Assembly: GCF_000379445.1 (NCBI RefSeq)
Contig: NZ_KB902239.1
Location: forward strand, 62,145 to 126,144
Direction of reading: 5' to 3'
Origin: Fangia hongkongensis FSC776 = DSM 21703
Lineage (GTDB): Bacteria > Pseudomonadota > Gammaproteobacteria > Francisellales > Francisellaceae
DNA length: 64,000 nucleotides
How positions within the stretch are numbered: the first letter of the stretch is position 1; every line of letters begins with the position of its first letter. The position numbers and the translations under genes are program-made. Shown one piece after another: positions 1-64,000 of the stretch. The notes under the pieces were generated by a model that was given only the letters and a program-made list of their open reading frames with translations, was not told the DNA's origin and searched no databases.

Positions 1-1044
1 GAGCTTTTGCCACATGATGGAAATTGGAAGACTCTATTTGATCAAGAAGAAATTAGATTAAAAAAGATATTAGCAGATAACTTAATGGATTGTTATCACA
101 TTGGCAGTACAGCAATTAATAACATATATGCCAAGCCAATTATTGATATTTTATGTGTTGTTAAAACAATTGCTCTCTTGGATAAAATGGATGAAGCGTT
201 TATTAAACATGCGTATACCCCTATGGGGGAGTTTGGTATCACAGGGAGACGTTTTTATATTAAATCAAAAGAAAAAAGAACCCATCATCTGCATATTTTT
301 CAGGAAGGAAACAGTGAGATTAAGCGCCATTTAGCATTTAGAGATTTTTTGAACCAACACCAAGAATATGCCAGAGGCTACTCACTGATAAAACTTAAAC
401 TGGCCAAGATTTTCCCAAATGATATTGAAGGCTATATAAAAGGAAAAAATGCCTTTATTGAGTACATTGATTATCAAACGGGGAATGCGAAAAAGAGGCA
501 ACTGCAAGCAAGTGACACTATTAGTATTCAAGCGTATGATCTGAAATGGCGTCAGTTAGCTAATGCTGAAATAGAGATAATAAAAAGTTACTGTCAGAGT
601 TTAGATTATTATCGTATTCTGCACATTGGTAGCACCGCAGTGCCAGATTTAGCCAGTAAGCCGGTAATTGATATTTTTATTGTGCTTTATAATCTTAATG
701 AAGGTAGCAAGTGGGTGAAAGCTTTGGCACATTTAGGCTATGTATTTTGGGAAGATAATCCAGATAAGTCACATCTAAGACTATTTAAAGGGATGCCACC
801 ATTTGGCTCTGGCAGGACGCATCACTTACACATTGTGACAAAAGATAACGCTACTTGGGAACATCGAGTTGCCTTTAGAGATATTTTACGTAAAGATAAG
901 CTGCAAATGAAAGCCTATCAAAAGCTAAAGCACCAGTTGGCTAAGCGATATAAGCACGATCGAGAACAGTACACTGAAAAGAAAGGTGAGTTTATCAAAG
1001 CGGTTTTAGCCGCTAATGGCTATGATAAGCCGGTGAATAGGTAG
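1..1044 (+). CDS. GrpB family protein with two tandem domains (5' end outside window)
   Basis: Two GrpB (UPF0157, nucleotidyltransferase-like) domains lie in tandem, roughly residues 1-160 and 170-340. Each shows the family core: YHIGSTAINN followed by KPIIDIL in the first, LHIGSTAVPDLASKPVIDIF in the second, and each has a later THHLHI motif. The reading frame is open to base 1 and the first TTG at 7 is not a convincing start, because the family normally has several residues before the W-x3-F segment; the gene therefore probably begins just before the window. Single-domain GrpB proteins are about 170 residues, so this is a duplication or fusion. GrpB proteins have a nucleotidyltransferase fold but no settled function. 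A GNAT gene follows after 34 bases on the same strand. Confidence 0.85.
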   Translation, partial: ELLPHDGNWKTLFDQEEIRLKKILADNLMDCYHIGSTAINNIYAKPIIDILCVVKTIALLDKMDEAFIKHAYTPMGEFGITGRRFYIKSKEKRTHHLHIFQEGNSEIKRHLAFRDFLNQHQEYARGYSLIKLKLAKIFPNDIEGYIKGKNAFIEYIDYQTGNAKKRQLQASDTISIQAYDLKWRQLANAEIEIIKSYCQSLDYYRILHIGSTAVPDLASKPVIDIFIVLYNLNEGSKWVKALAHLGYVFWEDNPDKSHLRLFKGMPPFGSGRTHHLHIVTKDNATWEHRVAFRDILRKDKLQMKAYQKLKHQLAKRYKHDREQYTEKKGEFIKAVLAANGYDKPVNR

Positions 1045-1078
1045 AAGGCTTTATTTATCAATAGCAAGAGGGATGTAT

Positions 1079-1624
1079 ATGGATCAAATCATTGAAACAA
1101 AAAGACTGATACTCAAAACTTGGGAAGCGCATGATATTGATCAAATGAGTAAAATTAATGCAGATCTACAAGTGATGGAGTATTATCCAAAAGCGCTTAC
1201 AAAAGATGAGACAGCAGCCATGATAGCGCGATTTCATCAATATTATTTGCAATTTGGCTACACCTTCTATCCGGTTATTTTAAAGGAGAGAAAGGAGTTA
1301 ATTGGTTTTACTGGTTTGTTAAAAGTGGATTATTTTAAGGCGCATTTCACTCCTTCGATTGAAATTGGCTGGAGAATAGCTTCAAAACACTGGGGCAATG
1401 GATATGCTCCTGAGGCAGCAAGTGCAGTATTTGAGCATGCTAAAGAGATGTTGCATATGAAGGGGCAGGAGATTGTGTCATTTACAGCAAAGGTCAATAA
1501 GAAATCGATACGCGTGATGGAAAAAATTGGTATGGAGCAGGATCTTAGTGGTGGATTCAATCATCCTAATGTTGATAAGCGTTCTTTTCTATCAGAGCAT
1601 GTACTATATCGAAAGCAGCTCTAA
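1079..1624 (+). CDS. GNAT family N-acetyltransferase (RimJ/RimL type)
   Basis: Opens with the RimJ/RimL-like pattern ETKRLILKTW, followed by a central EIGWRIASKHWGNGYAPEA block that matches the acetyl-CoA binding motif A of GNAT enzymes, and near the end SIRVMEKIGM. Likely acetylates a small molecule or a protein N-terminus; the substrate cannot be told. Two Met codons are possible, 1073 and 1079; the AGAGGG at 1067-1072 touches the first but sits six bases before the second, so 1079 is chosen. It follows the GrpB-like gene closely on the same strand and faces mnmE convergently. Confidence 0.85.
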   Translation: MDQIIETKRLILKTWEAHDIDQMSKINADLQVMEYYPKALTKDETAAMIARFHQYYLQFGYTFYPVILKERKELIGFTGLLKVDYFKAHFTPSIEIGWRIASKHWGNGYAPEAASAVFEHAKEMLHMKGQEIVSFTAKVNKKSIRVMEKIGMEQDLSGGFNHPNVDKRSFLSEHVLYRKQL

Positions 1625-1631
1625 CATAGCA

Positions 1632-2984
1632 TTACTTCCCAATGCAAAAACTGCCAAAAATCTCGCCTAAAAGATCATCAGAGCTAAATTCACCAGTAAT
1701 AGCGCTAAGTGCTTTTTGGGCAAGATTGAGCTCTTCTGCTAGGAGCTCACCTATTTTATGATCAAGGTGCGCTTGCGCAAGTTCAAGGTGAGAGGACGCA
1801 AGATGAAGTGCATCTAAGTGGCGCTTTCTTGCAGTAAAAGCACCTTCTGTTGTTTGCTTAAAGCCAACGGTGTTGAGTATATGCTCTTTTAACTTGTCGA
1901 TACCAAAATTATGCTTGGCAGAGATATACAGCTGATTCTCTGTATTTTGCTGTGCCACTTTGTCTAATAAATCAATCTTATTGTGGATATAGCTAATAGG
2001 AATATGCTTTGGAATGTCATCAAAAAACTCAGGCAAAAGGCTAGTGATATCATTATTTTGTAGTGTGTTGACATCAGCGACCAGCAAAATATGATCGGCA
2101 TTTTCAATGGCCTTTATCGCGCGTTTTACCCCTTCAGTCTCAACGACATCATCACTTTGTCTCAGTCCTGCTGTATCGATAATATGTACCGGTAATCCAT
2201 TGATATCAATATATTCACGCAGGACATCGCGTGTGGTGCCTTCAATGTTGGTGACAATGGCACTATCTTTGCCAGCTAGTGCATTTAGGAGGCTTGATTT
2301 TCCTGCATTGGGTTTACCTGCGATCACAATTTCAATACCTTCTTGTAACAGCGCACCTTGTTTTGAGGCACTAAGAACTTCATCAAGTTGCGTGTTTACT
2401 CTAGTCAGTTGATTTTGAATGGCTTGATCTTCCAGAAAATCAATTTCTTCTTCTGGGAAGTCAATCGCTGCTTCAACATGCACGCGTAAATGAATTAGCT
2501 TTTCAATCAGGGTGTTAATGTGTTTGGAAAACTCACCTTGTAAAGAGCGCGAGGCTGATTTGGCGGCCTGCTCAGAGGAGGCATTAATAATATCAGAGAT
2601 GGCCTCTGCTTGAGCAAGGTCTATTTTATCATTTAAATAAGCGCGTTCAGTAAACTCGCCAGGTTTGGCAATTCGTGCACCATATTGTACGCTCAAAGCT
2701 AAAAGCATATTGAGAATCACAGGTCCACCATGAGCTTGAAGCTCTACAACATCCTCACCTGTATATGAGTGTGGCGCTTTAAAATAAATGGCAATGCCTT
2801 GGTCGATAATTTCTCCTGACTCTGAAATAAACGGAAGATAGTGTGCATGACGTGGCTTGAGTGTATATTCGGTAATTTTGTTCGCAATCTGATAAGCATT
2901 GTCTCCAGAGATGCGAATAATCCCGACACCTGCACGGCCGGGAGCTGTGGCAATAGCGGATATGGTATCTTTTGCGTTCAGCAT
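1632..2984 (-). CDS. mnmE: tRNA modification GTPase MnmE
   Basis: MnmE works with MnmG to install the carboxymethylaminomethyl group on U34 of certain tRNAs. At 450 residues it has the usual length. The N-terminal folate-binding domain (SAIATAPGRAGVGIIRISG) is followed by a helical domain interrupted by the G domain: GKPNAGKSSLLNAL (P-loop), GTTRD, DTAGLR and NKIDL. It ends in FCIGK, where the Cys of the C-x-G-K tail is the hallmark of the family. It is convergent with the upstream GNAT gene, seven bases away. Nothing unusual is seen. Confidence 0.98.
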   Translation of the reverse strand: MLNAKDTISAIATAPGRAGVGIIRISGDNAYQIANKITEYTLKPRHAHYLPFISESGEIIDQGIAIYFKAPHSYTGEDVVELQAHGGPVILNMLLALSVQYGARIAKPGEFTERAYLNDKIDLAQAEAISDIINASSEQAAKSASRSLQGEFSKHINTLIEKLIHLRVHVEAAIDFPEEEIDFLEDQAIQNQLTRVNTQLDEVLSASKQGALLQEGIEIVIAGKPNAGKSSLLNALAGKDSAIVTNIEGTTRDVLREYIDINGLPVHIIDTAGLRQSDDVVETEGVKRAIKAIENADHILLVADVNTLQNNDITSLLPEFFDDIPKHIPISYIHNKIDLLDKVAQQNTENQLYISAKHNFGIDKLKEHILNTVGFKQTTEGAFTARKRHLDALHLASSHLELAQAHLDHKIGELLAEELNLAQKALSAITGEFSSDDLLGEIFGSFCIGK

Positions 2985-3149
2985 AATGGATGGATTTTAT
3001 GTCTTTTAATATGTTGTATTGTACCTGAGTGTACTGTTTATAACTACAGAAAAAGTGCGTGCAAGTGGATGCAATAACTGGCTATTTGTTGACTTTTAAT
3101 GACATTATGTCATAATTTTAATATCAAATATAACAAATAGGTAATTCGG

Positions 3150-3329
3150 ATGAAAAAGCCAAGACATAATCCAGTTGCAAAAAATTTGATGAAGCTAAAT
3201 TATAATGCAGGCGTTCATCAAAAAACAAATAAAGCAAAGCGAGCAAATGATAAAAGGCGGCTTCTTAAGTCACTTTCTCATAGTGTGGATAGTTATTTAT
3301 TCAGTATATTTTGTAATGAAGTAGGTTGA
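3150..3329 (+). CDS. Small basic conserved-looking protein, 59 aa
   Basis: An ATG at 3150 opens 59 codons ending TGA at 3327-3329. The product is strongly basic at its N-terminal half (MKKPRHNPVAKN, then NAGVHQKTNKAKR and KRRLLKSL). The pattern K-P-R-N/H-x2-V-A ... AG-x-H-x-K-x3-KA-x-R resembles a family of short proteins of unknown function that I recall from other proteobacteria; that recollection needs a search. It sits alone between mnmE (divergent) and the HigBA module. The Shine-Dalgarno is weak. A ribosome- or nucleic-acid-associated role would fit the charge, but this is only inference. Confidence 0.55.
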   Translation: MKKPRHNPVAKNLMKLNYNAGVHQKTNKAKRANDKRRLLKSLSHSVDSYLFSIFCNEVG

Positions 3330-3429
3330 ATAAATGACTATCTATTCTAATAACAGCTGCGAATCTCAGCAGTGAAAGAGTTTGTAAGAGATTTGTTGTG
3401 GGTATTAAGCTACTTTGGTATTGGTATCT

Positions 3430-3750
3430 ATGATTGTCATTAACAAGGGCGTAATAGAAAAATTTTGTAAGAAGCATGCAAGGGCAAAAAAGAGTTTTGC
3501 TTCGCTACTTAAAATTCTAGAAACTAATACGTTTAGTCACTTTTCTGAGTTGACAGAAACGTTTAAAAGCGCAGATTATGTATATCATGTATTTACGATT
3601 TTTGATGTAGCAGGGAATAATTATAGGATGGTTACTGTCATTGATTATATATTCTCAGTCATTGATATTCGCTATATCTGGACACATGAAGAATATAATA
3701 AAAAACAGTCAGTATTAAAACGTGAGGCAAAAAAGTATGATCGCAATTAA
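3430..3750 (+). CDS. higB: HigB-type mRNA interferase toxin
   Basis: A RelE-superfamily HigB toxin that cleaves translated mRNA. The start of the protein (MIVINKGVIEKFCKKH) and its C-terminal half (GNNYRMVTVIDY, then IRYIWTHEEYNK) match the HigB_toxin family represented by E. coli HigB, which ends in a comparable MTHKEYD segment. The frame extends upstream to a TTG at 3415, but the ATG at 3430 aligns with the family start. The stop codon lies 14 bases inside the antitoxin gene, indicating a toxin-first operon, the standard order for higBA. It appears intact. Confidence 0.87.
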   Translation: MIVINKGVIEKFCKKHARAKKSFASLLKILETNTFSHFSELTETFKSADYVYHVFTIFDVAGNNYRMVTVIDYIFSVIDIRYIWTHEEYNKKQSVLKREAKKYDRN

Positions 3751-4138
3751 TGAGATTAATAAGTCATGGTCTTTGTTGATGCCGTATATCGAAGCATATA
3801 AAACTAAAAAACAATACGAGATGTCAAAAAAGCTATTACAAGAGCTGATGAAGCTGAACAAAGAAGCTAAAACTGAAGAAATAATCTCTTTTGCCAAAGC
3901 GTTAGCAAAACAAATTGCAAATTACGAAAGACGCAAACTAGATATAGCAGATGACGCCGATGCTAAAGAGGTTTTAGGGTATCTTATCAAAGTGCATAAT
4001 TTGGCGCAGAAGGATTTGCCGGAGATAGGATCGCAGTCACTTGTCTCAAAGATTTTAAAAGGGGAGCGGAGCTTAACAACAGATCATATAAAAGCACTTT
4101 CTGCACGTTTTAACGTATCGATTGAAACTTGGTTTTAG
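3737..4138 (+). CDS. higA: HigA-type antitoxin
   Basis: Partner of the upstream HigB. The C-terminal half carries DLPEIGSQSLVSKILKGER and LTTDHIKALSARF, a near-diagnostic HigA helix-turn-helix segment, while the N-terminal helices would bind the toxin. It would neutralise HigB and repress its own promoter. The frame is open from a GTG at 3722, but ATG 3737 gives the family-typical MIAINEI start and has GAGG at 3724-3727, nine bases upstream. Translation is probably coupled to higB. Right after the stop lies a solitary right-end fragment of the window's MITE family. Confidence 0.87.
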   Translation: MIAINEINKSWSLLMPYIEAYKTKKQYEMSKKLLQELMKLNKEAKTEEIISFAKALAKQIANYERRKLDIADDADAKEVLGYLIKVHNLAQKDLPEIGSQSLVSKILKGERSLTTDHIKALSARFNVSIETWF

Positions 4139-4148
4139 TGTTACTTTG

Positions 4149-4170
4149 AAAATGCTTTGCGGGTGGTATA
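4149..4170 (+). repeat. Right-end fragment of the 167-bp MITE family
   Basis: AAAATGCTTTGCGGGTGGTATA matches the last 22 bases of the full copies with one change (GCTTT for GGTTT). The rest of the element is absent. It lies between the convergent higBA and DUF547 genes; no + strand gene lies just downstream. Confidence 0.6.
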
Positions 4171-4173
4171 TAG

Positions 4174-4989
4174 CTAATTTAATTGATTTAAATTCCAGTT
4201 ATAGCTTTGATAAGAGAGCGAATTATTGGCATTAAGTAGTTTTGCTTTTAAGGTAGCGCTTTTGACAAAAAAAGCGATAAACTGGCGCATTTGCTGTTCA
4301 TTGCCAAAATCACTGCCATACCAGTCAAATATCTTGGATAGATAAATACTATTGCCTTTGAGCTTAACACCTTTTGCGCTATTAACAAATGTGCTAAAGA
4401 CTTCATTGAGTTGATGGTTTATTTTATCTCCCTCAAAGGCAAATGCAGCAAGATTCGGGCAGCTGATAGAGGCGCAGTTGACAGCCGCATGAATACGGGG
4501 GTCATTCCAGATAGGGCGCAAAATTCGGTGTTCAATATCATTTAAGGTGATTTTGGTGTTATCAATAATAATAACCGTCTTATCCCAAACTTTAGACTGT
4601 CCAAGCCAGTTGGTATCAATGTCGGTAATACTTTTAACTGTAGGATGAGTGAGGATCTCCTCTACAGTTAAAAGGTTATAAAGGTTAATCCAATAAGCCA
4701 TCTGCTCATTACGATTATAATCCTCTATCGTGAGCTGCGAAAGTGTGTTGGAAAATTGCTTTAAAAGCGCTTTATCTTTTTGTGTAACCTTATGATAGTT
4801 CACATAGCTTTGTCCGTTTTTAATGATCAGATATTTATCAAGAAATTGTTGCCATGGAGAAAAATCAATTTGTCTACTTGAGGTTGGGTTAAACACTGCC
4901 CATTTTCCCCAATAATCTTTGCTAGGGGCTGAAAGTGCTAATGCACATAAAATGAAAAATAAGCCGGTAATTTGAGAGAGCTTTTTCAT
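4174..4989 (-). CDS. DUF547 domain-containing secreted protein
   Basis: A 271-residue protein with an N-terminal signal peptide (hydrophobic stretch about residues 8-20, then ALSAPS). The body matches the DUF547 family: AYWINLYNLLTVEEIL, the PT-V-SI segment, NDIEHRILRP, then DPRIHAAVNCASISCPNL. The conserved Asn/His/Cys pattern suggests a cysteine-peptidase-like fold, but the function is not established. Its ATG overlaps the stop of the CDP-alcohol phosphatidyltransferase gene by four bases, so it is the last gene of a translationally coupled four-gene operon (7766 to 4174), implying an envelope role linked to lipid or redox enzymes. Confidence 0.85.
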   Translation of the reverse strand: MKKLSQITGLFFILCALALSAPSKDYWGKWAVFNPTSSRQIDFSPWQQFLDKYLIIKNGQSYVNYHKVTQKDKALLKQFSNTLSQLTIEDYNRNEQMAYWINLYNLLTVEEILTHPTVKSITDIDTNWLGQSKVWDKTVIIIDNTKITLNDIEHRILRPIWNDPRIHAAVNCASISCPNLAAFAFEGDKINHQLNEVFSTFVNSAKGVKLKGNSIYLSKIFDWYGSDFGNEQQMRQFIAFFVKSATLKAKLLNANNSLSYQSYNWNLNQLN

Positions 4990-5624
4990 GATTGAACATC
5001 CTTATTGGTGATTTCCATTTCTTTTACATAACCAGAGAATTCATAAACGCGATAAAGGGTGGTCCAAAGGACAAGTACCGTAAAAATGACGCCCAATGTG
5101 AAACTCAGTAGGGGAAATAAAATCATTAAAATGAAGAAAATAAAAGCCTCAGCGCGCTCCATCAGCCCAGGAGAGTAGTAAAAGCTTTTCTGAGAGGACT
5201 TCTGTTGCGCTTCAGAGAATATGCCAACAAGCAAAAAACTACTGACACAAACGAGCATTGACATCATCATCAAAAGTGCAATAAATGCAAGCTCGGGCTC
5301 ACGGACAACAAGTGCAATAACAATAAAGGACTCAACCATGCGATCAGATAAGATATCAAATATAGTGCCCATTTGGGAGCTTTGATTGTTAAGCCTTGCA
5401 ACTGAGCCATCTAAAATATCCAAATAACCTGATAGCAAAAGAAATATAACAGCAAGAAAATTGTGCTCTAAAGAGAGAAAAATAGCAGCAATGAGTCCTG
5501 TAATAAAAGAGAAGAGGGTAATTGCATTAGGATGGGTGAAATTCGCAGCAATATTGGCCACAGGATTAATGCAAGTGCGTTGGAAAAAAGGGCGTAAGGT
5601 TGATTCAAGCATCATTAAAACCAT
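4986..5624 (-). CDS. CDP-alcohol phosphatidyltransferase family protein
   Basis: An integral membrane enzyme of about 212 residues with some six hydrophobic segments. The family signature D-x2-DG-x2-AR-x8-G-x3-D-x3-D is complete: DILDGSVARL, then QMGTIFDILSD. Such enzymes transfer a phosphatidyl group from CDP-diacylglycerol to an alcohol; the acceptor cannot be predicted from this motif. The annotated ATG at 5624 overlaps the upstream flavoprotein gene; the in-frame ATG at 5615 (a TAATG overlap with its stop) is an alternative start. It also overlaps the DUF547 gene downstream by four bases. Confidence 0.88.
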   Translation of the reverse strand: MVLMMLESTLRPFFQRTCINPVANIAANFTHPNAITLFSFITGLIAAIFLSLEHNFLAVIFLLLSGYLDILDGSVARLNNQSSQMGTIFDILSDRMVESFIVIALVVREPELAFIALLMMMSMLVCVSSFLLVGIFSEAQQKSSQKSFYYSPGLMERAEAFIFFILMILFPLLSFTLGVIFTVLVLWTTLYRVYEFSGYVKEMEITNKDVQS

Positions 5625-7042
5625 TTCAGTAAAAATTGAACAAGTTTGCGTGTTTTGTTGCCATAGAGTATTGGCGTAAAATAGCTCCCAGCAATGCGTT
5701 TATTGATTTCGCTTAATGTTGGGTAAGGGATGATTAAACTTGCCATCGTTTTGATTTTAAGTTTGTTGGCAATCATCATCGTCCAAGGTGTAATCAAATC
5801 AGCTGCATTTTTACCAACAATACACGCACAATAAACATAGCCTTTTTTATTGACAGCAACCTTGATGAGTCCTCTGGTTTCAAGGCTTGCAACTGCTCGG
5901 TCATTCTCTTTATAGGGAAAGCTTAGTACTGTTGCGCCCATTTGAATTGCTTTATCAAAGGAGATACCAACATGGGCAATTTCAGGTGTGGTATATATTG
6001 CCCATGGAAAGCTATTGTAATTGACTTTTGCAGGCAGTTTAAAGAGGATGTTTTGAATAACAATGCCCGCATGATAAGCTGCCATGTGAGTGAATTGAAA
6101 TGCTGAGGCAATATCCCCAATAGCATAAATACGCTTTTGATTGGTTTGCAGCTTTGCATTTATATTAATACCCTTAGCATGATATTGTATTTTGGCATTC
6201 TCTAAGTGAAGTTTATCTAAATTAGCCGTTCGTCCTGTGGCAACAAGAAGGTGTGATGCGGTTAGTAACTGTTCACTATCATCTTGCTGATAATAGATAT
6301 TAAGCGCCTGATCATTATCAGAGTTTATTGCAATCTCATCGATAGTAAGATTGGTTTTAATCTCTATTCCCGCGGCTTTCATGGCGCTTATTGCCACTTC
6401 TCTACATTCTTTTTCAACAGGTGCCAAGATATGCTTTGTGCTTTCAAGCAAAGTGACTTTTGTGCCTAAAAGCGCATAACTTTGAGCAATCTCACAACCA
6501 ATAGGGCCGCCACCAATAACAGCAAGATGCTCAGGTTTTTCAGTTAAATCAAAGATACTCTCATTGGTGAGAAAAGGAACATCACTGAGTCCTTTAATTG
6601 GCGGAATAAACGCTGAAGAGCCTGTGGCAATAACAATATATTTGGCTTTTATCCGATAGCTTCCGGCTTGAATGGTCTTTTGATCGATAAAACTTGCATA
6701 GTTTGGTATAACCTTAACGCCCAGTGATTCAAAGCGTTCAATTGAGTCATGTGGCTCAATGGTTTCAATGACTTTTTGAATATGTTGATGTATTTGAGAG
6801 AAGTTAATCTCAAGCTGATTGGCATGAATGCCAAATTTTGCCGATTTTCTTAAATGATAGATATTGCGCGATGCTTCTATTAATGCTTTAGAAGGAACAC
6901 AGCCGTAATTTAAGCAATCACCGCCCATTTTGCCACCTTCACATAAAATAACTTTTGCGCCCATTTGGCTCGCGCCAGCGGCAACAGACAGTCCACCAGA
7001 GCCGCCACCAATCACACAAATATCAGCTGTTAATATTTCCAT
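5615..7042 (-). CDS. Mercuric reductase/dihydrolipoamide dehydrogenase-like flavoprotein
   Basis: A pyridine nucleotide-disulfide oxidoreductase of class I, 475 residues. FAD site GGGSGGLSVAAGA near the N-terminus, redox-active pair in GGDCLNYGCVPSKA (C-x4-C), NAD(P) site GGGPIGCEIA near residue 180, second FAD motif YAIGDIA near 310, then a dimerisation domain that ends before the HPxxxE-type tail of true dihydrolipoamide dehydrogenases: the C-terminus reads IPYPTLSEINKR instead. Proteins of this kind next to TVP38 genes are usually annotated mercuric-reductase-like, but there is no MerA heavy-metal domain and no mer genes, so mercury is not the likely substrate. A GGAG seven bases before the ATG supports the start. 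Confidence 0.9.
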   Translation of the reverse strand: MEILTADICVIGGGSGGLSVAAGASQMGAKVILCEGGKMGGDCLNYGCVPSKALIEASRNIYHLRKSAKFGIHANQLEINFSQIHQHIQKVIETIEPHDSIERFESLGVKVIPNYASFIDQKTIQAGSYRIKAKYIVIATGSSAFIPPIKGLSDVPFLTNESIFDLTEKPEHLAVIGGGPIGCEIAQSYALLGTKVTLLESTKHILAPVEKECREVAISAMKAAGIEIKTNLTIDEIAINSDNDQALNIYYQQDDSEQLLTASHLLVATGRTANLDKLHLENAKIQYHAKGININAKLQTNQKRIYAIGDIASAFQFTHMAAYHAGIVIQNILFKLPAKVNYNSFPWAIYTTPEIAHVGISFDKAIQMGATVLSFPYKENDRAVASLETRGLIKVAVNKKGYVYCACIVGKNAADLITPWTMMIANKLKIKTMASLIIPYPTLSEINKRIAGSYFTPILYGNKTRKLVQFLLKWF

Positions 7043-7043
7043 A

Positions 7044-7766
7044 TTAGCGCTCCTTTGAGGGGGATTTATTGGTATTTTTTGCTTTTAGTTTTTTATATAC
7101 AATAGGAATAATAGATAAGATAGCAAGTCCAATAATAGGTAAGAGTATTTGAGGGGCAAAAATAATCTTCATATTGATAGACTCACCTTGAGATAGGGCA
7201 AATCCAAGTCCACTTCCGACCCAAGCATAGATAAAAGAGCCTGGAATAATGCCTAACAGTGTGCCGATAAAAAAAGCTCGTAAGCTAACACCTAACACAC
7301 CTGCTGCAATGTTAATAATGAAAAAGGGGAAAATGGGGAGTAGGCGTAGGAAAATAAGATAATTAAACTCATTTTCCCTAAAACCATCACGCATTTTTTG
7401 AATGCTGCCGTGCGCTTTTTCTTTCAGCGCTTCGGCAAATGCGGTTTTAACAGCCAAGTAGGTAATTGTGGCGCCAATGGTTGCAGAGAGCACCACCCAT
7501 ATTCCGCCGAATATAACACCAAATAAAAAGCCTCCAAGGAGTGTCATCAAGGTTGCCCCTGGGATGGAAAACGCAACGATAAGAATATAGGCAAGCATAA
7601 AAATGACAACGCTTATAAAATAATGTTGTTGCGTAAACCCTTGCAAGTTTTGATAATTATCAGCCAGCATTTGAAAGGATAAATATTGCTGCCCCCCTAG
7701 GGAGAAAAATAGAATAAGCCCAATGATTAAAACAAGAATAAGCCAGTATTTTTTAAGTGCGCGCAA
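7044..7766 (-). CDS. TVP38/TMEM64 family membrane protein
   Basis: First gene of the operon. About 240 residues with five or six membrane segments and the VTT/SNARE-associated domain pattern: FSIPGATLMTLLGGFLFG in the middle, LRLLPIFPFFIINIAAGVLG, then GIIPGSFIYAWVGSGLG. Members belong to the DedA superfamily, several of which act as phospholipid scramblases or flippases. The start is a TTG at 7766-7764, supported by AAAGGA eight bases upstream. One base separates it from the flavoprotein gene. Coupling a lipid-transport-type protein to a phosphatidyltransferase suggests a shared lipid pathway (inference). Confidence 0.87.
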   Translation of the reverse strand: MRALKKYWLILVLIIGLILFFSLGGQQYLSFQMLADNYQNLQGFTQQHYFISVVIFMLAYILIVAFSIPGATLMTLLGGFLFGVIFGGIWVVLSATIGATITYLAVKTAFAEALKEKAHGSIQKMRDGFRENEFNYLIFLRLLPIFPFFIINIAAGVLGVSLRAFFIGTLLGIIPGSFIYAWVGSGLGFALSQGESINMKIIFAPQILLPIIGLAILSIIPIVYKKLKAKNTNKSPSKER

Positions 7767-7830
7767 TGATCTATTCCTTTCTCTTCCATAGTTTTCACTA
7801 TATAAGATTGCATTTTAAATGCAAGGCAGG

Positions 7831-8178
7831 TCATACTTTATCAGGTACTGTTAAAACTTCTTTAAGATAATGCTCTCCCCAGCTTTCAAGGTGGTTTAAT
7901 ACCGGTTGCAAAGAAAAGCCAATGTCAGTTAATGTGTATTCAACCTTAGGTGGGATAACAGGAAAGACTTTGCGATGAATTATCTTTAATGCTTCAAGCT
8001 CTCTTAGCTGCATGGTAAGCATTCTTTGTGTAATATCAGGGATACATTTTTGCAATTCAGAAAATCGTTTTTTCCCAGTTGTGAGATGCGTTAATATGAG
8101 CAATTTCCACTTGCCACTTAAAATTGCTAGTGTGGCACCCATTGGGCAGTGAGGCTGAATATCTTTTGAATGCTTCAT
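7831..8178 (-). CDS. HxlR family transcriptional regulator
   Basis: A 115-residue winged-helix regulator. CPMGATLAILSGKWKLLIL is the characteristic HxlR opening, including the conserved Cys that in some family members senses quinones, disulfide stress or hypochlorite. The winged helix follows (KRFSELQKCIPDITQRMLTMQLRELE is read as one continuous element, residues about 40-65) and then PKVEYTLTDIG. Divergent from an MFS exporter 128 bases away, it is likely the local repressor or activator of that exporter. A perfect 13-bp palindrome lies in the shared region. Confidence 0.9.
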   Translation of the reverse strand: MKHSKDIQPHCPMGATLAILSGKWKLLILTHLTTGKKRFSELQKCIPDITQRMLTMQLRELEALKIIHRKVFPVIPPKVEYTLTDIGFSLQPVLNHLESWGEHYLKEVLTVPDKV

Positions 8179-8214
8179 GCTGTAATGGTGTTTTAAGAGA
8201 CTTTAGTATATAAA

Positions 8215-8227
8215 TGTATAGTATACA
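8215..8227. promoter_or_regulatory. Candidate HxlR operator in the divergent promoter
   Basis: TGTATAGTATACA is a perfect 6-1-6 palindrome between the HxlR gene and the MFS exporter. On the exporter side an extended -10 (TGCTATAAT, 8263-8271) lies 36 bases before the ATG, and a second 10-bp palindrome GGAATATTCC (8293-8302) sits just before that ATG. The assignment to HxlR is by position only. Confidence 0.4.
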
Positions 8228-8306
8228 ACATTTTTGTGTGTACTTATAATCATTTTTCTATGTGCTATAATGTGCGTCTTGATCGAAATAATGGAATATT
8301 CCAAGA

Positions 8307-9533
8307 ATGAAAAAATCATTGTTCTCTCTTTTGTTAGTTGTGTTTATTGATGCCGCAGGTATTGGTATTTTATTTCCAATACTCAACAGTATTATCATGG
8401 ATCCAACGGTTAATTTCTTGCCGCATGGTTTATCCTCATATTACCGTCATCTCTATTATGGTGCCGTCATAGCGGTGTTTTTTCTTTGCTGGTTTGTCGG
8501 AGCAACCTTTATATCAAAAGCATCTGATGATCTGGGGAGAAAAAAGGCATTATTAATCTGCCTTTATGGCATATTTGTAGGTTATGCATTAACCATATTA
8601 GCAATTTATTTGAAAAGCATGAGTCTTTTAATTTTAGGGCGCGTTATTGGTGGGCTCACAGCCGCAAGTCAGCCTGTGGCTCAGGCAGCGATTATCGATA
8701 TCAGTAGTGAAAAGGACAGAACAAAAAACTTAGGACTTATTATGTTTGCCTTTTCTTTGGGTTTGGTGGCAGGTCCCTTATTGGGAGGCATGTTATCTGA
8801 TAACAGGATTAATATAAACTTTACCCCAGCAACGCCTTTTTATGTGATATTGATTATAACAATTGTCAATCTCTATTGCTTGATTCGCTATTTTAAAAAC
8901 AAAGATGAGCGCGCATCTTCTTTTCAGTTTAAACCGTTGGAGTTAATCACTCAATTTCTCCCTGTTTTTCGTTTAAAGCAAGTTCGTAATTTAAGCTTAA
9001 TCTTCTTTATCATGCAGTTTGCATTTAATACTTTTTATGTTTTTATTCCAGCTTTTTTATACCAAAAATATGGCTTTAAAACACTGGAAAATAGCATGGT
9101 GATGCTGGCGCTTGGCTTATCAATGGCAATTAGCTCAGGGTTTTTAGTCCCAAGAGTTCATAAGCACCTAAACAATAAACAAATGGTGAAAGTAGGCCTA
9201 TTTGTAATGCTTGTTATGGTCGTTTTATTGCTTGCCATTAACAGTGCGATTGCGCCGTATATTTTGGCGATACCTTATATGCTGGCATTTGGTATTGCCT
9301 ATACAAGTATGCTTGCACTTTTTTCACAAAGTGTTGATGAAGCTAAACAAGGTTGGGTAATGGGTATTACGGTTTCTTTGTTTACTTTGGGAGCAGCGCT
9401 TACTTCCTTTATTGGTGGCTGGCTGATGATGATAGATATTAACCTTCCTATGATTGTTGCAAGTGTTGGTTTTCTAATTAGCTTGATTCTAATGAGTGTT
9501 TTGAGAGTTAATATAAAAAACCCGAGCGCTTAG
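8307..9533 (+). CDS. Major facilitator superfamily transporter
   Basis: A 408-residue protein with about twelve hydrophobic segments. The loop between segments 2 and 3 reads DDLGRKKAL, the classic MFS motif A, and motif C-like GLVAGPLLGGMLSD appears at the end of segment 5, a feature of drug:proton antiporters. It resembles TetA/Bcr-type exporters in layout. The substrate is unknown; the divergent HxlR regulator points to export of an electrophile, quinone or antimicrobial (inference). Start at ATG 8307; the Shine-Dalgarno is poor. Confidence 0.87.
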   Translation: MKKSLFSLLLVVFIDAAGIGILFPILNSIIMDPTVNFLPHGLSSYYRHLYYGAVIAVFFLCWFVGATFISKASDDLGRKKALLICLYGIFVGYALTILAIYLKSMSLLILGRVIGGLTAASQPVAQAAIIDISSEKDRTKNLGLIMFAFSLGLVAGPLLGGMLSDNRININFTPATPFYVILIITIVNLYCLIRYFKNKDERASSFQFKPLELITQFLPVFRLKQVRNLSLIFFIMQFAFNTFYVFIPAFLYQKYGFKTLENSMVMLALGLSMAISSGFLVPRVHKHLNNKQMVKVGLFVMLVMVVLLLAINSAIAPYILAIPYMLAFGIAYTSMLALFSQSVDEAKQGWVMGITVSLFTLGAALTSFIGGWLMMIDINLPMIVASVGFLISLILMSVLRVNIKNPSA

Positions 9534-9641
9534 CATTAAGTGCAGGCTAACATAATGGTCTTTGTAAATTGAAATTATTCATAGGCATAAGCACCTTTAG
9601 ATGGTTTAATGCTGGCTAGCTGGTATTACGAGGGTAGTTTG

Positions 9642-10439
9642 ATGAGAAAAACTAATAAAATAATTGCGTTGGCACTAAGCTTAGCATCCATAAGTGCCTA
9701 TGCATTGGAGAAGCCTTTAAAGGTGTGTACAACAGGGGATTATCCTCCGCTTACGTATTACAATGCCAATACGAATCAATATCAAGGCTTTGCGATAACA
9801 GCGATTGAGCATTTCGCTTATTCTCAGGGAAGAAAAGTTGAGTTTATTAAAACGACTTGGCCAGATCTAAATCACGATTTGGTCAATAAATGTGATATTG
9901 CGGTTGGTGGAATTACAAAAAATGCAAAACGGGCAAAGCTGTTTGTATTTTCTCAAGCATTGGAGCAAAATCAAAAGGCGCCCATTGTTTCCAAAGTGAA
10001 TGAGAAGTACTTTAAAAGCTTTAATGATATCGATCAAAAAAATGTGACAGTGATTGAAAATAAAGGTGGCACCAATGAGCCATTTGCCAAATCTCATATT
10101 CATCAAGCAGAAATTATGATTGTTCCGTCAAATGAAGCGGCCTATGCATGTCTTAATAAATATCCGAATAAAAAACTTGTGATGTTTACAGATAAGATAG
10201 AAATTCAGTATCGATCTTTAATGAAAGGGAGTATATTGTCGCAATTCGGTATTGATTTTACCATCACCAATAACCCTGTTACCGAGAAGGTATTTATGGC
10301 GAATAAAGGCGCAGTTGGGAAGAAGCTAATCACTGAGTTTGATCAATACTATCAACAGCATAAAAGTGAGTTTAAGCTTTGGTATAATAAAGCGCTAGAG
10401 CTGTCATATCCTGAAGTTAAAGCGAGCTGTCCTTTTTAA
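9642..10439 (+). CDS. Periplasmic substrate-binding-like protein, PheC (cyclohexadienyl dehydratase)-like
   Basis: A signal peptide (MRKTNKIIALALSLASISAYA) precedes a type 2 periplasmic-binding fold: VCTTGDYPPLTYYN, then TWPDL, CDIAVGGITKN-x-KRAK, and GGTNEPFA. VCTTGDY, the TW segment and GGTNE are features of periplasmic cyclohexadienyl/arogenate dehydratase PheC rather than of ordinary amino-acid binding proteins. It could therefore be an enzyme for phenylalanine synthesis or a solute receptor. No ABC permease is nearby, which favours an enzyme. The ATG at 9642 is chosen over one at 9609 because AGGG at 9631-9634 lies seven bases upstream and the signal peptide starts there. It overlaps nsrR tail to tail by 23 bases. 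Confidence 0.75.
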   Translation: MRKTNKIIALALSLASISAYALEKPLKVCTTGDYPPLTYYNANTNQYQGFAITAIEHFAYSQGRKVEFIKTTWPDLNHDLVNKCDIAVGGITKNAKRAKLFVFSQALEQNQKAPIVSKVNEKYFKSFNDIDQKNVTVIENKGGTNEPFAKSHIHQAEIMIVPSNEAAYACLNKYPNKKLVMFTDKIEIQYRSLMKGSILSQFGIDFTITNNPVTEKVFMANKGAVGKKLITEFDQYYQQHKSEFKLWYNKALELSYPEVKASCPF

Positions 10440-10869
10440 CCTTATCCATAAAGCCAGTAGATAGATCACGATTGATCAGAATATCACTCAGCGTGTAATT
10501 GGCCAATTCACGCATAAAACTTGATAGAGCCTTATTCAGCACATTTTTCAGCTTACACTGTGGGGTGATAATGCAGTTGTTCTTAAGGCTATTAAAGCAC
10601 TCGGCAATATTAAAATTGGGCTCGAGCGCTTTGATAATGGTTGCTAAATCAAGCGACTTTACATCTTCTTGTAATAGAAGCCCGCCATTTTTCCCTTTAA
10701 TGCTTACAATGAAGTTACATTTGCTTAGGTGATGCACGACTTTAATCATATGGTTATGTGAAATGTTGAAAAATGAGGAAATTTCTTTGGCTGTGCAGCG
10801 TCTGTCTTGATGCTGAGCAAGGTAAATAAGTGTTCGTAATGCGTAGTCTGTGAATTGTGTTAACTGCAT
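10417..10869 (-). CDS. nsrR: NsrR-type Rrf2 family nitric-oxide-sensing repressor
   Basis: A 150-residue Rrf2 regulator. MQLTQFTDYALRTLIYLA and the KCNFIVSIKGKNGGLLL wing are typical of NsrR/IscR. Three Cys in the pattern ECFNSLKNNCIITPQCKL match the NsrR [Fe-S] cluster ligands (C-x7-C-x5-C), a cluster destroyed by nitric oxide. It lies 117 bases downstream of the alternative oxidase gene on the same strand, so both can be transcribed from the promoter at 11710-11739, which contains an NsrR-like operator; this would give autoregulation. IscR is less likely because its Cys spacing differs and no isc genes are present. Confidence 0.88.
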   Translation of the reverse strand: MQLTQFTDYALRTLIYLAQHQDRRCTAKEISSFFNISHNHMIKVVHHLSKCNFIVSIKGKNGGLLLQEDVKSLDLATIIKALEPNFNIAECFNSLKNNCIITPQCKLKNVLNKALSSFMRELANYTLSDILINRDLSTGFMDKVKKDSSL

Positions 10870-10986
10870 AAATTGGCGCTACCCTAAATAAAATAATTGA
10901 TCATTGCTATCAGAAATTTATGTCAGTTTAAAAGAAATATCTCAGAGATACAAATAACATCGTAATGTTGCAACATGTATGTAGTG

Positions 10987-11679
10987 TTATATACGTTGAT
11001 TTGCTTTAAGGGATTTTTTAAGTTGTTTAGAGTTGTTAAGAGAATCAACAAATCCATGATTAACATCTCTATGCTCGGCTTCATCAGCACGAATGACTAA
11101 AATCACATCACGTAGGGTCGCAGTTTCAGGCAGCTGCCAATACTGAATGGCAATGTCTGGTGCAGGGACATTTTGATGTCTTCCAGCATCTACCTCCTGC
11201 AAGTATTTGGTATAGCTAATAACGGCTTCTTCTTCAAAGTAACCAACCACACGGTGTGCTGTTTTAGACGAAATGAGATAAAGAAGGAAATAAAAGTGAT
11301 AAAATACAAACTGTACAATAATGATAAGAAAGCGCTCGACAAAATTAGGTTTTGCAATCTCAATAAAAGTCATTAAGTGCATTCTTTCATTTTCGGCCTC
11401 ATCAAGCAAGACTCGAATCCAGCCCTGATCATCTTTAATTTTTCTAAGTGCATGTAAGTGTTGTAATAAACCTCCGACCATTCCGGGAACAGCTGCAACG
11501 GTTTCTAGCACGACAGCTCTGTGACCATAACGTTTTGCAAAAAACAAATCTGCAAAAAAACGAAGTAGTTTAACAAAGCTATAAGCAACTTTATCACTCA
11601 ATGTTCTTGGTTTGACATGTGTATCGATATCAATGTTAAGATCAGTATTTTTGGTAGCCTTAAATGAATAGCGCTTCAT
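10987..11679 (-). CDS. aox: Alternative oxidase (cyanide- and NO-tolerant ubiquinol oxidase)
   Basis: A di-iron membrane oxidase that passes electrons from ubiquinol to oxygen without pumping protons. Iron-ligand motifs are present in order: [12 protein letters not shown] (E-x2-M-H region), [11 protein letters not shown] (second Glu motif) and [14 protein letters not shown] (E-x2-H). The start is set at the ATG at 11679, where AAGGA lies seven bases upstream; the longer frame to 11754 would run through the promoter. Bacterial AOX genes are uncommon outside marine and alpha/gammaproteobacterial groups. Control by the adjacent NsrR is expected, as AOX works when NO poisons haem-copper oxidases; a comparable NsrR-aox link has been reported in Vibrio fischeri. 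Confidence 0.93.
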
Positions 11680-11698
11680 ATTATCGTCCTTTTCTAAT

Positions 11699-11739
11699 AA
11701 TTTGCATTTAGAATACATATTATGATATGCTTTTGTCAA
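11699..11739 (-). promoter_or_regulatory. aox promoter with overlapping NsrR-like operator
   Basis: On the minus strand a perfect -35 TTGACA (11739-11734) is followed after 18 bases by TATTCT (11715-11710). Overlapping the -10 is a 23-bp 11-1-11 inverted repeat at 11699-11721 whose halves, AATTTGCATTT and GAATACATATT, match the enterobacterial NsrR consensus halves at 9 and 8 of 11 positions. Its position fits simple repression by NsrR. Confidence 0.7.
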
Positions 11740-11761
11740 GCATTGCGAAAGCATGTTAAAT
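11733..11761 (+). promoter_or_regulatory. Putative tehB promoter, back to back with the aox promoter
   Basis: TTGTCA (11733-11738), 17-base spacer, TTAAAT (11756-11761) on the + strand. Its -35 overlaps the aox -35 on the opposite strand, so polymerase or a regulator bound to one side could affect the other. Confidence 0.45.
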
Positions 11762-11789
11762 TAAAAAGCTATTAAGGAGAAAAAATACA

Positions 11790-12689
11790 ATGAAAGACCC
11801 TTTAGATCGATTGATGCATTACAAAAGCATATCCATTCAAAATAAAGAAAAAGCAAGCTACTTTTTGAATTCGCATAGCACAAAAGAGGGGAGTTGGGCA
11901 GAGTTTAGATTAATACAAGGCAAGGTTGAATTTCTTTTTATCGACGCTGAAGGAAGTATACTTTCTTCACATGTGCTTAAAAAAGAAGGGGATAAAGTCA
12001 TAGTGCCGCCAAGTGCATTACATCAGCTTAAATTGCTAGATGAGGACTTTAGTGCTGAGATTTCTTTTTTCTGTCAAAGCCATCGTTACTTTAGCAAAAA
12101 ATACGCGCTTGGGAATGTTCACAGTGATCTTTTGTATGCCTATGATCATTATCTTGCTGATAGGGTGAATATGAAGGTTTTGGATGTGGGATGCGGTCAG
12201 GGAAGAAATTTGTTGTTTCTTGCAAAAGAAGGGCATCATCTAACAGGCATTGATTACAATGAACAGGCACTGGATAAGATTGCCCTAATTGCTCAAAAAG
12301 AAAGCTTAGAAAATATCCAGTTGATAAAATCAGATTTAAATAATCCGCTGCCAGATGAATTGGGTGGTGATTATGATCTTATTATTAGTACGGTTAGTTT
12401 GCAGTTTCTAGATCCAGATAGGATAGAGGGTTTGCTCACTCATTTACGTGCAATCACTAAAGCTGGGGGCATGCATATTCTTGTTTTTCCGATTGCAAAG
12501 TCGCCATTTGTCTTTCCAGCGCATTTTAGCTATTTGGCTCAAGAAAAAGAGCTATATGATCAATACCAACAAGCTGGGTGGTCGTTATTGGAATATAAAG
12601 AGCAAGTAGGAAGGCTTCACCGAGAGGATGAAAATGGCTTTCCCATTCAAGGGATATTTGCGCTATTAGTCGCACAAAGACATCTATGA
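11790..12689 (+). CDS. tehB: TehB-like SAM-dependent methyltransferase with N-terminal cupin-like domain
   Basis: About 299 residues in two parts: an N-terminal DUF1971/TehB-N-like domain (about 1-100, GSWAEFRLIQG ... VPPSALHQLK) and a Rossmann methyltransferase (about 105-299). SAM motif I is VLDVGCGQGRNLLFLA, the acidic motif II is GIDYNEQAL, and YDLIIS is motif post-II. The two-domain form is that of Haemophilus TehB, which confers tellurite and oxidant tolerance. It is divergent from aox with overlapping promoters and convergent with the P450 gene. The physiological substrate is not known. Confidence 0.83.
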   Translation: MKDPLDRLMHYKSISIQNKEKASYFLNSHSTKEGSWAEFRLIQGKVEFLFIDAEGSILSSHVLKKEGDKVIVPPSALHQLKLLDEDFSAEISFFCQSHRYFSKKYALGNVHSDLLYAYDHYLADRVNMKVLDVGCGQGRNLLFLAKEGHHLTGIDYNEQALDKIALIAQKESLENIQLIKSDLNNPLPDELGGDYDLIISTVSLQFLDPDRIEGLLTHLRAITKAGGMHILVFPIAKSPFVFPAHFSYLAQEKELYDQYQQAGWSLLEYKEQVGRLHREDENGFPIQGIFALLVAQRHL

Positions 12690-12703
12690 TATTAAGTGGC
12701 GGT

Positions 12704-13900
12704 TTATTTTAACTCGATGATTAAAGCACGATAGCCATTGGCGGGGAATACAAGTTTTTCAGGTGTGTGCAAAGAGGATAATGTAAAACTGTCTGTCTGT
12801 TTAAATAGCTCATACATGGCAATTTTAAGTTGTATACGTGCAAGCTGAATGCCCATACACTCATGTGTTCCATAACCATACATTAAATGCTCTGAGTGAT
12901 CACGTCCCCATTGAAACTGATCAGGGTTATCAAATACATCACCATCGCGATTAGCCGAACACCAGTTCACATGCACAAACTGCCCTTTTTTAATGTGGAT
13001 GCCATTAAACTCTACATCTTCGGTTGCAACGCGTTTAGATTGAACAAGACTGCCATGTAATCTTGTGATTTCATCTAATGCTTCATCAAGTAGTGATAGC
13101 TCATTGCGGATTTGCTGCTGAATGTCAGGGTGTGTTGCCAAAAAATGGATACAGTTAGTAATATTACAAGCCATCGAGCTGACAAGTCCCATATTCAGAT
13201 TACGAATAAGGCTGGATATCTCTGCATCAGGCATTGGTTTACCGTCAATCTGAATGTTTAATAAATCATCGGTCAAATCAGAGGTTTGATTGATGGCTTG
13301 AGCATTTTGAGCACGCCTTGCATTAAGTTGCGTGTAAATTAAGTGATTCCACTCATTGGCATTGGCAATATTTTGTTTCTTATCATCATGCAATGTTGCG
13401 CGTAAATTGTTAAGTGTCCAATCAATTAATATCTTATCTAAAGAGAGATCCCAATTAAGGAGGGCGAGCTCAACTCTGGCAGTGAAATAAAAAGCAAATC
13501 TTGCTGCATCAAAGACTGAGGGCGTGTTTTTTGCCTCTTTTAATAATTCAACTGCAATTTGTTCATATTTAGCGAGTAGAGGCAGCATTTTTTCATTTGT
13601 AAAGGCTTTGCCGATTGCGCGCCTGTACTTTGAGTGATCTGGCTCATCTAACCCATGAGGGACAAAAAGGTGCTTTGAAGCTTGGGCGCTAAAGATCCGG
13701 TCATTTTCTAGAATTCTCTTAACATCGCGATGTTTAAAAAACATATAGCTATTGGCATCTTTATTTTTAACTACGGGAAAGTGTTTTAACATCTGATCAT
13801 AGGCTTTGTTTTGATCTTCAGTAACCTCAGTGGCGCGGATATCAAAAAGTTGATCTTGGAAGTTAATAGGGCTTGATGATTTATCTGTGGGTTTTATCAT
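12704..13900 (-). CDS. Cytochrome P450
   Basis: A 398-residue soluble bacterial P450. Landmarks: DEPDHSKYRRAIGKAFT (helix C region), E-x2-R in DEITRLHG (helix K), ANRD-x3-F and the haem loop YGYGTHECMG with the thiolate Cys. The helix I oxygen-activation motif, usually A-G-x-D/E-T, is replaced by GLVSSMA: alignment back from FLATHPD puts Ser at both the acid and the Thr position. This occurs in a recognisable P450 subset and suggests altered O2 activation or non-monooxygenase chemistry. No ferredoxin or reductase is adjacent. A perfect 19-bp palindrome lies 33 bases before its ATG, preceded by AGGAG. Confidence 0.93.
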   Translation of the reverse strand: MIKPTDKSSSPINFQDQLFDIRATEVTEDQNKAYDQMLKHFPVVKNKDANSYMFFKHRDVKRILENDRIFSAQASKHLFVPHGLDEPDHSKYRRAIGKAFTNEKMLPLLAKYEQIAVELLKEAKNTPSVFDAARFAFYFTARVELALLNWDLSLDKILIDWTLNNLRATLHDDKKQNIANANEWNHLIYTQLNARRAQNAQAINQTSDLTDDLLNIQIDGKPMPDAEISSLIRNLNMGLVSSMACNITNCIHFLATHPDIQQQIRNELSLLDEALDEITRLHGSLVQSKRVATEDVEFNGIHIKKGQFVHVNWCSANRDGDVFDNPDQFQWGRDHSEHLMYGYGTHECMGIQLARIQLKIAMYELFKQTDSFTLSSLHTPEKLVFPANGYRALIIELK

Positions 13901-13932
13901 TACATTCTCCTTTTATAATAAGTATATAAATT

Positions 13933-13951
13933 ACATATTATAATAATATGT
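13933..13951. promoter_or_regulatory. Perfect 19-bp palindrome upstream of the P450 gene
   Basis: ACATATTAT-A-ATAATATGT (9-1-9, no mismatches) begins 33 bases before the P450 start codon, a typical operator position for a dimeric repressor. The ACATATTAT half also appears in the aox promoter (11716-11724), which may be coincidence in AT-rich DNA. No regulator gene adjoins. Confidence 0.45.
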
Positions 13952-14020
13952 ATGTCAAATGAATATTTACAATTTTTATCTTTATGCCCCTATTCATCGA
14001 ATATTTGAGCTAAGAGTACT

Positions 14021-14044
14021 GTAAAATGGTTTGCGGGTGGTATA
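14021..14044 (+). repeat. Right-end fragment of the MITE family upstream of tolQ
   Basis: GTAAAATGGTTTGCGGGTGGTATA is identical to the last 24 bases of full copies 19097 and 57720; no left end is present. It supplies TGGTATAAA, an extended -10, 97 bases before the tolQ start codon in the sense orientation. Confidence 0.7.
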
Positions 14045-14141
14045 AATCTAAGGAATCTTAGAAAAACGCCGGAATTTCCTTTTGTAATTGCCTGTATCAT
14101 CATAGAATTAACGGCAAAAGAAGTCAGAGTGTGAGTAGATT

Positions 14142-14840
14142 GTGGCAAATAATTTGTCGTTTTGGCATCTCATTGCAAATGCCGATATTGTTGTTCAGTT
14201 GATTATGTTAATTTTGGTTGTTGGTTCTGTGTGGTCATGGGCTATTATGATTCAACGCTATCAAGTGACAAAGCAAGCAAAACTAGAGGCAAAACGCTTT
14301 GCCAGAGAGTTTTGGTCAAGTGGGAATATTTCAAAGATATATCAAAAACTCTCAGCGAATAAAACTCAAGTCAAAGGCATGTCATATCTTTTTAGTTGTG
14401 GCTTTCGTGAGTTTTTGCGTTTAAGAAAGCAAGGAAACTTACATGGTGATGTGGTTTTAGAAGGGGTCGAAAGATCGATGCGTGTTGCTATGATGCAGGA
14501 ATCTGAAAAGCTTGAGCATCAAATCTCTCTTCTTGGCACCATTGGCTCTATTGCCCCTTATGTTGGTCTGTTGGGAACTGTATGGGGAATTATGGCTTCT
14601 TTTACTGCTTTAGGTGGTGTGGAACAAGCCACTTTATCCATGGTCGCACCACATATTGCAGAGGCACTTATTGCAACCGCACTTGGGCTTTTTGTTGCGA
14701 TTCCTGCGGTGGTTGGCTATAACCGTTTTTCAAAATCAGTTGATGCGGTTTTGCTTGAATATGAGAATTTTCAAGATGAGCTCTGTACGCTTTTATATCG
14801 TGAGGCATATAAACCGCAAAGTGAGAGCACAAATGCGTAG
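14142..14840 (+). CDS. tolQ: Tol-Pal system inner-membrane protein TolQ
   Basis: First gene of a complete Tol-Pal operon. TolQ forms the proton-driven motor with TolR in the inner membrane and helps outer-membrane constriction at division. The 232-residue protein has an N-terminal membrane segment (about 14-36) and the paired segments around GTIGSIAPYVGLLGTVWGIM and ALIATALGLFVAIPAVVGYN, which are the MotA/TolQ/ExbB signature. It starts with GTG at 14142. The tolR start codon overlaps its end by eight bases. The only obvious promoter-like sequence upstream is in the MITE fragment. Confidence 0.96.
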   Translation: MANNLSFWHLIANADIVVQLIMLILVVGSVWSWAIMIQRYQVTKQAKLEAKRFAREFWSSGNISKIYQKLSANKTQVKGMSYLFSCGFREFLRLRKQGNLHGDVVLEGVERSMRVAMMQESEKLEHQISLLGTIGSIAPYVGLLGTVWGIMASFTALGGVEQATLSMVAPHIAEALIATALGLFVAIPAVVGYNRFSKSVDAVLLEYENFQDELCTLLYREAYKPQSESTNA

Positions 14841-15270
14841 ACGTGCCTCAAGACGGACTAAGCGAAAGGCCATGGTTGAGATTAATGTTGTGCCGTATAT
14901 CGATGTGATGCTGGTACTTTTGATTATCTTTATGATTACCGCACCGATGTTGACACAAGGCGTAAAGGTGAGTCTACCTGAGGCAAGTGCCAAAAAGATT
15001 CCTCCAACAGAAACAAAGCCACTGATTGTAACAGTAAATCAACAGGGGCAGTATTTTTTAAACCAAGGGAATGATCAAAATGCTATTTCTGCGGATAATT
15101 TAAAACAAGCAGTCGCAAGCATGTTATCACAGAACCCTAAAAAAGAAGTTTATGTTCGTGGAGATAAATCGGCTAGTTATGGAGAGGTTGTCTCTGCCAT
15201 GGTGTTATTGCAAAAATCAGGTGTGAAAAGCGTCGGGCTTGTCACTGATGATAAACTGGCAAGTAGTTAA
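14833..15270 (+). CDS. tolR: Tol-Pal system protein TolR
   Basis: The stator/peptidoglycan-contact partner of TolQ. A basic cytoplasmic N-terminus (MRRRASRRTKRK) leads to MVEINVVPYIDVMLVLLIIF, the conserved ExbD/TolR segment with the proton-carrying Asp, then a periplasmic domain (about 60-145). The frame is open far upstream inside tolQ, but ATG 14833 gives the family length (145 aa) and immediate coupling to tolQ. Ends eight bases before tolA. Confidence 0.96.
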   Translation: MRRRASRRTKRKAMVEINVVPYIDVMLVLLIIFMITAPMLTQGVKVSLPEASAKKIPPTETKPLIVTVNQQGQYFLNQGNDQNAISADNLKQAVASMLSQNPKKEVYVRGDKSASYGEVVSAMVLLQKSGVKSVGLVTDDKLASS

Positions 15271-15278
15271 GTATTAAA

Positions 15279-16223
15279 ATGTCGCAAAGAAGTTTTGTAG
15301 AGAACATCAAAGATCTGATTAAAAAGGCGACTGATACCTTTGAAAAACGAAGTGTCTGTTACTCTATAGCACTACATATTTTACTGGTCGCCTTATTAAT
15401 CTTTTTATCTTGGTATGTATCTTCTCATGAGAACAAAGTGACATTAAACCTTGCCCCTAAAGCTTCGTCAAACACGCCGATTGTCAATGCCAGTATTGTG
15501 AATGAAAGCACGCTTTCGCCAGCGGTTGTGCCTGTACAAAAGGCACAAGTCTCAGAGCCAGAAATACAAAAACCAATCACTTCTGATAAAAACACATTAG
15601 CACTTGAAGCGTTGGAGAAAAAGTTGGCCGAGGCAAAGCAAGTCGCATTTGAAAAAGCAAAAGAGCAAGCAAGAGAAAAAGCGCAAAAAGAACGTGAACA
15701 AAAGGCATTAGAAGCAAAAGCGCGCATAGAGAAAGCACAAAAAGAGCAAGAGGAAAAAAAGCGTGAGGCAGCTAAACAAGCAAAAGAGTTAGCAGCAAAA
15801 AGACTGGAAAAAGCGGCAAAAGAAGCCAAAGAAGCAAAAGAAAAAGAGGCAAAACGTCAGCAGGCAGCCCTTGATGCACTTAGAGTCTCTGCACTTAATG
15901 ATCTGGCAAGCGAGCATGCACAAGCTGAGCAAGCAAGCTTGACTGAAAGGGCGCTTCAAAATTATGCCAGTGAATATAAAAGGCGTATTGAGTCTGTATG
16001 GGTAATGGATGGGTGTCGTAAAATTGATAACTATAAATTGCCAACAGTACTTGTGATGGCAAATTCTGCTCCTAAAATAGTGGTATCAAGTGGTGATAGT
16101 AATTGTGATCGCTCATTACTTTTGGCGTTTAGCAATACACAAGCGCCACCACTGCCAGCGGATAAAAAAGCGCGTGAGCTAATTGCTGAGGGCATTAATT
16201 TTCAATTTGGTCAAAAAGGATAA
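15279..16223 (+). CDS. tolA: Tol-Pal system protein TolA
   Basis: A 314-residue protein with one membrane anchor (about 27-47), then a Pro/Ser-poor linker, a long Ala-Lys-Glu-rich helix (about 105-210, spanning the periplasm) and a compact C-terminal domain containing Cys residues in VMDGCRKID and SNCDRSLLLAF. The C-terminal domain binds TolB and Pal in the energised state. Low-complexity helix and order in the operon make the assignment secure. Nine bases follow tolR; tolB starts four bases after its stop. Confidence 0.95.
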   Translation: MSQRSFVENIKDLIKKATDTFEKRSVCYSIALHILLVALLIFLSWYVSSHENKVTLNLAPKASSNTPIVNASIVNESTLSPAVVPVQKAQVSEPEIQKPITSDKNTLALEALEKKLAEAKQVAFEKAKEQAREKAQKEREQKALEAKARIEKAQKEQEEKKREAAKQAKELAAKRLEKAAKEAKEAKEKEAKRQQAALDALRVSALNDLASEHAQAEQASLTERALQNYASEYKRRIESVWVMDGCRKIDNYKLPTVLVMANSAPKIVVSSGDSNCDRSLLLAFSNTQAPPLPADKKARELIAEGINFQFGQKG

Positions 16224-16226
16224 AAA

Positions 16227-17558
16227 ATGGGCAAAAAACAGATAAATAGTATTATTCTCTTTTTGGTAGGATTTATAGTTTGCATGTCAGCGGCCAATGC
16301 TAGGTTAACTATTCAGATTACCCAAGGCGTGAGTAAGCAAACACCGATTGCAATTTTGCCATTTTCCGGCGCAAGCACTGATACAAATATGACACAAGGT
16401 GGATTAAGTGCAGTGATTCAGGCAGATTTAACCAACTCTGGGCGCTTTGATGTACAAAATAGTAACTTTCCAGAGCGTATCAGCCATATTGGTGCCATTC
16501 AGTGGCAAAAATGGCATGTGAATTATATTGTGATGGGCAGTGTGTCTAAAGATGAAAATGGCCACTATACAGTGAAATATACCTTGGTTAGTCGCTTAAA
16601 TAATCAGGTGTTTAGCTCGCGCGAGTTTAATCATATTACAAAGGCACAATTTAGAGTGCTGGCTCATACAATTAGTAATTATATTTATCAGGCGGTGACA
16701 GGCAATAAAGGGTATTTTACTTCGAAAATCTCGTATGTGGATGTTGAGCATCCTTATGATAGAAAAAATGCGCGCTATCAGCTTGTGGTCTCTGATTATG
16801 ATGGATTCAATCCGCATGTGCTACTTTCTCAACCCAAAGAGCCCATTATGTCACCGGCTTGGTCAAAAGATGGGAAGTATATCGCCTATGTCAGTTATTA
16901 CAAAGGTGGTATGGCTATTTACACTATTAATGTCTACACAGGGGTGAGAAAGCTTGTTGCAAATTATGAGGGGATTAACAGCTCACCGAGTTTCTCGCCA
17001 AGTGGTAACACATTAGCGATGGCGCTATCTCAAGGCTATTCTGAGAATACCAACATTTATCTGATGAATTTAAAGAACGACAAATTATATAAAAAGCTCT
17101 CTATTAATGGGATTAATACTGCACCTAGCTTTTCTCCCTCTGGAGATGAGATAGCCTTTGTTTCTAATCGTGGGGGCAATCCACAGATCTACACCACTCC
17201 AGTAGATGCAAAATATCCAAGTGCCGAGCGAGCCACCTTTGGTATTCATCAAGCATTTGATCCTATATACACACCAAATGGTCAATATATCGTATTTATG
17301 TACCAAAAAACGCGAAATAGTGGCACACAGATTGCCAAGCTGGATATCAAAACAAATAAAATTACCGTGTTGACACATGGCAAGGCGGATGCCTCTCCAA
17401 GTATTTCGCCTGATGGCAATATGGTGTTATATGTCAAAACAGATGCTAAAGGAAATTCAAGCCTTGCAATGGTATCTATTGACGCAAAAGTGCAAATTAC
17501 ATTACCATCAAATACAAATGGTGCGATTCAATCACCTGCGTGGTCACAGGCAGTATAA
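16227..17558 (+). CDS. tolB: Tol-Pal system periplasmic protein TolB
   Basis: A signal peptide (hydrophobic to about residue 25, cut after AANA) precedes the TolB N-terminal domain (about 30-165) and a six-bladed beta-propeller made of repeated S-P-x-W/FSP-x-G/D blades (SPAWSKDGKYIAYVS, SPSFSPSGNTLAM, APSFSPSGDEIAFVS, ASPSISPDGN). TolB binds Pal and is pulled off by TolA. The length of 443 residues is normal. Confidence 0.96.
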   Translation: MGKKQINSIILFLVGFIVCMSAANARLTIQITQGVSKQTPIAILPFSGASTDTNMTQGGLSAVIQADLTNSGRFDVQNSNFPERISHIGAIQWQKWHVNYIVMGSVSKDENGHYTVKYTLVSRLNNQVFSSREFNHITKAQFRVLAHTISNYIYQAVTGNKGYFTSKISYVDVEHPYDRKNARYQLVVSDYDGFNPHVLLSQPKEPIMSPAWSKDGKYIAYVSYYKGGMAIYTINVYTGVRKLVANYEGINSSPSFSPSGNTLAMALSQGYSENTNIYLMNLKNDKLYKKLSINGINTAPSFSPSGDEIAFVSNRGGNPQIYTTPVDAKYPSAERATFGIHQAFDPIYTPNGQYIVFMYQKTRNSGTQIAKLDIKTNKITVLTHGKADASPSISPDGNMVLYVKTDAKGNSSLAMVSIDAKVQITLPSNTNGAIQSPAWSQAV

Positions 17559-17606
17559 ATATAAAGCAAAAATATTAATTATATTAACTTTAATAGGAGT
17601 ATATCG

Positions 17607-18272
17607 GTGAAAAACTTACACAATGTAAAACGAATTACATTTTTGGCGTCGGCTTTAGGCGCGTTATTTCTAGCAGGGTGTGCTTCGCAGTCTCAGGCGC
17701 CCATTGAAGGCATAGGGCCGACTTCAAGTACAGGAGCTGAAGGGGTGAAAACAAGTGGCCTTGGGCAATCTAGTGCGCTAGATAGCCAAAGCTTAAGTGA
17801 GCTTCAGTCTCAAATCTATAATTCAGATAGTTATACAGCCGAACAAAGACAGCAAATGATGCAAGCATTAAGCCAGATGAATTGTAAAGTAGTCCATTTT
17901 GGCTTTGATAGTACAGTGATTGATGCTGATACCAAAACCTGCCTTAATAATGTGGCAAATTATTTAGTTAAGTACAAGCAGCCTATTCGCCTTGCAGGTC
18001 ATACAGATCCAAGAGGGAGCGAGAAATATAATTTGAACTTAGGCCAAAGACGTGCAGATAGTGTTTCTCAGTACTTAATGCAGCAAGGTGTGCCACAAAG
18101 TCAAATTTGTACCGTAAGTTATGGTAAATCACAGCCGGCAGCAAACTTAGCCGAAATGACATCGCAAATGTGTAGTCATTCAAATGATCAATCTTGCCTT
18201 GCCAATGTCAAATCAAAAGCATATTACCTTGATCGACGTGTAGAGATTGGATTTGGTCAAAAATGCGGTTAA
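17607..18272 (+). CDS. pal: Peptidoglycan-associated lipoprotein Pal
   Basis: Outer-membrane lipoprotein anchoring the envelope to peptidoglycan. Lipobox LFLAGC at about residues 20-25; C-terminal OmpA-like domain with FGFDS, LAGHTDPRGSEKYNLNLG and RRADSV, the diaminopimelate-binding site. The start is a GTG at 17607 with AGGAG about nine bases upstream. At 221 residues it is longer than E. coli Pal (173) owing to a Ser/Gln-rich linker and an insertion near the C-terminus containing extra Cys residues (QMCSHSNDQSC). Confidence 0.95.
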   Translation: MKNLHNVKRITFLASALGALFLAGCASQSQAPIEGIGPTSSTGAEGVKTSGLGQSSALDSQSLSELQSQIYNSDSYTAEQRQQMMQALSQMNCKVVHFGFDSTVIDADTKTCLNNVANYLVKYKQPIRLAGHTDPRGSEKYNLNLGQRRADSVSQYLMQQGVPQSQICTVSYGKSQPAANLAEMTSQMCSHSNDQSCLANVKSKAYYLDRRVEIGFGQKCG

Positions 18273-18976
18273 ATGGAAAAAGGTTGCGCCAATGTAAATA
18301 TGCATTAATAGCACTTGGTGCGATGAGTATAAATTCACTTTATGCGGCGAATGTCGACGATTTATCATTAGAAGTCACAAAGCTTCAAAATCAGGTGAGC
18401 TATTTGATTGCACAGCAGAACCAAGCCAAAAGTAATCAGTTTGCTCAAACGCTTGACCAGCTTCGTGGGCAAATTGAGATGAATAGCTATAAGCTTGCAC
18501 AGCTTAATCAAACGGTGAGTCAAACACTGGTGGATTTCTCTAAACGCTTAGATGCGTTAGAGAAAAAAGTGAATAAACCCTCAGCAAGAGAGCTTAGATT
18601 ACAAAGAGACAATGCTGCGTTTGAAAAGGCAAAATCAGCACTGCTTGCAAAAAATTATAATACGGCAAAGCGCCTTTTTAATAATTATACGCGAGATTAT
18701 TATAATGGCGAGAATTACTCTGAGAGTTTGTATTTATTAGGGCAGATTTATCTGATACAAGGCGATACAAAAGCGGCCTATCAGAAGTTTAATACCATTG
18801 TTACGCGCTACCCAAAGAGTGTTAAAATTATTGATGCCACCTATTCATTAGCCGTTTTGGAGCTCGCAAATGGCAATAAGGCAAAGGCAAAGCGCTATTT
18901 TCAGCAAATTGTCAGCAAATACCCCTCTTCAAGTTATGCCAAGAAGGCTGATATGCAGTTGAAGAAGCTAAATTAA
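18263..18976 (+). CDS. cpoB: Cell division coordinator CpoB (YbgF)
   Basis: Last gene of the Tol-Pal operon. A signal peptide (to about residue 28, ..SLYAA) leads to an N-terminal trimerising coiled coil (DLSLEVTKLQNQVSYLIAQQ region) and C-terminal tetratricopeptide repeats (FEKAKSALLAKNYNTAKRLF, SLYLLGQIYLIQGDTKAAYQ, YSLAVLELANGNKAKA). CpoB links outer-membrane constriction with septal peptidoglycan synthesis. The ATG overlaps the end of pal by ten bases. Confidence 0.95.
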   Translation: MRLNGKRLRQCKYALIALGAMSINSLYAANVDDLSLEVTKLQNQVSYLIAQQNQAKSNQFAQTLDQLRGQIEMNSYKLAQLNQTVSQTLVDFSKRLDALEKKVNKPSARELRLQRDNAAFEKAKSALLAKNYNTAKRLFNNYTRDYYNGENYSESLYLLGQIYLIQGDTKAAYQKFNTIVTRYPKSVKIIDATYSLAVLELANGNKAKAKRYFQQIVSKYPSSSYAKKADMQLKKLN

Positions 18977-19096
18977 CTGTGAGTTGTTATGCATATTTGA
19001 TATGAGGCATTTTCCCAATAATAGCCGCCTAACTGTTACTAAATATACATCTCATGATTACCTCTTGCATAGCGTAGTGATAAGAATATAATCTTA

Positions 19097-19263
19097 TATA
19101 CCACTCGCGAATCATTTTACGGTGTTTAATGTTGAAGAAGTTTTTGATAGTTTTGAGTCATTGGATTGCAGGCAATAGCTGGGACTATTAGCAATATCTA
19201 ATGACTCAAAAGAACAAGAAATTCAATGGCAGAAATAGGGTAAAATGGTTTGCGGGTGGTATA
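19097..19263 (+). mobile_element. MITE-like palindromic element, copy A (167 bp)
   Basis: Starts TATACCACTCGCGAATCA and ends GGTTTGCGGGTGGTATA. The ends are imperfect inverted repeats of about 24 bp, and the arms keep pairing to the centre (TTTTGAGTCATT at left against AATGACTCAAAA at right), closing with TAATAG/CTATTA. It codes for nothing. TA flanks each TACCAC end, as expected of Tc1/mariner-IS630 type insertion. The right end lies 35 bases before the SDR gene. Sequence subfamily 1, with the copy at 34871. Confidence 0.85.
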
Positions 19264-19298
19264 TACTTATTATTGTTCATTAATAATGTGAGAAACGT

Positions 19299-19901
19299 AT
19301 GAAAAAAGTCATTGTGATTGGTGCAACAGGCACGATTGGAAAAGCCGTTGTTGCTGCATTAGATTCAAGCTATGAAGTGATTCAAGCGACAAGAAACTCT
19401 GCTGAGTATCCGATTGATATCTCAGATGAAGCCTCTATTAAAGCGCTTTATGAAAAGGTAGGGAGCTTTGATGCACTTATTGTCACAGCCGGTGCTGTTC
19501 ACTTTGGGCTTTTAAAGGAAATGACCGAGGCAGATTGGCAAATTGGGCTTCAAAACAAACTGATGGGACAAGTGAATTTGGTAACACATGCTCTTGATTA
19601 TATTAACCCAAAAGGCTCATTTACCTTAACTTCCGGGATTTTAAATACCGATCCTATTTTATATGGTGTTCAGGCGGCGATGATTAACTCAGCCGTTGAA
19701 GGCTTTGTCACTGGCGCTGCAATCGAGCTTGAAAATAATGTTCGCATTAATTGTGTTAGTCCAACGGTATTAAGTGAATCAATGGATAAATATGAGGCGT
19801 ATTTTAAAGGTTACTTGCCACGAGATGCTAAAGATGTTGCTAAGGCCTATATCAAAAGTGTAGAAGGACTGCAAACAGGGAAAGTGTACAAAGTGCAATA
19901 A
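19299..19901 (+). CDS. Short-chain dehydrogenase/reductase family protein
   Basis: A compact 200-residue SDR. GATGTIGKAVVAAL is the N-terminal dinucleotide site, VTAGAVHFG the NAG-type motif, and NNVRINCVSPTVL the later family segment. The catalytic Y-x3-K is not present: at that position the sequence reads YGVQAAMINSAVEGF, so the usual Lys is replaced. A group of roughly 200-residue SDRs shares this loss, hence the enzyme may be non-classical or inactive as a dehydrogenase. It lies between two direct copies of the MITE, with the right end of copy A just upstream. Confidence 0.85.
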   Translation: MKKVIVIGATGTIGKAVVAALDSSYEVIQATRNSAEYPIDISDEASIKALYEKVGSFDALIVTAGAVHFGLLKEMTEADWQIGLQNKLMGQVNLVTHALDYINPKGSFTLTSGILNTDPILYGVQAAMINSAVEGFVTGAAIELENNVRINCVSPTVLSESMDKYEAYFKGYLPRDAKDVAKAYIKSVEGLQTGKVYKVQ

Positions 19902-19953
19902 AAGGGCGAAAAAAGTACGCTGAGCGCTACTGTAAAATATACCAGAGCCCTAA

Positions 19954-20120
19954 TATACCACTCGCGAATCATTTTGCGGTGTTTAATGTTGAAGAAGTTT
20001 TTGATAGTTTTGAGTCATTGGGTTGCAGGTAATAGCTCGGACTATTAGCAATATCTGATGACTCAAAAGAACAAGAAATTCAATGGCAGAAATAGGGTAA
20101 AATGATTTGCGGGTGGTATA
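19954..20120 (+). mobile_element. MITE-like palindromic element, copy B (167 bp)
   Basis: Same length, ends and orientation as copy A but belongs to subfamily 2 with the copy at 57720: TTTTGCGG instead of TTTTACGG, GGGTTGCAG, CTCGGACT and TGATGACTC. The right end differs at one base (AATGATTTGC). It ends 36 bases before the VOC gene; between copies A and B lies only the SDR gene. Confidence 0.85.
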
Positions 20121-20156
20121 TACTTAATGATGTTATAGCATCATTAAGGAGATAAT

Positions 20157-20651
20157 ATGACCTATCCGCGTAGTTTTTCACATATTGGTATTTCTGTTCC
20201 CGATTTAGATAGAGCTGTTGAGTTTTATACTGAAGTAATGGGATGGTATATTATTATGGAGCCAACCACTATTGTTGAAGATGAGAGTGCCATTGGTCTT
20301 ATGTGTACGGATGTTTTTGGGGCAAAATGGGGTTCTTTTCGCATTGCACATTTATCAACTTCCGATAAAGTTGGCATTGAGATTTTTGAGTTTCCTAATC
20401 AAGAAAATCCAAAGGATAACTTTGAATATTGGAAAACGGGCATTTTTCACTTTTGTGTACAAGATCCAGATGTTGAAGGTCTTGCAGATAAAATTGTGGC
20501 TTATGGCGGCAAAAGGCGTATGGAGAAACCACGTTACTATTACCCCGGTGAGAAACCTTATCGGATGATTTATATGGAAGATCCATTTGGGAATATTCTT
20601 GAAATATACAGTCATAGTTATGAGCTGACCTACTCAAAATCAGCGTATTGA
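20157..20651 (+). CDS. VOC (glyoxalase/bleomycin-resistance) family protein
   Basis: A 164-residue vicinal-oxygen-chelate protein made of two beta-alpha-beta3 units. FSHIGISVPDLDRAVEFYTEVMGW is read as the first unit (about residues 7-30, with metal-ligand candidate His9), and YMEDPFGNILEIYSH the end of the second, with candidate metal ligand Glu in LEIYS. GIFHFCVQDPDVEGL supplies another His. Could be a glyoxalase, fosfomycin-type or dioxygenase relative; the substrate cannot be predicted. GGAG lies six bases before the ATG. Upstream is MITE copy B. Confidence 0.85.
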   Translation: MTYPRSFSHIGISVPDLDRAVEFYTEVMGWYIIMEPTTIVEDESAIGLMCTDVFGAKWGSFRIAHLSTSDKVGIEIFEFPNQENPKDNFEYWKTGIFHFCVQDPDVEGLADKIVAYGGKRRMEKPRYYYPGEKPYRMIYMEDPFGNILEIYSHSYELTYSKSAY

Positions 20652-20658
20652 CAATGGG

Positions 20659-21489
20659 CTATTCACTTTCCTCAGGCGTCTCAATGAGCTGATAGCCATT
20701 TGTATAGGCAGATTGAATCAGATCAGAGGGTTTTGATAAGCATTCATTGATTTTCTTTCGAAGGCGATAGACAAGCGAGTTAACACTATTATCAAATAGA
20801 TCAAATTCTTTATTATAGAGCGTTTTCATAAGAAACTCTTTTTGCAAGGGAATGCCGATGTTTTGAATAAGAAGCACTAGTAAATCACGCTCTTTGACAC
20901 CAAGCTTAACGAAATTCTGTTTATTTTTCTTGTTTGTTAGCGTGCGCGTATATGGGTTAAAGATCAGCTCATTAAAATAATAGTTTTTGCCGGTGGTAAT
21001 TTCAATATTCGCCTTTGGTTCATTACTATTTTTATCTACATCACTAGCGCTTTGAAAAAGCTCGGTTAATTCCAGTGCTTTTTTAATTTTGGTGATAAGA
21101 AGTCTTGTGCTAAAGGGTTTGGTAACATAATAAAGTCCACCCACTTCAAGGGCAAGAATTTGCTCTATCTCATCAGTGAGTGCGCTGATAAATATGACAG
21201 GAGTGTTATGTTCCTTGCGAAGCCTTTTACAAAAAGTAATGCCATCTTCCTCTGGCATCATGACATCAAGCAAGATTAAATGAATGGGCTGTGCTTCAAT
21301 GGCTTTCATTGCCTCAAGGGTATTTTGAGCTTCAACAACCGTAAACCCACGTTCAATAAGAGAGCTTGAGAGGATTTCACGAAAGGAGCGATCATCATCG
21401 ACAATCAGTATGGTTGCCATATCAATTAAACTCAGCGCTTTTTCTTGAAGTATATACGCCTGTTGGCTAGTTGAATAGTGATTTTGCAT
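20659..21489 (-). CDS. OmpR/PhoB-type response regulator
   Basis: Receiver domain (ILIVDDD acidic pair, phospho-accepting Asp in LILLDVMMP, Lys in YVTKPFS) followed by a winged-helix DNA-binding domain (VKLGVKERDLLVLLIQN, then SLVYRLRKKINE, GYQLIE). Receiver domains usually begin at the first residue; here the core starts at an internal Met (21420), but AGAGG six bases before the ATG at 21489 supports a 23-residue extension, so the longer start is kept. No histidine kinase gene is adjacent: it is an orphan regulator here. Downstream of the O-antigen ligase gene on the same strand, 48 bases away. Confidence 0.9.
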   Translation of the reverse strand: MQNHYSTSQQAYILQEKALSLIDMATILIVDDDRSFREILSSSLIERGFTVVEAQNTLEAMKAIEAQPIHLILLDVMMPEEDGITFCKRLRKEHNTPVIFISALTDEIEQILALEVGGLYYVTKPFSTRLLITKIKKALELTELFQSASDVDKNSNEPKANIEITTGKNYYFNELIFNPYTRTLTNKKNKQNFVKLGVKERDLLVLLIQNIGIPLQKEFLMKTLYNKEFDLFDNSVNSLVYRLRKKINECLSKPSDLIQSAYTNGYQLIETPEESE

Positions 21490-21537
21490 AATTAACCTCT
21501 GTTATGCTGATCTGTTTACAAATTTTTATTTTATGCT

Positions 21538-23043
21538 TTAAGGACACTTAAGTTTGTCACTTTGAATTAATGTTTTAATGGGCTTGTTATGGGTTGTCAG
21601 CCAGCCATTTGCCCATAAATTTGGGCTGAGTAGAGTTGACTCTTTATTTTTAATTTGACAAGCAGCACCATAGTTATAAGTGTTGGGTGTTATTTTAGGT
21701 GCGTTTTTAATGAGGAATATAAAAGTATAAGCAGCAGCTCCAAGGGTGATTAAGCTGATTAGGTAAGTGTATAGTTTACCATCGCGAGCTATATGCTTTT
21801 GATTTTCTTGTCTCACGCTTAAAATCACAGATAATAAAATGCCAATAATGACAGCAAAAAGCATCTGACTTGCTGGCATAACAATGATACCGCTGACAAG
21901 CCCTTTGACAAGAAGGCCAATAAGTGCAAATAGGCTTGCCATTGCATAGAGGTTATTTTGTAGCGCTTTTCGATATTGAAAGAGCTTAAGGCCAAGTGCG
22001 ATAAAAAGTGCAACAACACACAAAATGCCTATTATTCCCCATTCAGCAAGTAACATCACCCACATATTATGTGGATGTGCAGCGGTGATGTTATGAGAGA
22101 GATAAGCATAATGTGCGTACATGCCAGATCCAGCACCAAAAATGGGGTGTGCTTTCCATATATTGATCGATAGCTCAATAAGTGGTGCCCTATCATTATA
22201 TCGTAAAAACTCCCCCTGTCTTTCTAATGCAGAGATAATCTCGGCTCCCGTTAAATATTGAATAGCAAGGTAGGCGAAAAAAGCAATAACAAATGCCAGC
22301 AGCATATAAATAAAGTAGCGCAAAAAGAGCCTTCTAAAAAAGAGACTGCCAAAGATGAAGATTGCGAAGATAATCACCAAGTTAGCGCGTGAACCTGTAA
22401 TAATCGTTAAGTAAAATCCTGCACTGATGCCGATTAGTGTAAGGAGCTTTAATAACGGATTTTTGCTGAGCAAAATAAGTGCACCAGATAAAGGCAAAAG
22501 CCCTGCTAACAGCTGATCTAAAAAGCGCGGGTTTAAAAACTGTGGGTGAACGATTAGCGCTGAGCGCTTGCTTAGCATCGATTGATTTTGAGTCAAGTCA
22601 TCTAAGTTGATATAACCATATGCAATATAACTACAAATGATGATAAAAAATACAATGCCAAGCAGCATAAAATAACGGATATTATTTTGATTCTCTAAAC
22701 AAAGGTAGCAGCAAGCAAGGGCAAATATGCCAAGGAGTATCCATTGGCTTAAGTATAAAAACGAGATGGTTGGGTAGTAGGCATTTAGGCTGCTAATCAC
22801 CAAGCTTAACAATAAGAGCGCTACGATTAAAGCTATTTTGTAATTATTGCTGAAACAGCTGACAATAAATGCTCGAAGTGGACTGTGCAGTAAGGCAATT
22901 ATTGCAGTGGCAGATAAAAGCACTAATTGAATCATGCGCCTTTGATCATAGTAAAAGATCTTCTCTAACGAAAAAGGTGCGATAAAAAGGATGACTAATC
23001 CAAGTATTAAAAATCCTAAAAGGATATGGTTTGTGGTTTTCAT
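21538..23043 (-). CDS. O-antigen ligase family (Wzy/WaaL-like) membrane protein
   Basis: A polytopic membrane protein of 501 residues with about 11-12 hydrophobic segments. The large periplasmic loop has the ligase-domain features: ITGSRANLVIIF before it, then GAGSGMYAHYAY and HPHNMWVMLLAEWGIIG. Family members join O-antigen to lipid A-core, polymerise O units, or glycosylate proteins, and sequence alone does not separate these. No glycosyltransferase cluster is nearby, which makes a general ligase role plausible. GGGGAATAAC precedes the ATG. Confidence 0.85.
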   Translation of the reverse strand: MKTTNHILLGFLILGLVILFIAPFSLEKIFYYDQRRMIQLVLLSATAIIALLHSPLRAFIVSCFSNNYKIALIVALLLLSLVISSLNAYYPTISFLYLSQWILLGIFALACCYLCLENQNNIRYFMLLGIVFFIIICSYIAYGYINLDDLTQNQSMLSKRSALIVHPQFLNPRFLDQLLAGLLPLSGALILLSKNPLLKLLTLIGISAGFYLTIITGSRANLVIIFAIFIFGSLFFRRLFLRYFIYMLLAFVIAFFAYLAIQYLTGAEIISALERQGEFLRYNDRAPLIELSINIWKAHPIFGAGSGMYAHYAYLSHNITAAHPHNMWVMLLAEWGIIGILCVVALFIALGLKLFQYRKALQNNLYAMASLFALIGLLVKGLVSGIIVMPASQMLFAVIIGILLSVILSVRQENQKHIARDGKLYTYLISLITLGAAAYTFIFLIKNAPKITPNTYNYGAACQIKNKESTLLSPNLWANGWLTTHNKPIKTLIQSDKLKCP

Positions 23044-23239
23044 GTTATTCCCCAGTTTGTTTATTGCGGTATAAGCTATCGCATGAGTGCCCTTTGATCA
23101 AATAAGCAAAAATAACATCAAGAATGCAAGGTGATTTTTGGTGATTTTTTATCATCCTTTGTCACTAACGGATTTCTATGGGTTGTCTGTATTATGTGCT
23201 GTATCGGAAAATTAAAAACGTATCAAAAACGGGCGAATC

Positions 23240-23968
23240 ATGAAGAAGATATTAAGTTTTTTTAGTTTATGTATGTTGATGCTCTCGGCACATGCACAGC
23301 TTGATCCAGGACCAATGTTGCTGGAGTGGGATAATGATGATCAGGAGATTACACGTACGATTAAAAATACAGGGGGCACGACTCAATATGTCAAAATTGA
23401 GGCTTTTAAAATACTTGATCCATTTGGAGAGAATAAAGAGATAAAGCTTGAGCTTAAAGACATGGTGAGTGATCTTTTGGTTTCACCATTAAAGATGGTT
23501 ATTCCGCCCAATTATGAAAAGCTCCTTCGCATGAGTTTGCCTAAAGGTAGAGAATCGATTACAGAGGATCAATATTACCGCATCCGTATTATTCCTGTTG
23601 AGCCGTCATTAGATAATGGTTTTTTTAATGTACAAGAAGGTAAGGTGAAAAGTGGCGTTACTTTATCTATTGCCTATGGAACCTTGCTAATTGTCACGCC
23701 ATTACAGAAAAATATTCGCTATAACACAACACATGGCATAAGTGATGGTGTTTTAAAGGTAGAAAATAAAGGCAACAGCTTTGTTAAGCTCAAAATCCAA
23801 GGGCCGTGCCGCGATGATGAGGTGAAAGGCTGTGAAAATGGGAAAAAAGTAGAGAATCGCATTGTTTATGCCAAGCAAAGTAAAAGTTTTAGTTTAACCG
23901 ATTATAACCATAAGGAGACAGAGTATGTGATTACTGAAGGCAATGAAAGAGAAACCTATGAAATTTAA
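23240..23968 (+). CDS. Periplasmic chaperone of a CS1/Cbl-type (alternate chaperone-usher) fimbria
   Basis: A 242-residue secreted protein (signal peptide to about residue 19, ..SAHAQ). It has the two-domain immunoglobulin-like layout of fimbrial chaperones: N-terminal domain with PLKMVIPPNYEKLLRMSLP and YYRIRIIPVEP, followed by GTLLIVTPL and LKVENKGNSFVKL. Gene order chaperone-pilin-usher-tip adhesin is that of CFA/I, CS1 and Burkholderia Cbl loci. The chaperone would hold pilin subunits in the periplasm until the usher takes them. First gene of the fimbrial operon. Confidence 0.85.
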   Translation: MKKILSFFSLCMLMLSAHAQLDPGPMLLEWDNDDQEITRTIKNTGGTTQYVKIEAFKILDPFGENKEIKLELKDMVSDLLVSPLKMVIPPNYEKLLRMSLPKGRESITEDQYYRIRIIPVEPSLDNGFFNVQEGKVKSGVTLSIAYGTLLIVTPLQKNIRYNTTHGISDGVLKVENKGNSFVKLKIQGPCRDDEVKGCENGKKVENRIVYAKQSKSFSLTDYNHKETEYVITEGNERETYEI

Positions 23969-24023
23969 TAGATAAATTAACTTAACAACAAACTATGTAA
24001 ATACTATATTTAGGAGAAATACA

Positions 24024-24527
24024 ATGAAAACAATGACAAAAAAACTAGCAGGCTGTGTTTTCTTAGCAGTATCCATTACTGGTGTAGCAAGTGCGAATGT
24101 ACAGGACTTGACGATGGCCTTGTCTGCAACTGTTCCAGATACTAGCCTTCCTTACTTCACAGTAACTTCGAATAAAAGTTCACTTCAGTTCAATTATGAT
24201 GCAGTGTCAGATGATTTTAAGGTCGAATCAGCAACAGTTACGGTAAGTGTAGGTTCTGGTACAATCATCGGGATAACTGCCTCTACTACTTCACCAACCC
24301 ATATGACAAGTGATAGTACGACGGGCGAACAAATTGAATATGATGTGACATTTGGGGATACAGAACTTACTCATGGAGGTGTAGATGTCTTCGGTGAGCT
24401 TGCTAACCCAACAGGTGACTCTACCGTAACACTTTTTGTTGACCCTGAAAAATATGATGAGGATAAGCATTCAGCAGGAACCTTTAGCGGTAGCCTGCAT
24501 GTTCAATTTGATGGCACCTTAACATAA
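24024..24527 (+). CDS. Major fimbrial subunit, CS1/Cbl type
   Basis: 167 residues with a signal peptide (to ..VASA), then a Thr/Ser-rich, beta-strand-like mature protein of about 143 residues with no Cys, ending in GSLHVQFDGTLT. The VQDLTMALSATV mature N-terminus resembles the donor strand of class 5 pilins (VQ..ITV.A.). AGGAG sits seven bases upstream, the strongest ribosome site of the operon, as expected for the major subunit. Assignment rests mainly on position and general features. Confidence 0.72.
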   Translation: MKTMTKKLAGCVFLAVSITGVASANVQDLTMALSATVPDTSLPYFTVTSNKSSLQFNYDAVSDDFKVESATVTVSVGSGTIIGITASTTSPTHMTSDSTTGEQIEYDVTFGDTELTHGGVDVFGELANPTGDSTVTLFVDPEKYDEDKHSAGTFSGSLHVQFDGTLT

Positions 24528-24558
24528 AATAGTTGCTAGAATAAGTGAGGTACACGCA

Positions 24559-26982
24559 ATGAACCGTCTAAAGACGTTCTGTTTAGTGGCTGTTTTATTA
24601 AGCTCAGGCTTCGTTAGTCAGCTTTACTCAAACAATCATATCCCAAAAGAGTTTATTGATTTTGCCTCACAGCAAGGAGTTGATGTTAATGTTCAGGTTT
24701 CAGGGGTTCAGCTTGGCTATTATACGGCATATGTGCAAGATACTAAACTTGAGGGAATTGATCTTAATGAGATTTTCTCTTCTGTAAAGTTGAAACCTGC
24801 CGCTAAAGCGATTATTTTAGGTGAGTGGCGTGCAGGGATTCCTTTTGAAGATACCATTTACTGTCGCACTGAATATGAAGCTCAAGGCATCTGTAAAGCT
24901 GGATCTATTCTAGCAAGAAGTCATTTTTCGAGCAAGAAATCTGAGCTGGATATTGCAATTAATAAGAGCGCTGTATCTTATCAGAATCATCAAGATCAGG
25001 GCTATCTTAATTTACATGAAAACACACGTTATGGCAGCATTTTTAACTACAATGTCTACTTTGATGTCTCGAATGATTCGTCAAGCTATAATTTAAATTT
25101 AGAGAATATCAGTAGTGTCAATAACACTTCTGTTCACAGTGGTATCATCGCCACAGGTAGTGAAAATAGCTCAAGTGAAACGCTAACGCAGCTTTATGTG
25201 CAGCAGGAGTTTCAAGATAAGCTGTTAATTGCAGGTTTTATGGGTAGTTATGAGGCGCCATTTAATGCTGTGACGCAAATGGATTACATGCCATCTGTGG
25301 ATAGTTTACTCATTGGACTTGCAAGTTCAAATAATATGAAAAAGAATAAAAAGGCAAGCTCTCAGGTGCCAATTTTAATTTATGCACAAAGCAATACCAA
25401 AGTAAAAATATACAAAGAAAACAACCTCTTAAGTGTGCAAAGTTTTGCCGCGGGAACGCATGAGGTTGACACCTCCGCTTTTCCTTATGGCATTTATTCA
25501 GTAAGAGTTGAGATTTATCAAGGCAATACCTTGATTGAAACCAGAACAAGCACGGTTGTGAAACCAACTTCAGCGGCAGATTTTGGTGATAGAAGCTCAC
25601 ATTACAGGCTATGGGTTGGGATGGCAAAAGAGACAAGTTACAAAGAACAGTTTTTTCCTGATCGCTTTAATAAAGTGTATTTGGGCGCTGCATATGCCTT
25701 TATGCCGATTACTAATACAGTGACAAACCTCTCAGCTTATGTGCTTGGTAGCACGGTAACAGGGGAGGTTGGTGTTGATTATCTACTCTCTGAGAGCGTC
25801 TCATTTAATGCTGCAGGCGCGGTTGATAACTACCACGGCTATGGTTTTAATATTAATGCACAAATGCAGCCATTTAGTCTATTGTCGATGAATTTGTGGT
25901 ATCAAAATGAAGATAACCAAAGAAATAATTATCAAAGTGAGCAGACTTTTAGTGCCTTTGCAAAAGATTACAACAGCATCGGCATAAGCTCTAGCATTAA
26001 TTTAAATGAGATCGGACTTGGCTCTTTATCGGGAAGCTACATGTATAATTTAAAAACAAATAATTTTCAGTCCAACTTGTCACATTATAAAACATGGATT
26101 AGTACAAGGGACTATCAAATTTATTCAAATATTAACTATGGCTATAGTAAGTATGTAGGGGGGCAATATAAAGACTTCTCAATTATGCTCAACTTCAGTT
26201 ACTTCTTTGATAATGGCTCGAACCTTCATAGTTCTCTTGGTCATCAAAGTAATAACAATGTTAATAGTGGCACGCTTGGCTACTCACCAAACTTTGACAG
26301 TAATTACATTGATGATGTGTCGCTTGAAATAGATTATGGTGATGTCAGTGAATCGCAAGGTATTTCGGTGGCTTTAGGTTCTGATAGCGTGAGTGGATTT
26401 ATTGATGCCGCTCACCAGTCAACCAATGGGCAATCAACTTCCTCAATTTATGGCTCTCTCTCAGGCAGCTTTGCTTTGGTTGACTTTGTCCCTTCTTTTA
26501 GTGCAGATCAGTATAATCAGGCGGGCGTTATGATTGACATGGATATGCCAGAGGATGCAAGTGTTGATGCTGAGCTTGATGGCAGGCGCTATAGCTTAAG
26601 TGCAGGGCAAAATCTCATTATGTTGCCTGCATATCAAGAATACACGCTTCAGCTTTTAGAGGATAGAAATGACAAATCAAATCTTCAATACTCTGAAAAA
26701 GAGAAAAGCTTTAGCCTTATGCCTGGAAATATTGTTCAGATTGATGAGTCAGCCATTGCGACAATACATGTATTAGGTCGTGCATTAGTCGATGGCAAGC
26801 CTAAGAAAAATGTGATGGTTAAAAACCATATCAATCAGACAGTAACCGATGAAGATGGTTATTTTATGGTGTATATCGATAAGCGTAACCCAACTTTGCA
26901 AATTAACGGTAGTTGTAAATATGAATTCCAGGATCCTAGGATTTTGCAATCAGGGCAGTGGATAGGAGTGATTGAGTGTTGA
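24559..26982 (+). CDS. Outer-membrane fimbrial usher, CS1/Cbl (TcfC-like) type
   Basis: 807 residues with a signal peptide. N-terminal domain (about 30-150), a short plug-like beta domain around residues 265-335 (VPILIYAQSNTKVKIYKENN is read as its first strands, FAAGTHEVDTSAFPYGIYSV as the next), then a long beta-barrel rich in alternating aromatic strands, and a C-terminal domain containing a carboxypeptidase-regulatory-like segment (KPKKNVMVKNHINQTV, DEDGYFMVYI). It threads subunits across the outer membrane. It overlaps the adhesin start by seven bases. Confidence 0.88.
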   Translation: MNRLKTFCLVAVLLSSGFVSQLYSNNHIPKEFIDFASQQGVDVNVQVSGVQLGYYTAYVQDTKLEGIDLNEIFSSVKLKPAAKAIILGEWRAGIPFEDTIYCRTEYEAQGICKAGSILARSHFSSKKSELDIAINKSAVSYQNHQDQGYLNLHENTRYGSIFNYNVYFDVSNDSSSYNLNLENISSVNNTSVHSGIIATGSENSSSETLTQLYVQQEFQDKLLIAGFMGSYEAPFNAVTQMDYMPSVDSLLIGLASSNNMKKNKKASSQVPILIYAQSNTKVKIYKENNLLSVQSFAAGTHEVDTSAFPYGIYSVRVEIYQGNTLIETRTSTVVKPTSAADFGDRSSHYRLWVGMAKETSYKEQFFPDRFNKVYLGAAYAFMPITNTVTNLSAYVLGSTVTGEVGVDYLLSESVSFNAAGAVDNYHGYGFNINAQMQPFSLLSMNLWYQNEDNQRNNYQSEQTFSAFAKDYNSIGISSSINLNEIGLGSLSGSYMYNLKTNNFQSNLSHYKTWISTRDYQIYSNINYGYSKYVGGQYKDFSIMLNFSYFFDNGSNLHSSLGHQSNNNVNSGTLGYSPNFDSNYIDDVSLEIDYGDVSESQGISVALGSDSVSGFIDAAHQSTNGQSTSSIYGSLSGSFALVDFVPSFSADQYNQAGVMIDMDMPEDASVDAELDGRRYSLSAGQNLIMLPAYQEYTLQLLEDRNDKSNLQYSEKEKSFSLMPGNIVQIDESAIATIHVLGRALVDGKPKKNVMVKNHINQTVTDEDGYFMVYIDKRNPTLQINGSCKYEFQDPRILQSGQWIGVIEC

Positions 26983-27944
26983 TTTTGAATAAATTGCCGT
27001 ATGTACTTTTATTGTCCGTAATTCAATATGCAGAAGCAAGTTCGATTACTATCACAGAAGATGATAAAGGGTATGGGAGCAGAAACTATGCCTCAGTTGT
27101 TTGTTCTGGTGCTCAAGATCCATGTAATAATTATCCATATGCTTTGTTGGCGGAGAAAGGTTATATTGTTACAGACGCAGATGGTGCGAATGCCACAATA
27201 AAAGTAAATAAACGGGACAGTACTCCTAGTGGGGTAGGGACGGTGTATAATCGAATAAAATTCAAGTTATATAATATGTCTTTCCCGGGGCATGAGGTTG
27301 AGGCGTTTCTTAGAGCCTCTAGAACAGTACATGGCAATACCTCTGGTCATGATTATTCTAAAACATACATAAATAATATACATTTGTTTTCATCTAATAC
27401 CGACCCTCATAGAGCTAGAGACTTTAGTTTTATATTGGAGAAAATAGAGGCTCCTGCTGGAAGTTATCGAGCAAAATTACCGTTCTTAATAAAAGATACA
27501 GAGAATAATCAAATATTAGATCTAATGGTGATAACAATTGCACTTGATATTCCATTTGAAATCATTTTTCAAGCAGCTCCCAATATCAAGTTAGTTATGC
27601 AAGACGCTAGTGATCCTATGGGGTCAGAGTATACGGCACAAACGTATATTAACTATAAAGCTAACTCGCCTGTGCCCCTGGACTATAAAGTGACTTTGCA
27701 GTGTGACTCCCCTTCAGATAATGATGGTGGTAACTGCCAGTTAGAAAACACAGATACTGCCGACCGTTGGGCTTATGAGGTTTATATCAATAATGAAAAG
27801 ATCACCACAAATGTAGCAAACACAACAGCATTGCAACAGCTTCCAAATAACTATAATATTCCGCTAAATATTGTGGCTAAAAATCCGCCTGACTCTGGGC
27901 AGCATGAAGGGCAAATGACATTAAATTTTAATGCCATGTGGTAG
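26976..27944 (+). CDS. Fimbrial tip adhesin/minor subunit, CblD/CooD-like
   Basis: 322 residues, GTG start overlapping the usher stop; AGGAG seven bases before supports it. Signal peptide to about residue 22 (..YAEA). C-terminal pilin-like half: YTAQTYINYKANSPVPLDY, VTLQC, GNCQLENT, RWAYEVYIN, then YNIPLNIV and EGQMTLNFNAMW. Two further genes in the next 2 kb share this C-terminal half (one broken, one inverted), while the N-terminal halves diverge, as expected for receptor-binding tips. This is the only copy cotranscribed intact with the usher. Confidence 0.75.
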   Translation: MLILNKLPYVLLLSVIQYAEASSITITEDDKGYGSRNYASVVCSGAQDPCNNYPYALLAEKGYIVTDADGANATIKVNKRDSTPSGVGTVYNRIKFKLYNMSFPGHEVEAFLRASRTVHGNTSGHDYSKTYINNIHLFSSNTDPHRARDFSFILEKIEAPAGSYRAKLPFLIKDTENNQILDLMVITIALDIPFEIIFQAAPNIKLVMQDASDPMGSEYTAQTYINYKANSPVPLDYKVTLQCDSPSDNDGGNCQLENTDTADRWAYEVYINNEKITTNVANTTALQQLPNNYNIPLNIVAKNPPDSGQHEGQMTLNFNAMW

Positions 27945-27972
27945 GTATCCACTGGTTGATGGGAGGTCTAAG

Positions 27973-28920
27973 ATGAGAAAAGTGCAAAAGTATACTCTTA
28001 TGGCCATCACTTTACTAAAGGGCTTTTTGTTTTCAGCTTTAGTATATGCTGAAACGGAGATAGTTAACATAACAGCCTTTGACACAGAAAAGCAGAGTCA
28101 AGACTGGCAGTACATAATAGAAGCTGAGACAGGATACATTGGGGGGAGGACATTCGTTAATAGCACTTTCAAATAATGTATTGTCTAGTACAATGCAAAA
28201 TAGATATGATGATGCTTGGGATTACCATAAAAAATGGGGCAATGGAGCAATAGGGAGAGCTACGATACGTTTGGAGGATAGGCAAAGAGGGAGTACAGAA
28301 GAGTTTGAAGTGCAGTTTATGAAGACGCTATTTGCTCAGAATACAACAAAGTATACAAAACCTAATAATGGTGATAAGTTTCATAGTGCAGAGTAGGGAG
28401 ATGAAACTCGGTATTATTTTAGAGTGCTAAGCTCTGAAAACCAAGATAAAGTAGCGGGGCTATATCTTGGCAATATATCAATGCCAGTAATTGCTAATGG
28501 AGGAAACACCCAAACTGCGGGTTACATTCTCGTCAATTTTAAATTGGCTGTGCCATTAATAATGAGTTTTTCAGCGCAGAATATGCATTGCAGTTGAATG
28601 AATCTAATGAGCATTATCGTGCCAGTACAAGGGTTGACTTTTTATCTAATTCACCGGTGCCTTTGGAGATTACAGCACAATTACAATGTGGGTATTTGGT
28701 TAATAACAGGTGTGCATTAACCCATGACAGTAATTTGGATTATTGGCAATACTTGGTTGATATTATTGGTCAAGCTATTTTCCCTGATGATAAGCTAAAA
28801 ATAACTTTAAACCCGCAGGATAGTTTTAACCTTGGCGTGAATGCAAAAATGCCTTATGGAAAAGAGTCAGGGAGTTATTCTGGCCAGTTTACTGTTGTGT
28901 TTGATGCTGATTGGGATTAA
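27973..28920 (+). pseudogene. Broken paralogue of the fimbrial tip adhesin
   Basis: Starts well (GGGAGG six bases before ATG 27973, signal peptide ending ..VYAET) but suffers three lesions. First, a G6 run at 28141-28146: five Gs would restore the frame (IGGGHSLIALSNN). Second, an in-frame TAG at 28394-28396 between KFHSAE and GDETRYYFRVL. Third, a frameshift near 28580, after which EYALQLNES, YRASTRVDFLSNSPVPLEI and SGSYSGQFTVVFDADW match the C-terminal half of the intact adhesin. It follows that gene by 28 bases and would be cotranscribed. Confidence 0.85.
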
Positions 28921-29103
28921 ATTTGGATTTTATTAGTAAGTCATTTATTGAGGTTAATGCTAAGCAGCTGTAAAATTATGGTATCAATGATCCATGCGTT
29001 GGAGTGTGAGTGATATCGGTCACATATTTTTCATTTGCACTTGATGCGCTAAATCTCTGCTGACACAAGTTGGCATTGCTGACAAAAGGCAAAGACAAAA
29101 GCA

Positions 29104-30072
29104 TTATTGCCATACTGCATTAAATGTAAGGGTGAACTGTCCATGATATTCACCTGCATGGGGGGCGTTATCTGTTGTTATTTGTAAGGGGATGTTAAAT
29201 TGGTTTGGTATAGCCTTTAGCGTTACTGGGGTATTACTTACAGCTAATTCTTCATTATTCACAAACACATGGTAAGTCCACCGGGTTTGACTGATTCGTT
29301 CTTCTAGCTGACAGTTATTATTTTGTTCATCTACATTAGGGCACTGTAGAGTCACTTCATAGTCAATGGCTATGGGCGCATTGGATGTGTGTTGAATGTA
29401 GGTTTTAGCAGCATAAGGTTCAGTGAGTGGTTTTGATGGGTTAGTCGGCTTTAGCTGTAAGTCTGATGAGGCAACTGTGAAACTATACTCAAGCGGGACA
29501 GTAAAATCAAAATTTAAGCTTAATGTGTCTATGTGAGAGCCATCAATAGTTTTATGGGTAGAAAAATGAAATGAGCCAGAGTAGCTGCCGGCAAATTTCT
29601 CTATACCAGTGATTTCTGTGGGAGCAAGTAAAAACTTTGGCGAATTAGGAGTAGCATTCCAGCCGTTTGTATTATTTGCGTAGGTTGTTCCATACCCCCA
29701 GCAATCACCACATTGTCTGCTTGCGGACATTTGCAGATATATAGGTAATCTAGCATTGGTGTCTTCATCTATAAGCTCAAGCTTCATCCTCCTAAAGACA
29801 CTGCCGACATTATTGTAGTCCTCGTGATGTGTATCTGCAGAGCTTGATGCTATAGCGCTAGTCATGGTGTCATCATTAAGGACTTGACCTGTGCTGGCGT
29901 TAGTATACATGGCATATACGGAGCCTGATGAAATGTTACTGCTATAAGAGACCCCATATGCAGCATTCGGGTCATAGTAACGAGTAAAGGTTACTGACTT
30001 TGCATAAGCATTTCCAAGAAGCGTAATGCAAACCATGAGTGGCATTAGTTTTTTAATCATTTGTGTAAACAT
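29104..30072 (-). CDS. Tip-adhesin paralogue in inverted orientation
   Basis: 322 residues, the same length as the operon's adhesin. Signal peptide (..LGNAYAKS). The C-terminal half matches the intact copy: YAAKTYIQHTSNAPIAIDY, VTLQC, NNCQLEERI, RWTYHVFVNNEEL, QFNIPLQI, GEYHGQFTLTFNAVW. The N-terminal half is different and contains Cys in RQCGDCWGYG. On the opposite strand to the usher it needs its own promoter. An ATG at 30060 is an alternative start. It could be a separately expressed adhesin or a silent donor cassette. Confidence 0.75.
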   Translation of the reverse strand: MFTQMIKKLMPLMVCITLLGNAYAKSVTFTRYYDPNAAYGVSYSSNISSGSVYAMYTNASTGQVLNDDTMTSAIASSSADTHHEDYNNVGSVFRRMKLELIDEDTNARLPIYLQMSASRQCGDCWGYGTTYANNTNGWNATPNSPKFLLAPTEITGIEKFAGSYSGSFHFSTHKTIDGSHIDTLSLNFDFTVPLEYSFTVASSDLQLKPTNPSKPLTEPYAAKTYIQHTSNAPIAIDYEVTLQCPNVDEQNNNCQLEERISQTRWTYHVFVNNEELAVSNTPVTLKAIPNQFNIPLQITTDNAPHAGEYHGQFTLTFNAVWQ

Positions 30073-30423
30073 GGATAGACTCTTGAATATGTTTGTTTAT
30101 TATTTAAAGTTGATTGTACCAGTGAGTAATAAGTGATCAAAATAGATAAAAATGAAGGAAGATAAGTAAAAATAACAAATAATAACAATGGCGTTTTTAT
30201 TTCAGTGATTTCAAAATCACGAAAACATACTGTACCATTAACAGTTGTCAGCACTTTGATTGCAGTTGTATGTCTGTGTTGAATCCCTCTAATGGATGAG
30301 TGCTGGCAATGGTAGCTGTTAGCATGTCAAAACATGCTGGTAGAGCTTGATTCATTATATTGAAGGAACATAATGGAGTTAATTTATTTTACTAAATGTT
30401 GAAATATAACAAGGAGGAGGTTT
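30073..30423. other. 351-bp intergenic region with a perfect hairpin
   Basis: No gene is seen. It holds the divergent control regions of the inverted adhesin and the DUF1460 gene, and a perfect inverted repeat AGCATGT-caaa-ACATGCT at 30321-30338, flanked by GCTGTT/GGTAGAGC that can extend it weakly. The hairpin lies about 86 bases before the DUF1460 start and is not followed by a T run, so it is an operator or 5'-UTR structure rather than a terminator. Confidence 0.5.
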
Positions 30424-31794
30424 GTGAGAACATTACTGCAAGGGTTTGGTGTTGGACTGTTGGGTGCGATCGTCATGACCCCGCATTTTGCAAATGCACT
30501 TGAAGGAGAGGATAGTTATATTCCGGGCTATAATTTGCAATCAAAAGTGGGAAACATGCTATTAGCCTCAGAGATAGAGCAAAACTACAGCGTTATTGAC
30601 TATGATTATCAGGGGGTTTTAACTGCAAGCAATCAACTCTTGGAAAGCTACTTTACAAAACACCATCGAGATCTTGCTACAAGCATTCAGTTCTTTGAGC
30701 AGTTAAATGCGCCGTATATCTATAGTGGCGCTATTGGTGAGGGACGCTGTCAATCAGCACATTGCACTAAAATACAGCAAGATTTGCCTTATCGTTTAGA
30801 TGGACTTGATTGTGTGACGTTGGTGCAAGATTTGTTAGCATTGAACCAGTCAGGTAATATCGCTGAATTTAAACAAAACTTGCGTCAGATCAGCTATGGT
30901 GCTTATGATCAAAGTGATACTATGAGCTTTTTGAATCGCAATAATTTCACTAGCAGTGATTTTAATCGTGTGAATCAAGCATCAAGAGTGTTAAAAGATG
31001 TAACGAGCTTCGGCCCCTTTTCAAATTATGTGGCTCATTTGCCACAAAAAGTTATCGATCACAAAAGCTGGTTTGAGATTAAGGTGGAGCCTCAGAATCT
31101 AAAAAGTAATATCAGAGTGTTACCGCAAAATGAAAAAAGTGCGCCAAGCATTATCGCAAAATTTACAAATGGTTATGCTGATGGCTTTGATCCTATCACC
31201 ATCAATAATTTCCCCTTTATCCCCAAAGAGGCGTTAGTAAAGAAAACAGCAGACGGTTATCAGGCAAATGAGGTTCTTATCAACAAATTGATTACCCCAT
31301 CGGTTGTTGAGTTTGTGCGAGAGGATAGTAAATGGATGATTGGTGATAAGCCAATTAATGAGATTATTGGCTCGAATATCCTTATCTCACATATGGGTGT
31401 GTTGTATAAAAAGCGCTTTAAAAAAGGTGAGATTATCTATCAAGCAATCAACTGTGATTATAATCAATTAGGTGAAAAAATATGTACAGTCAAACCGGTT
31501 AAATGTAACAAGGGTAGTTGTGAAAAAGTGATGCTGCTGGCGGCAAGTAATGCTTACCCAAATGATTACATCTATTCAAAAAAAGTAGGTGAAGAGCGCT
31601 ATGCTTGCACTGATAACACTAAGGTACCAAGCGGTTTTATTCCTGTTAAAAATAAGCTATCTGGTAAGCCTACTACATGTAATAGGACATTCTCTATGCC
31701 ACTTGAGGATTATCTTGCTTCAAAGCAATATGGGAAATATCCATATATGGAAAGCGCCTCTTTAGTTGGCATTCATGTGGAGAAGATTGTATAA
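30424..31794 (+). CDS. DUF1460 (N-acetylmuramoyl-L-alanine amidase-like) secreted protein
   Basis: 456 residues with a signal peptide (..HFANA). The central LDGLDCVTLVQDLLAL, around residue 130, matches the catalytic-Cys segment of DUF1460, an NlpC/P60-like amidase family that can act on peptidoglycan fragments; a His candidate is in ILISHMGVLYKK. Compared with typical family members (about 250-300 residues) the C-terminal extension with several Cys (KPVKCNKGSCEK, ACTDN) is unusual. GTG start with AGGAGG seven bases upstream. It is not part of the fimbrial operon. Confidence 0.7.
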   Translation: MRTLLQGFGVGLLGAIVMTPHFANALEGEDSYIPGYNLQSKVGNMLLASEIEQNYSVIDYDYQGVLTASNQLLESYFTKHHRDLATSIQFFEQLNAPYIYSGAIGEGRCQSAHCTKIQQDLPYRLDGLDCVTLVQDLLALNQSGNIAEFKQNLRQISYGAYDQSDTMSFLNRNNFTSSDFNRVNQASRVLKDVTSFGPFSNYVAHLPQKVIDHKSWFEIKVEPQNLKSNIRVLPQNEKSAPSIIAKFTNGYADGFDPITINNFPFIPKEALVKKTADGYQANEVLINKLITPSVVEFVREDSKWMIGDKPINEIIGSNILISHMGVLYKKRFKKGEIIYQAINCDYNQLGEKICTVKPVKCNKGSCEKVMLLAASNAYPNDYIYSKKVGEERYACTDNTKVPSGFIPVKNKLSGKPTTCNRTFSMPLEDYLASKQYGKYPYMESASLVGIHVEKIV

Positions 31795-31835
31795 ATTTCT
31801 TTCACACATGAGAAAAATCATTTTCTGTCAAGACA

Positions 31836-31873
31836 TTGATAATTTCGCATTAAGTGTTATCATATAAGATAAC
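31836..31873 (+). promoter_or_regulatory. Promoter and candidate operator of the toxin-antitoxin pair
   Basis: TTGATA (31836-31841), 16-base spacer, TATCAT (31858-31863), overlapped by the inverted repeat GTTATC-N6-GATAAC (31856-31873), 25 bases before the toxin ATG. This is where an HTH antitoxin would bind for autorepression. Confidence 0.5.
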
Positions 31874-31897
31874 TTTCCAAGTTAAAGACAAGATGTA

Positions 31898-32224
31898 ATG
31901 AATTGGACTGTCGAGTTTTATAAAGGTGTTGAAAGTGACATTTTAAACCTTCCAAATAAGCTACAAGCAAAAATGTTGAGGTTATTTGATTTAGTTGAAA
32001 TACACGGAACCAATTTGAGAGAACCTCATACCAAGGCTTTGCAAGATGGTCTTTTTGAGTTAAGGGCAAAAGCTTTAGAAGGCATTGCTAGAGGGATCTT
32101 TTGCTATGCTAATGGTAGGAAAATAGTTGTTTTAAATGTATTCATTAAGAAAACACAAAAAACACCACAAAAAGAAATTGATTTAGCATTAAAACGTATG
32201 AAGGATATTGAGCATGAATCTTAA
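31898..32224 (+). CDS. RelE/Gp49-type toxin
   Basis: 108 residues matching the phage-derived Gp49-like/HigB group of RelE-fold toxins: WTVEFYKGVESDILNLP, then LREPHTKALQDGLFELRAK with the conserved G-L-x-E-L-R, RGIFCYANGRKIVVLNVFIKKTQKTP and closing EIDLALKRMKD. Expected to cleave mRNA at the ribosome. It overlaps the antitoxin by 11 bases. Intact, without internal lesions. Located between DUF1460 and the tRNA pair. Confidence 0.87.
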   Translation: MNWTVEFYKGVESDILNLPNKLQAKMLRLFDLVEIHGTNLREPHTKALQDGLFELRAKALEGIARGIFCYANGRKIVVLNVFIKKTQKTPQKEIDLALKRMKDIEHES

Positions 32225-32489
32225 ACAATTGAAAGCTAAGGCTTTTGAAAACAAATCAGTTAAACAAGAGTATGATCATCTTGAGAGTGAGTTTGAATTA
32301 ATTAATAAGCTGATAAATATCAGGAAAAAATCAGGCCTGACTCAAGAGCAAATAGCAGTAAAAATGGGAACAACTAAAAGCAATGTGTGTAGAATGGAGA
32401 AGCTGGGGACGCATCCAAAAGTGAGCACGGTAGATAAATACGCCAAGGCCTGTGGCTTTAAGCTGGATTTCCAATTTAAAACTTTGTAG
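32214..32489 (+). CDS. XRE-family antitoxin
   Basis: 91 residues. The HTH segment is KSGLTQEQIAVKMGTTKSNVCRME, residues about 40-63, preceded by an N-terminal helix likely to cap the toxin. The ATG at 32214 is chosen over a TTG at 32208 because AAGGA at 32201-32205 lies eight bases upstream. It would bind the inverted repeat at 31856-31873. Confidence 0.88.
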   Translation: MNLKQLKAKAFENKSVKQEYDHLESEFELINKLINIRKKSGLTQEQIAVKMGTTKSNVCRMEKLGTHPKVSTVDKYAKACGFKLDFQFKTL

Positions 32490-32496
32490 TGATGTT

Positions 32497-32715
32497 ATGA
32501 GTAACAGTTATCGCAAAACACCTATTATTGGACACACTATGTGTGAAAGTGAAAAGCAAGATAAAAAGCTTTGGCACAAAAAGTGGCGTGCAAAAGAAAA
32601 AATCAATATTAATATGGCATGCAAAGTTGATGTTGATTCATACTTGTCAATACAGGCTAACCAAGTTAGTAGTGTTTGGCTAATGGGGAAAGATGGCAAG
32701 CAATATTTGAGTTAA
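32497..32715 (+). CDS. Small hypothetical protein, 72 aa
   Basis: Begins MSNSYRKTPIIGHTMCESEK, then is rich in Lys/Trp (LWHKKWRAKEK). I recall comparable short proteins opening with KTPI-GHT-x3-SEK-x-DK in other proteobacteria and plasmids, with no assigned function. It starts seven bases after the antitoxin stop and so could be a third member of the operon. No signal peptide or membrane segment. Confidence 0.55.
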   Translation: MSNSYRKTPIIGHTMCESEKQDKKLWHKKWRAKEKININMACKVDVDSYLSIQANQVSSVWLMGKDGKQYLS

Positions 32716-32808
32716 TCAAATCGTATACACAAATATATGTCTAAGTAAACTGATTGAAAATATGTTAGATCTTTAAATACTGCTATGAAAAATTATGGGA
32801 AACCTTTA

Positions 32809-32885
32809 TGGCGGAATGGACGGGATTCGAACCCGCGACCCCCTGCGTGACAGGCAGGTATTCTAACCAGCTGAACTACCACTCC
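32809..32885 (-). tRNA. tRNA-Asp (anticodon GTC)
   Basis: 77 bases including an encoded CCA. Read on the minus strand: acceptor GGAGTGG pairing with CCATTCC (one G-U), D arm with TAGTTCAGCTGG, anticodon loop CTGTCAC (GTC), T loop GTTCGAAT. Seven bases downstream of tRNA-Thr in the same transcript. Confidence 0.97.
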
Positions 32886-32891
32886 GCTTTA

Positions 32892-32967
32892 TGGTGCCGA
32901 CACCAGGACTTGAACCCGGAACCTGCCGATTACAAGTCGGCTGCTCTACCAGTTGAGCCATGTCGGC
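32892..32967 (-). tRNA. tRNA-Thr (anticodon TGT)
   Basis: 76 bases including encoded CCA. Minus strand: acceptor GCCGACA pairing with TGTCGGC, D arm GGCTCAACTGGTAGAGC, anticodon loop CTTGTAA (TGT), T loop GTTCAAGT. First gene of a two-tRNA transcript. Confidence 0.97.
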
Positions 32968-32978
32968 GACAGAAATGA

Positions 32979-33006
32979 ATTCTATAGATTTCGAGATATA
33001 AGTCAA
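32979..33006 (-). promoter_or_regulatory. Promoter of the tRNA-Thr/tRNA-Asp operon
   Basis: On the minus strand TTGACT (33006-33001), 16-base spacer, TAGAAT (32984-32979), 11 bases before the tRNA-Thr 5' end. Good sigma-70 match at the expected distance. Confidence 0.65.
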
Positions 33007-33236
33007 CTCTTAAGACCTAAAAAAATGAAAAAATGTGCACTATTTTTTGCTGCCAAGCTGACTTGATCTTTTATTGATCTGGATGGAGCTCGTGGCAATA
33101 GGGGAAGTTGTAAATATAGTGACTCATAAGCTTTCTATTTTGAGTTGTTTTTGTTATCTTGCTTTAGGGGAGCGACAATTCAATCTACTTGACTCTATGG
33201 GGTTTCAATTTAACCAAAAATTAAGAGGGCAATAGA

Positions 33237-33755
33237 ATGAAAAAATTATTACCGAGGATAATTCTAGTAACAACAATATGTAGTGGCGTTGTTTTTGCCT
33301 CTAGTTCAAATGTGGAGAAATTTGTTATTACCACAACTAATAATTATGAAATAATGTCTTTTACGTTAGATAATCCTAATTATGGAGACATTTATAAAGA
33401 TTGGATGTATCTTGGATTTAATCCGGTCATTAAAATTTGTGCAGTATATAAAGATCATGGGCTTCTTGAGGATGATATGTACACGTTTTCATTTGACTTA
33501 GGAGACTTTAATCGCGACAGTAAAATGTGGGATTCAGGTATATTAACAATCACTCAAGAGAAACCATGCGTAGAAGGTACCTATAAAATACAAAATCATG
33601 GGACAAATGATCGCTTTCGGTTGAACTCAGTGGAAAGATGGTCCGCAAAAGAGATTTATCGCTTTAATGCATTATCAAATACCAACGCTGTGAGACAAGG
33701 AGAGCCGAATGGGAGACAGGGAGAGCGAAATGCGAGGCCGAGTAGTAGCGAGTAG
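33237..33755 (+). CDS. Secreted protein of unknown function, 172 aa
   Basis: Signal peptide MKKLLPRIILVTTICSGVVFA, then a soluble body with two Cys (KICAVY and KPCVEG) that could form a disulfide. I do not recognise the family. The last 25 residues are a low-complexity Asn/Arg/Glu/Gly tail (RQGEPNGRQGERNARP) encoded by purine-rich DNA around 33692-33750, which may be an accidental read-through extension after a lost stop. RBS-like GAGGG lies seven bases before the ATG. Confidence 0.6.
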   Translation: MKKLLPRIILVTTICSGVVFASSSNVEKFVITTTNNYEIMSFTLDNPNYGDIYKDWMYLGFNPVIKICAVYKDHGLLEDDMYTFSFDLGDFNRDSKMWDSGILTITQEKPCVEGTYKIQNHGTNDRFRLNSVERWSAKEIYRFNALSNTNAVRQGEPNGRQGERNARPSSSE

Positions 33756-34182
33756 TTTTGTCTTGAATATGTCAAGCGCCGTGATGTTAGCGCCAAAGTG
33801 TAGGTCATACCCGAAGGCGTACATAGAGTCAAAAGCATATAGTGGAGAAGAATACAAAAGTTAAGTCGCTGTATTCTGTAGTAGATGAAGTGAGTCAGAG
33901 CTTTTATTTCTTGAGATCTGGAAGGCCTCTTTGCTTATTTCATCGTTTTAGGCGACGTTAACTCCAAATTGTAACCATCTATTAATGTGTAAGGGTTGAA
34001 TCGCTCATTTCTCAACATGGCTGATCAAATATTGATCTTTTTTAAGATTTATAGTACTATGCATAAAATTTTTTTAGTATGTTGAATCAAACTAATTAGA
34101 TTGAGTACGGTGCTTTGCCATATTGGTATGAGGCACCTGATAATAAAATAAGGTATACTACGCTGAGGGGCGGATTGAAAAG
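33756..34182. other. 427-bp region without a recognisable gene
   Basis: Stops are frequent in all frames; no RNA fold or repeat is evident. The first 100 bases keep the purine-rich composition of the preceding gene's tail. Only short ORFs without ribosome sites occur. The last part should contain the promoter of the 34183 gene. Confidence 0.4.
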
Positions 34183-34851
34183 ATGCAAATGTTGACAATG
34201 CGATATAGATTATTTAGCACAGTTTTGTGTGTGGTGCTGTCTATTCAAATGATTTTTGCTTCGTTTTCTACTGTCAATGCAGATGATAAAGACGCTTCAC
34301 CACTTATTATGACCCCTGTTTTATTCTCTGTCCAAAAAGATGACTATCTATCAAATACTGCGCTGATGTTAGCACCAACTAATAAAAATAATGAGAGCCT
34401 GATCAGCAGAACATTACAAAAGCCCTCAAGTGCACCAGAGACAGGATTTGGCGTGAGTGTTGGTAAAGCGGCTAATTATGAACCACAGGTCATTAACACT
34501 TCCTATAACCATATGAATAAAAGTCAGACGGAAGTTGATTTGTATAGTGCGCCAGTTTATTTCTCTGGCGTTTATAAGAATGATGCTGGAGTTTTTTATG
34601 GTGCGCATGTGGTGGCAAATATTGTGAAATCAAATCTCTCAAAGTCAGGTATGTTGCAAAAAACAGGTGATCCGAATATTACGATTGCGCCACGTTTAGG
34701 TTTGGTGTTTGGTTATCAGCCATCGAAAAACTACAAATGGGTCACATCATTAGATTATTTAGCATATAAAGGCTCTCCTGTGATACAGCAGTATGGTGTT
34801 GAAGATCAGGATGCTTTAGGTGTCAATGTTACCTATTCATGGCTGTTTTAG
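34183..34851 (+). CDS. Putative outer-membrane beta-barrel or secreted protein, 222 aa
   Basis: Signal peptide (hydrophobic about 12-28, ..TVNADD). From residue about 85 the sequence alternates polar and hydrophobic residues in strand-sized blocks (VDLYSAPVYFSGVY, AGVFYGAHVVANIV, IAPRLGLVFGYQ, YKWVTSLDYLAYKG) and ends in VNVTYSWLF, with a terminal Phe, the usual BAM recognition signal. A small outer-membrane protein of eight strands or fewer is likely. No family recognised. Internal Mets at 34189 and 34198 are alternative starts. Confidence 0.6.
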   Translation: MQMLTMRYRLFSTVLCVVLSIQMIFASFSTVNADDKDASPLIMTPVLFSVQKDDYLSNTALMLAPTNKNNESLISRTLQKPSSAPETGFGVSVGKAANYEPQVINTSYNHMNKSQTEVDLYSAPVYFSGVYKNDAGVFYGAHVVANIVKSNLSKSGMLQKTGDPNITIAPRLGLVFGYQPSKNYKWVTSLDYLAYKGSPVIQQYGVEDQDALGVNVTYSWLF

Positions 34852-34870
34852 TTCTAATCTAAAGAGAGAC

Positions 34871-35037
34871 TATACCACTCTCGAATCATTTTACGGTGTT
34901 TAATGTTGAAGAAGTTTTTGATAGTTTTGAGTCATTGGATTGCAGGTAATAGCTGGGACTATTAGCAATATCTAATGACTCAAAAGAACAAGAAATTCAA
35001 TGGCAGAAATAGGGTAAAATGGTTTGCGGGTGGTATA
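34871..35037 (+). mobile_element. MITE-like palindromic element, copy D (167 bp)
   Basis: Subfamily 1, differing from copy A by a few bases (CACTCTCGAATCA at the left end, GCAGGTAATAG in the centre). Flanked by TA. Its right end TGGTATAAAA lies 76 bases upstream of the aldehyde dehydrogenase start, in the sense direction. Confidence 0.85.
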
Positions 35038-35113
35038 AAAAGCAAGGGTAATTTTTAATGCAGATTAAACTAAAGCAGGATATACTTAACTATTAGTATC
35101 AAAAAGCATTTAT

Positions 35114-36511
35114 ATGACTTTGGAAAATAAACTTACCAAGATATATCAGCTGCAAAAACAAGCCTTTGAGATAGCGCCTTACCCGACACTCAGAGAAAGG
35201 AAAAGTGCATTATTCGCTCTGCGCGTGCAGATACTGAAACATAAAGATGATATTATTCAGGCAATTAGCCAAGATTTTGGTTATCGCTCAGCCAATGAGA
35301 CGATGTTGGCTGAGATTTTCCAAGTGATCAAAACCATTGATTATGTTCTTAAAAATGCAAAAAAGTGGCTTAAAAAGGAAAAAAGAAAACGAAGCTTTAT
35401 TTTTTGGCCAGCTAAAAACTATGTCTTTTATCAACCACTTGGTGTGATTGGTATTATGGTGCCATGGAATTATCCTTTTTTACTGGCGATTTCACCTATG
35501 ATCTATGCCTTAATTGCTGGGAACCGTGTGATGATTAAAAGCTCAGAGTATACTCCCTGCACCTCTAAGCTTATCACAAAGATCACTCAAAGCATTTACC
35601 CATTATCAAAGGTGGCTGTTTTAAATGGCGATGCTCAATTTGCACGTGATTTTTCTGCGCTTCCTTTTAATCATTTATTGTTTACTGGGTCAACTGAAGT
35701 AGGCAAAAAGGTGATGCGTGAGGCAGCCAATAATCTCACGCCTGTTACTTTGGAGTTAGGCGGAAAATCCCCCCTTGTAATTGATCAGGGCTACCCAATT
35801 TCAAAATTAGCAAAAACGATTGTATTTAATAAGTGTTTAAATGCAGGGCAAACCTGTATAGCGCCAGATTATCTCATGGTACATGAATCACAATTAGAAG
35901 AGCTGGTTAATAAGCTGATAAGTGCCTTTCAATTAATGTATCAAGAGGGTGAAAAAACGGTGACAAGCTTGCTGTCTCCGCGCTATTTTAATGATTTGTG
36001 TGAAGAGCTTTTACTTCTGAAAAAGAAAAATATACAGGTGTATTCAGGCGAGAGCTTTAGTCGCGCTTCAGAGGTAAAAAGGCTGCCATTGACCTTGGTC
36101 GTTAACCCTCCTGAAGATTCGATGTTCATGCAAAGGGAAATCTTTGCGCCTATTTTGCCGATTATTAGCTATCAAAATCAGGCAGATGTGTTAGCAAAGA
36201 TCAAATCATACCCCGCACCATTGGCATTATATCTTTACAGTAATAATTATGAAGTGCAACAATACTTCTTAATGAATGCACAAAGTGGTGGAATGTGTAT
36301 TAATGATGTGATGGTGCATATTGCGCAAAATGATTTGCCATTTGGTGGCATCGGGAGCTCAGGGATGGGGCGCTATCATGCTAAAGAAGGATTTAAATGT
36401 TTTTCAAATGCAAAAAGTGTCTGTCAGCGAGGGAGGGTTAATCCAGCTAAAATGCTTTATCCTCCTTATGGGAAACTCTATCGGCTTTTCAGCGCTTTAT
36501 TTATCCGTTGA
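35114..36511 (+). CDS. NAD(P)-dependent aldehyde dehydrogenase (coniferyl-aldehyde-dehydrogenase-like)
   Basis: 465 residues, short for an ALDH and typical of the class 3/CalB group. Motifs in order: VPWNYPF, NRVMIKSSE, LFTGSTEVGKKVM (cofactor loop), LELGGKSP (general-base Glu) and LNAGQTCIAPDY (catalytic Cys). The C-terminus ends in a hydrophobic stretch (YGKLYRLFSALF), as in membrane-associated class 3 fatty-aldehyde dehydrogenases. Oxidises an aldehyde to the acid; substrate unknown. Likely transcribed alone, with MITE copy D upstream. Confidence 0.92.
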   Translation: MTLENKLTKIYQLQKQAFEIAPYPTLRERKSALFALRVQILKHKDDIIQAISQDFGYRSANETMLAEIFQVIKTIDYVLKNAKKWLKKEKRKRSFIFWPAKNYVFYQPLGVIGIMVPWNYPFLLAISPMIYALIAGNRVMIKSSEYTPCTSKLITKITQSIYPLSKVAVLNGDAQFARDFSALPFNHLLFTGSTEVGKKVMREAANNLTPVTLELGGKSPLVIDQGYPISKLAKTIVFNKCLNAGQTCIAPDYLMVHESQLEELVNKLISAFQLMYQEGEKTVTSLLSPRYFNDLCEELLLLKKKNIQVYSGESFSRASEVKRLPLTLVVNPPEDSMFMQREIFAPILPIISYQNQADVLAKIKSYPAPLALYLYSNNYEVQQYFLMNAQSGGMCINDVMVHIAQNDLPFGGIGSSGMGRYHAKEGFKCFSNAKSVCQRGRVNPAKMLYPPYGKLYRLFSALFIR

Positions 36512-36616
36512 GCAGGTTTTTGCAAATTAATATGCAATCGGTTAAGATATTCTCGTTTTAAACCAAGTTAAAATATGTACTTGTTGAGTCAATAAATAGT
36601 GAGAATAGATGAGATT

Positions 36617-37126
36617 ATGGCAAAGTTGGAAATATTAAAATACCCACATCCATTTTTAAAAAAAGTGGCAGATCCTGTGGCAAAAGAGAAAATTGATGAT
36701 GCATTAAGACAGACAATCGAAGATATGTTTGAGACAATGTATGATGATCATGGTGGTGGTTTGGCAGCAACGCAAGTTGGGCTTAATATGCGTCTTTTTA
36801 TTATGGATGGCTCGGAAGAAAAAGATCAGCGCATCATTGCAATTAACCCTGAGATTATTGAGAAAAAAGGGGAGATTATTGAAGAGGAAGGCTGCCTATC
36901 TTTCCCGGGTGTTTCAGCCAAGGTGAAACGTGCCAAGTGGGTGAAAATGCGCGCTTTAGATGAGTTTGGTAATGAGTATGAGCTTGAGTCTGATGGCTAT
37001 CTTGGTCGCTGTATTCAGCATGAGTTGGATCATTTAAATGGCATTACTTATTTTGACCATTTATCACCGCTTAAGCGTGGGATGATCGAGAAGAAATACA
37101 AAAAGTTAATGAAAGAGAACGAATAA
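36617..37126 (+). CDS. def: Peptide deformylase
   Basis: Metalloenzyme removing the formyl group from nascent proteins. All three motifs are present: GGGLAATQVG, EGCLSFPG (metal-ligand Cys) and QHELDHLNG (two His ligands and catalytic Glu). The frame opens at a GTG at 36599, but ATG 36617 gives the family start (MAKLEILKYPHP) and a length of 169 residues. No fmt gene follows, unlike the common def-fmt order. Confidence 0.96.
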   Translation: MAKLEILKYPHPFLKKVADPVAKEKIDDALRQTIEDMFETMYDDHGGGLAATQVGLNMRLFIMDGSEEKDQRIIAINPEIIEKKGEIIEEEGCLSFPGVSAKVKRAKWVKMRALDEFGNEYELESDGYLGRCIQHELDHLNGITYFDHLSPLKRGMIEKKYKKLMKENE

Positions 37127-37151
37127 TCTAGCTGAAATCAAAACCTACCTA

Positions 37152-38249
37152 TTAAGTAATAATCCCACCACCTAAACATATTTCATCCTGATAAAAGACA
37201 ACAGATTGCCCAGGTGTGATTGCGCGTTGTGGCGTATCAAACTCAACCTGTGCATTACCTTCATCATCTATTTGTACAAAGCAAGCTTGATCTGCTTGGC
37301 GATAGCGCGTTTTTGCATTGCAATGAAATGCCTGATTTGGCGCTTTGCCACTAATCCAGTTGAGGTTAATGGCATAGAGTGATTGCTTTAAAAGTAGAGG
37401 GTGATCATGTCCTTGAACTGCAATAAGCACATTGTTTTGAAGATCTTTCTCTGCCGCAAACCAAGGAATTTCAGGGCGATTTTTAACGCCACCTATGCCT
37501 AAGCCTTGACGCTGGCCAATAGTGTAGTACATAAGCCCATCATGCATGCCAATTTTAATGCCATTTTCATCGTGAATTTCACCTCTTTTTGCCGGTAAAT
37601 ATTGTGATAGAAAGGATTTGAACTTGCGCTCACCAATAAAACAAATGCCTGTGCTGTCTTTTTTACTGTGTGTGCTAAGGTTATGTGCTTTTGCAATTTC
37701 CCTAACAGTGGGTTTGGCTAGTTCACCTAGAGGAAAAAGGGCAAAACGAAGCTGATCTTGTGTGAGGGCATGCAAAAAGTAGGATTGATCTTTGTTATGA
37801 TCTTTGCCTTTGAGTAATTGACACTCTCCACTATCCAAAGTGCGCTTTCTAGCATAATGCCCTGTGGCAATATACTCACCACCAAGCCATTTGGCATAGT
37901 CTAAAAATGCTTTGAATTTGATTTCTTTATTGCAAAGAATATCTGGGTTAGGCGTGCGCCCAGCCTTATATTCCTCCAAGAAATATTCAAATACATAGTC
38001 CCAATACTCAGCGGCAAAGTTAATCTTTTGAAAAGGGATGCCAATTTGTTCACAAATGTGGCTTGCATCTTTTATATCTTCTTCACTCGAGCAATATTCA
38101 TCACTATCATCTTCTTCCCAGTTTTTCATAAACACGCCAGTGACGTCAAAACCTTGTTGTTGTAATAGTAATGCAGATACTGAAGAGTCAACGCCGCCAG
38201 AGACGCCGACAATGATTTTTGTACTCATATTATTTAGGGTTATATTCAT
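37152..38249 (-). CDS. mnmA: tRNA-specific 2-thiouridylase MnmA
   Basis: Adds sulfur to U34 of tRNA-Lys, -Glu and -Gln, the partner modification to that made by MnmE. ATP-binding PP-loop [16 protein letters not shown], catalytic Cys in [12 protein letters not shown] and second Cys in [12 protein letters not shown]; the tRNA-binding [13 protein letters not shown] follows. ATG at 38228 (MSTKIIVG) is a likely alternative start; neither has a strong ribosome site. Convergent with def, 25 bases away. Confidence 0.96.
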
Positions 38250-38322
38250 TTACTGATGAGTATTGTGGCGAGATTTAGTGGAATTTGCAAATTGTTTGTT
38301 TTACGTTCATACGCAAAGTTGC

Positions 38323-38350
38323 AAAATAAAAAAGCAGCCAAAAGGCTGCT
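38323..38350 (-). terminator. Intrinsic terminator of the small-protein transcript
   Basis: On the minus strand AGCAGCC-tttt-GGCTGCT, a perfect 7-bp stem, followed by a TTTTTATTTT run. It ends the minus-strand transcript carrying the two small proteins; mnmA starts about 75 bases further along. Confidence 0.85.
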
Positions 38351-38470
38351 TAGAAATGGGTGAGCAGCCCGCGCTACATGTTTGCGCTTAGTCATTTAAG
38401 GGGGGGAGGGTGGTAAAACGCAAACACCACGGACTGTTCGAGGGAAACGCTTAAATGCGTTGGTCTTAAG
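38351..38470 (-). ncRNA. Structured 3' region, possible small RNA
   Basis: About 120 bases between the 30-residue ORF stop and the terminator. On the minus strand several hairpins can form: AACGC-atttaa-GCGTT and GTGGT-N10-ACCAC, followed by a C7 run (CTCCCCCCCTT) that would be single-stranded. With the terminator stem it looks like a 3'-UTR-derived small RNA. It does not match tmRNA, 6S, 4.5S or RNase P RNA as I know them. Function inferred only from shape. Confidence 0.3.
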
Positions 38471-38563
38471 CTACAGGTAGTCTACAACTTTAGCTTGTAG
38501 CTTGCAAAATTCACGATATTCAACCACCATTTTTTTCCATGTGCTATTTTTTGCTTTTTTCAT
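38471..38563 (-). CDS. 30-residue small protein with a strong ribosome site
   Basis: ATG at 38563, stop TAG at 38473-38471. AAGGAG lies seven bases upstream, one of the best ribosome sites in the window. The peptide is basic and amphipathic (MKKAKNSTWKKMVVEYREFC, then KLQAKVVDYL), with one Cys. It is followed by a structured region and a strong terminator and preceded 199 bases upstream by a second small ORF on the same strand. No family recognised. It could be a regulatory peptide, a leader or a toxin-like peptide; nothing separates these. Confidence 0.6.
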   Translation of the reverse strand: MKKAKNSTWKKMVVEYREFCKLQAKVVDYL

Positions 38564-38683
38564 AATCATCTCCTTTTGGTTGGATGAGATTGTTTCGACA
38601 CTTGTAATTGTATAATTCTTTAACAGAAAAAGCTGTTTCAAGTGTGTATCAGTATGTAACAATTCTGATACATAGAAAATTAA

Positions 38684-38719
38684 CCTTGCAAAACCATTAC
38701 CTAGAGCAGCTTTGCAAGG
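38684..38719 (-). other. Inverted repeat between the two small ORFs
   Basis: CCTTGCAAA (38684-38692) and TTTGCAAGG (38711-38719) form a perfect 9-bp stem with an 18-base loop. A second inverted repeat, TGTATCAG/CTGATACA, lies further along the same transcript (about 38646-38672). Together they make the spacer between the small ORFs a structured leader for the 30-residue gene. Confidence 0.55.
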
Positions 38720-38761
38720 AAGGACGTAAGCATGCAGATTTCCCAATCAGGAGTGTAGAGG

Positions 38762-38890
38762 TTATATAAGGATCACTGCGACACATACGCTAAGAAGGAG
38801 GCTTAGAAGAGAGACTCGGTAAATAACCGCATTTTGATTATCAGTTATTACCCTTGCCTGAGCACGTTGTTTTTGTTGTAAGTTTTGCAT
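38762..38890 (-). CDS. 42-residue single-span membrane protein
   Basis: ATG at 38890 with GGAGG four bases upstream, stop TAA at 38764-38762. The N-terminal half is polar (MQNLQQKQRAQARVITDNQN), the C-terminal half an uninterrupted membrane-spanning segment (YRVSLLSLLLSVCVAVILI). The layout is that of small inner-membrane regulators or type I toxin-like peptides, but no family is recognised. It is the first gene of a minus-strand transcript shared with the 30-residue ORF and ended by the terminator at 38323. Confidence 0.6.
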   Translation of the reverse strand: MQNLQQKQRAQARVITDNQNAVIYRVSLLSLLLSVCVAVILI

Positions 38891-39091
38891 AATGCCTCCA
38901 TATTCATTCATTCTCAAGGAGAGTGTTTTGTAAGATTAGTTGTGAGAAAGAAATTGCGGTATAGATAAATGATATTTCAGCTATCGCAAAAATCGGATAA
39001 AAATGCATACTTTGAGAAAGCACGATGGCATATCTCCATGATCTATTAAGAAAAGCGATCGTCCTTATGCAAAAGGTGTATATTTCTAGTA

Positions 39092-39847
39092 CTATAATTC
39101 ACAGAGCTTAAGTGTGTTTCTGTAGAAGATAGATTGAATTTCATTTGCAGGCTTTTTGAGAATATCTGCAAGAAGTTGGCAGGTTGGGATAATAGACAGG
39201 GGTGTATTTAGTTTTGTGTCCCAATTCGGTGGCGCCATATCAGGGCTGTCTGTTTCAAGCACAAGTGAGTCTAGATCTAAGGTGTGAATGATCTTTCTAA
39301 GTGTTGAGCTTGGATGGTATAAAATACTTCCGATACCCAGTTTAAATCCAAGGTCAGTATAAGTGTTAGCGATGGTTTCATTGGCATTAAATGCATGAAT
39401 GATGCCACCGTGTTTAAAGTTCTCTTTTTTTATTATGCCAATAATATCATGGTGTGATTTCACGGCATGAATGATAACAGGTTTCTTCAGCTTATTGGCA
39501 ATTTTAATTTGCGCCTCAAAGAACAATAACTGACTTTCATAGTTATCTTTATAGCGTTTATCAAGACCTATTTCACCAACAAATTTGATGTTGTTTGCAG
39601 TTACCCACTTTGAGAGTTCAGGTAGGTGATCCAAAGTATGCTCACTACAAAATACAGGATGTAGTCCAAGGGCTGGGATAATAAAAGGAAAAGCTTGTGA
39701 TAATTCAATTACCTTATGCCAATTAGCAAAGCTGACAGCAGGGTTAATAAAATGGGTGATATTCGCCGCTAAAGCCGTTTGAATAAGTGCCTTTCTTGAG
39801 GGGGTGAATACATCAAAATCTAAGTGGCAATGGCTGTCGATATACAT
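39092..39847 (-). CDS. TatD family metal-dependent hydrolase
   Basis: 251 residues with the TatD/YcfH metal ligands: DSHCHLD (H-x-H), VGEIGLD (Glu), VIIHAVKSHHD and IHAFNAN (His), ETDSPDMAP (Asp). Family members are 3'-5' nucleases or related phosphoesterases. Begins MYIDSHCHLDF, the usual start. It is divergent from glyS, 102 bases apart, so the two share a control region. Of the TatD paralogues this short one is close to YjjV/YcfH size. Confidence 0.92.
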   Translation of the reverse strand: MYIDSHCHLDFDVFTPSRKALIQTALAANITHFINPAVSFANWHKVIELSQAFPFIIPALGLHPVFCSEHTLDHLPELSKWVTANNIKFVGEIGLDKRYKDNYESQLLFFEAQIKIANKLKKPVIIHAVKSHHDIIGIIKKENFKHGGIIHAFNANETIANTYTDLGFKLGIGSILYHPSSTLRKIIHTLDLDSLVLETDSPDMAPPNWDTKLNTPLSIIPTCQLLADILKKPANEIQSIFYRNTLKLCEL

Positions 39848-39949
39848 AGGTTTTTCATTAACTCAAGTTAGATGTTACTTTTTCTCTTTTTTTACTTTTT
39901 GATAATCGGTAGAATAATCACTCAATAAGAGTGTACAAAGAAAAATAAA

Positions 39950-42022
39950 ATGTCACAAACTGAAAATTTACTATTCGAACTAGGAACAGAAGAGCTTCCC
40001 CCAAAAGCACTAAAAACACTTGCTGAGAGCTTGATCAATTCAGTGAAAAAAGCGCTTGATGAGAATGAGGTTTCTTACGGTGATGGGAAGATGATTGCTG
40101 CGCCAAGGCGAATTGGTTTTATTTTAAACAACGTGGCAGTAGAGCAAAAAGATAAGCTAATTGACAGAGAAGGTCCATTTATAGACAAAGCATATGATGC
40201 TGATGGAAATCCCACAAAAGCAGCAATTGGGTTTGCAAATGCATGTGGGGTGGATTTTGAGAAATTGCAAGTTATTGAGCATAAAAAAGGCAAGCGTCTT
40301 TTTTACCAAATTGATCAAAAAGGGCAAAAAACACGTGAGTTATTACCTGAGATTATTCTAGCTGCGCTTAAAAAATTGCCTGTGCCTAAAATGATGCGTT
40401 GGGGGAGTCATGACTTTCAGTTTGTGCGCCCAGTCCACTGGATCATGTGTTTATTTGGCGATAAGGTGCTTGATATTGAAGCATATGGCCGTAAAAGTAA
40501 TAATTTTAGTTATGGGCATCGCTTTCATAGTCCAGAGAAGGTTGAGATTTCCTCAGCCGATCAATACTTTGATGTGTTAAAAACAAAAGGACATGTGTTA
40601 GCTGATTGGGATGAGCGAAAGGAAAAAATGCTTGAGCAAATTAAGGCAATTTCAACTGACAAAAGATTAAATGTAGTTTTAGATGCGTCGCTTGTTGATG
40701 AGGTCAATGCTATTATAGAGTGGCCAATGGCACTTTGCTGTCAATTTGATGCGCGTTTTTTACGCGTACCACAAGAGGCATTAATCTCCGCGATGCAAGA
40801 GCATCAAAAGTGCTTTGCAATGACAGATGAAAAGGGCAAATTAACCCATCAATTTATTACAGTCAGTAATATCAACAGTAAGCATCCGCAAACAGTAATA
40901 AGTGGTAATAATAAAGTGATGGCAGCAAGGTTATCTGATGCCGCTTTCTTTTATGACAATGATATAAAAAACCCACTTGAGTACTATGTTGAGAAATTAA
41001 AATCTGTGACGTTTCAAAAAGCCCTTGGCAGTATGTATGAGCGATCTGTCAGAATTGCTGAAAATGCAAAGGCCCTCTCAGCATATACGCTTGTCGATGA
41101 AAATATGGCGTATGAGGCAGGCTTTTTATCTAAAGCAGATTTGATGAGTGATATGGTCTTTGAATTTACTGATTTACAGGGTGTTATTGGGAAGTATTAT
41201 GCAAGATCACATGGTAAAGATGATCTTATCTGTGAGAGTATTGAACAGCAATATTGGCCAAAGTTTGCAGGAGATGCTTTGCCTGAGAGCCCGCTTGCTA
41301 AGACAGTTGCTTTGGCGGAGAAGTTAGATACGTTGGTTGGGATATTTGGGATTGGTCAAAAGCCTACAGGTGATAAGGACCCTTTTGCATTAAGGCGTGC
41401 AGCAATTGGCGTGTTAAGAATTTTGAAAGAGGGTAAAATCCATCTTCCATTAAAGAATCTATTTGATATCGGATCTCATGCCTATAAAGACAGTGCGCTA
41501 AATGCGCCTGTTATCTCACCCTTGACACAGTTTTTAATGGATCGCTTGAAGTATATCTATAAAGATGAAGGCGTGAGTTCAGAGGTTTTTGAATCTGTGG
41601 CCAGTGTTGATTATGCTGATATTGCCGATTTTGATCAGCGAATAAGCGCTGTGGAGGTGTTTGCAAAATCTAAACCTGCCGCTGCACTGATTCAAAGCAA
41701 TAAGCGTGTTGCGAACATCTTGGCCAAAGCGGACAACCTTGAAGCGTTATCAATTGATAAGCGCTTATTGAAGCAAGATGAAGAGCTTGAGCTGTATCAG
41801 AGTATGCTTGAGGTTGAAAGAAAGCTTGAAATCTCACTGAAAGCACAAGATTATGTGAAAGCGCTTGATAGCTTAAGTACGCTTGATCAGCCGGTGAGCG
41901 ATTTTTTTGATGCGGTGATGGTGTTCTCTGAGGATGACACATTGAAAAACAATCGTCTGGCGCTGTTGTACAAGCTTGAGCAGCTTTTTTCACAAGTGGC
42001 AAATATCTCTAAATTGTCTTAA
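39950..42022 (+). CDS. glyS: Glycine--tRNA ligase beta subunit
   Basis: 690 residues, the normal length of the bacterial alpha2beta2 type. Opens with LLFELGTEELPPKALK and contains RRIGFIL, DREGPFIDKAYD and DPFALRRAAIGVLRILKEG, the hallmark segments, with an anticodon-binding DALR-like C-terminus. The alpha subunit gene glyQ, usually immediately upstream and coupled, is not here: the upstream gene is tatD on the other strand. glyQ must therefore lie elsewhere in this genome. Confidence 0.97.
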   Translation: MSQTENLLFELGTEELPPKALKTLAESLINSVKKALDENEVSYGDGKMIAAPRRIGFILNNVAVEQKDKLIDREGPFIDKAYDADGNPTKAAIGFANACGVDFEKLQVIEHKKGKRLFYQIDQKGQKTRELLPEIILAALKKLPVPKMMRWGSHDFQFVRPVHWIMCLFGDKVLDIEAYGRKSNNFSYGHRFHSPEKVEISSADQYFDVLKTKGHVLADWDERKEKMLEQIKAISTDKRLNVVLDASLVDEVNAIIEWPMALCCQFDARFLRVPQEALISAMQEHQKCFAMTDEKGKLTHQFITVSNINSKHPQTVISGNNKVMAARLSDAAFFYDNDIKNPLEYYVEKLKSVTFQKALGSMYERSVRIAENAKALSAYTLVDENMAYEAGFLSKADLMSDMVFEFTDLQGVIGKYYARSHGKDDLICESIEQQYWPKFAGDALPESPLAKTVALAEKLDTLVGIFGIGQKPTGDKDPFALRRAAIGVLRILKEGKIHLPLKNLFDIGSHAYKDSALNAPVISPLTQFLMDRLKYIYKDEGVSSEVFESVASVDYADIADFDQRISAVEVFAKSKPAAALIQSNKRVANILAKADNLEALSIDKRLLKQDEELELYQSMLEVERKLEISLKAQDYVKALDSLSTLDQPVSDFFDAVMVFSEDDTLKNNRLALLYKLEQLFSQVANISKLS

Positions 42023-42051
42023 TGAAGATGGTATTAATCCTCTGTTAATAG

Positions 42052-43209
<1,158 letters not shown>

Positions 43210-43234
43210 GGTTAATTAAGATTTTCTTGATTTT

Positions 43235-43348
43235 TTACTTTCGTTTAATGTCTAAAGTTTGTTTGCCATCTTTGACTTGTAAAGTGACTATGTAATTCTT
43301 GTTCTGATTCATGTAGGTACTCAATACGGGCGTTTTAACCTTTCCCAT
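43235..43348 (-). CDS. Possible 37-residue protein
   Basis: An ATG-to-TAA frame in the frmA-ABC intergenic region. The product is Lys-rich and strand-like (MGKVKTPVLSTY ... YIVTLQVKDGKQTLDIKRK), more protein-like than a random AT-rich frame. No convincing ribosome site precedes it, and a TAG lies just upstream in frame, so it is not the tail of a longer gene. Low confidence. Confidence 0.25.
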   Translation of the reverse strand: MGKVKTPVLSTYMNQNKNYIVTLQVKDGKQTLDIKRK

Positions 43349-43390
43349 CGGCTATAATAGAAAAAGATCGCTAAAAAAGGCACATGGGTA

Positions 43391-44986
43391 ATGGCAGCAA
43401 ATAGTTTTAAACAAACCCTTCGGTTTTTTGCAATTCGCAAAAGCACTTATTTTGTTATTTTTATTTATACGGCCTTTATTAGCCTTTTAATGCTGGCTGT
43501 GCCGGTGATAACACAAACGGTGATTAATGTTGTTGCCTATGGTGTTGTCTTGCCAGTTATTATTCTCGCTGTGATATTGTTTGTACTTTTAAGTGTGGCG
43601 GTACTCTTGACGCTGTTAAATCGAGTTGTAGTTGAAAATTTGCAGCAACGATTAGTGTTTAATATGAGTATCTCATTTGTTAATTATCTAAAAACACCAT
43701 TGGTTTTGGTGAGAAATCGTGGAAAGCATCTAGATTATGCCAATCATTTTTTCGAAGTAATTACCCTACAAAAGATGTTGGTTGTTATTTTTGTGATTTT
43801 GCTTGAGACTATTATTCAGTCCCTCTTAAGCATGATTCTTTTGGCATTTTATCATCCATTTTTACTTATTTTTGATATTATTTTATTGTTATGCATGGTA
43901 CTGGTTATTTACCTGCCTTATAAAAATGCTAAGAAAGCTTCAGCAAAAGAGTGCACAGCAAAACATGAGATTGCTCAGTCGCTAGAGAGTATTATCGCCT
44001 CACCCATGTTATCTGTGAGTTATGTGAGTGATCAATATATAAAAGATCAGATTGATACGAAACTTGGGCACTATATCCAGATGCGCCAAAAGAGCTTTAC
44101 TGCATTAATGAAACATTATTTTGGCATTGGTCTTATTTATGTTCTTGCCAATGCTTTTTTGTTGGGTCTTGGCGGGTATCTTGTCATTCAAAATCAGTTA
44201 TCTTTAGGTCAGCTGGTGGCCGCTGAATTATTGGTGAATGGTATTTTACTTGGGTTTATTAAACTTGGTAATTACTTACGAGATTACTATGACACTTTGG
44301 CAGCAAGCTCGAAAGTCTCCCAAGTAATGCCGCATGAACTGACAATGAATAAAGCGACAGAGCGAAACAATATGCCATTGAAAACATTAAATTGCACGCT
44401 GTCATCTGTCTCATCACAAAATGCAGGCTTTGCGCTTAGGGAAAATAAACCACTAGTTGTCTATGATCAAACTAAGATGATTTTATCAGAGTTTCTAACA
44501 GGGTTGTTGGACTCAGCGCATAAGAGCAATATGTTTAGCATTGAGGCAAACGGAGTGTGTGTTCCCAAAAAAGATTATGAGCACTTTTTTAGCGCGAGGA
44601 TTTTGGTGGTAAACAAAAGTGAAATATTGCCTGAAAGTCTGTTGCATAATTTGCTATTAAATAACCCAAATAATGTATCTCATGAAGAGCTGATGGATTA
44701 TTGTAAAGCTTTTTTATTAGATGGCTTTATTGGTTCGTTGGAGAATGCGTTAGAGACAAACCTGACAAGTGTTTTGCCATTAGAGGAAACTGTTGCAATT
44801 AAAATCACCTTGCTTCGTGCGCTCTTGGCTACCCCTGATGTACTGTGGATTGATCACATTTTGGATGATATTGATGATGCTGAGCGCAAAAAAATATTTG
44901 ATTTGATTGGTGAAAAGGCAAGGCTATGCATCGTCACAACCACATGTCATAAGCTTGTATCTGTGTTTACTCGAGAAGTGGAGTAA
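43391..44986 (+). CDS. Type I ABC exporter-like protein with degenerate nucleotide-binding domain
   Basis: 531 residues: about six membrane segments (1-310) ending in GGYLVIQNQLSLGQLVAAEL, which is typical of HlyB/LapB-type exporters, then a C-terminal region matching an ABC ATPase only in outline. At the Walker A position the sequence reads NKPLVVYDQTKMILSEF, with no G-x4-GK-S/T. The signature is replaced by PLEETVAIKITLLRALLATP, and Walker B is VLWIDHILDD, with His for the catalytic Glu. The H-loop His may survive in TCHKL. It is unlikely to hydrolyse ATP. Seven bases separate it from an HlyD-type adaptor gene, its obvious partner. Confidence 0.8.
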   Translation: MAANSFKQTLRFFAIRKSTYFVIFIYTAFISLLMLAVPVITQTVINVVAYGVVLPVIILAVILFVLLSVAVLLTLLNRVVVENLQQRLVFNMSISFVNYLKTPLVLVRNRGKHLDYANHFFEVITLQKMLVVIFVILLETIIQSLLSMILLAFYHPFLLIFDIILLLCMVLVIYLPYKNAKKASAKECTAKHEIAQSLESIIASPMLSVSYVSDQYIKDQIDTKLGHYIQMRQKSFTALMKHYFGIGLIYVLANAFLLGLGGYLVIQNQLSLGQLVAAELLVNGILLGFIKLGNYLRDYYDTLAASSKVSQVMPHELTMNKATERNNMPLKTLNCTLSSVSSQNAGFALRENKPLVVYDQTKMILSEFLTGLLDSAHKSNMFSIEANGVCVPKKDYEHFFSARILVVNKSEILPESLLHNLLLNNPNNVSHEELMDYCKAFLLDGFIGSLENALETNLTSVLPLEETVAIKITLLRALLATPDVLWIDHILDDIDDAERKKIFDLIGEKARLCIVTTTCHKLVSVFTREVE

Positions 44987-44992
44987 AAAATC

Positions 44993-46036
44993 ATGATAAC
45001 CAATGAATTTAAATCAAAAAAGCTGCTAAAGAAAACGCCGAATGTTATTAAAGTTGCGGTGATTTCACTTCTGTGTATTGTGTTTTTTGTCGTTGGAATG
45101 CTATTTGTCCCTTGGCAGCAAAGTGTCTATGGGATAGGGCAAGTTGTTGCCTATTCACCAACTGATCGCGCTCAGCTTATAACAGCACCGATTGAAGGGG
45201 TATTAAATCAATGGAAGGTGGAAGAGGGAAGTTATGTTAAAAAGGGGCAAACTTTGGTGACAGTTGAGAATATTACACCGGGTTATTTGAAGCTGTTACA
45301 GGAGAAAAAGGCGGCTTTAACACTTCAGGTTGATGCTATGCAAAAAAGTGCTCAACTTGCTAAAAAGCAAATAGATCGCGATAAGGTGCTATTAGAGAAA
45401 GGTGTTGGTGCAAGGCGTGCTTATGAAATCTCTGAGCAAGCTTACTTTGAAAAGTTAAAGGAAATGGGTAAAGCGCAAAAGGAGCTTGCAACTGTTGAGA
45501 TTAATATTGCCAAACAGCAATCAAGGGAAATTAAAGCACCGATGTCTGGGACGATTTTAAATCGAAGAACAGGCTCTGGGGATGTTTATGTTAAATCTGG
45601 AGATGTTATTGCGAGTTTAATCCCAGCAACGGCTTCACGTTCGGTTGAGCTTTATCTTTCAGGAAATGATATTCCACTTGTTCGGGTGGGTGATAAGGTG
45701 CGTTTGCAATTTGAAGGCTGGCCGGCAATACAATTTAGTGGTTGGCCACAATTAGCGATTGGTACATTTGATGGTATTGTTAAATTTGTCGCTCCAGCAA
45801 ATGATGCACGAGGAGATTTGTTTAAGATTATTGTTTCACCAGAGAAAGGTCAGATGTGGCCATCAAGTAGATTTTTGCGCCAAGGTGTGCCTGCTAGAGG
45901 TTGGGTGCTATTAAATCAGGTCTCTCTTGGATATGAGCTGTGGCGTCGATATAATGGCTTTCCTATTCATACCTCAAATCGTGATCGTTTATTTTCTAAT
46001 GCTGAAGTCGCGACGACTTTTCCATCAAATCAATAA
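44993..46036 (+). CDS. HlyD-type periplasmic adaptor (membrane fusion) protein
   Basis: 347 residues with an N-terminal membrane anchor (about 19-41), a split lipoyl domain (TAPIEGVLNQWKVEEGSYVKKG and REIKAPMSGTILNRR, the first segment about residues 65-87), an intervening coiled coil of about 80 residues, and a beta-barrel domain (VELYLSGNDIPLVRVGDKVR). This is the layout of adaptors in tripartite exporters. No TolC-like gene adjoins; zwf follows after 105 bases with its own promoter region. It pairs with the upstream degenerate ABC protein. Confidence 0.87.
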   Translation: MITNEFKSKKLLKKTPNVIKVAVISLLCIVFFVVGMLFVPWQQSVYGIGQVVAYSPTDRAQLITAPIEGVLNQWKVEEGSYVKKGQTLVTVENITPGYLKLLQEKKAALTLQVDAMQKSAQLAKKQIDRDKVLLEKGVGARRAYEISEQAYFEKLKEMGKAQKELATVEINIAKQQSREIKAPMSGTILNRRTGSGDVYVKSGDVIASLIPATASRSVELYLSGNDIPLVRVGDKVRLQFEGWPAIQFSGWPQLAIGTFDGIVKFVAPANDARGDLFKIIVSPEKGQMWPSSRFLRQGVPARGWVLLNQVSLGYELWRRYNGFPIHTSNRDRLFSNAEVATTFPSNQ

Positions 46037-46141
46037 TCATCAACAACCAAAAGAGCTTTCTGATTACTAAAAACCTAATGAACTCTGTGCTAAAAAATGG
46101 TATAAATTAGGCGTCTATTAGCGAACATAAAGAAGAGCGTA

Positions 46142-47650
46142 ATGCAGCATAAGCTATCAAGTGGTATTATTGTTATTTTTGGCGCATCGGGGGATTTAAC
46201 GGCGCGTAAGTTGCTTCCAGCGATATTCAGTTTGTATTTACAAAATAGTTTAACTGAAAAAAACCTTATTTTAGGGGTGGCAAGATCAAAGCTCTCAGAT
46301 GATGATTTTCGGGCCAAAATGAAAGAATCGCTACTTATTGAATATCCTGAAAATGGCAGCAAGATAGATGAGTTCTTATCTCAGGTGTTTTATCAGGCGA
46401 TCGATATTTATAAAGATAAAGGCTATGCGATTTTAAATGATAGAATTGATGCGATTAAAAAAGCCTATGACCTTCAAAGTAATCTTTTGTTTTATCTATC
46501 AACACCTCCGAGTTTATATTATGAGATTCCTTCTCATTTGGCCAAGCTGGGTTTAAATGAGCAGTCAGATGGCTACAAGCGACTTATTATTGAAAAGCCC
46601 TTTGGTGTTGATGAGACAAGTGCCTGTAAGTTAAACAAACATTTATTACAGTATTTTGATGAATCTCAGTTGTTTCGTATTGATCATTATCTTGGTAAAG
46701 AAACAGTACAAAACCTTCTGGTATTTCGTTTTGCGAATGCTATTTTTGAGCCACTTTGGAATGCATCACATATTGAAAATGTGCAAATTTATGCCAATGA
46801 GGCAATTGGTCTTGAATCGCGTGCAGGCTATTATGATCAAAATGGCGCGATTCGTGATATGATTCAAAATCACTTATTGCAGCTTCTAGGGATTGTTGCG
46901 ATGGAAGCACCGGCTAAAATGGATGCCTACTCTATTCGTAACGAAACACTAAAAGTCTTTCAATCAATTCGCCGCTTTAAAACAGCCAAAGACATTAAAG
47001 AGAATGTGGTGGTTGCACAGTATGAGGCAGGATGCATTCAAGGGGAGATTAAAGGGAGTTATAAAGATGAAGAGGGTGTTGCCGCGAATTCAACAACAGA
47101 AACCTATGCCGCTATTCGCTTTTTTATCGATAACTGGCGTTGGCATGATGTCCCTTTTTATGTCAGAACGGGGAAGCGTTTGAAGCAAAGAGCGACTGAA
47201 GTGGTGATTAACTTTAAAGCAACGCCACATCCATTTTTCTCTCAAATTCAAAAAATAACCAAATTTAAAAATCAGTTGGTTATTCGTATTCAACCAGATG
47301 AAGGGATAAAGCTTAGCTTTGCCGTTAAAGAGCCGGGTGCTGGGTTTAAAACACATGAAGTAGATATGGGTTTTTACTACTCTGATTTTGCCCAAAAGAC
47401 GATGCCAGCAGCGTATGAGCGTTTGATTTTAGATGCGCTTCAAGGAGATAATACACTCTTTGCCAGAAATGATGCTGTTGAGGCGTGCTGGAATATTATT
47501 GATCCGATTGTCCAATATTTAAGCAAACATGGTAAAGAGATGATTCATACCTACCCAAGTGGCTCAAACGGACCAAAAGAGGCTGATAATATGCTAAGTG
47601 AGCGAGGCCATCAGTGGCGCAATCCCACCTCACAGTTTAAAAATAATTAA
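46142..47650 (+). CDS. zwf: Glucose-6-phosphate 1-dehydrogenase
   Basis: Opens the oxidative pentose-phosphate/Entner-Doudoroff route. NADP site IFGASGDLTARKLLPA, active site RIDHYLGKETVQN, and the conserved RTGKRLKQR. 502 residues is normal. First gene of a zwf-pgl-pgi operon; no edd/eda genes are adjacent. The pgl start lies ten bases after its stop. Confidence 0.97.
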   Translation: MQHKLSSGIIVIFGASGDLTARKLLPAIFSLYLQNSLTEKNLILGVARSKLSDDDFRAKMKESLLIEYPENGSKIDEFLSQVFYQAIDIYKDKGYAILNDRIDAIKKAYDLQSNLLFYLSTPPSLYYEIPSHLAKLGLNEQSDGYKRLIIEKPFGVDETSACKLNKHLLQYFDESQLFRIDHYLGKETVQNLLVFRFANAIFEPLWNASHIENVQIYANEAIGLESRAGYYDQNGAIRDMIQNHLLQLLGIVAMEAPAKMDAYSIRNETLKVFQSIRRFKTAKDIKENVVVAQYEAGCIQGEIKGSYKDEEGVAANSTTETYAAIRFFIDNWRWHDVPFYVRTGKRLKQRATEVVINFKATPHPFFSQIQKITKFKNQLVIRIQPDEGIKLSFAVKEPGAGFKTHEVDMGFYYSDFAQKTMPAAYERLILDALQGDNTLFARNDAVEACWNIIDPIVQYLSKHGKEMIHTYPSGSNGPKEADNMLSERGHQWRNPTSQFKNN

Positions 47651-47660
47651 GGAGTATCGT

Positions 47661-48383
47661 TTGTTATATACTGTTTATCCAAATAAAGAGGCCATCGCAA
47701 ATACAATTACAGCAAAGTTAATGATGTATACTTGTGCGAATAAAGAAAGTGTTCATATTGCGCTTTCTGGTGGCAGTACACCAAAGGATATTTTCAAACG
47801 TATTTTGCAACTAAATAGTCATTATCATATCAACTGGTCAAAACTTCACTTTTGGTGGGTTGATGAGCGTCTGGTTGAAGTTGAAAGTAGTGAGAGTAAT
47901 TTTGGTGAAGCAAAAAGGCTCTTGTTTGATCATATTGATATTCCAGAGGAAAATTTGCATCCAATGGTGATGGAAGGCAGCTCAGAGCAAAGCGCAATCT
48001 CATATGTGCAAAAGATTAAAAGAGTTGTTCCTTGCGAGGATGGTTTGCCAGTATTTGATTGGATCTGGCTTGGCATGGGGGCTGATGGTCACACAGCCTC
48101 TTTGTTTGTCAATGAACAGACATTAAGCTCACAAAAGTGGGTGGATGTGGCAAAGCATCCTGTGACGGGTCAGCTTCGCATCACCTTGACGCTGAATGTC
48201 CTTAATAATGCCAAAGAGGTGGACTTTCTGGTTACCGGTGAAGATAAGGCAAAGATGGTGCATAACGTGCTTGGAAAGGTGAGCACGTCAAGTGACTATC
48301 CAGCAAAACTAATTAAGCTAACTTCAGGTAGACTAATGTGGCATTTAGATACCTTAGCAGCAAAAGATATGGGGAATATATGA
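47661..48383 (+). CDS. pgl: 6-phosphogluconolactonase
   Basis: Second step of the pathway, hydrolysing 6-phosphogluconolactone. [14 protein letters not shown] is the phosphate-binding loop, [11 protein letters not shown] and [14 protein letters not shown] the other family blocks. The frame runs back into zwf, but GGAG at 47651-47654 lies six bases before a TTG at 47661, giving a 240-residue protein that starts [14 protein letters not shown] is therefore the likely start. It overlaps pgi by an ATGA. Confidence 0.95.
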
Positions 48384-50008
48384 GTATTATTGACGCATCG
48401 GCACTTAAACAATTACTAGAGAACAAATACCGTGATATCACAATGCGTGATTTATTCTTGTCAGATCCAGAGCGTTTTAATCGCTATCAACTGCAAGTTG
48501 AAAATCTATTTTTAGATTTTTCAAAAAATAGGATAAATGACGAGATTCTAAGCGCCCTTATCCAATTAGCAAAAGATGCCAATGTGGAGGCAATGCGAGA
48601 AGCGATGTTTGCTGGAGAGAAAATTAATACCAGTGAGAATCGTGCTGTACTGCACACTGCGCTTCGAGATTTTTCTAAGAAGGAAGTTGTTGTTGATGGT
48701 GTGAATGTCAAAAATGAAATCACCCATGAGCGCAAGCGAGTACAAAAGCTTGTTGAGTCTGTGCATAGTGGAAAATGGCGCGGCTTTTCTGGCAAAGTGA
48801 TAACGGATGTTGTCAATATTGGTATTGGTGGTTCAGACCTTGGTCCAAAAATGGTGTGTGAGGCGTTAAAGCCATATCATCAAGAGCATACAAAAGTACA
48901 CTTTGTCTCGAATGTTGATGCAGATTCAATTTTATCTGCATTAAGTGTAGTGAACCCAGAGACAACGCTCTTTATTATTGCCTCTAAATCTTTTACCACA
49001 CAAGAGACATTGATGAATGCCAATACGGCCAGAGAATGGCTTATTGATTATTATAAGGATGAAAGCGCTGTCGCCAATCACTTTGTCGCAGTGTCAAGTG
49101 CACTTGATAAAGTGGCGGCATTTGGGATTGATCTTGATAATTGCTTTGCCATGTGGGATTGGGTTGGCGGGCGCTATTCTCTTTGGTCGTCAATTGGTAT
49201 GCCGATTGCTTTTGCTGTTGGTTTTGATCATTTTATGTCGCTTTTACAAGGGGCATACAAGATGGATCAGCACTTTACAGAAGCACCGCTTGATCAAAAT
49301 ATGCCAGTGATTTTGGCATTGTTAGCAATCTTATATTCAAATTATCATCATACAGAGTCTCAAGCTATTTTAGCCTATGATGATAGGCTTTGTTATTTGG
49401 TGGATTATCTCCAGCAAGCAGATATGGAAAGTAACGGCAAAACAACACTTAAAAACGGCCAATTTTCAAAAGATCAAACAGGTGTTGTATTATGGGGAGG
49501 TGTTGGAACCAATGGACAGCATGCTTTTCATCAGTTACTACATCAAGGCACCGTGATGATTCCATCTGATTTTATTATTGCTAAGAAAAGCTATCATCAG
49601 CTTCAAGATCATCATCAAGCATTGTTGGCTAATTGTTTTGCACAATCTCAAGCATTGATGCAAGGCAAAACTGAAAAGGAAGTCCGCCTTGAGCTTGCAA
49701 AAGAAGGTTATGAACAAGCGCTCATTGATAAGCTTGCCCCTCAAAAGGTGATTCAAGGCAATAAACCAAGTAATACAATTTTATTGGATGAATTGACTCC
49801 TTCAGCACTTGGCAGTCTAATAGCGCTTTATGAGCATAAGATATTTACACAAGGGGTTATTTGGGGGATTAATAGCTTTGATCAATGGGGTGTTGAGCTA
49901 GGTAAGGAGCTAGGAAAACCGATCTTAAAGAGCATTCAATCAGATAAAAAGGAAGCCACTTACGATTCATCAACAAGTGGTCTGATTGCTAAAGTTACTT
50001 CAAATTAA
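48380..50008 (+). CDS. pgi: Glucose-6-phosphate isomerase
   Basis: 542 residues. The signature [18 protein letters not shown] and the later [17 protein letters not shown] are both intact, as is [11 protein letters not shown] for the phosphate site. ATG 48380 overlaps the pgl TGA and has GGGGAA upstream. Cotranscription with zwf and pgl puts glucose-6-phosphate branching under one promoter. Confidence 0.97.
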
Positions 50009-50017
50009 ATCTATTTA

Positions 50018-50608
50018 TTACCACCAGCTGTCAGAGGGAATATTACAGTTTCTTAATTGTGATGCATAGCGATAAGCAGTTTGTTGGGCTTCTTTTGCAT
50101 AGTTCATTAAAAAGGAGTTGTTCTTATAACTACCCCGTTTGTATCCCCCGATGCCTTGATGATAGGCAAGATAAAGTGCATAAGTGTTTGATTTGGAAAT
50201 GCCTGCCTCGCGATGCGCCCTTTCGCCATACCAGCCAATAAAATCAACCGCATCAGCAAAGTTACTTCTGCTTGCCCAGCTGTGTCCGGTATCTTTAATA
50301 TAATGATCCCAAGTGCCATCAAGTGCTTGCGCGTAGCCATAGGCTGTGGATTGTCTTCCAGTGGGAATAAATCCAAGAGCGTATTGCATTGGTGTTTTTG
50401 CATCTGAGCGAAAGCTTGACTCTTTTTGAATAATTGCCCACTGAACGCTGATGGGAACGCCCCATTTTTTATAGGAATCTAAGGAATCATAATACCAGCT
50501 TGGATATTGCTGTGCGATGGCACAGGCATTGGTTGGATTGCTAGGGGGCGTTGTTGCACAGCCCGCTATAAGTAAAATGGGTGAGAGATAAAATAACTTC
50601 CTAATCAT
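50018..50608 (-). CDS. Lipoprotein with lytic transglycosylase SLT-like domain
   Basis: 196 residues. Lipobox LLIAGC at about residue 16. The catalytic region IIQKESSFRSDA (Glu in KESS) followed by STAYGYAQALDGTW matches the SLT/goose-lysozyme-like fold; a tail LYLAYHQGIGGYKRG corresponds to the Y-x-G-G segment. It would cleave peptidoglycan from the outer membrane. Resembles EmtA-size enzymes. Convergent with pgi, ten bases away. Confidence 0.85.
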   Translation of the reverse strand: MIRKLFYLSPILLIAGCATTPPSNPTNACAIAQQYPSWYYDSLDSYKKWGVPISVQWAIIQKESSFRSDAKTPMQYALGFIPTGRQSTAYGYAQALDGTWDHYIKDTGHSWASRSNFADAVDFIGWYGERAHREAGISKSNTYALYLAYHQGIGGYKRGSYKNNSFLMNYAKEAQQTAYRYASQLRNCNIPSDSWW

Positions 50609-50693
50609 AGTACTGTTATCTGTATAAAGGTATCTTACAGGTTAGCTATAATCGCTGAAATTGGCTAGTAGTGTTTAGCTAAAGTTAACCCGC

Positions 50694-51128
50694 TTACTCG
50701 GTTAGCCTGTTTGCTTGAGGTGCATTGGCAAGATGATCGTCCTTATTAAAAAGTTGACATTTATCAAGCGAAAGACAGCCACAGCCAATACAGCTATCAA
50801 GGGTGTTTTTGAGTGCAGTTAAACGATCAATTCGTTTTTGTAATTCTTTTTGCCAGCTATATGAAAGCCTTTCCCAATCTTTGATGCTTGGCGTTTTATT
50901 TTGGGGCAGTGTTGACAGTGCCATTTTAATGGTTTTAAGCGGAATACCTAAATTCCTTGCGGCACTAATGATGGCAAGGCGCCTTAATACATCACGAGAG
51001 AAGCGCCGCTGATTTGCATTATTTCTGATGCTGTGAATTAATCCTTCAGCTTCATAGTAATGAATGGCTGATACGGCAAGCTGTGCGCGTTTGGCCACCT
51101 CGCCTACTGAGAGCATTTTATTTAACAT
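50694..51128 (-). CDS. soxR: Redox-sensitive activator SoxR
   Basis: MerR-family regulator with a [2Fe-2S] cluster. LSVGEVAKRAQLAVSAIHYYE is the HTH (residues about 6-26), NQRRFSRDVLRRLAII the wing, and CIGCGCLSLDKC holds the four Cys ligands in the exact SoxR spacing. Responds to redox-cycling drugs and possibly NO. No soxS adjoins, so it should act directly on target promoters, as in most non-enteric bacteria. Divergent from tdk. Confidence 0.95.
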   Translation of the reverse strand: MLNKMLSVGEVAKRAQLAVSAIHYYEAEGLIHSIRNNANQRRFSRDVLRRLAIISAARNLGIPLKTIKMALSTLPQNKTPSIKDWERLSYSWQKELQKRIDRLTALKNTLDSCIGCGCLSLDKCQLFNKDDHLANAPQANRLTE

Positions 51129-51280
51129 TATATGTGCCTTCTCTCTTAATATGACTAGGATATTTAAGTGTATCGCAATACATTTTTAAATACATCGCTT
51201 TATAATAATTTGCTTTCATTACTGCAATAACGTTTATGATGAGTATATAATCACTGAAACATAAAAAGTTTAACCATGAT

Positions 51281-51856
51281 ATGGCAAAATTACATTTCTA
51301 TTATTCAACGATGAATGCAGGGAAAAGCACAACACTTTTACAGTCTGATTATAACTACCGTGAGCGTGGCATGAACACGCTTTTATTGGCACCGAAATTT
51401 GATGACAGATTTGGAGTTGGTAAAATCAGCTCTCGCATAGGACTCAGTGCAGAGGCCACACTTTATGATGATAAGACAAATTTAAAGCACGTTATTGAAC
51501 GTGAATTAGCAAAAAGAGCTATTCACTGTGTATTGGTCGACGAGTCACAGTTCTTAACCAAAAAACAAGTGTTGGAGTTAAGTGATGTCGTTGATTATTT
51601 AAATATCCCTGTACTTGCTTATGGGCTTAGAAATGACTTTCAGTCAGAGCCGTTTGAGGGCAGCAAGTACCTTTTAACATGGGCAGATCAGCTGATAGAA
51701 ATTAAGACAATTTGTCATTGTGGTAAAAAGGCAACACATGTTGTGCGGGTAGATGAAAAAGGAGAGGTCATTAAATCTGGAGAACAATTGGAAATCGGTG
51801 GGAATGATAGATATGTAGCTGTTTGTCGAAAGCATTTTAAAGAGGCTGTTATTTAA
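51281..51856 (+). CDS. tdk: Thymidine kinase
   Basis: 191 residues. P-loop [12 protein letters not shown], the VLVDESQFL Walker-B-like segment and lasso-domain zinc ligands in [12 protein letters not shown] and VAVCRKHF. Salvages thymidine to dTMP. Typical type II (bacterial/poxvirus) enzyme. Monocistronic between divergent soxR and the peroxiredoxin gene. Confidence 0.96.
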
Positions 51857-51986
51857 ATAAGAATTAGTTATTGAAAACAAAAGAATAATATATTTAACTT
51901 TGAAAAAAGAGTGCGCTATAGTAACATCATCACAGAGAAACTGACTGTGAAATAGTTTCAATTAAACATAAACATAGGAGAAACAC

Positions 51987-52715
51987 ATGTTTAAAAATCT
52001 AGAAGGTCAAATGGTCCCTCAGGTTGTTTTTAAAGTTATTGAAGATGGAAAGTGGAAAGATGTTTCAACTGATGATGTTTTCAAGGGTAAAAATGTTATT
52101 TTGTTTTCATTGCCAGGTGCATTTACACCAACTTGTTCATCATCGCACGTTCCAAGATATAACGAGCTTTTCCCAGTATTTAAAAAGCATGGCATTGATA
52201 GCATTGTTTGTATGTCTGTCAATGACACATTTGTGATGAATGCGTGGAAAAAAGATCAAAAAGCAGAGAATATTGATTTCATTCCTGATGGAAATGGTGA
52301 ATTCAATGAAAAAATGGGTCTTTTAGTTGATAAGGAAGATTTAGGGTTTGGCAAGCGTTCATGGCGTTACTCAATGCTTGTGAAAGATGGCAAAATTGAT
52401 AAAATGTTTATCGAGCCAAACGAGCCGGGCGATCCGTTTAAAGTATCTGACGCTGATACCATGTTAAATCATATTGCGCCTTCTGCTGAGTTACCAAAAG
52501 AAGTAACAATCTTTACAAAACCAGGTTGTCCACACTGTGCACGTGCGAAGAAGCTTTTGGTTGAGAAAGACATTTCTTTTGAAGAGATTGTGCTTGGTGA
52601 AAATGCATCTGTTCGCTCACTTCGTGCAGTAACAGGTCAGCAAAGTGTTCCTCAAATTTATATTGAAGGTAAACACATCGGCGGCGCGGATGATTTGGAA
52701 GCATATTTCAAATAA
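51987..52715 (+). CDS. Peroxiredoxin-glutaredoxin fusion (hybrid Prx5/Grx)
   Basis: A 242-residue fusion. Prx5 domain about 1-165 with the peroxidatic Cys in PGAFTPTCSSSHVP; glutaredoxin domain about 170-242 with the redox pair in TKPGCPHCARAKK and SVPQIYI. Reduces peroxides with glutathione as electron source, the glutaredoxin recycling the peroxiredoxin in cis, as in Haemophilus hybrid Prx. AGGAG nine bases upstream. Next to soxR, although no SoxR box was found in its promoter. Confidence 0.95.
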   Translation: MFKNLEGQMVPQVVFKVIEDGKWKDVSTDDVFKGKNVILFSLPGAFTPTCSSSHVPRYNELFPVFKKHGIDSIVCMSVNDTFVMNAWKKDQKAENIDFIPDGNGEFNEKMGLLVDKEDLGFGKRSWRYSMLVKDGKIDKMFIEPNEPGDPFKVSDADTMLNHIAPSAELPKEVTIFTKPGCPHCARAKKLLVEKDISFEEIVLGENASVRSLRAVTGQQSVPQIYIEGKHIGGADDLEAYFK

Positions 52716-52723
52716 ATTAAGCT

Positions 52724-52811
52724 CTTATCTGACCAATTAATCAGATAAGTCACTAAAAACATGATCAAAGCACTTTTTAGGATATCACTGTCTTAAACGG
52801 TGCTTTTTCTT
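52724..52811 (+). terminator. Two hairpins after the peroxiredoxin gene
   Basis: CTTATCTGA/TCAGATAAG (52724-52749) is a perfect 9-bp stem with an 8-base loop but no T run. A second stem AAAGCAC/GTGCTTT (52767-52806, long loop) is followed by TTCTTTT and could terminate transcription. Confidence 0.5.
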
Positions 52812-52891
52812 TTATCATTGCTAAAGTGCTGCCAAATTGATAAACGACGCGTTATACTAAAGACACATTAAATAGTGCAAAGCAATCTCTC

Positions 52892-54232
52892 ATGTCCTCT
52901 TATTTGATTAAAAACCCAACGATTGTAAATGAAGGAAAAACATTTATAGCAGATGTTTATATCAATAACGGAAGAATTGAAAAAATCGGCAGTGATTTAA
53001 CAGTTGAAAATGCTGAAATTATCGATGCAGAAGGCTTACATCTTTTCCCGGGGATGATCGATGATCAGGTGCATTTTCGTGAGCCAGGTTTAACCTATAA
53101 AGCAGATATTGAGTCAGAGTCAAAAGCTGCCGTTATGGGTGGGATCACCTCTTATATGGAGATGCCCAACTGTACGCCTCCTACGGTGACAATTGAAAAG
53201 TTAAATGATAAAAAAGCACTGGGTGCACAAAAGTCGCATGCTAATTTTGCCTTTTATCTTGGTGCGACCAATGATAATGTCTCTGAGTTACAGCGTTTAA
53301 AACCCTCAGATGCTTGTGGGGTGAAAATCTTTATGGGCGCCTCAACGGGCAATATGCTGGTTGATAATCAAAAAACATTGGAAGGTTTTTTTGAGAACTG
53401 TCCAATCTTAATTGCAACTCACTGTGAAGACACGCCAATGATTGCAGCGAATGAAAAGCGATATAAAGAGCAATATGGCGAGAATATGCCATTTGATTTA
53501 CATGCAGAGATTCGCTCTCGAGAAGCGTGTTTAAAATCCTCAAATTTAGCCGTTGCATTAGCCAAAAAGTTCAACAGCAAGCTGCATGTTTTACATATTA
53601 CAACACAAGATGAATTGGCGCAGTTTAAAACAGATTTACCATTACATCAAAAACGCATTACTGCTGAAGTTTGCGCGCATCATTTGTTTTTCTCAAGGAA
53701 AGACTATCAAACACATGGCGCTTTAATTAAATGTAATCCTTCGGTTAAAGAGGAATCTGACCGCTTGGCACTGCTTAAAGCGGTGAATGAAAATGTAATT
53801 GATGTGATTGCAACTGACCATGCACCACATACTTGGGCGGAAAAATCGGGGAGTTATTTCAAAGCACCCTCTGGGCTGCCATTGGTGCAAGATGCCTTTT
53901 TATCTCTTTTAGAGCATTATCATAAAGGGGTATTTACTTTGGAAAAAATTGTGCAAAAAACAGCACATGCACCAGCAATTGTCTATCAAGTGAAAGAAAG
54001 AGGTTTTATTCGAGAGGGCTATTTTGCTGATTTGGTACTGGTTAATCTTAATGCGAAAAATATGAGATTAGATGCAAAGGCAAAATACAAATGTGGTTGG
54101 ACACCTTTTAACGGGGCTGTTTTCTCTTCAAATATTGAAAAGACATTTGTAAATGGTGTACTGAAATATGCCGATGATAAAATTGTATCTGATCAAAAAG
54201 GAGAAGCTTTAGCTTTTTCACATGCATTTTAA
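52892..54232 (+). CDS. pyrC: Dihydroorotase
   Basis: 446 residues of the amidohydrolase superfamily. Metal ligands in DDQVHFREPG (H-x-R substrate binding), the His segments ATHCEDTP and LHVLHITT, and catalytic Asp in ATDHAPHTWAEK. Length and the HFREPG-x-TYK pattern fit the longer class I dihydroorotase rather than E. coli-type PyrC (348 aa), so the symbol is by function. Catalyses ring closure of carbamoyl-aspartate in pyrimidine synthesis. Followed by ogt. Confidence 0.9.
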   Translation: MSSYLIKNPTIVNEGKTFIADVYINNGRIEKIGSDLTVENAEIIDAEGLHLFPGMIDDQVHFREPGLTYKADIESESKAAVMGGITSYMEMPNCTPPTVTIEKLNDKKALGAQKSHANFAFYLGATNDNVSELQRLKPSDACGVKIFMGASTGNMLVDNQKTLEGFFENCPILIATHCEDTPMIAANEKRYKEQYGENMPFDLHAEIRSREACLKSSNLAVALAKKFNSKLHVLHITTQDELAQFKTDLPLHQKRITAEVCAHHLFFSRKDYQTHGALIKCNPSVKEESDRLALLKAVNENVIDVIATDHAPHTWAEKSGSYFKAPSGLPLVQDAFLSLLEHYHKGVFTLEKIVQKTAHAPAIVYQVKERGFIREGYFADLVLVNLNAKNMRLDAKAKYKCGWTPFNGAVFSSNIEKTFVNGVLKYADDKIVSDQKGEALAFSHAF

Positions 54233-54286
54233 TCGCCTATAAATGCATTAAACTAATTTACAGTCTCTAATAAAGAGGAAAGCTCT

Positions 54287-54772
54287 ATGTTAAATGCAGT
54301 CGCTTATGATCAAAGTGTTATTCATACGCCAGTTGGTTTTTTAAGGCTTGTGGCGGATGATCAACATTTACTAAGATGTGATTGGTCTTCAGATCAAAAA
54401 AATGATACTGACTCGAGAGAGACTCATTCAAAAATCATTCGTGAAACCATCAAGCAGCTAACTGCCTATTTTGATCGAAAATCATCACAATTTGATTTAC
54501 CTATTTCACTTGAGGGGACACACTTTCAAAAGTGTGTATGGCAGGCGCTACAAAACATTCCCTTTGGGCAAACCATCAGCTATAAAACACTGGCTAAGAA
54601 TGTTGATAACCCAAAGGCTCTAAGAGCGGTGGGATCAGCAAATGGCAAAAATCCCATCTCTATTATTGTCCCTTGCCATCGGGTTATTCGAGAAAGTGGC
54701 AATATCGGTGGCTATGGTGGTGGGCTTAAAGCGAAAAGAACACTCTTAGCACTGGAAGGTATCAATCTTTAG
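54287..54772 (+). CDS. ogt: Methylated-DNA--protein-cysteine methyltransferase
   Basis: 161 residues. Active-site PCHRVI with the acceptor Cys, preceded by RAVGSANGKNPISIIV and the HTH segment FGQTISYKTLAKNVDNP. Repairs O6-methylguanine by self-alkylation. GAGGAAAGCT precedes the ATG. Its end overlaps the convergent rluC gene by four bases. Confidence 0.95.
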   Translation: MLNAVAYDQSVIHTPVGFLRLVADDQHLLRCDWSSDQKNDTDSRETHSKIIRETIKQLTAYFDRKSSQFDLPISLEGTHFQKCVWQALQNIPFGQTISYKTLAKNVDNPKALRAVGSANGKNPISIIVPCHRVIRESGNIGGYGGGLKAKRTLLALEGINL

Positions 54773-55710
54773 TTTTTCTTGCTAAGTGCGCTCAGTAGTT
54801 TGTTACACTTTTGGTCATAAGGTGCAGTGAAAAGTTGTCTTTCATTTGTTTTTGGATCAATAAAGGAAATACTATAAGCATGTAAGAACAAGCGATTAAA
54901 TCCTTTTTTCATTATTTTCAAATCACGCTCTTGCCAGCCATATTTCTTGTCACAGACAATAGGGTGATTCTCAGAGGCAAGATGCACACGAATCTGGTGT
55001 GTTCTGCCTGTATGTGGCTTGGCTTCAACGAGTGTATAATCAGAAAAAGTTTGTAGTGGTTTAACTGAAGTTAGCGCCTCTTTGCCTTCAGAGTGATCTA
55101 TTTTCACAATACGCTCGCCATGGGCAAGTAAGTGCCTTTTAAGGGGTGCATTAATTTTCTTTTGAGGCGACTGCCAGTGACCGTGAACAAGTGCATGATA
55201 GATTTTTTGTGCTTTTCGGTCTTTTAAGATTTGATGAAAATACGTCAAAATACTGTACTTTTTAGCGATGATAATACAGCCTGAGGTTTCTTTATCGAGC
55301 CTGTGTGCAAGCTCAAGTTTTTTGGCTTTTGGTCTAAGCTGTCTTAATCTTTCAATTAAACCTGAGTTCACGCCTGACCCGCCATGCACGGCTATGCCTG
55401 ATGGCTTGTTGATAACCATATAATCTTCATTTTCAAATAAAATCAACGACTCAAGATAGGTTAAATGATCCTCTTTTACTGGGATGATTTCTTCTTTGTC
55501 TTCTAATTGAAAAGGTGGAATGCGGATAGTATCTCCCGCTGTAACACGATAAGTGGGCTTGATGCGTTTTTTGTTAACACGCAATTCACCTTTACGCAGC
55601 CAGCGATAGATCAGTGTCTTAGGCAATCGGTTAAAATGACCGATAAGGAAGTTATCAATACGCTGCCCCTCTCTATCAGGGTCAACGCTTAGATACTGTA
55701 CTTCTGGCAT
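54769..55710 (-). CDS. rluC: 23S rRNA pseudouridine synthase RluC
   Basis: 313 residues: N-terminal S4 RNA-binding domain (about 12-72, RIDNFLIGHFNRLPKTLIYR) and RluA-family catalytic domain with the invariant Asp in LAHRLDKETSGCII; KPHTGRTHQIRVHL follows. The S4-containing form with an N-terminus MPEVQYLSVD is that of RluC (positions 955, 2504, 2580) rather than RluD. A long inverted repeat lies just upstream of its start. Confidence 0.9.
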   Translation of the reverse strand: MPEVQYLSVDPDREGQRIDNFLIGHFNRLPKTLIYRWLRKGELRVNKKRIKPTYRVTAGDTIRIPPFQLEDKEEIIPVKEDHLTYLESLILFENEDYMVINKPSGIAVHGGSGVNSGLIERLRQLRPKAKKLELAHRLDKETSGCIIIAKKYSILTYFHQILKDRKAQKIYHALVHGHWQSPQKKINAPLKRHLLAHGERIVKIDHSEGKEALTSVKPLQTFSDYTLVEAKPHTGRTHQIRVHLASENHPIVCDKKYGWQERDLKIMKKGFNRLFLHAYSISFIDPKTNERQLFTAPYDQKCNKLLSALSKKN

Positions 55711-55721
55711 AATAAGGTCTG

Positions 55722-55758
55722 TTACACTGTTTGATCGTTTAATCTTGCTACAGTGTAA
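55722..55758. promoter_or_regulatory. Inverted repeat in the rluC leader
   Basis: TTACACTGT (55722-55730) and ACAGTGTAA (55750-55758), perfect 9-bp arms with a 19-base loop, begin 12 bases before the rluC start codon. It could be an operator or a leader hairpin; no T run follows on either strand. Confidence 0.4.
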
Positions 55759-55881
55759 AAGATTATCACTTAAGCGACAAAGGATTTGTGATTTTATATG
55801 ATAAATATTTTGTACGCCATTGACTTACTTTTTGATGAAGTATAAACTCAATAACAAGTAGGTAATGCTAGGTGTATCAAA

Positions 55882-56197
55882 TTGATCTTTATTGAAACAG
55901 ATATTTTTACTGAAGATGTAAAGGCATTACTTAGCGATGATGAATATGCCGAGTTTCAGTCCTATTTAGCTGAAAACCCTTTGATTGGTGATGTAATACA
56001 ACAAACTGGTGGATTAAGAAAAGTCAGGTGGTCAGCAAAAGGTAAAGGGAAACGAGGTGGTGTTAGAGTTATATATTATTAACGTATTGCCTGATTCACA
56101 GATCAGGCTTTTATTGATTTATCAAAAAGGCAAACAAGATGACTTAACACTAGCGCAAAAGAAAATATTAAAGCAGCTAAATGAAAGGTGGCAGTGA
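55882..56197 (+). pseudogene. Frameshifted RelE/HigB-2-type toxin
   Basis: The first 66 codons from TTG 55882 (AGGTG seven bases before) read as a HigB-2-like toxin: FIETDIFTEDVKALLSDDEY, then GGLRKVRWSAKGKGKRGGVRVIYY. A TAA follows at once, but shifting one base past it gives NVLPDSQIRLLLIYQKGKQ and DDLTLAQKKILKQLNERW ending TGA at 56195-56197, the normal second half of this toxin. One extra T near 56080 explains it. The rest would overlap the antitoxin start by a single base, so the original operon layout is still visible. Upstream lies TTGACT (55820) and TATAAA (55841) with a short 15-base spacer. Confidence 0.85.
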
Positions 56198-56487
56198 TGG
56201 AAAATAAACTTTTTGATCGATTGGTTGAAAGCATGCAGCAAATGAATGAAATTGTAGATGGAACACGTCCCCCATCGCGTGAATTCACAATCAATGCTAT
56301 GAAAGTAAAAGAGATTCGCAATAAAACAGGATTGTCTCAAGCAAAGTTCTCCCAATTAATTAATGTAAAGTTGCCAACCTTAAGAAATTGGGAACAAGGG
56401 CGTAGAGAGCCTACTGGACCTGCCAAAGCTTTGCTAAAAGCCATATCAAAAGATCCAAAGCATGTTTTGCTTGCGCTATCTCAATGA
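56197..56487 (+). CDS. HigA-2-type XRE antitoxin
   Basis: 96 residues. N-terminal region ending in GTRPPSREFTI is the toxin-binding part; the C-terminal HTH is KVKEIRNKTGLSQAKFSQLI followed by LPTLRNWEQGRREPTGPAKA, which is diagnostic for this NadS/HigA-like group. ATG 56197 with AGGTGG five bases upstream is preferred over GTG 56188. Intact while its toxin is broken. Confidence 0.88.
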   Translation: MENKLFDRLVESMQQMNEIVDGTRPPSREFTINAMKVKEIRNKTGLSQAKFSQLINVKLPTLRNWEQGRREPTGPAKALLKAISKDPKHVLLALSQ

Positions 56488-56632
56488 AAAAAGATACTGA
56501 GAAATCCACAATATTATGTGGATTTCCTGAAGGGATTCATTTTATTTGTTGAAGTACAAGAAAAACGAGGGTTGAATTGGTGGTTTTGATATATCACTAA
56601 TAAGTGAATGTAAATAGAAGTAGGTAAAGATA

Positions 56633-57103
56633 ATGACTAAATTTGACTTACGTAGGTTTAACAACAATGATGCTATGTCGCTATTTGATTCCTTAAAAGA
56701 TGGTCGTGTAATCAAACACATGGCTAGCACTGGTTTTACGATAAAAATTTGTCAGGAAATTGTAGATAAATCTGACAAGCATTGGAAGGAATATAATATC
56801 GGTGATTTTGCAGTTATTAATAAAGTAACAAATGAAATTATAGGATGGGCGGGATTTAAGCTTTGGCAAGCAAATCAATTTGAGATTCTTGTAGTATTAA
56901 ATCCAAGCTCATGAGGGCTAGGGTACCAAGTATATTCAGAACTAATTAATTTGGCAAAAAATAAATTTAAGTTAAATGAAATTTATATTTTACTGCCAAA
57001 AACTCGAAAATCATTTCGTGTAGTAGAGTCACTTGGATTTAAATTTAGTGAAGAAACTATGTTTAATGATGAAGTTTTTATTAAGTTCATCAAAAAACTA
57101 TAA
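56633..57103 (+). pseudogene. GNAT acetyltransferase interrupted by one in-frame stop
   Basis: 157 codons in one frame with a single TGA at 56912-56914. Before it: FDLRRFNNNDAMSLFDSL, then EIIGWAGFKLWQANQFEILVVLNPSS. After it, in the same frame: GLGYQVYSELINLAKNKF, EIYILLPKTRKSFRVVESLGFKF, which is the acetyl-CoA site and C-terminus of a GNAT. The stop falls in the pyrophosphate-binding loop and a TGG to TGA change (Trp before GLGY) accounts for it. Confidence 0.85.
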
Positions 57104-57157
57104 AAGTTTACATTTTTTGCATTGATGCATTTAATCCGCCAATATAAGTTGTAAACC

Positions 57158-57598
57158 TTATGGAGCAAGCGCTGGTTGTACAGGAACGGGTGGTTGTGGT
57201 TGGTAAGCCCCCATTGCAGCTCTTGGCATTGCTCTTTTATGCTTAAAACGTGGTTTTGGATAGACTTGTATGCGACCATTTTGTGCATTAACCACAAAGA
57301 AGTTCGTGTTATTATCCTGTGCTTTTTTACCAACATAAACAAGATAGAATACCTGATCTTTTCCAAGGCGAATCGTATCGACTTTTTTGATCTGCTTCTT
57401 GTCTGCTTGACCATGTTCAATAAGTCCTGCATTGACCAGAGTTTTAGCTTGTTCCTGTGTTAAGTTGAGTGGCTTTTTATGGGCTTTTTTAACCATCGGG
57501 CCTTGTGGTTGCATAGGCATGTTGGGAATGGCATTAGCAATAGAAAATCCACCAATTGCTGCTGTTGTCACTGCTAGAGTTGTGATAAGCTTTTTCAT
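57158..57598 (-). CDS. Small periplasmic protein of unknown function
   Basis: 146 residues. Signal peptide MKKLITTLAVTTAAIGGFSI..ANA, then a Pro/Met/Gln linker, a central domain (LTQEQAKTLVNAGLIEHGQ ... VFYLVYVGKK ... NFFVVNAQNGRIQVYP) and a Pro-rich tail (PQPPVPVQPALAP). The central part resembles a PepSY-like or inhibitor-type strand-helix fold, but no family is assigned. AGGAG seven bases before the ATG. MITE copy C lies 122 bases upstream on the other side. Confidence 0.7.
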   Translation of the reverse strand: MKKLITTLAVTTAAIGGFSIANAIPNMPMQPQGPMVKKAHKKPLNLTQEQAKTLVNAGLIEHGQADKKQIKKVDTIRLGKDQVFYLVYVGKKAQDNNTNFFVVNAQNGRIQVYPKPRFKHKRAMPRAAMGAYQPQPPVPVQPALAP

Positions 57599-57719
57599 AG
57601 GTATCTCCTTAATTATAAACGATTTGAATCATTGCATTTGGCGATGCAAGTGTTAGTTTATAAATGAAACGTAATAGGCATATGACAAATGGAAAGTTTT
57701 TTGTAACAACTTTGTTATA

Positions 57720-57886
57720 TATACCACTCGCGAATCATTTTGCGGTGTTTAATGTTGAAGAAGTTTTTGATAGTTTTGAGTCATTGGGTTGCAGGTAATA
57801 GCTCGGACTATTAGCAATATTTGATGACTCAAAAGAACAAGAAATTCAATGGCAGAAATAGGGTAAAATGGTTTGCGGGTGGTATA
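57720..57886 (+). mobile_element. MITE-like palindromic element, copy C (167 bp)
   Basis: Subfamily 2, nearly identical to copy B. Ends TGGTATAAAG 55 bases upstream of the response-regulator start in the sense orientation; TA flanks both ends. Confidence 0.85.
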
Positions 57887-57941
57887 AAGTGACTTAGATT
57901 TATTTTGTCATGGGTATGCTCAACGTTAAAAGGGAAGAAGT

Positions 57942-58658
57942 ATGGATAAAAAACGTGTATTAATTATTGATGATGACAAAGAAATAGGCGCATTATTATC
58001 AGAATTTTTGAGTAACTTTCATTACGAAGTCATCTATTTTCTAGACGGTGATCAAGCGATTAAAGCGATGAAAAACTCGCTTTTTGATATTGTCCTTTTG
58101 GATATTATGTTGCCAAATACAAATGGGTTTGAACTTTGTAAAATCCTGCGTGAAAGTTATGATGTTCCCATTATTATTATCAGCGCGCTTGATCAAGATA
58201 GTGATCGGATTTTAGGTCTTGAAGTTGGCGCGGATGATTATTTGCCAAAGCCGTTTAATACAAGGGAATTGCTGGCAAGGATGAAAGCACTTTTACGCCG
58301 CGCAAATGGTCATATGATTAAAGGAAGCTCAACAAGGCACATGGTTCATTTTGAAAAGTGGAAGCTTGATAGACACAGGCATGTGCTTGTCGATCAAAAT
58401 GAGATCACCATTGCATTAAGTGCTAAAGAGTATCGCTTGTTGGAGATATTTTTGGCACATCCAAATCAAATTCTAACGCGTGATCAAATTATGGAACATC
58501 TATATGATCGCGATTTTGACCCATTTGATCGAACAGTTGATGTATTGATCGGTCGTTTAAGAAAGAAAATTGAGGTGGATTTGAAATCCCCCAAATTGTT
58601 AAAAACAGTGCGCGGTGAAGGATACCAGTTCTGTGTTTCAAAACATGATGTAGGGTAA
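57942..58658 (+). CDS. OmpR-family response regulator
   Basis: 238 residues. Receiver domain with acidic IIDDDKE, phosphorylation Asp in VLLDIMLP and Lys in YLPKPFN; C-terminal winged helix (LSAKEYRLLEIFLAHPNQIL, then RTVDVLIGRLRKKIE and VRGEGYQF). Cotranscribed with a histidine kinase gene six bases downstream. Overall close to OmpR in layout. The right end of MITE copy C is the nearest promoter-like sequence. Confidence 0.93.
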   Translation: MDKKRVLIIDDDKEIGALLSEFLSNFHYEVIYFLDGDQAIKAMKNSLFDIVLLDIMLPNTNGFELCKILRESYDVPIIIISALDQDSDRILGLEVGADDYLPKPFNTRELLARMKALLRRANGHMIKGSSTRHMVHFEKWKLDRHRHVLVDQNEITIALSAKEYRLLEIFLAHPNQILTRDQIMEHLYDRDFDPFDRTVDVLIGRLRKKIEVDLKSPKLLKTVRGEGYQFCVSKHDVG

Positions 58659-58664
58659 TAAGTC

Positions 58665-59909
58665 ATGAAAACAAAATTAGCAAAGCAAACCTATTTGATC
58701 TTAATCAGTGGGCTTTTATTTATGGGTTTTTTACTGTGCTTGATTGGCTTTCAATTAAAAGAGCTCTCTGGCAACAGCATTTATGGGCGCATGGCACAGA
58801 TGAATATTTTACGGATATTAAATGATACGAATCAGTCAGTTGATGAGCTTAAAAGGCGCTTAGAGATGATCCCCGGAATTCGTGTAAGGCCTGATAAGAA
58901 TGTTCAGCAGCGACAAGAAAAGCGACAGTTACCAGTTTTTATGCTTGGCGAGTTAAAACCACCATTTGACTGGACGCGGCCTTTTATTATTGATTATCAA
59001 AATAAGAAGATACTCGTTAATTTCACTGCCTTTAATATGGTATCGGTGATGGTGGGTATTTATATTTTTGTGATGGCAATATTGGTGATTGCGATGCTGC
59101 TTTTGTGTTATTGGGCAATGAGACGCTTAGAGAAAATAAACCTTTTGGCAAGGGCTGCATTGGCGCAATTAGCAGAGAATATAAACACACAGATTGTTTT
59201 ACCGATTGATCATCGAGAGGCGGCATTATTACATAATGATATACAGCGAATTCAAAATATCATGCAAGAGTCATTACAAAAAAGAACACAAATGCTGGCA
59301 GCTATTTCACATGATTTGAAAACACCTATTACACGTTTGAAACTTAGAGTTGAGCTATTGCATGAGCATGAGAAAAAAGAGGCGCTATTAACAGATATTG
59401 AAAAACTAGAGAGCATGTTGGCTTCTATCCTTGCCTTTTCAAAGAACTTCTTACAGGAGGAAAACACGGTACAATTTAATCTCTCAGATCTTGTGAGTTC
59501 ACTGTGTGAAGATGCAGTGGATATTGGAGAGAGTATTGATGCCGAAATTGAGGAGAACATTCTCTATCAGGGGCGTTTGATGGGAATCAAGCGTGCCATT
59601 GGTAATGTGCTTGATAATGCACTTAAATACGGAAAGGTAGATGTTGTTGTTAAATTATTTGAAGATAAACAAAAAAAACGGATTCTCTGTGAGATTAGCG
59701 ATCAGGGAAAAGGGGTAGATGCGTCTTTGTATCAAAGGTTGTTTGAGCCCTTTTATCGTGTTGATCAATCAAGGGGAGATCAAGTGTCAGGTTCAGGTTT
59801 GGGCTTAAGTATTACCAAAGAAATTATCGAAGGGCATGGTGGTAAAATCAGGCTGATGCCTCGAAAACCACATGGATTGTTGGTGCAGATTGTTTTGCCG
59901 TGCTCTTAA
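58665..59909 (+). CDS. EnvZ-like sensor histidine kinase
   Basis: 414 residues. Two membrane segments (about 8-30 and 128-152) bracket a periplasmic domain of roughly 95 residues, followed by HAMP-like linker, phospho-accepting His in AAISHDLKTPITRLKLR, N box NVLDNALKYG, DQGKGVD and GSGLGLSITKEI. EnvZ-type arrangement, including the H-D-L-K-T-P pattern. Stimulus unknown; the periplasmic part is short and basic (RRLEMIPGIRVRPDKN). Confidence 0.93.
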   Translation: MKTKLAKQTYLILISGLLFMGFLLCLIGFQLKELSGNSIYGRMAQMNILRILNDTNQSVDELKRRLEMIPGIRVRPDKNVQQRQEKRQLPVFMLGELKPPFDWTRPFIIDYQNKKILVNFTAFNMVSVMVGIYIFVMAILVIAMLLLCYWAMRRLEKINLLARAALAQLAENINTQIVLPIDHREAALLHNDIQRIQNIMQESLQKRTQMLAAISHDLKTPITRLKLRVELLHEHEKKEALLTDIEKLESMLASILAFSKNFLQEENTVQFNLSDLVSSLCEDAVDIGESIDAEIEENILYQGRLMGIKRAIGNVLDNALKYGKVDVVVKLFEDKQKKRILCEISDQGKGVDASLYQRLFEPFYRVDQSRGDQVSGSGLGLSITKEIIEGHGGKIRLMPRKPHGLLVQIVLPCS

Positions 59910-59981
59910 AGAATATTTCATACTAATTTTGTGCATTTATAGCACTTTTCCTTTGTGGGGATAAAAAATTTTGTTTTTTTC

Positions 59982-60009
59982 CTTGAAATCAAAAATCACA
60001 GCTCCATAT
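59982..60009 (+). promoter_or_regulatory. Heat-shock (sigma-32 type) promoter of groESL
   Basis: CTTGAAA (59982-59988), 13-base spacer, CTCCATAT (60002-60009) against the RpoH consensus CTTGAAA-N13/14-CCCCATnT. It lies 58 bases before groES. No CIRCE inverted repeat is seen. Confidence 0.75.
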
Positions 60010-60066
60010 ATCTCGGTGCAACTTAACAAACAAATGAATGTTAAACGGTTATAGGAGTAAAACATT

Positions 60067-60354
60067 ATGTCAATTCGTCCATTACATGACAGAGTCTTAG
60101 TGCGTCGTGCTGAAGAAGAAACTACAACAGCCGGTGGTATTGTATTACCAGGCAGCGCACAAGAAAAACCAATGCAAGGTGAAATTATTGCAGCGGGTAA
60201 TGGTAAGATTTTAACAGATGGTGGCGTTCGTGCGCTTGATGTTAAAATTGGTGATAAAGTTCTTTTTGGCAAGTACTCAGGCACAGAAGTGAAGCTTGAT
60301 GGTGAAGAGCTTTTGATGATGCGTGAAGAAGATATTATGGCGGTTGTTGAGTAA
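60067..60354 (+). CDS. groES: Co-chaperonin GroES
   Basis: 95 residues, starting [14 protein letters not shown]; contains the mobile loop [18 protein letters not shown] and dome region. Caps the GroEL ring. Preceded by AGGAG ten bases before the ATG and followed by groEL after 60 bases. Confidence 0.98.
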
Positions 60355-62064
<1,710 letters not shown>

Positions 62065-62114
62065 TCCTTTCGCTTAAGCTAAAACCAGTAGTTTCAATCT
62101 GGTTATTCTAAAAT

Positions 62115-62151
62115 AAAAAGCCACTGTGATGTTGTTACAGTGGCTTTTTTT
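62115..62151 (+). terminator. Intrinsic terminator of groESL
   Basis: AAAGCCACTGT-gatgttgtt-ACAGTGGCTTT, an 11-bp stem followed by a T7 run, 50 bases after the groEL stop. Confidence 0.92.
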
Positions 62152-62502
62152 GTGCATAGCAAAAAAGTTATAAATTGTAAGGAAACTACATGGATTTTAT
62201 GGAAGATAGTCGGTAGAATCATAGCAATATGCACTGATAGCAGCATAAAGCATTACAAATTTGAGCGTTAAAATAGGCTCGAATGTGTTTGATTGCTATA
62301 GCGCATACTCAGAGGTTTACTGTTTTGATAGCTGTAGACGATAGTTACAAATAAATGCGTATTTGCATAGCTTACAAGGAAAGGTGTCAGTTGTTGCTGA
62401 CATAGTCAGGTTAGCAAGTTTGTTTGTAATAGCAGTAGTAAAACCCAATAGATGGCAATGAATCATTGTTATGTATCAACCAGTTAACTCAGGGAGAGAA
62501 TA
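62152..62502. other. 351-bp region without a recognisable gene
   Basis: No frame with a ribosome site and no RNA family recognised. It contains a perfect hairpin TGTCAG-ttgttg-CTGACA (62385-62402), about 100 bases before the small HTH gene, possibly part of its leader. Confidence 0.4.
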
Positions 62503-62661
62503 ATGCAACCAAAAGAAGTGAAGGCGCAAAAAAGTAATTTGGCTCAAAATAGAGATAAGTTACGTGAGGCACAAGAGATGAAAAAGCTCGGTGTTCCAAT
62601 TTCGGTGATTGCGAAAACAACAGGCTTAACACCAAAGCAAATTATTTCAAATAAATCATAA
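62503..62661 (+). CDS. 52-residue helix-turn-helix-like small protein
   Basis: ATG 62503 with AGGGAGA about six bases upstream, stop TAA 62659-62661. Entirely helical-looking and charged; the second half (EMKKLGVPISVIAKTTGLTPKQI, residues about 25-47) reads as a helix-turn-helix of the kind found at the C-terminus of Rpn-type recombination nucleases and in transposase N-termini. It has no other domain. Only 12 bases separate it from the hydrolase gene, so the two form an operon. It could be a small regulator. Confidence 0.65.
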   Translation: MQPKEVKAQKSNLAQNRDKLREAQEMKKLGVPISVIAKTTGLTPKQIISNKS

Positions 62662-62673
62662 AAAGGATGATCT

Positions 62674-63510
62674 ATGCATTCGGCAAATATAACTGTCAGT
62701 GATGGAGCTGTACTACATTATATGGAGTCAGGCTCAGGGCAAAATATGTTAATGCTATCAGGTGGTGGATTTGCTGTGAGAAGTTTTAAGCACCAGATAG
62801 AACACTTCTCACAAAAAATGCATGTAATTGCACTTGATAAAAGAGGGCATGGCGATTCTGAAAAAGTTGTCCATGGTTATCGAATCGCACGATTTGCTAA
62901 AGACTTACATGATGTGATAGAAGCGCTGGGGCTAGATAATATTACCTTACTTGCACATTCGCTTGGTGCGGCAATGGTTTATGCATATATTGATTTATTT
63001 GGCTGCGATAAATTATCAAAACTGATTATTGTTGATGAGCCGCCGGCACTATTGATCAATCCTATTTGGTCGGAAGATGAAAGAAAAAGTTACGGTGCTA
63101 TTTATGATGCGGCGAGTTTACATGAGTTAACAAACGGATTTGTTGGTGATGATGTGGAGGCGCTTAATCAAAAAATTGTTGATGTGATGACCACTCAGTA
63201 TGCAACAGAAGAGCAAAAGGCCTTTTTGAGAAGTTGCATTGATATTGAAGGGGCGGCTGCACAGAGGCTCTATTTAAATAATATCATGCAAGATTTTCGT
63301 GATGTAATGGAGAAAATTACGATACCAACATTATTTATCACCGGCGATAATAGTCTTCACCCACCGGAATCACATCATTGGATGCATAGCAAAGTGCCCA
63401 ATTCAAAACTTACTCTTTTCAGTGAAAAAGAGGGCGGGAATCATTTTATGTTTATAGAGAATCCTGAAAAGTTTAATGAGGTAGTTGATAAGTTTATTTC
63501 CAATTCATGA
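62674..63510 (+). CDS. Alpha/beta hydrolase
   Basis: 278 residues. Nucleophile elbow LLAHSLGAAM (Ser), oxyanion-hole region MLSGGGFAVRSF, VIALDKRGHGDSEK after it, acid in FITGDNSLHPPE and terminal His in GGNHFMFIENPEKF. Typical of esterase/epoxide-hydrolase-like enzymes with a lid domain (about 130-205). Substrate unknown. AAAAGGATGATCT before the ATG. Cotranscribed with the small HTH protein. Confidence 0.9.
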   Translation: MHSANITVSDGAVLHYMESGSGQNMLMLSGGGFAVRSFKHQIEHFSQKMHVIALDKRGHGDSEKVVHGYRIARFAKDLHDVIEALGLDNITLLAHSLGAAMVYAYIDLFGCDKLSKLIIVDEPPALLINPIWSEDERKSYGAIYDAASLHELTNGFVGDDVEALNQKIVDVMTTQYATEEQKAFLRSCIDIEGAAAQRLYLNNIMQDFRDVMEKITIPTLFITGDNSLHPPESHHWMHSKVPNSKLTLFSEKEGGNHFMFIENPEKFNEVVDKFISNS

Positions 63511-63791
63511 TAGATTTTTGTTCAAAAATATTCAAAAAGCATTTATCTCCAACTAAGATTAAAATACAATCTAATTTAAGTTATTCACTGATCAGTAGTC
63601 ATGGATGATTTAAATGTGATGAAAGTATCGTTTATAAAAGCTAAACCAAGGTTAATAAGTTAAGCGCTTATTGAAAGGCTATAAAGTGATAGTATTTTCG
63701 ACTTGGAGTTGTATCTGATATTAATTTTAGTACTAGATATGCACTTTTAAACACTAAAAATAGCTGAAGTTACCAACTATGGAGGATGCGT

Positions 63792-63893
63792 ATGCGATTG
63801 TTAAGAAAGATATGGGCGTTGGAAAAGGAATTTATTAAAGAGACAAAATCAGAGGATGGAAGGTATATTTCTCATTTGTTGTTGTTTAAATAA
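63792..63893 (+). CDS. Possible 33-residue protein
   Basis: GGAGG at 63781-63785 lies six bases before ATG 63792; the frame ends TAA at 63891-63893 (MRLLRKIWALEKEFIKETK...). Basic, amphipathic, no family recognised. Supported only by the ribosome site. Confidence 0.3.
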   Translation: MRLLRKIWALEKEFIKETKSEDGRYISHLLLFK

Positions 63894-63919
63894 CTAGGCG
63901 CATAAGCTGGCTGATAGCT

Positions 63920-64000
63920 TTACCGGCCAAAGAAGTATTTTCGATGCATTGCATCTATTGTTTTCCAGCGCACATCATCATACGGAAGCAGGTTAGAAGC
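63920..64000 (-). CDS. C-terminal end of a gene running off the window
   Basis: The last 26 codons of a minus-strand frame ending TAA at 63922-63920: ASNLLPYDDVRWKTIDAMHR, then KYFFGR. The aromatic, balanced composition is that of a true coding C-terminus. Not long enough to name the family. Confidence 0.5.
   Translation of the reverse strand, partial: ASNLLPYDDVRWKTIDAMHRKYFFGR

Follow-up and report, generated by a model that had tools for sequence, protein, structure and literature searches.

The adhesin genes in the window, the 64,000-nucleotide stretch of DNA that was analysed, belong to a pilus locus whose history is likely, as we read it, to have been one of exchange between lineages and not of switching in place: a class-5-like operon with adhesin A at the tip, whose core would have been transferred between genera, whose tip adhesin would have had its N-terminal part replaced in one lineage, and whose further adhesin copies are old and do not recombine. 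The two additional copies, the dead B and the intact C, form part of the same explanation, as paralogues that would stem from old duplications or acquisitions.

The pilus operon and its surroundings

The genome holding the window measures 2.95 Mb, and its closest named relative found is Cysteiniphilum marinum, which carries a different genus label (g3 against g1 for the window genome) and whose corresponding operon lies on locus L004. Four genes of the window, all on the forward strand, encode a periplasmic chaperone predicted to belong to the alternate chaperone-usher type (class 5 / alpha; 23240..23968), a major pilin (24024..24527), an outer-membrane usher of the TcfC/CooC type (24559..26982) and adhesin A (26976-27944), whose GTG start overlaps the usher stop. 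This is the gene order of CFA/I, namely chaperone, major pilin, usher and tip adhesin. The usher lies well above the Pfam cut-offs for TcfC (62.5 bits, cut-off 29.4) and CooC_C (42.1 bits, cut-off 29), domains that mark the ushers of CS1/CFA-type (class 5, alternate) pili. The chaperone gives a weak EcpB_C match of 16.8 bits, under the Pfam cut-off of 26.1, and is 22-32% identical (blastp, aligned part) to the chaperones adjoining more distant ushers of the family. A Pfam scan of the pilin 24024-24527 returned no match; its C. marinum orthologue (L004 7442-7954, 44% amino acid identity) reaches 21.4 bits for Fimbrial_CS1 (PF04449), with a cut-off of 21. Judged by its sequence, the operon 23240-27944 encodes a class-5-like pilus of the alternate chaperone-usher kind. 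A scan for promoters and terminators gave sites no more numerous than in shuffles.

Upstream and on the reverse strand lie genes for an OmpR-type response regulator (20659..21489) and for an O-antigen-ligase-like protein (21538..23043; Pfam Wzy_C, 53.9 bits), whose counterpart adjoins the C. marinum operon (L004 12795-14306; 42.1 bits, 43% amino acid identity to the window copy). Response regulator genes flank seven of 15 further alternate usher loci (L031, L032, L033, L035, L037, L038 and L041), and a Wzy_C gene or a relative of it stands near the pilus operon in three loci, the two just named and L035 4952-6487; glycosylation of the pilin is a possible role for these genes. Downstream, an AmiA-like protein (30424..31794, forward strand) is 58% identical to a protein flanking the C. 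marinum operon, and it is followed by two small genes (31898-32489) with the look of a toxin-antitoxin pair (RelE/HigB-like plus helix-turn-helix), recognised by eye. The window also holds four copies (19096-19268, 19951-20125, 34871-35037 and 57719-57886) of a dispersed MITE-like repeat of about 168 bp, which has terminal inverted repeats (TATACCACTCGCGAATCATTTT at one end) and folds as a single long hairpin. At least 33 near full-length copies with 93-100% identity are present in the same genome (40 of 65 candidates scored), and a copy at 80% stands directly before the C. marinum pilus operon (L004 6335-6507).

The adhesin family is sparsely distributed, being found in two of the 30 genomes searched from the bacterial family and, in a sample of 369 genomes of the class, in one, namely the window's own; the C. 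marinum genome (G005) does not appear among the matches listed for that class sample. No member was found in plasmid records. Relatives of the usher occur in 8/30 genomes of the bacterial family; the Pfam model Usher (PF00577) missed even the known usher of the window genome and is thus blind here.

Three adhesin paralogues and the role of the orphan copy

The first-pass annotation had described three paralogous tip adhesins at a fimbrial operon, of which one is live, another broken and the third inverted, and this description holds in its coordinates and reading frames as well as in the nature of the copies, with protein similarity far above chance, the lesions of B, the usher domains and CfaE-like models all in its favour. 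Pseudogene B (approximately 27973-28920, forward strand) is the second adhesin cistron and starts 28 nt after A, its ATG being preceded by GGGAGG, a ribosome-binding-site-like sequence. Its frame is broken by a frameshift within 28139-28176, beside a run of six G, by an in-frame TAG at 28394-28396 and by a second frameshift at about 28545-28597. Slippage of the G-run was considered as an on/off switch of B and set aside, as B has two further lesions. Adhesin C (29104-30072, reverse strand) lies tail to tail with B and is an intact orphan tip adhesin gene, a frame of 322 codons with a signal-like start. A whole-genome search with A returned only the sites of A, B and C at E <= 10.

Between the AG[STN]Y motif and the C-terminus, A and C align with a score of 315 (shuffle mean 32.6; none of 1000 shuffles equal), and the C-terminal fragment of B scores 124 with A and 120 with C, the maxima of 500 shuffles being 55 and 52. 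When the adhesin of the C. marinum operon and that of a second pilus operon in the same species (genome G005, locus L031) are added to A and C, the C-terminal parts are homologous in all six pairings, with scores of 183-425 against shuffle means near 33 and 0/1000 shuffles matching them. The N-terminal parts of the same four proteins stay at shuffle level in five of six pairings, the exception being the marginal pair of A and C (51 against a mean of 30.9, a score reached by six of 1000 shuffles). The N-terminal fragments of B, joined before scoring with an X placed at the stop, score best with the C. marinum adhesin (65; 0/2000 shuffles), followed by the L031 adhesin (51; 8/2000), C (49; 21/2000) and A (36; 263/2000); the similarity to the C. 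marinum adhesin is weak and sits partly in a conserved linker, but a single B fragment taken alone with the N-terminal part of that adhesin gives 4/1000 shuffles. The earlier view that the C-terminal part is common and the N-terminal part hardly so is therefore true of the proteins; in DNA, the common part of A and C is only 52% identical (last 130 columns of the codon alignment).

Structure models of A and C, built from four-sequence alignments, have mean pLDDT values of 52 and 53 and are confident only from about residue 190, residues 1-158 lying mostly below 50. In both cases the top PDB match is CfaE (6k73), with Foldseek E-values of 2.3e-6 for A (second-look Z 11.7) and 3.0e-8 for C, whose N-terminal part is likewise of low confidence. 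Residues 193-322 of A, roughly the span of its pilin domain, superpose on CfaE (3f83, 2hb0) with Z 10.8-11.0 and an rmsd of 2.7-2.8 over 125 residues, and many other chaperone-usher pilins, from other families too, score almost level with CfaE in the second-look structural table. Pfam and NCBIfam searches with A and C gave no significant family, and a four-sequence adhesin profile retrieved no chain from the PDB sequences at E <= 10, the window adhesins being too distant from CFA/I for sequence matches of this kind. The models firmly predict a C-terminal Ig-like pilin domain in A and C. In class 5 tip adhesins, an N-terminal adhesin domain is joined to a C-terminal pilin domain, as described in PMC7531860. 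Since the N-terminal models lack confidence, it is by position and by the precedent of CfaE that the N-terminal part is presumed to be the receptor domain; A would be the first subunit of the pilus, located at the tip, and would bind the receptor.

When expressed, C would probably use the same chaperone and usher as the A operon. The genome does encode a second, distant alternate usher (L051 5532-7991 on G000:C36), 20% identical to the operon usher, and its presence makes the usher assignment of C less than certain; in the 16 kb around it, however, no chaperone, pilin or adhesin was recognised, so that C most likely pairs with the usher of the A operon. That C is instead no alternative tip of this pilus and is unexpressed, being either the remnant of a second operon since lost or the client of another usher, is a minority possibility of appreciable weight, and one compatible with the main explanation. 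The second usher speaks for it, as do the decay of extra copies seen here in B and the lack of any chaperone, usher or pilin gene adjoining C besides those of the A operon. It is at odds with the intact frame and signal-like start of C, with the lack of a recognisable chaperone or adhesin around the second usher, and with the fact that, of all the sequences found, those nearest to C are A, the C. marinum adhesin and the adhesin of the L031 operon.

Comparison with the Cysteiniphilum marinum operon

The window operon and that of C. marinum show an excess of identity of the kind that horizontal transfer leaves. Protein identity amounts to 90% for the usher, 84% for the chaperone and 82% for the last ~75 codons of adhesin A, whereas GlyS is 59% identical. 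The same excess is seen at fourfold sites, where identity is 172/257 (67%) in the usher, 45/70 (64%) in the chaperone, 23/38 (61%) in the pilin and 13/21 at the 3' end of adhesin A (last 71 columns), as compared with 40/144 (28%) in GlyS, 30/83 (36%) in the AmiA-like gene and 16/60 (27%) in the Wzy_C ligase. GroEL, which is usually codon-biased, reaches 146/259 (56%), so that conserved expression bias could lift the usher value somewhat. The excess of usher, chaperone and pilin over GlyS, the AmiA-like gene and the ligase points to a movement of the operon that postdates the separation of the genera: by this sequence comparison the machinery probably moved between genera, that is, its core would have passed between the window genus and Cysteiniphilum. 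The dS values against C. marinum are 0.66 for the usher and 0.76 for the pilin, and the last 77 adhesin codons are usher-like at 0.61. The major pilin (24024-24527) shows a dN/dS of 0.63, compared with 0.08 in the adjacent usher, which is fast protein change for its age.

Between usher and adhesin end, this similarity is interrupted. In DNA it breaks off where the usher ends and the adhesin begins, and it returns at 27655, from where the 3' end of A (27655..27944, forward strand) is common with the C. marinum operon adhesin at 79% identity, rising to 84% over the last ~75 codons. The N-terminal parts of the two adhesins reach a score of 26, whereas shuffles average 27.4 and 603 of 1000 do at least as well; at 41% nucleotide identity with indels they are unalignable above chance. 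The step is abrupt, taking place within ~40 codons, and the break falls inside the pilin domain. An N-terminal part at chance level, together with a similarity that stops and then resumes, argues that the tip adhesin had its N-terminal part replaced, which would have taken place in one of the two lineages. Such an exchange would lie between conserved usher DNA upstream and, downstream, the 3' end of the pilin domain, conserved as well, with homologous recombination as its putative cause. At the protein level the C. marinum adhesin is nearer to C just before the break and nearer to A after it; in DNA it is not clearly nearer to C, which argues against C as the donor of the swapped part.

Alternatively, nothing was replaced, and A and the C. 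marinum adhesin have N-terminal parts with a common ancestor, from which they diverged beyond recognition under strong selection. Fast protein change does occur in this operon, since the pilin, at the usher's synonymous age and with the dN/dS of 0.63 given above, retains a protein identity of only 44%. The pilin can still be aligned, however, whereas the N-terminal part of the adhesin lies exactly at shuffle level, with 41% nucleotide identity and indels, and gradual divergence fits poorly with a step of ~40 codons; we regard this alternative as unlikely, and replacement in one lineage as the better account of the same data.

The proposed recombination among the local copies, and known fimbrial systems

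The first-pass annotation had proposed that the common ends would permit recombination among A, B and C, by gene conversion or inversion; the comparison at the DNA level supports neither. An identity in the common half too low for recombination, which that annotation had itself named as grounds for refutation, is what the DNA shows. The longest identical runs are 9 nt for A-C, 12 nt for A-B and 9 nt for C-B, as in codon-shuffled controls (means 9.7, 10.5 and 9.7); between A and the C. marinum adhesin the longest run is 36 nt. No invertible-repeat pair was found across A and C, the best inverted pair being 34 nt at 74%, and no site-specific recombinase was evident by eye among the ORFs of at least 80 aa between 20 and 34 kb. 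The minimal recombination segment quoted for E. coli in PMC5378121 is 23-27 bp, and PMC2327257 gives about 30 bp, as well as a phage assay in which 22% divergence cut RecABCD inversion about 100-fold. No substrate for recombination was found, and the three copies would not recombine with one another. Tip switching inside this genome through the common 3' ends, whether by gene conversion or by inversion, is suggested by the three adjoining paralogues, one of them inverted, with a C-terminal domain in common, and is extremely improbable in view of the 52% identity, the shuffle-like runs, the poor inverted pair and the published minima. What stands of the idea of N-terminal exchange is its occurrence between genera, where in the C. 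marinum operon the same adhesin end and the same usher go with an N-terminal part unrelated to that of A, and not among the local copies; the exchange of tip parts would run between lineages.

Among the class 5 fimbriae of enterotoxigenic E. coli, the locus resembles CFA/I (CfaABCE) and CS1 (Coo) in its gene order and in the usher domains TcfC and CooC_C, and CFA/I in addition through CfaE, the best structural match of both adhesin models. Unlike in these systems, the window operon is followed by two extra adhesin paralogues, the dead B and the inverted C. The phase switch of type 1 fimbriae works by an inversion at the fimbrial locus; here, by contrast, no invertible repeat was found, and the unit inverted would be a coding gene and not a promoter. 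For Salmonella, PMC3373541 describes fimbrial adhesin genes in tandem and recombination between them, and also adhesins that vary next to conserved ushers, and by this precedent the exchange of tip adhesins is already known in kind. In the ste fimbriae of Salmonella the suggested recombination joins tandem copies; the copies in the window are far too diverged for this, and the exchange would be between genera. Literature searches found nothing on orphan adhesins of chaperone-usher systems and, on mosaic fimbrial adhesins, nothing relevant among the matches listed.

The idea of local switching gives way to one in which the tip specificity of alternate chaperone-usher pili would change through exchange of the N-terminal part between lineages on a conserved chassis. 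Extended to the aquatic family as a whole, the proposal would be that the pilus core (chaperone, usher and pilin-domain end) is a mobile chassis between genera, on which tip receptor domains are exchanged through the flanking homology of usher and pilin end and displaced tips such as B and C linger, dead or inverted; in this general form it is tentative and, on balance, somewhat doubtful. It is the exchange between genera, on a mobile chassis, that deserves to be followed. The Fastidiosibacteraceae and their relatives include symbionts of protists and a suspected pathogen of corals, and the system described here lets the diversification of tip and pilin be dated against each other in a little-studied family.
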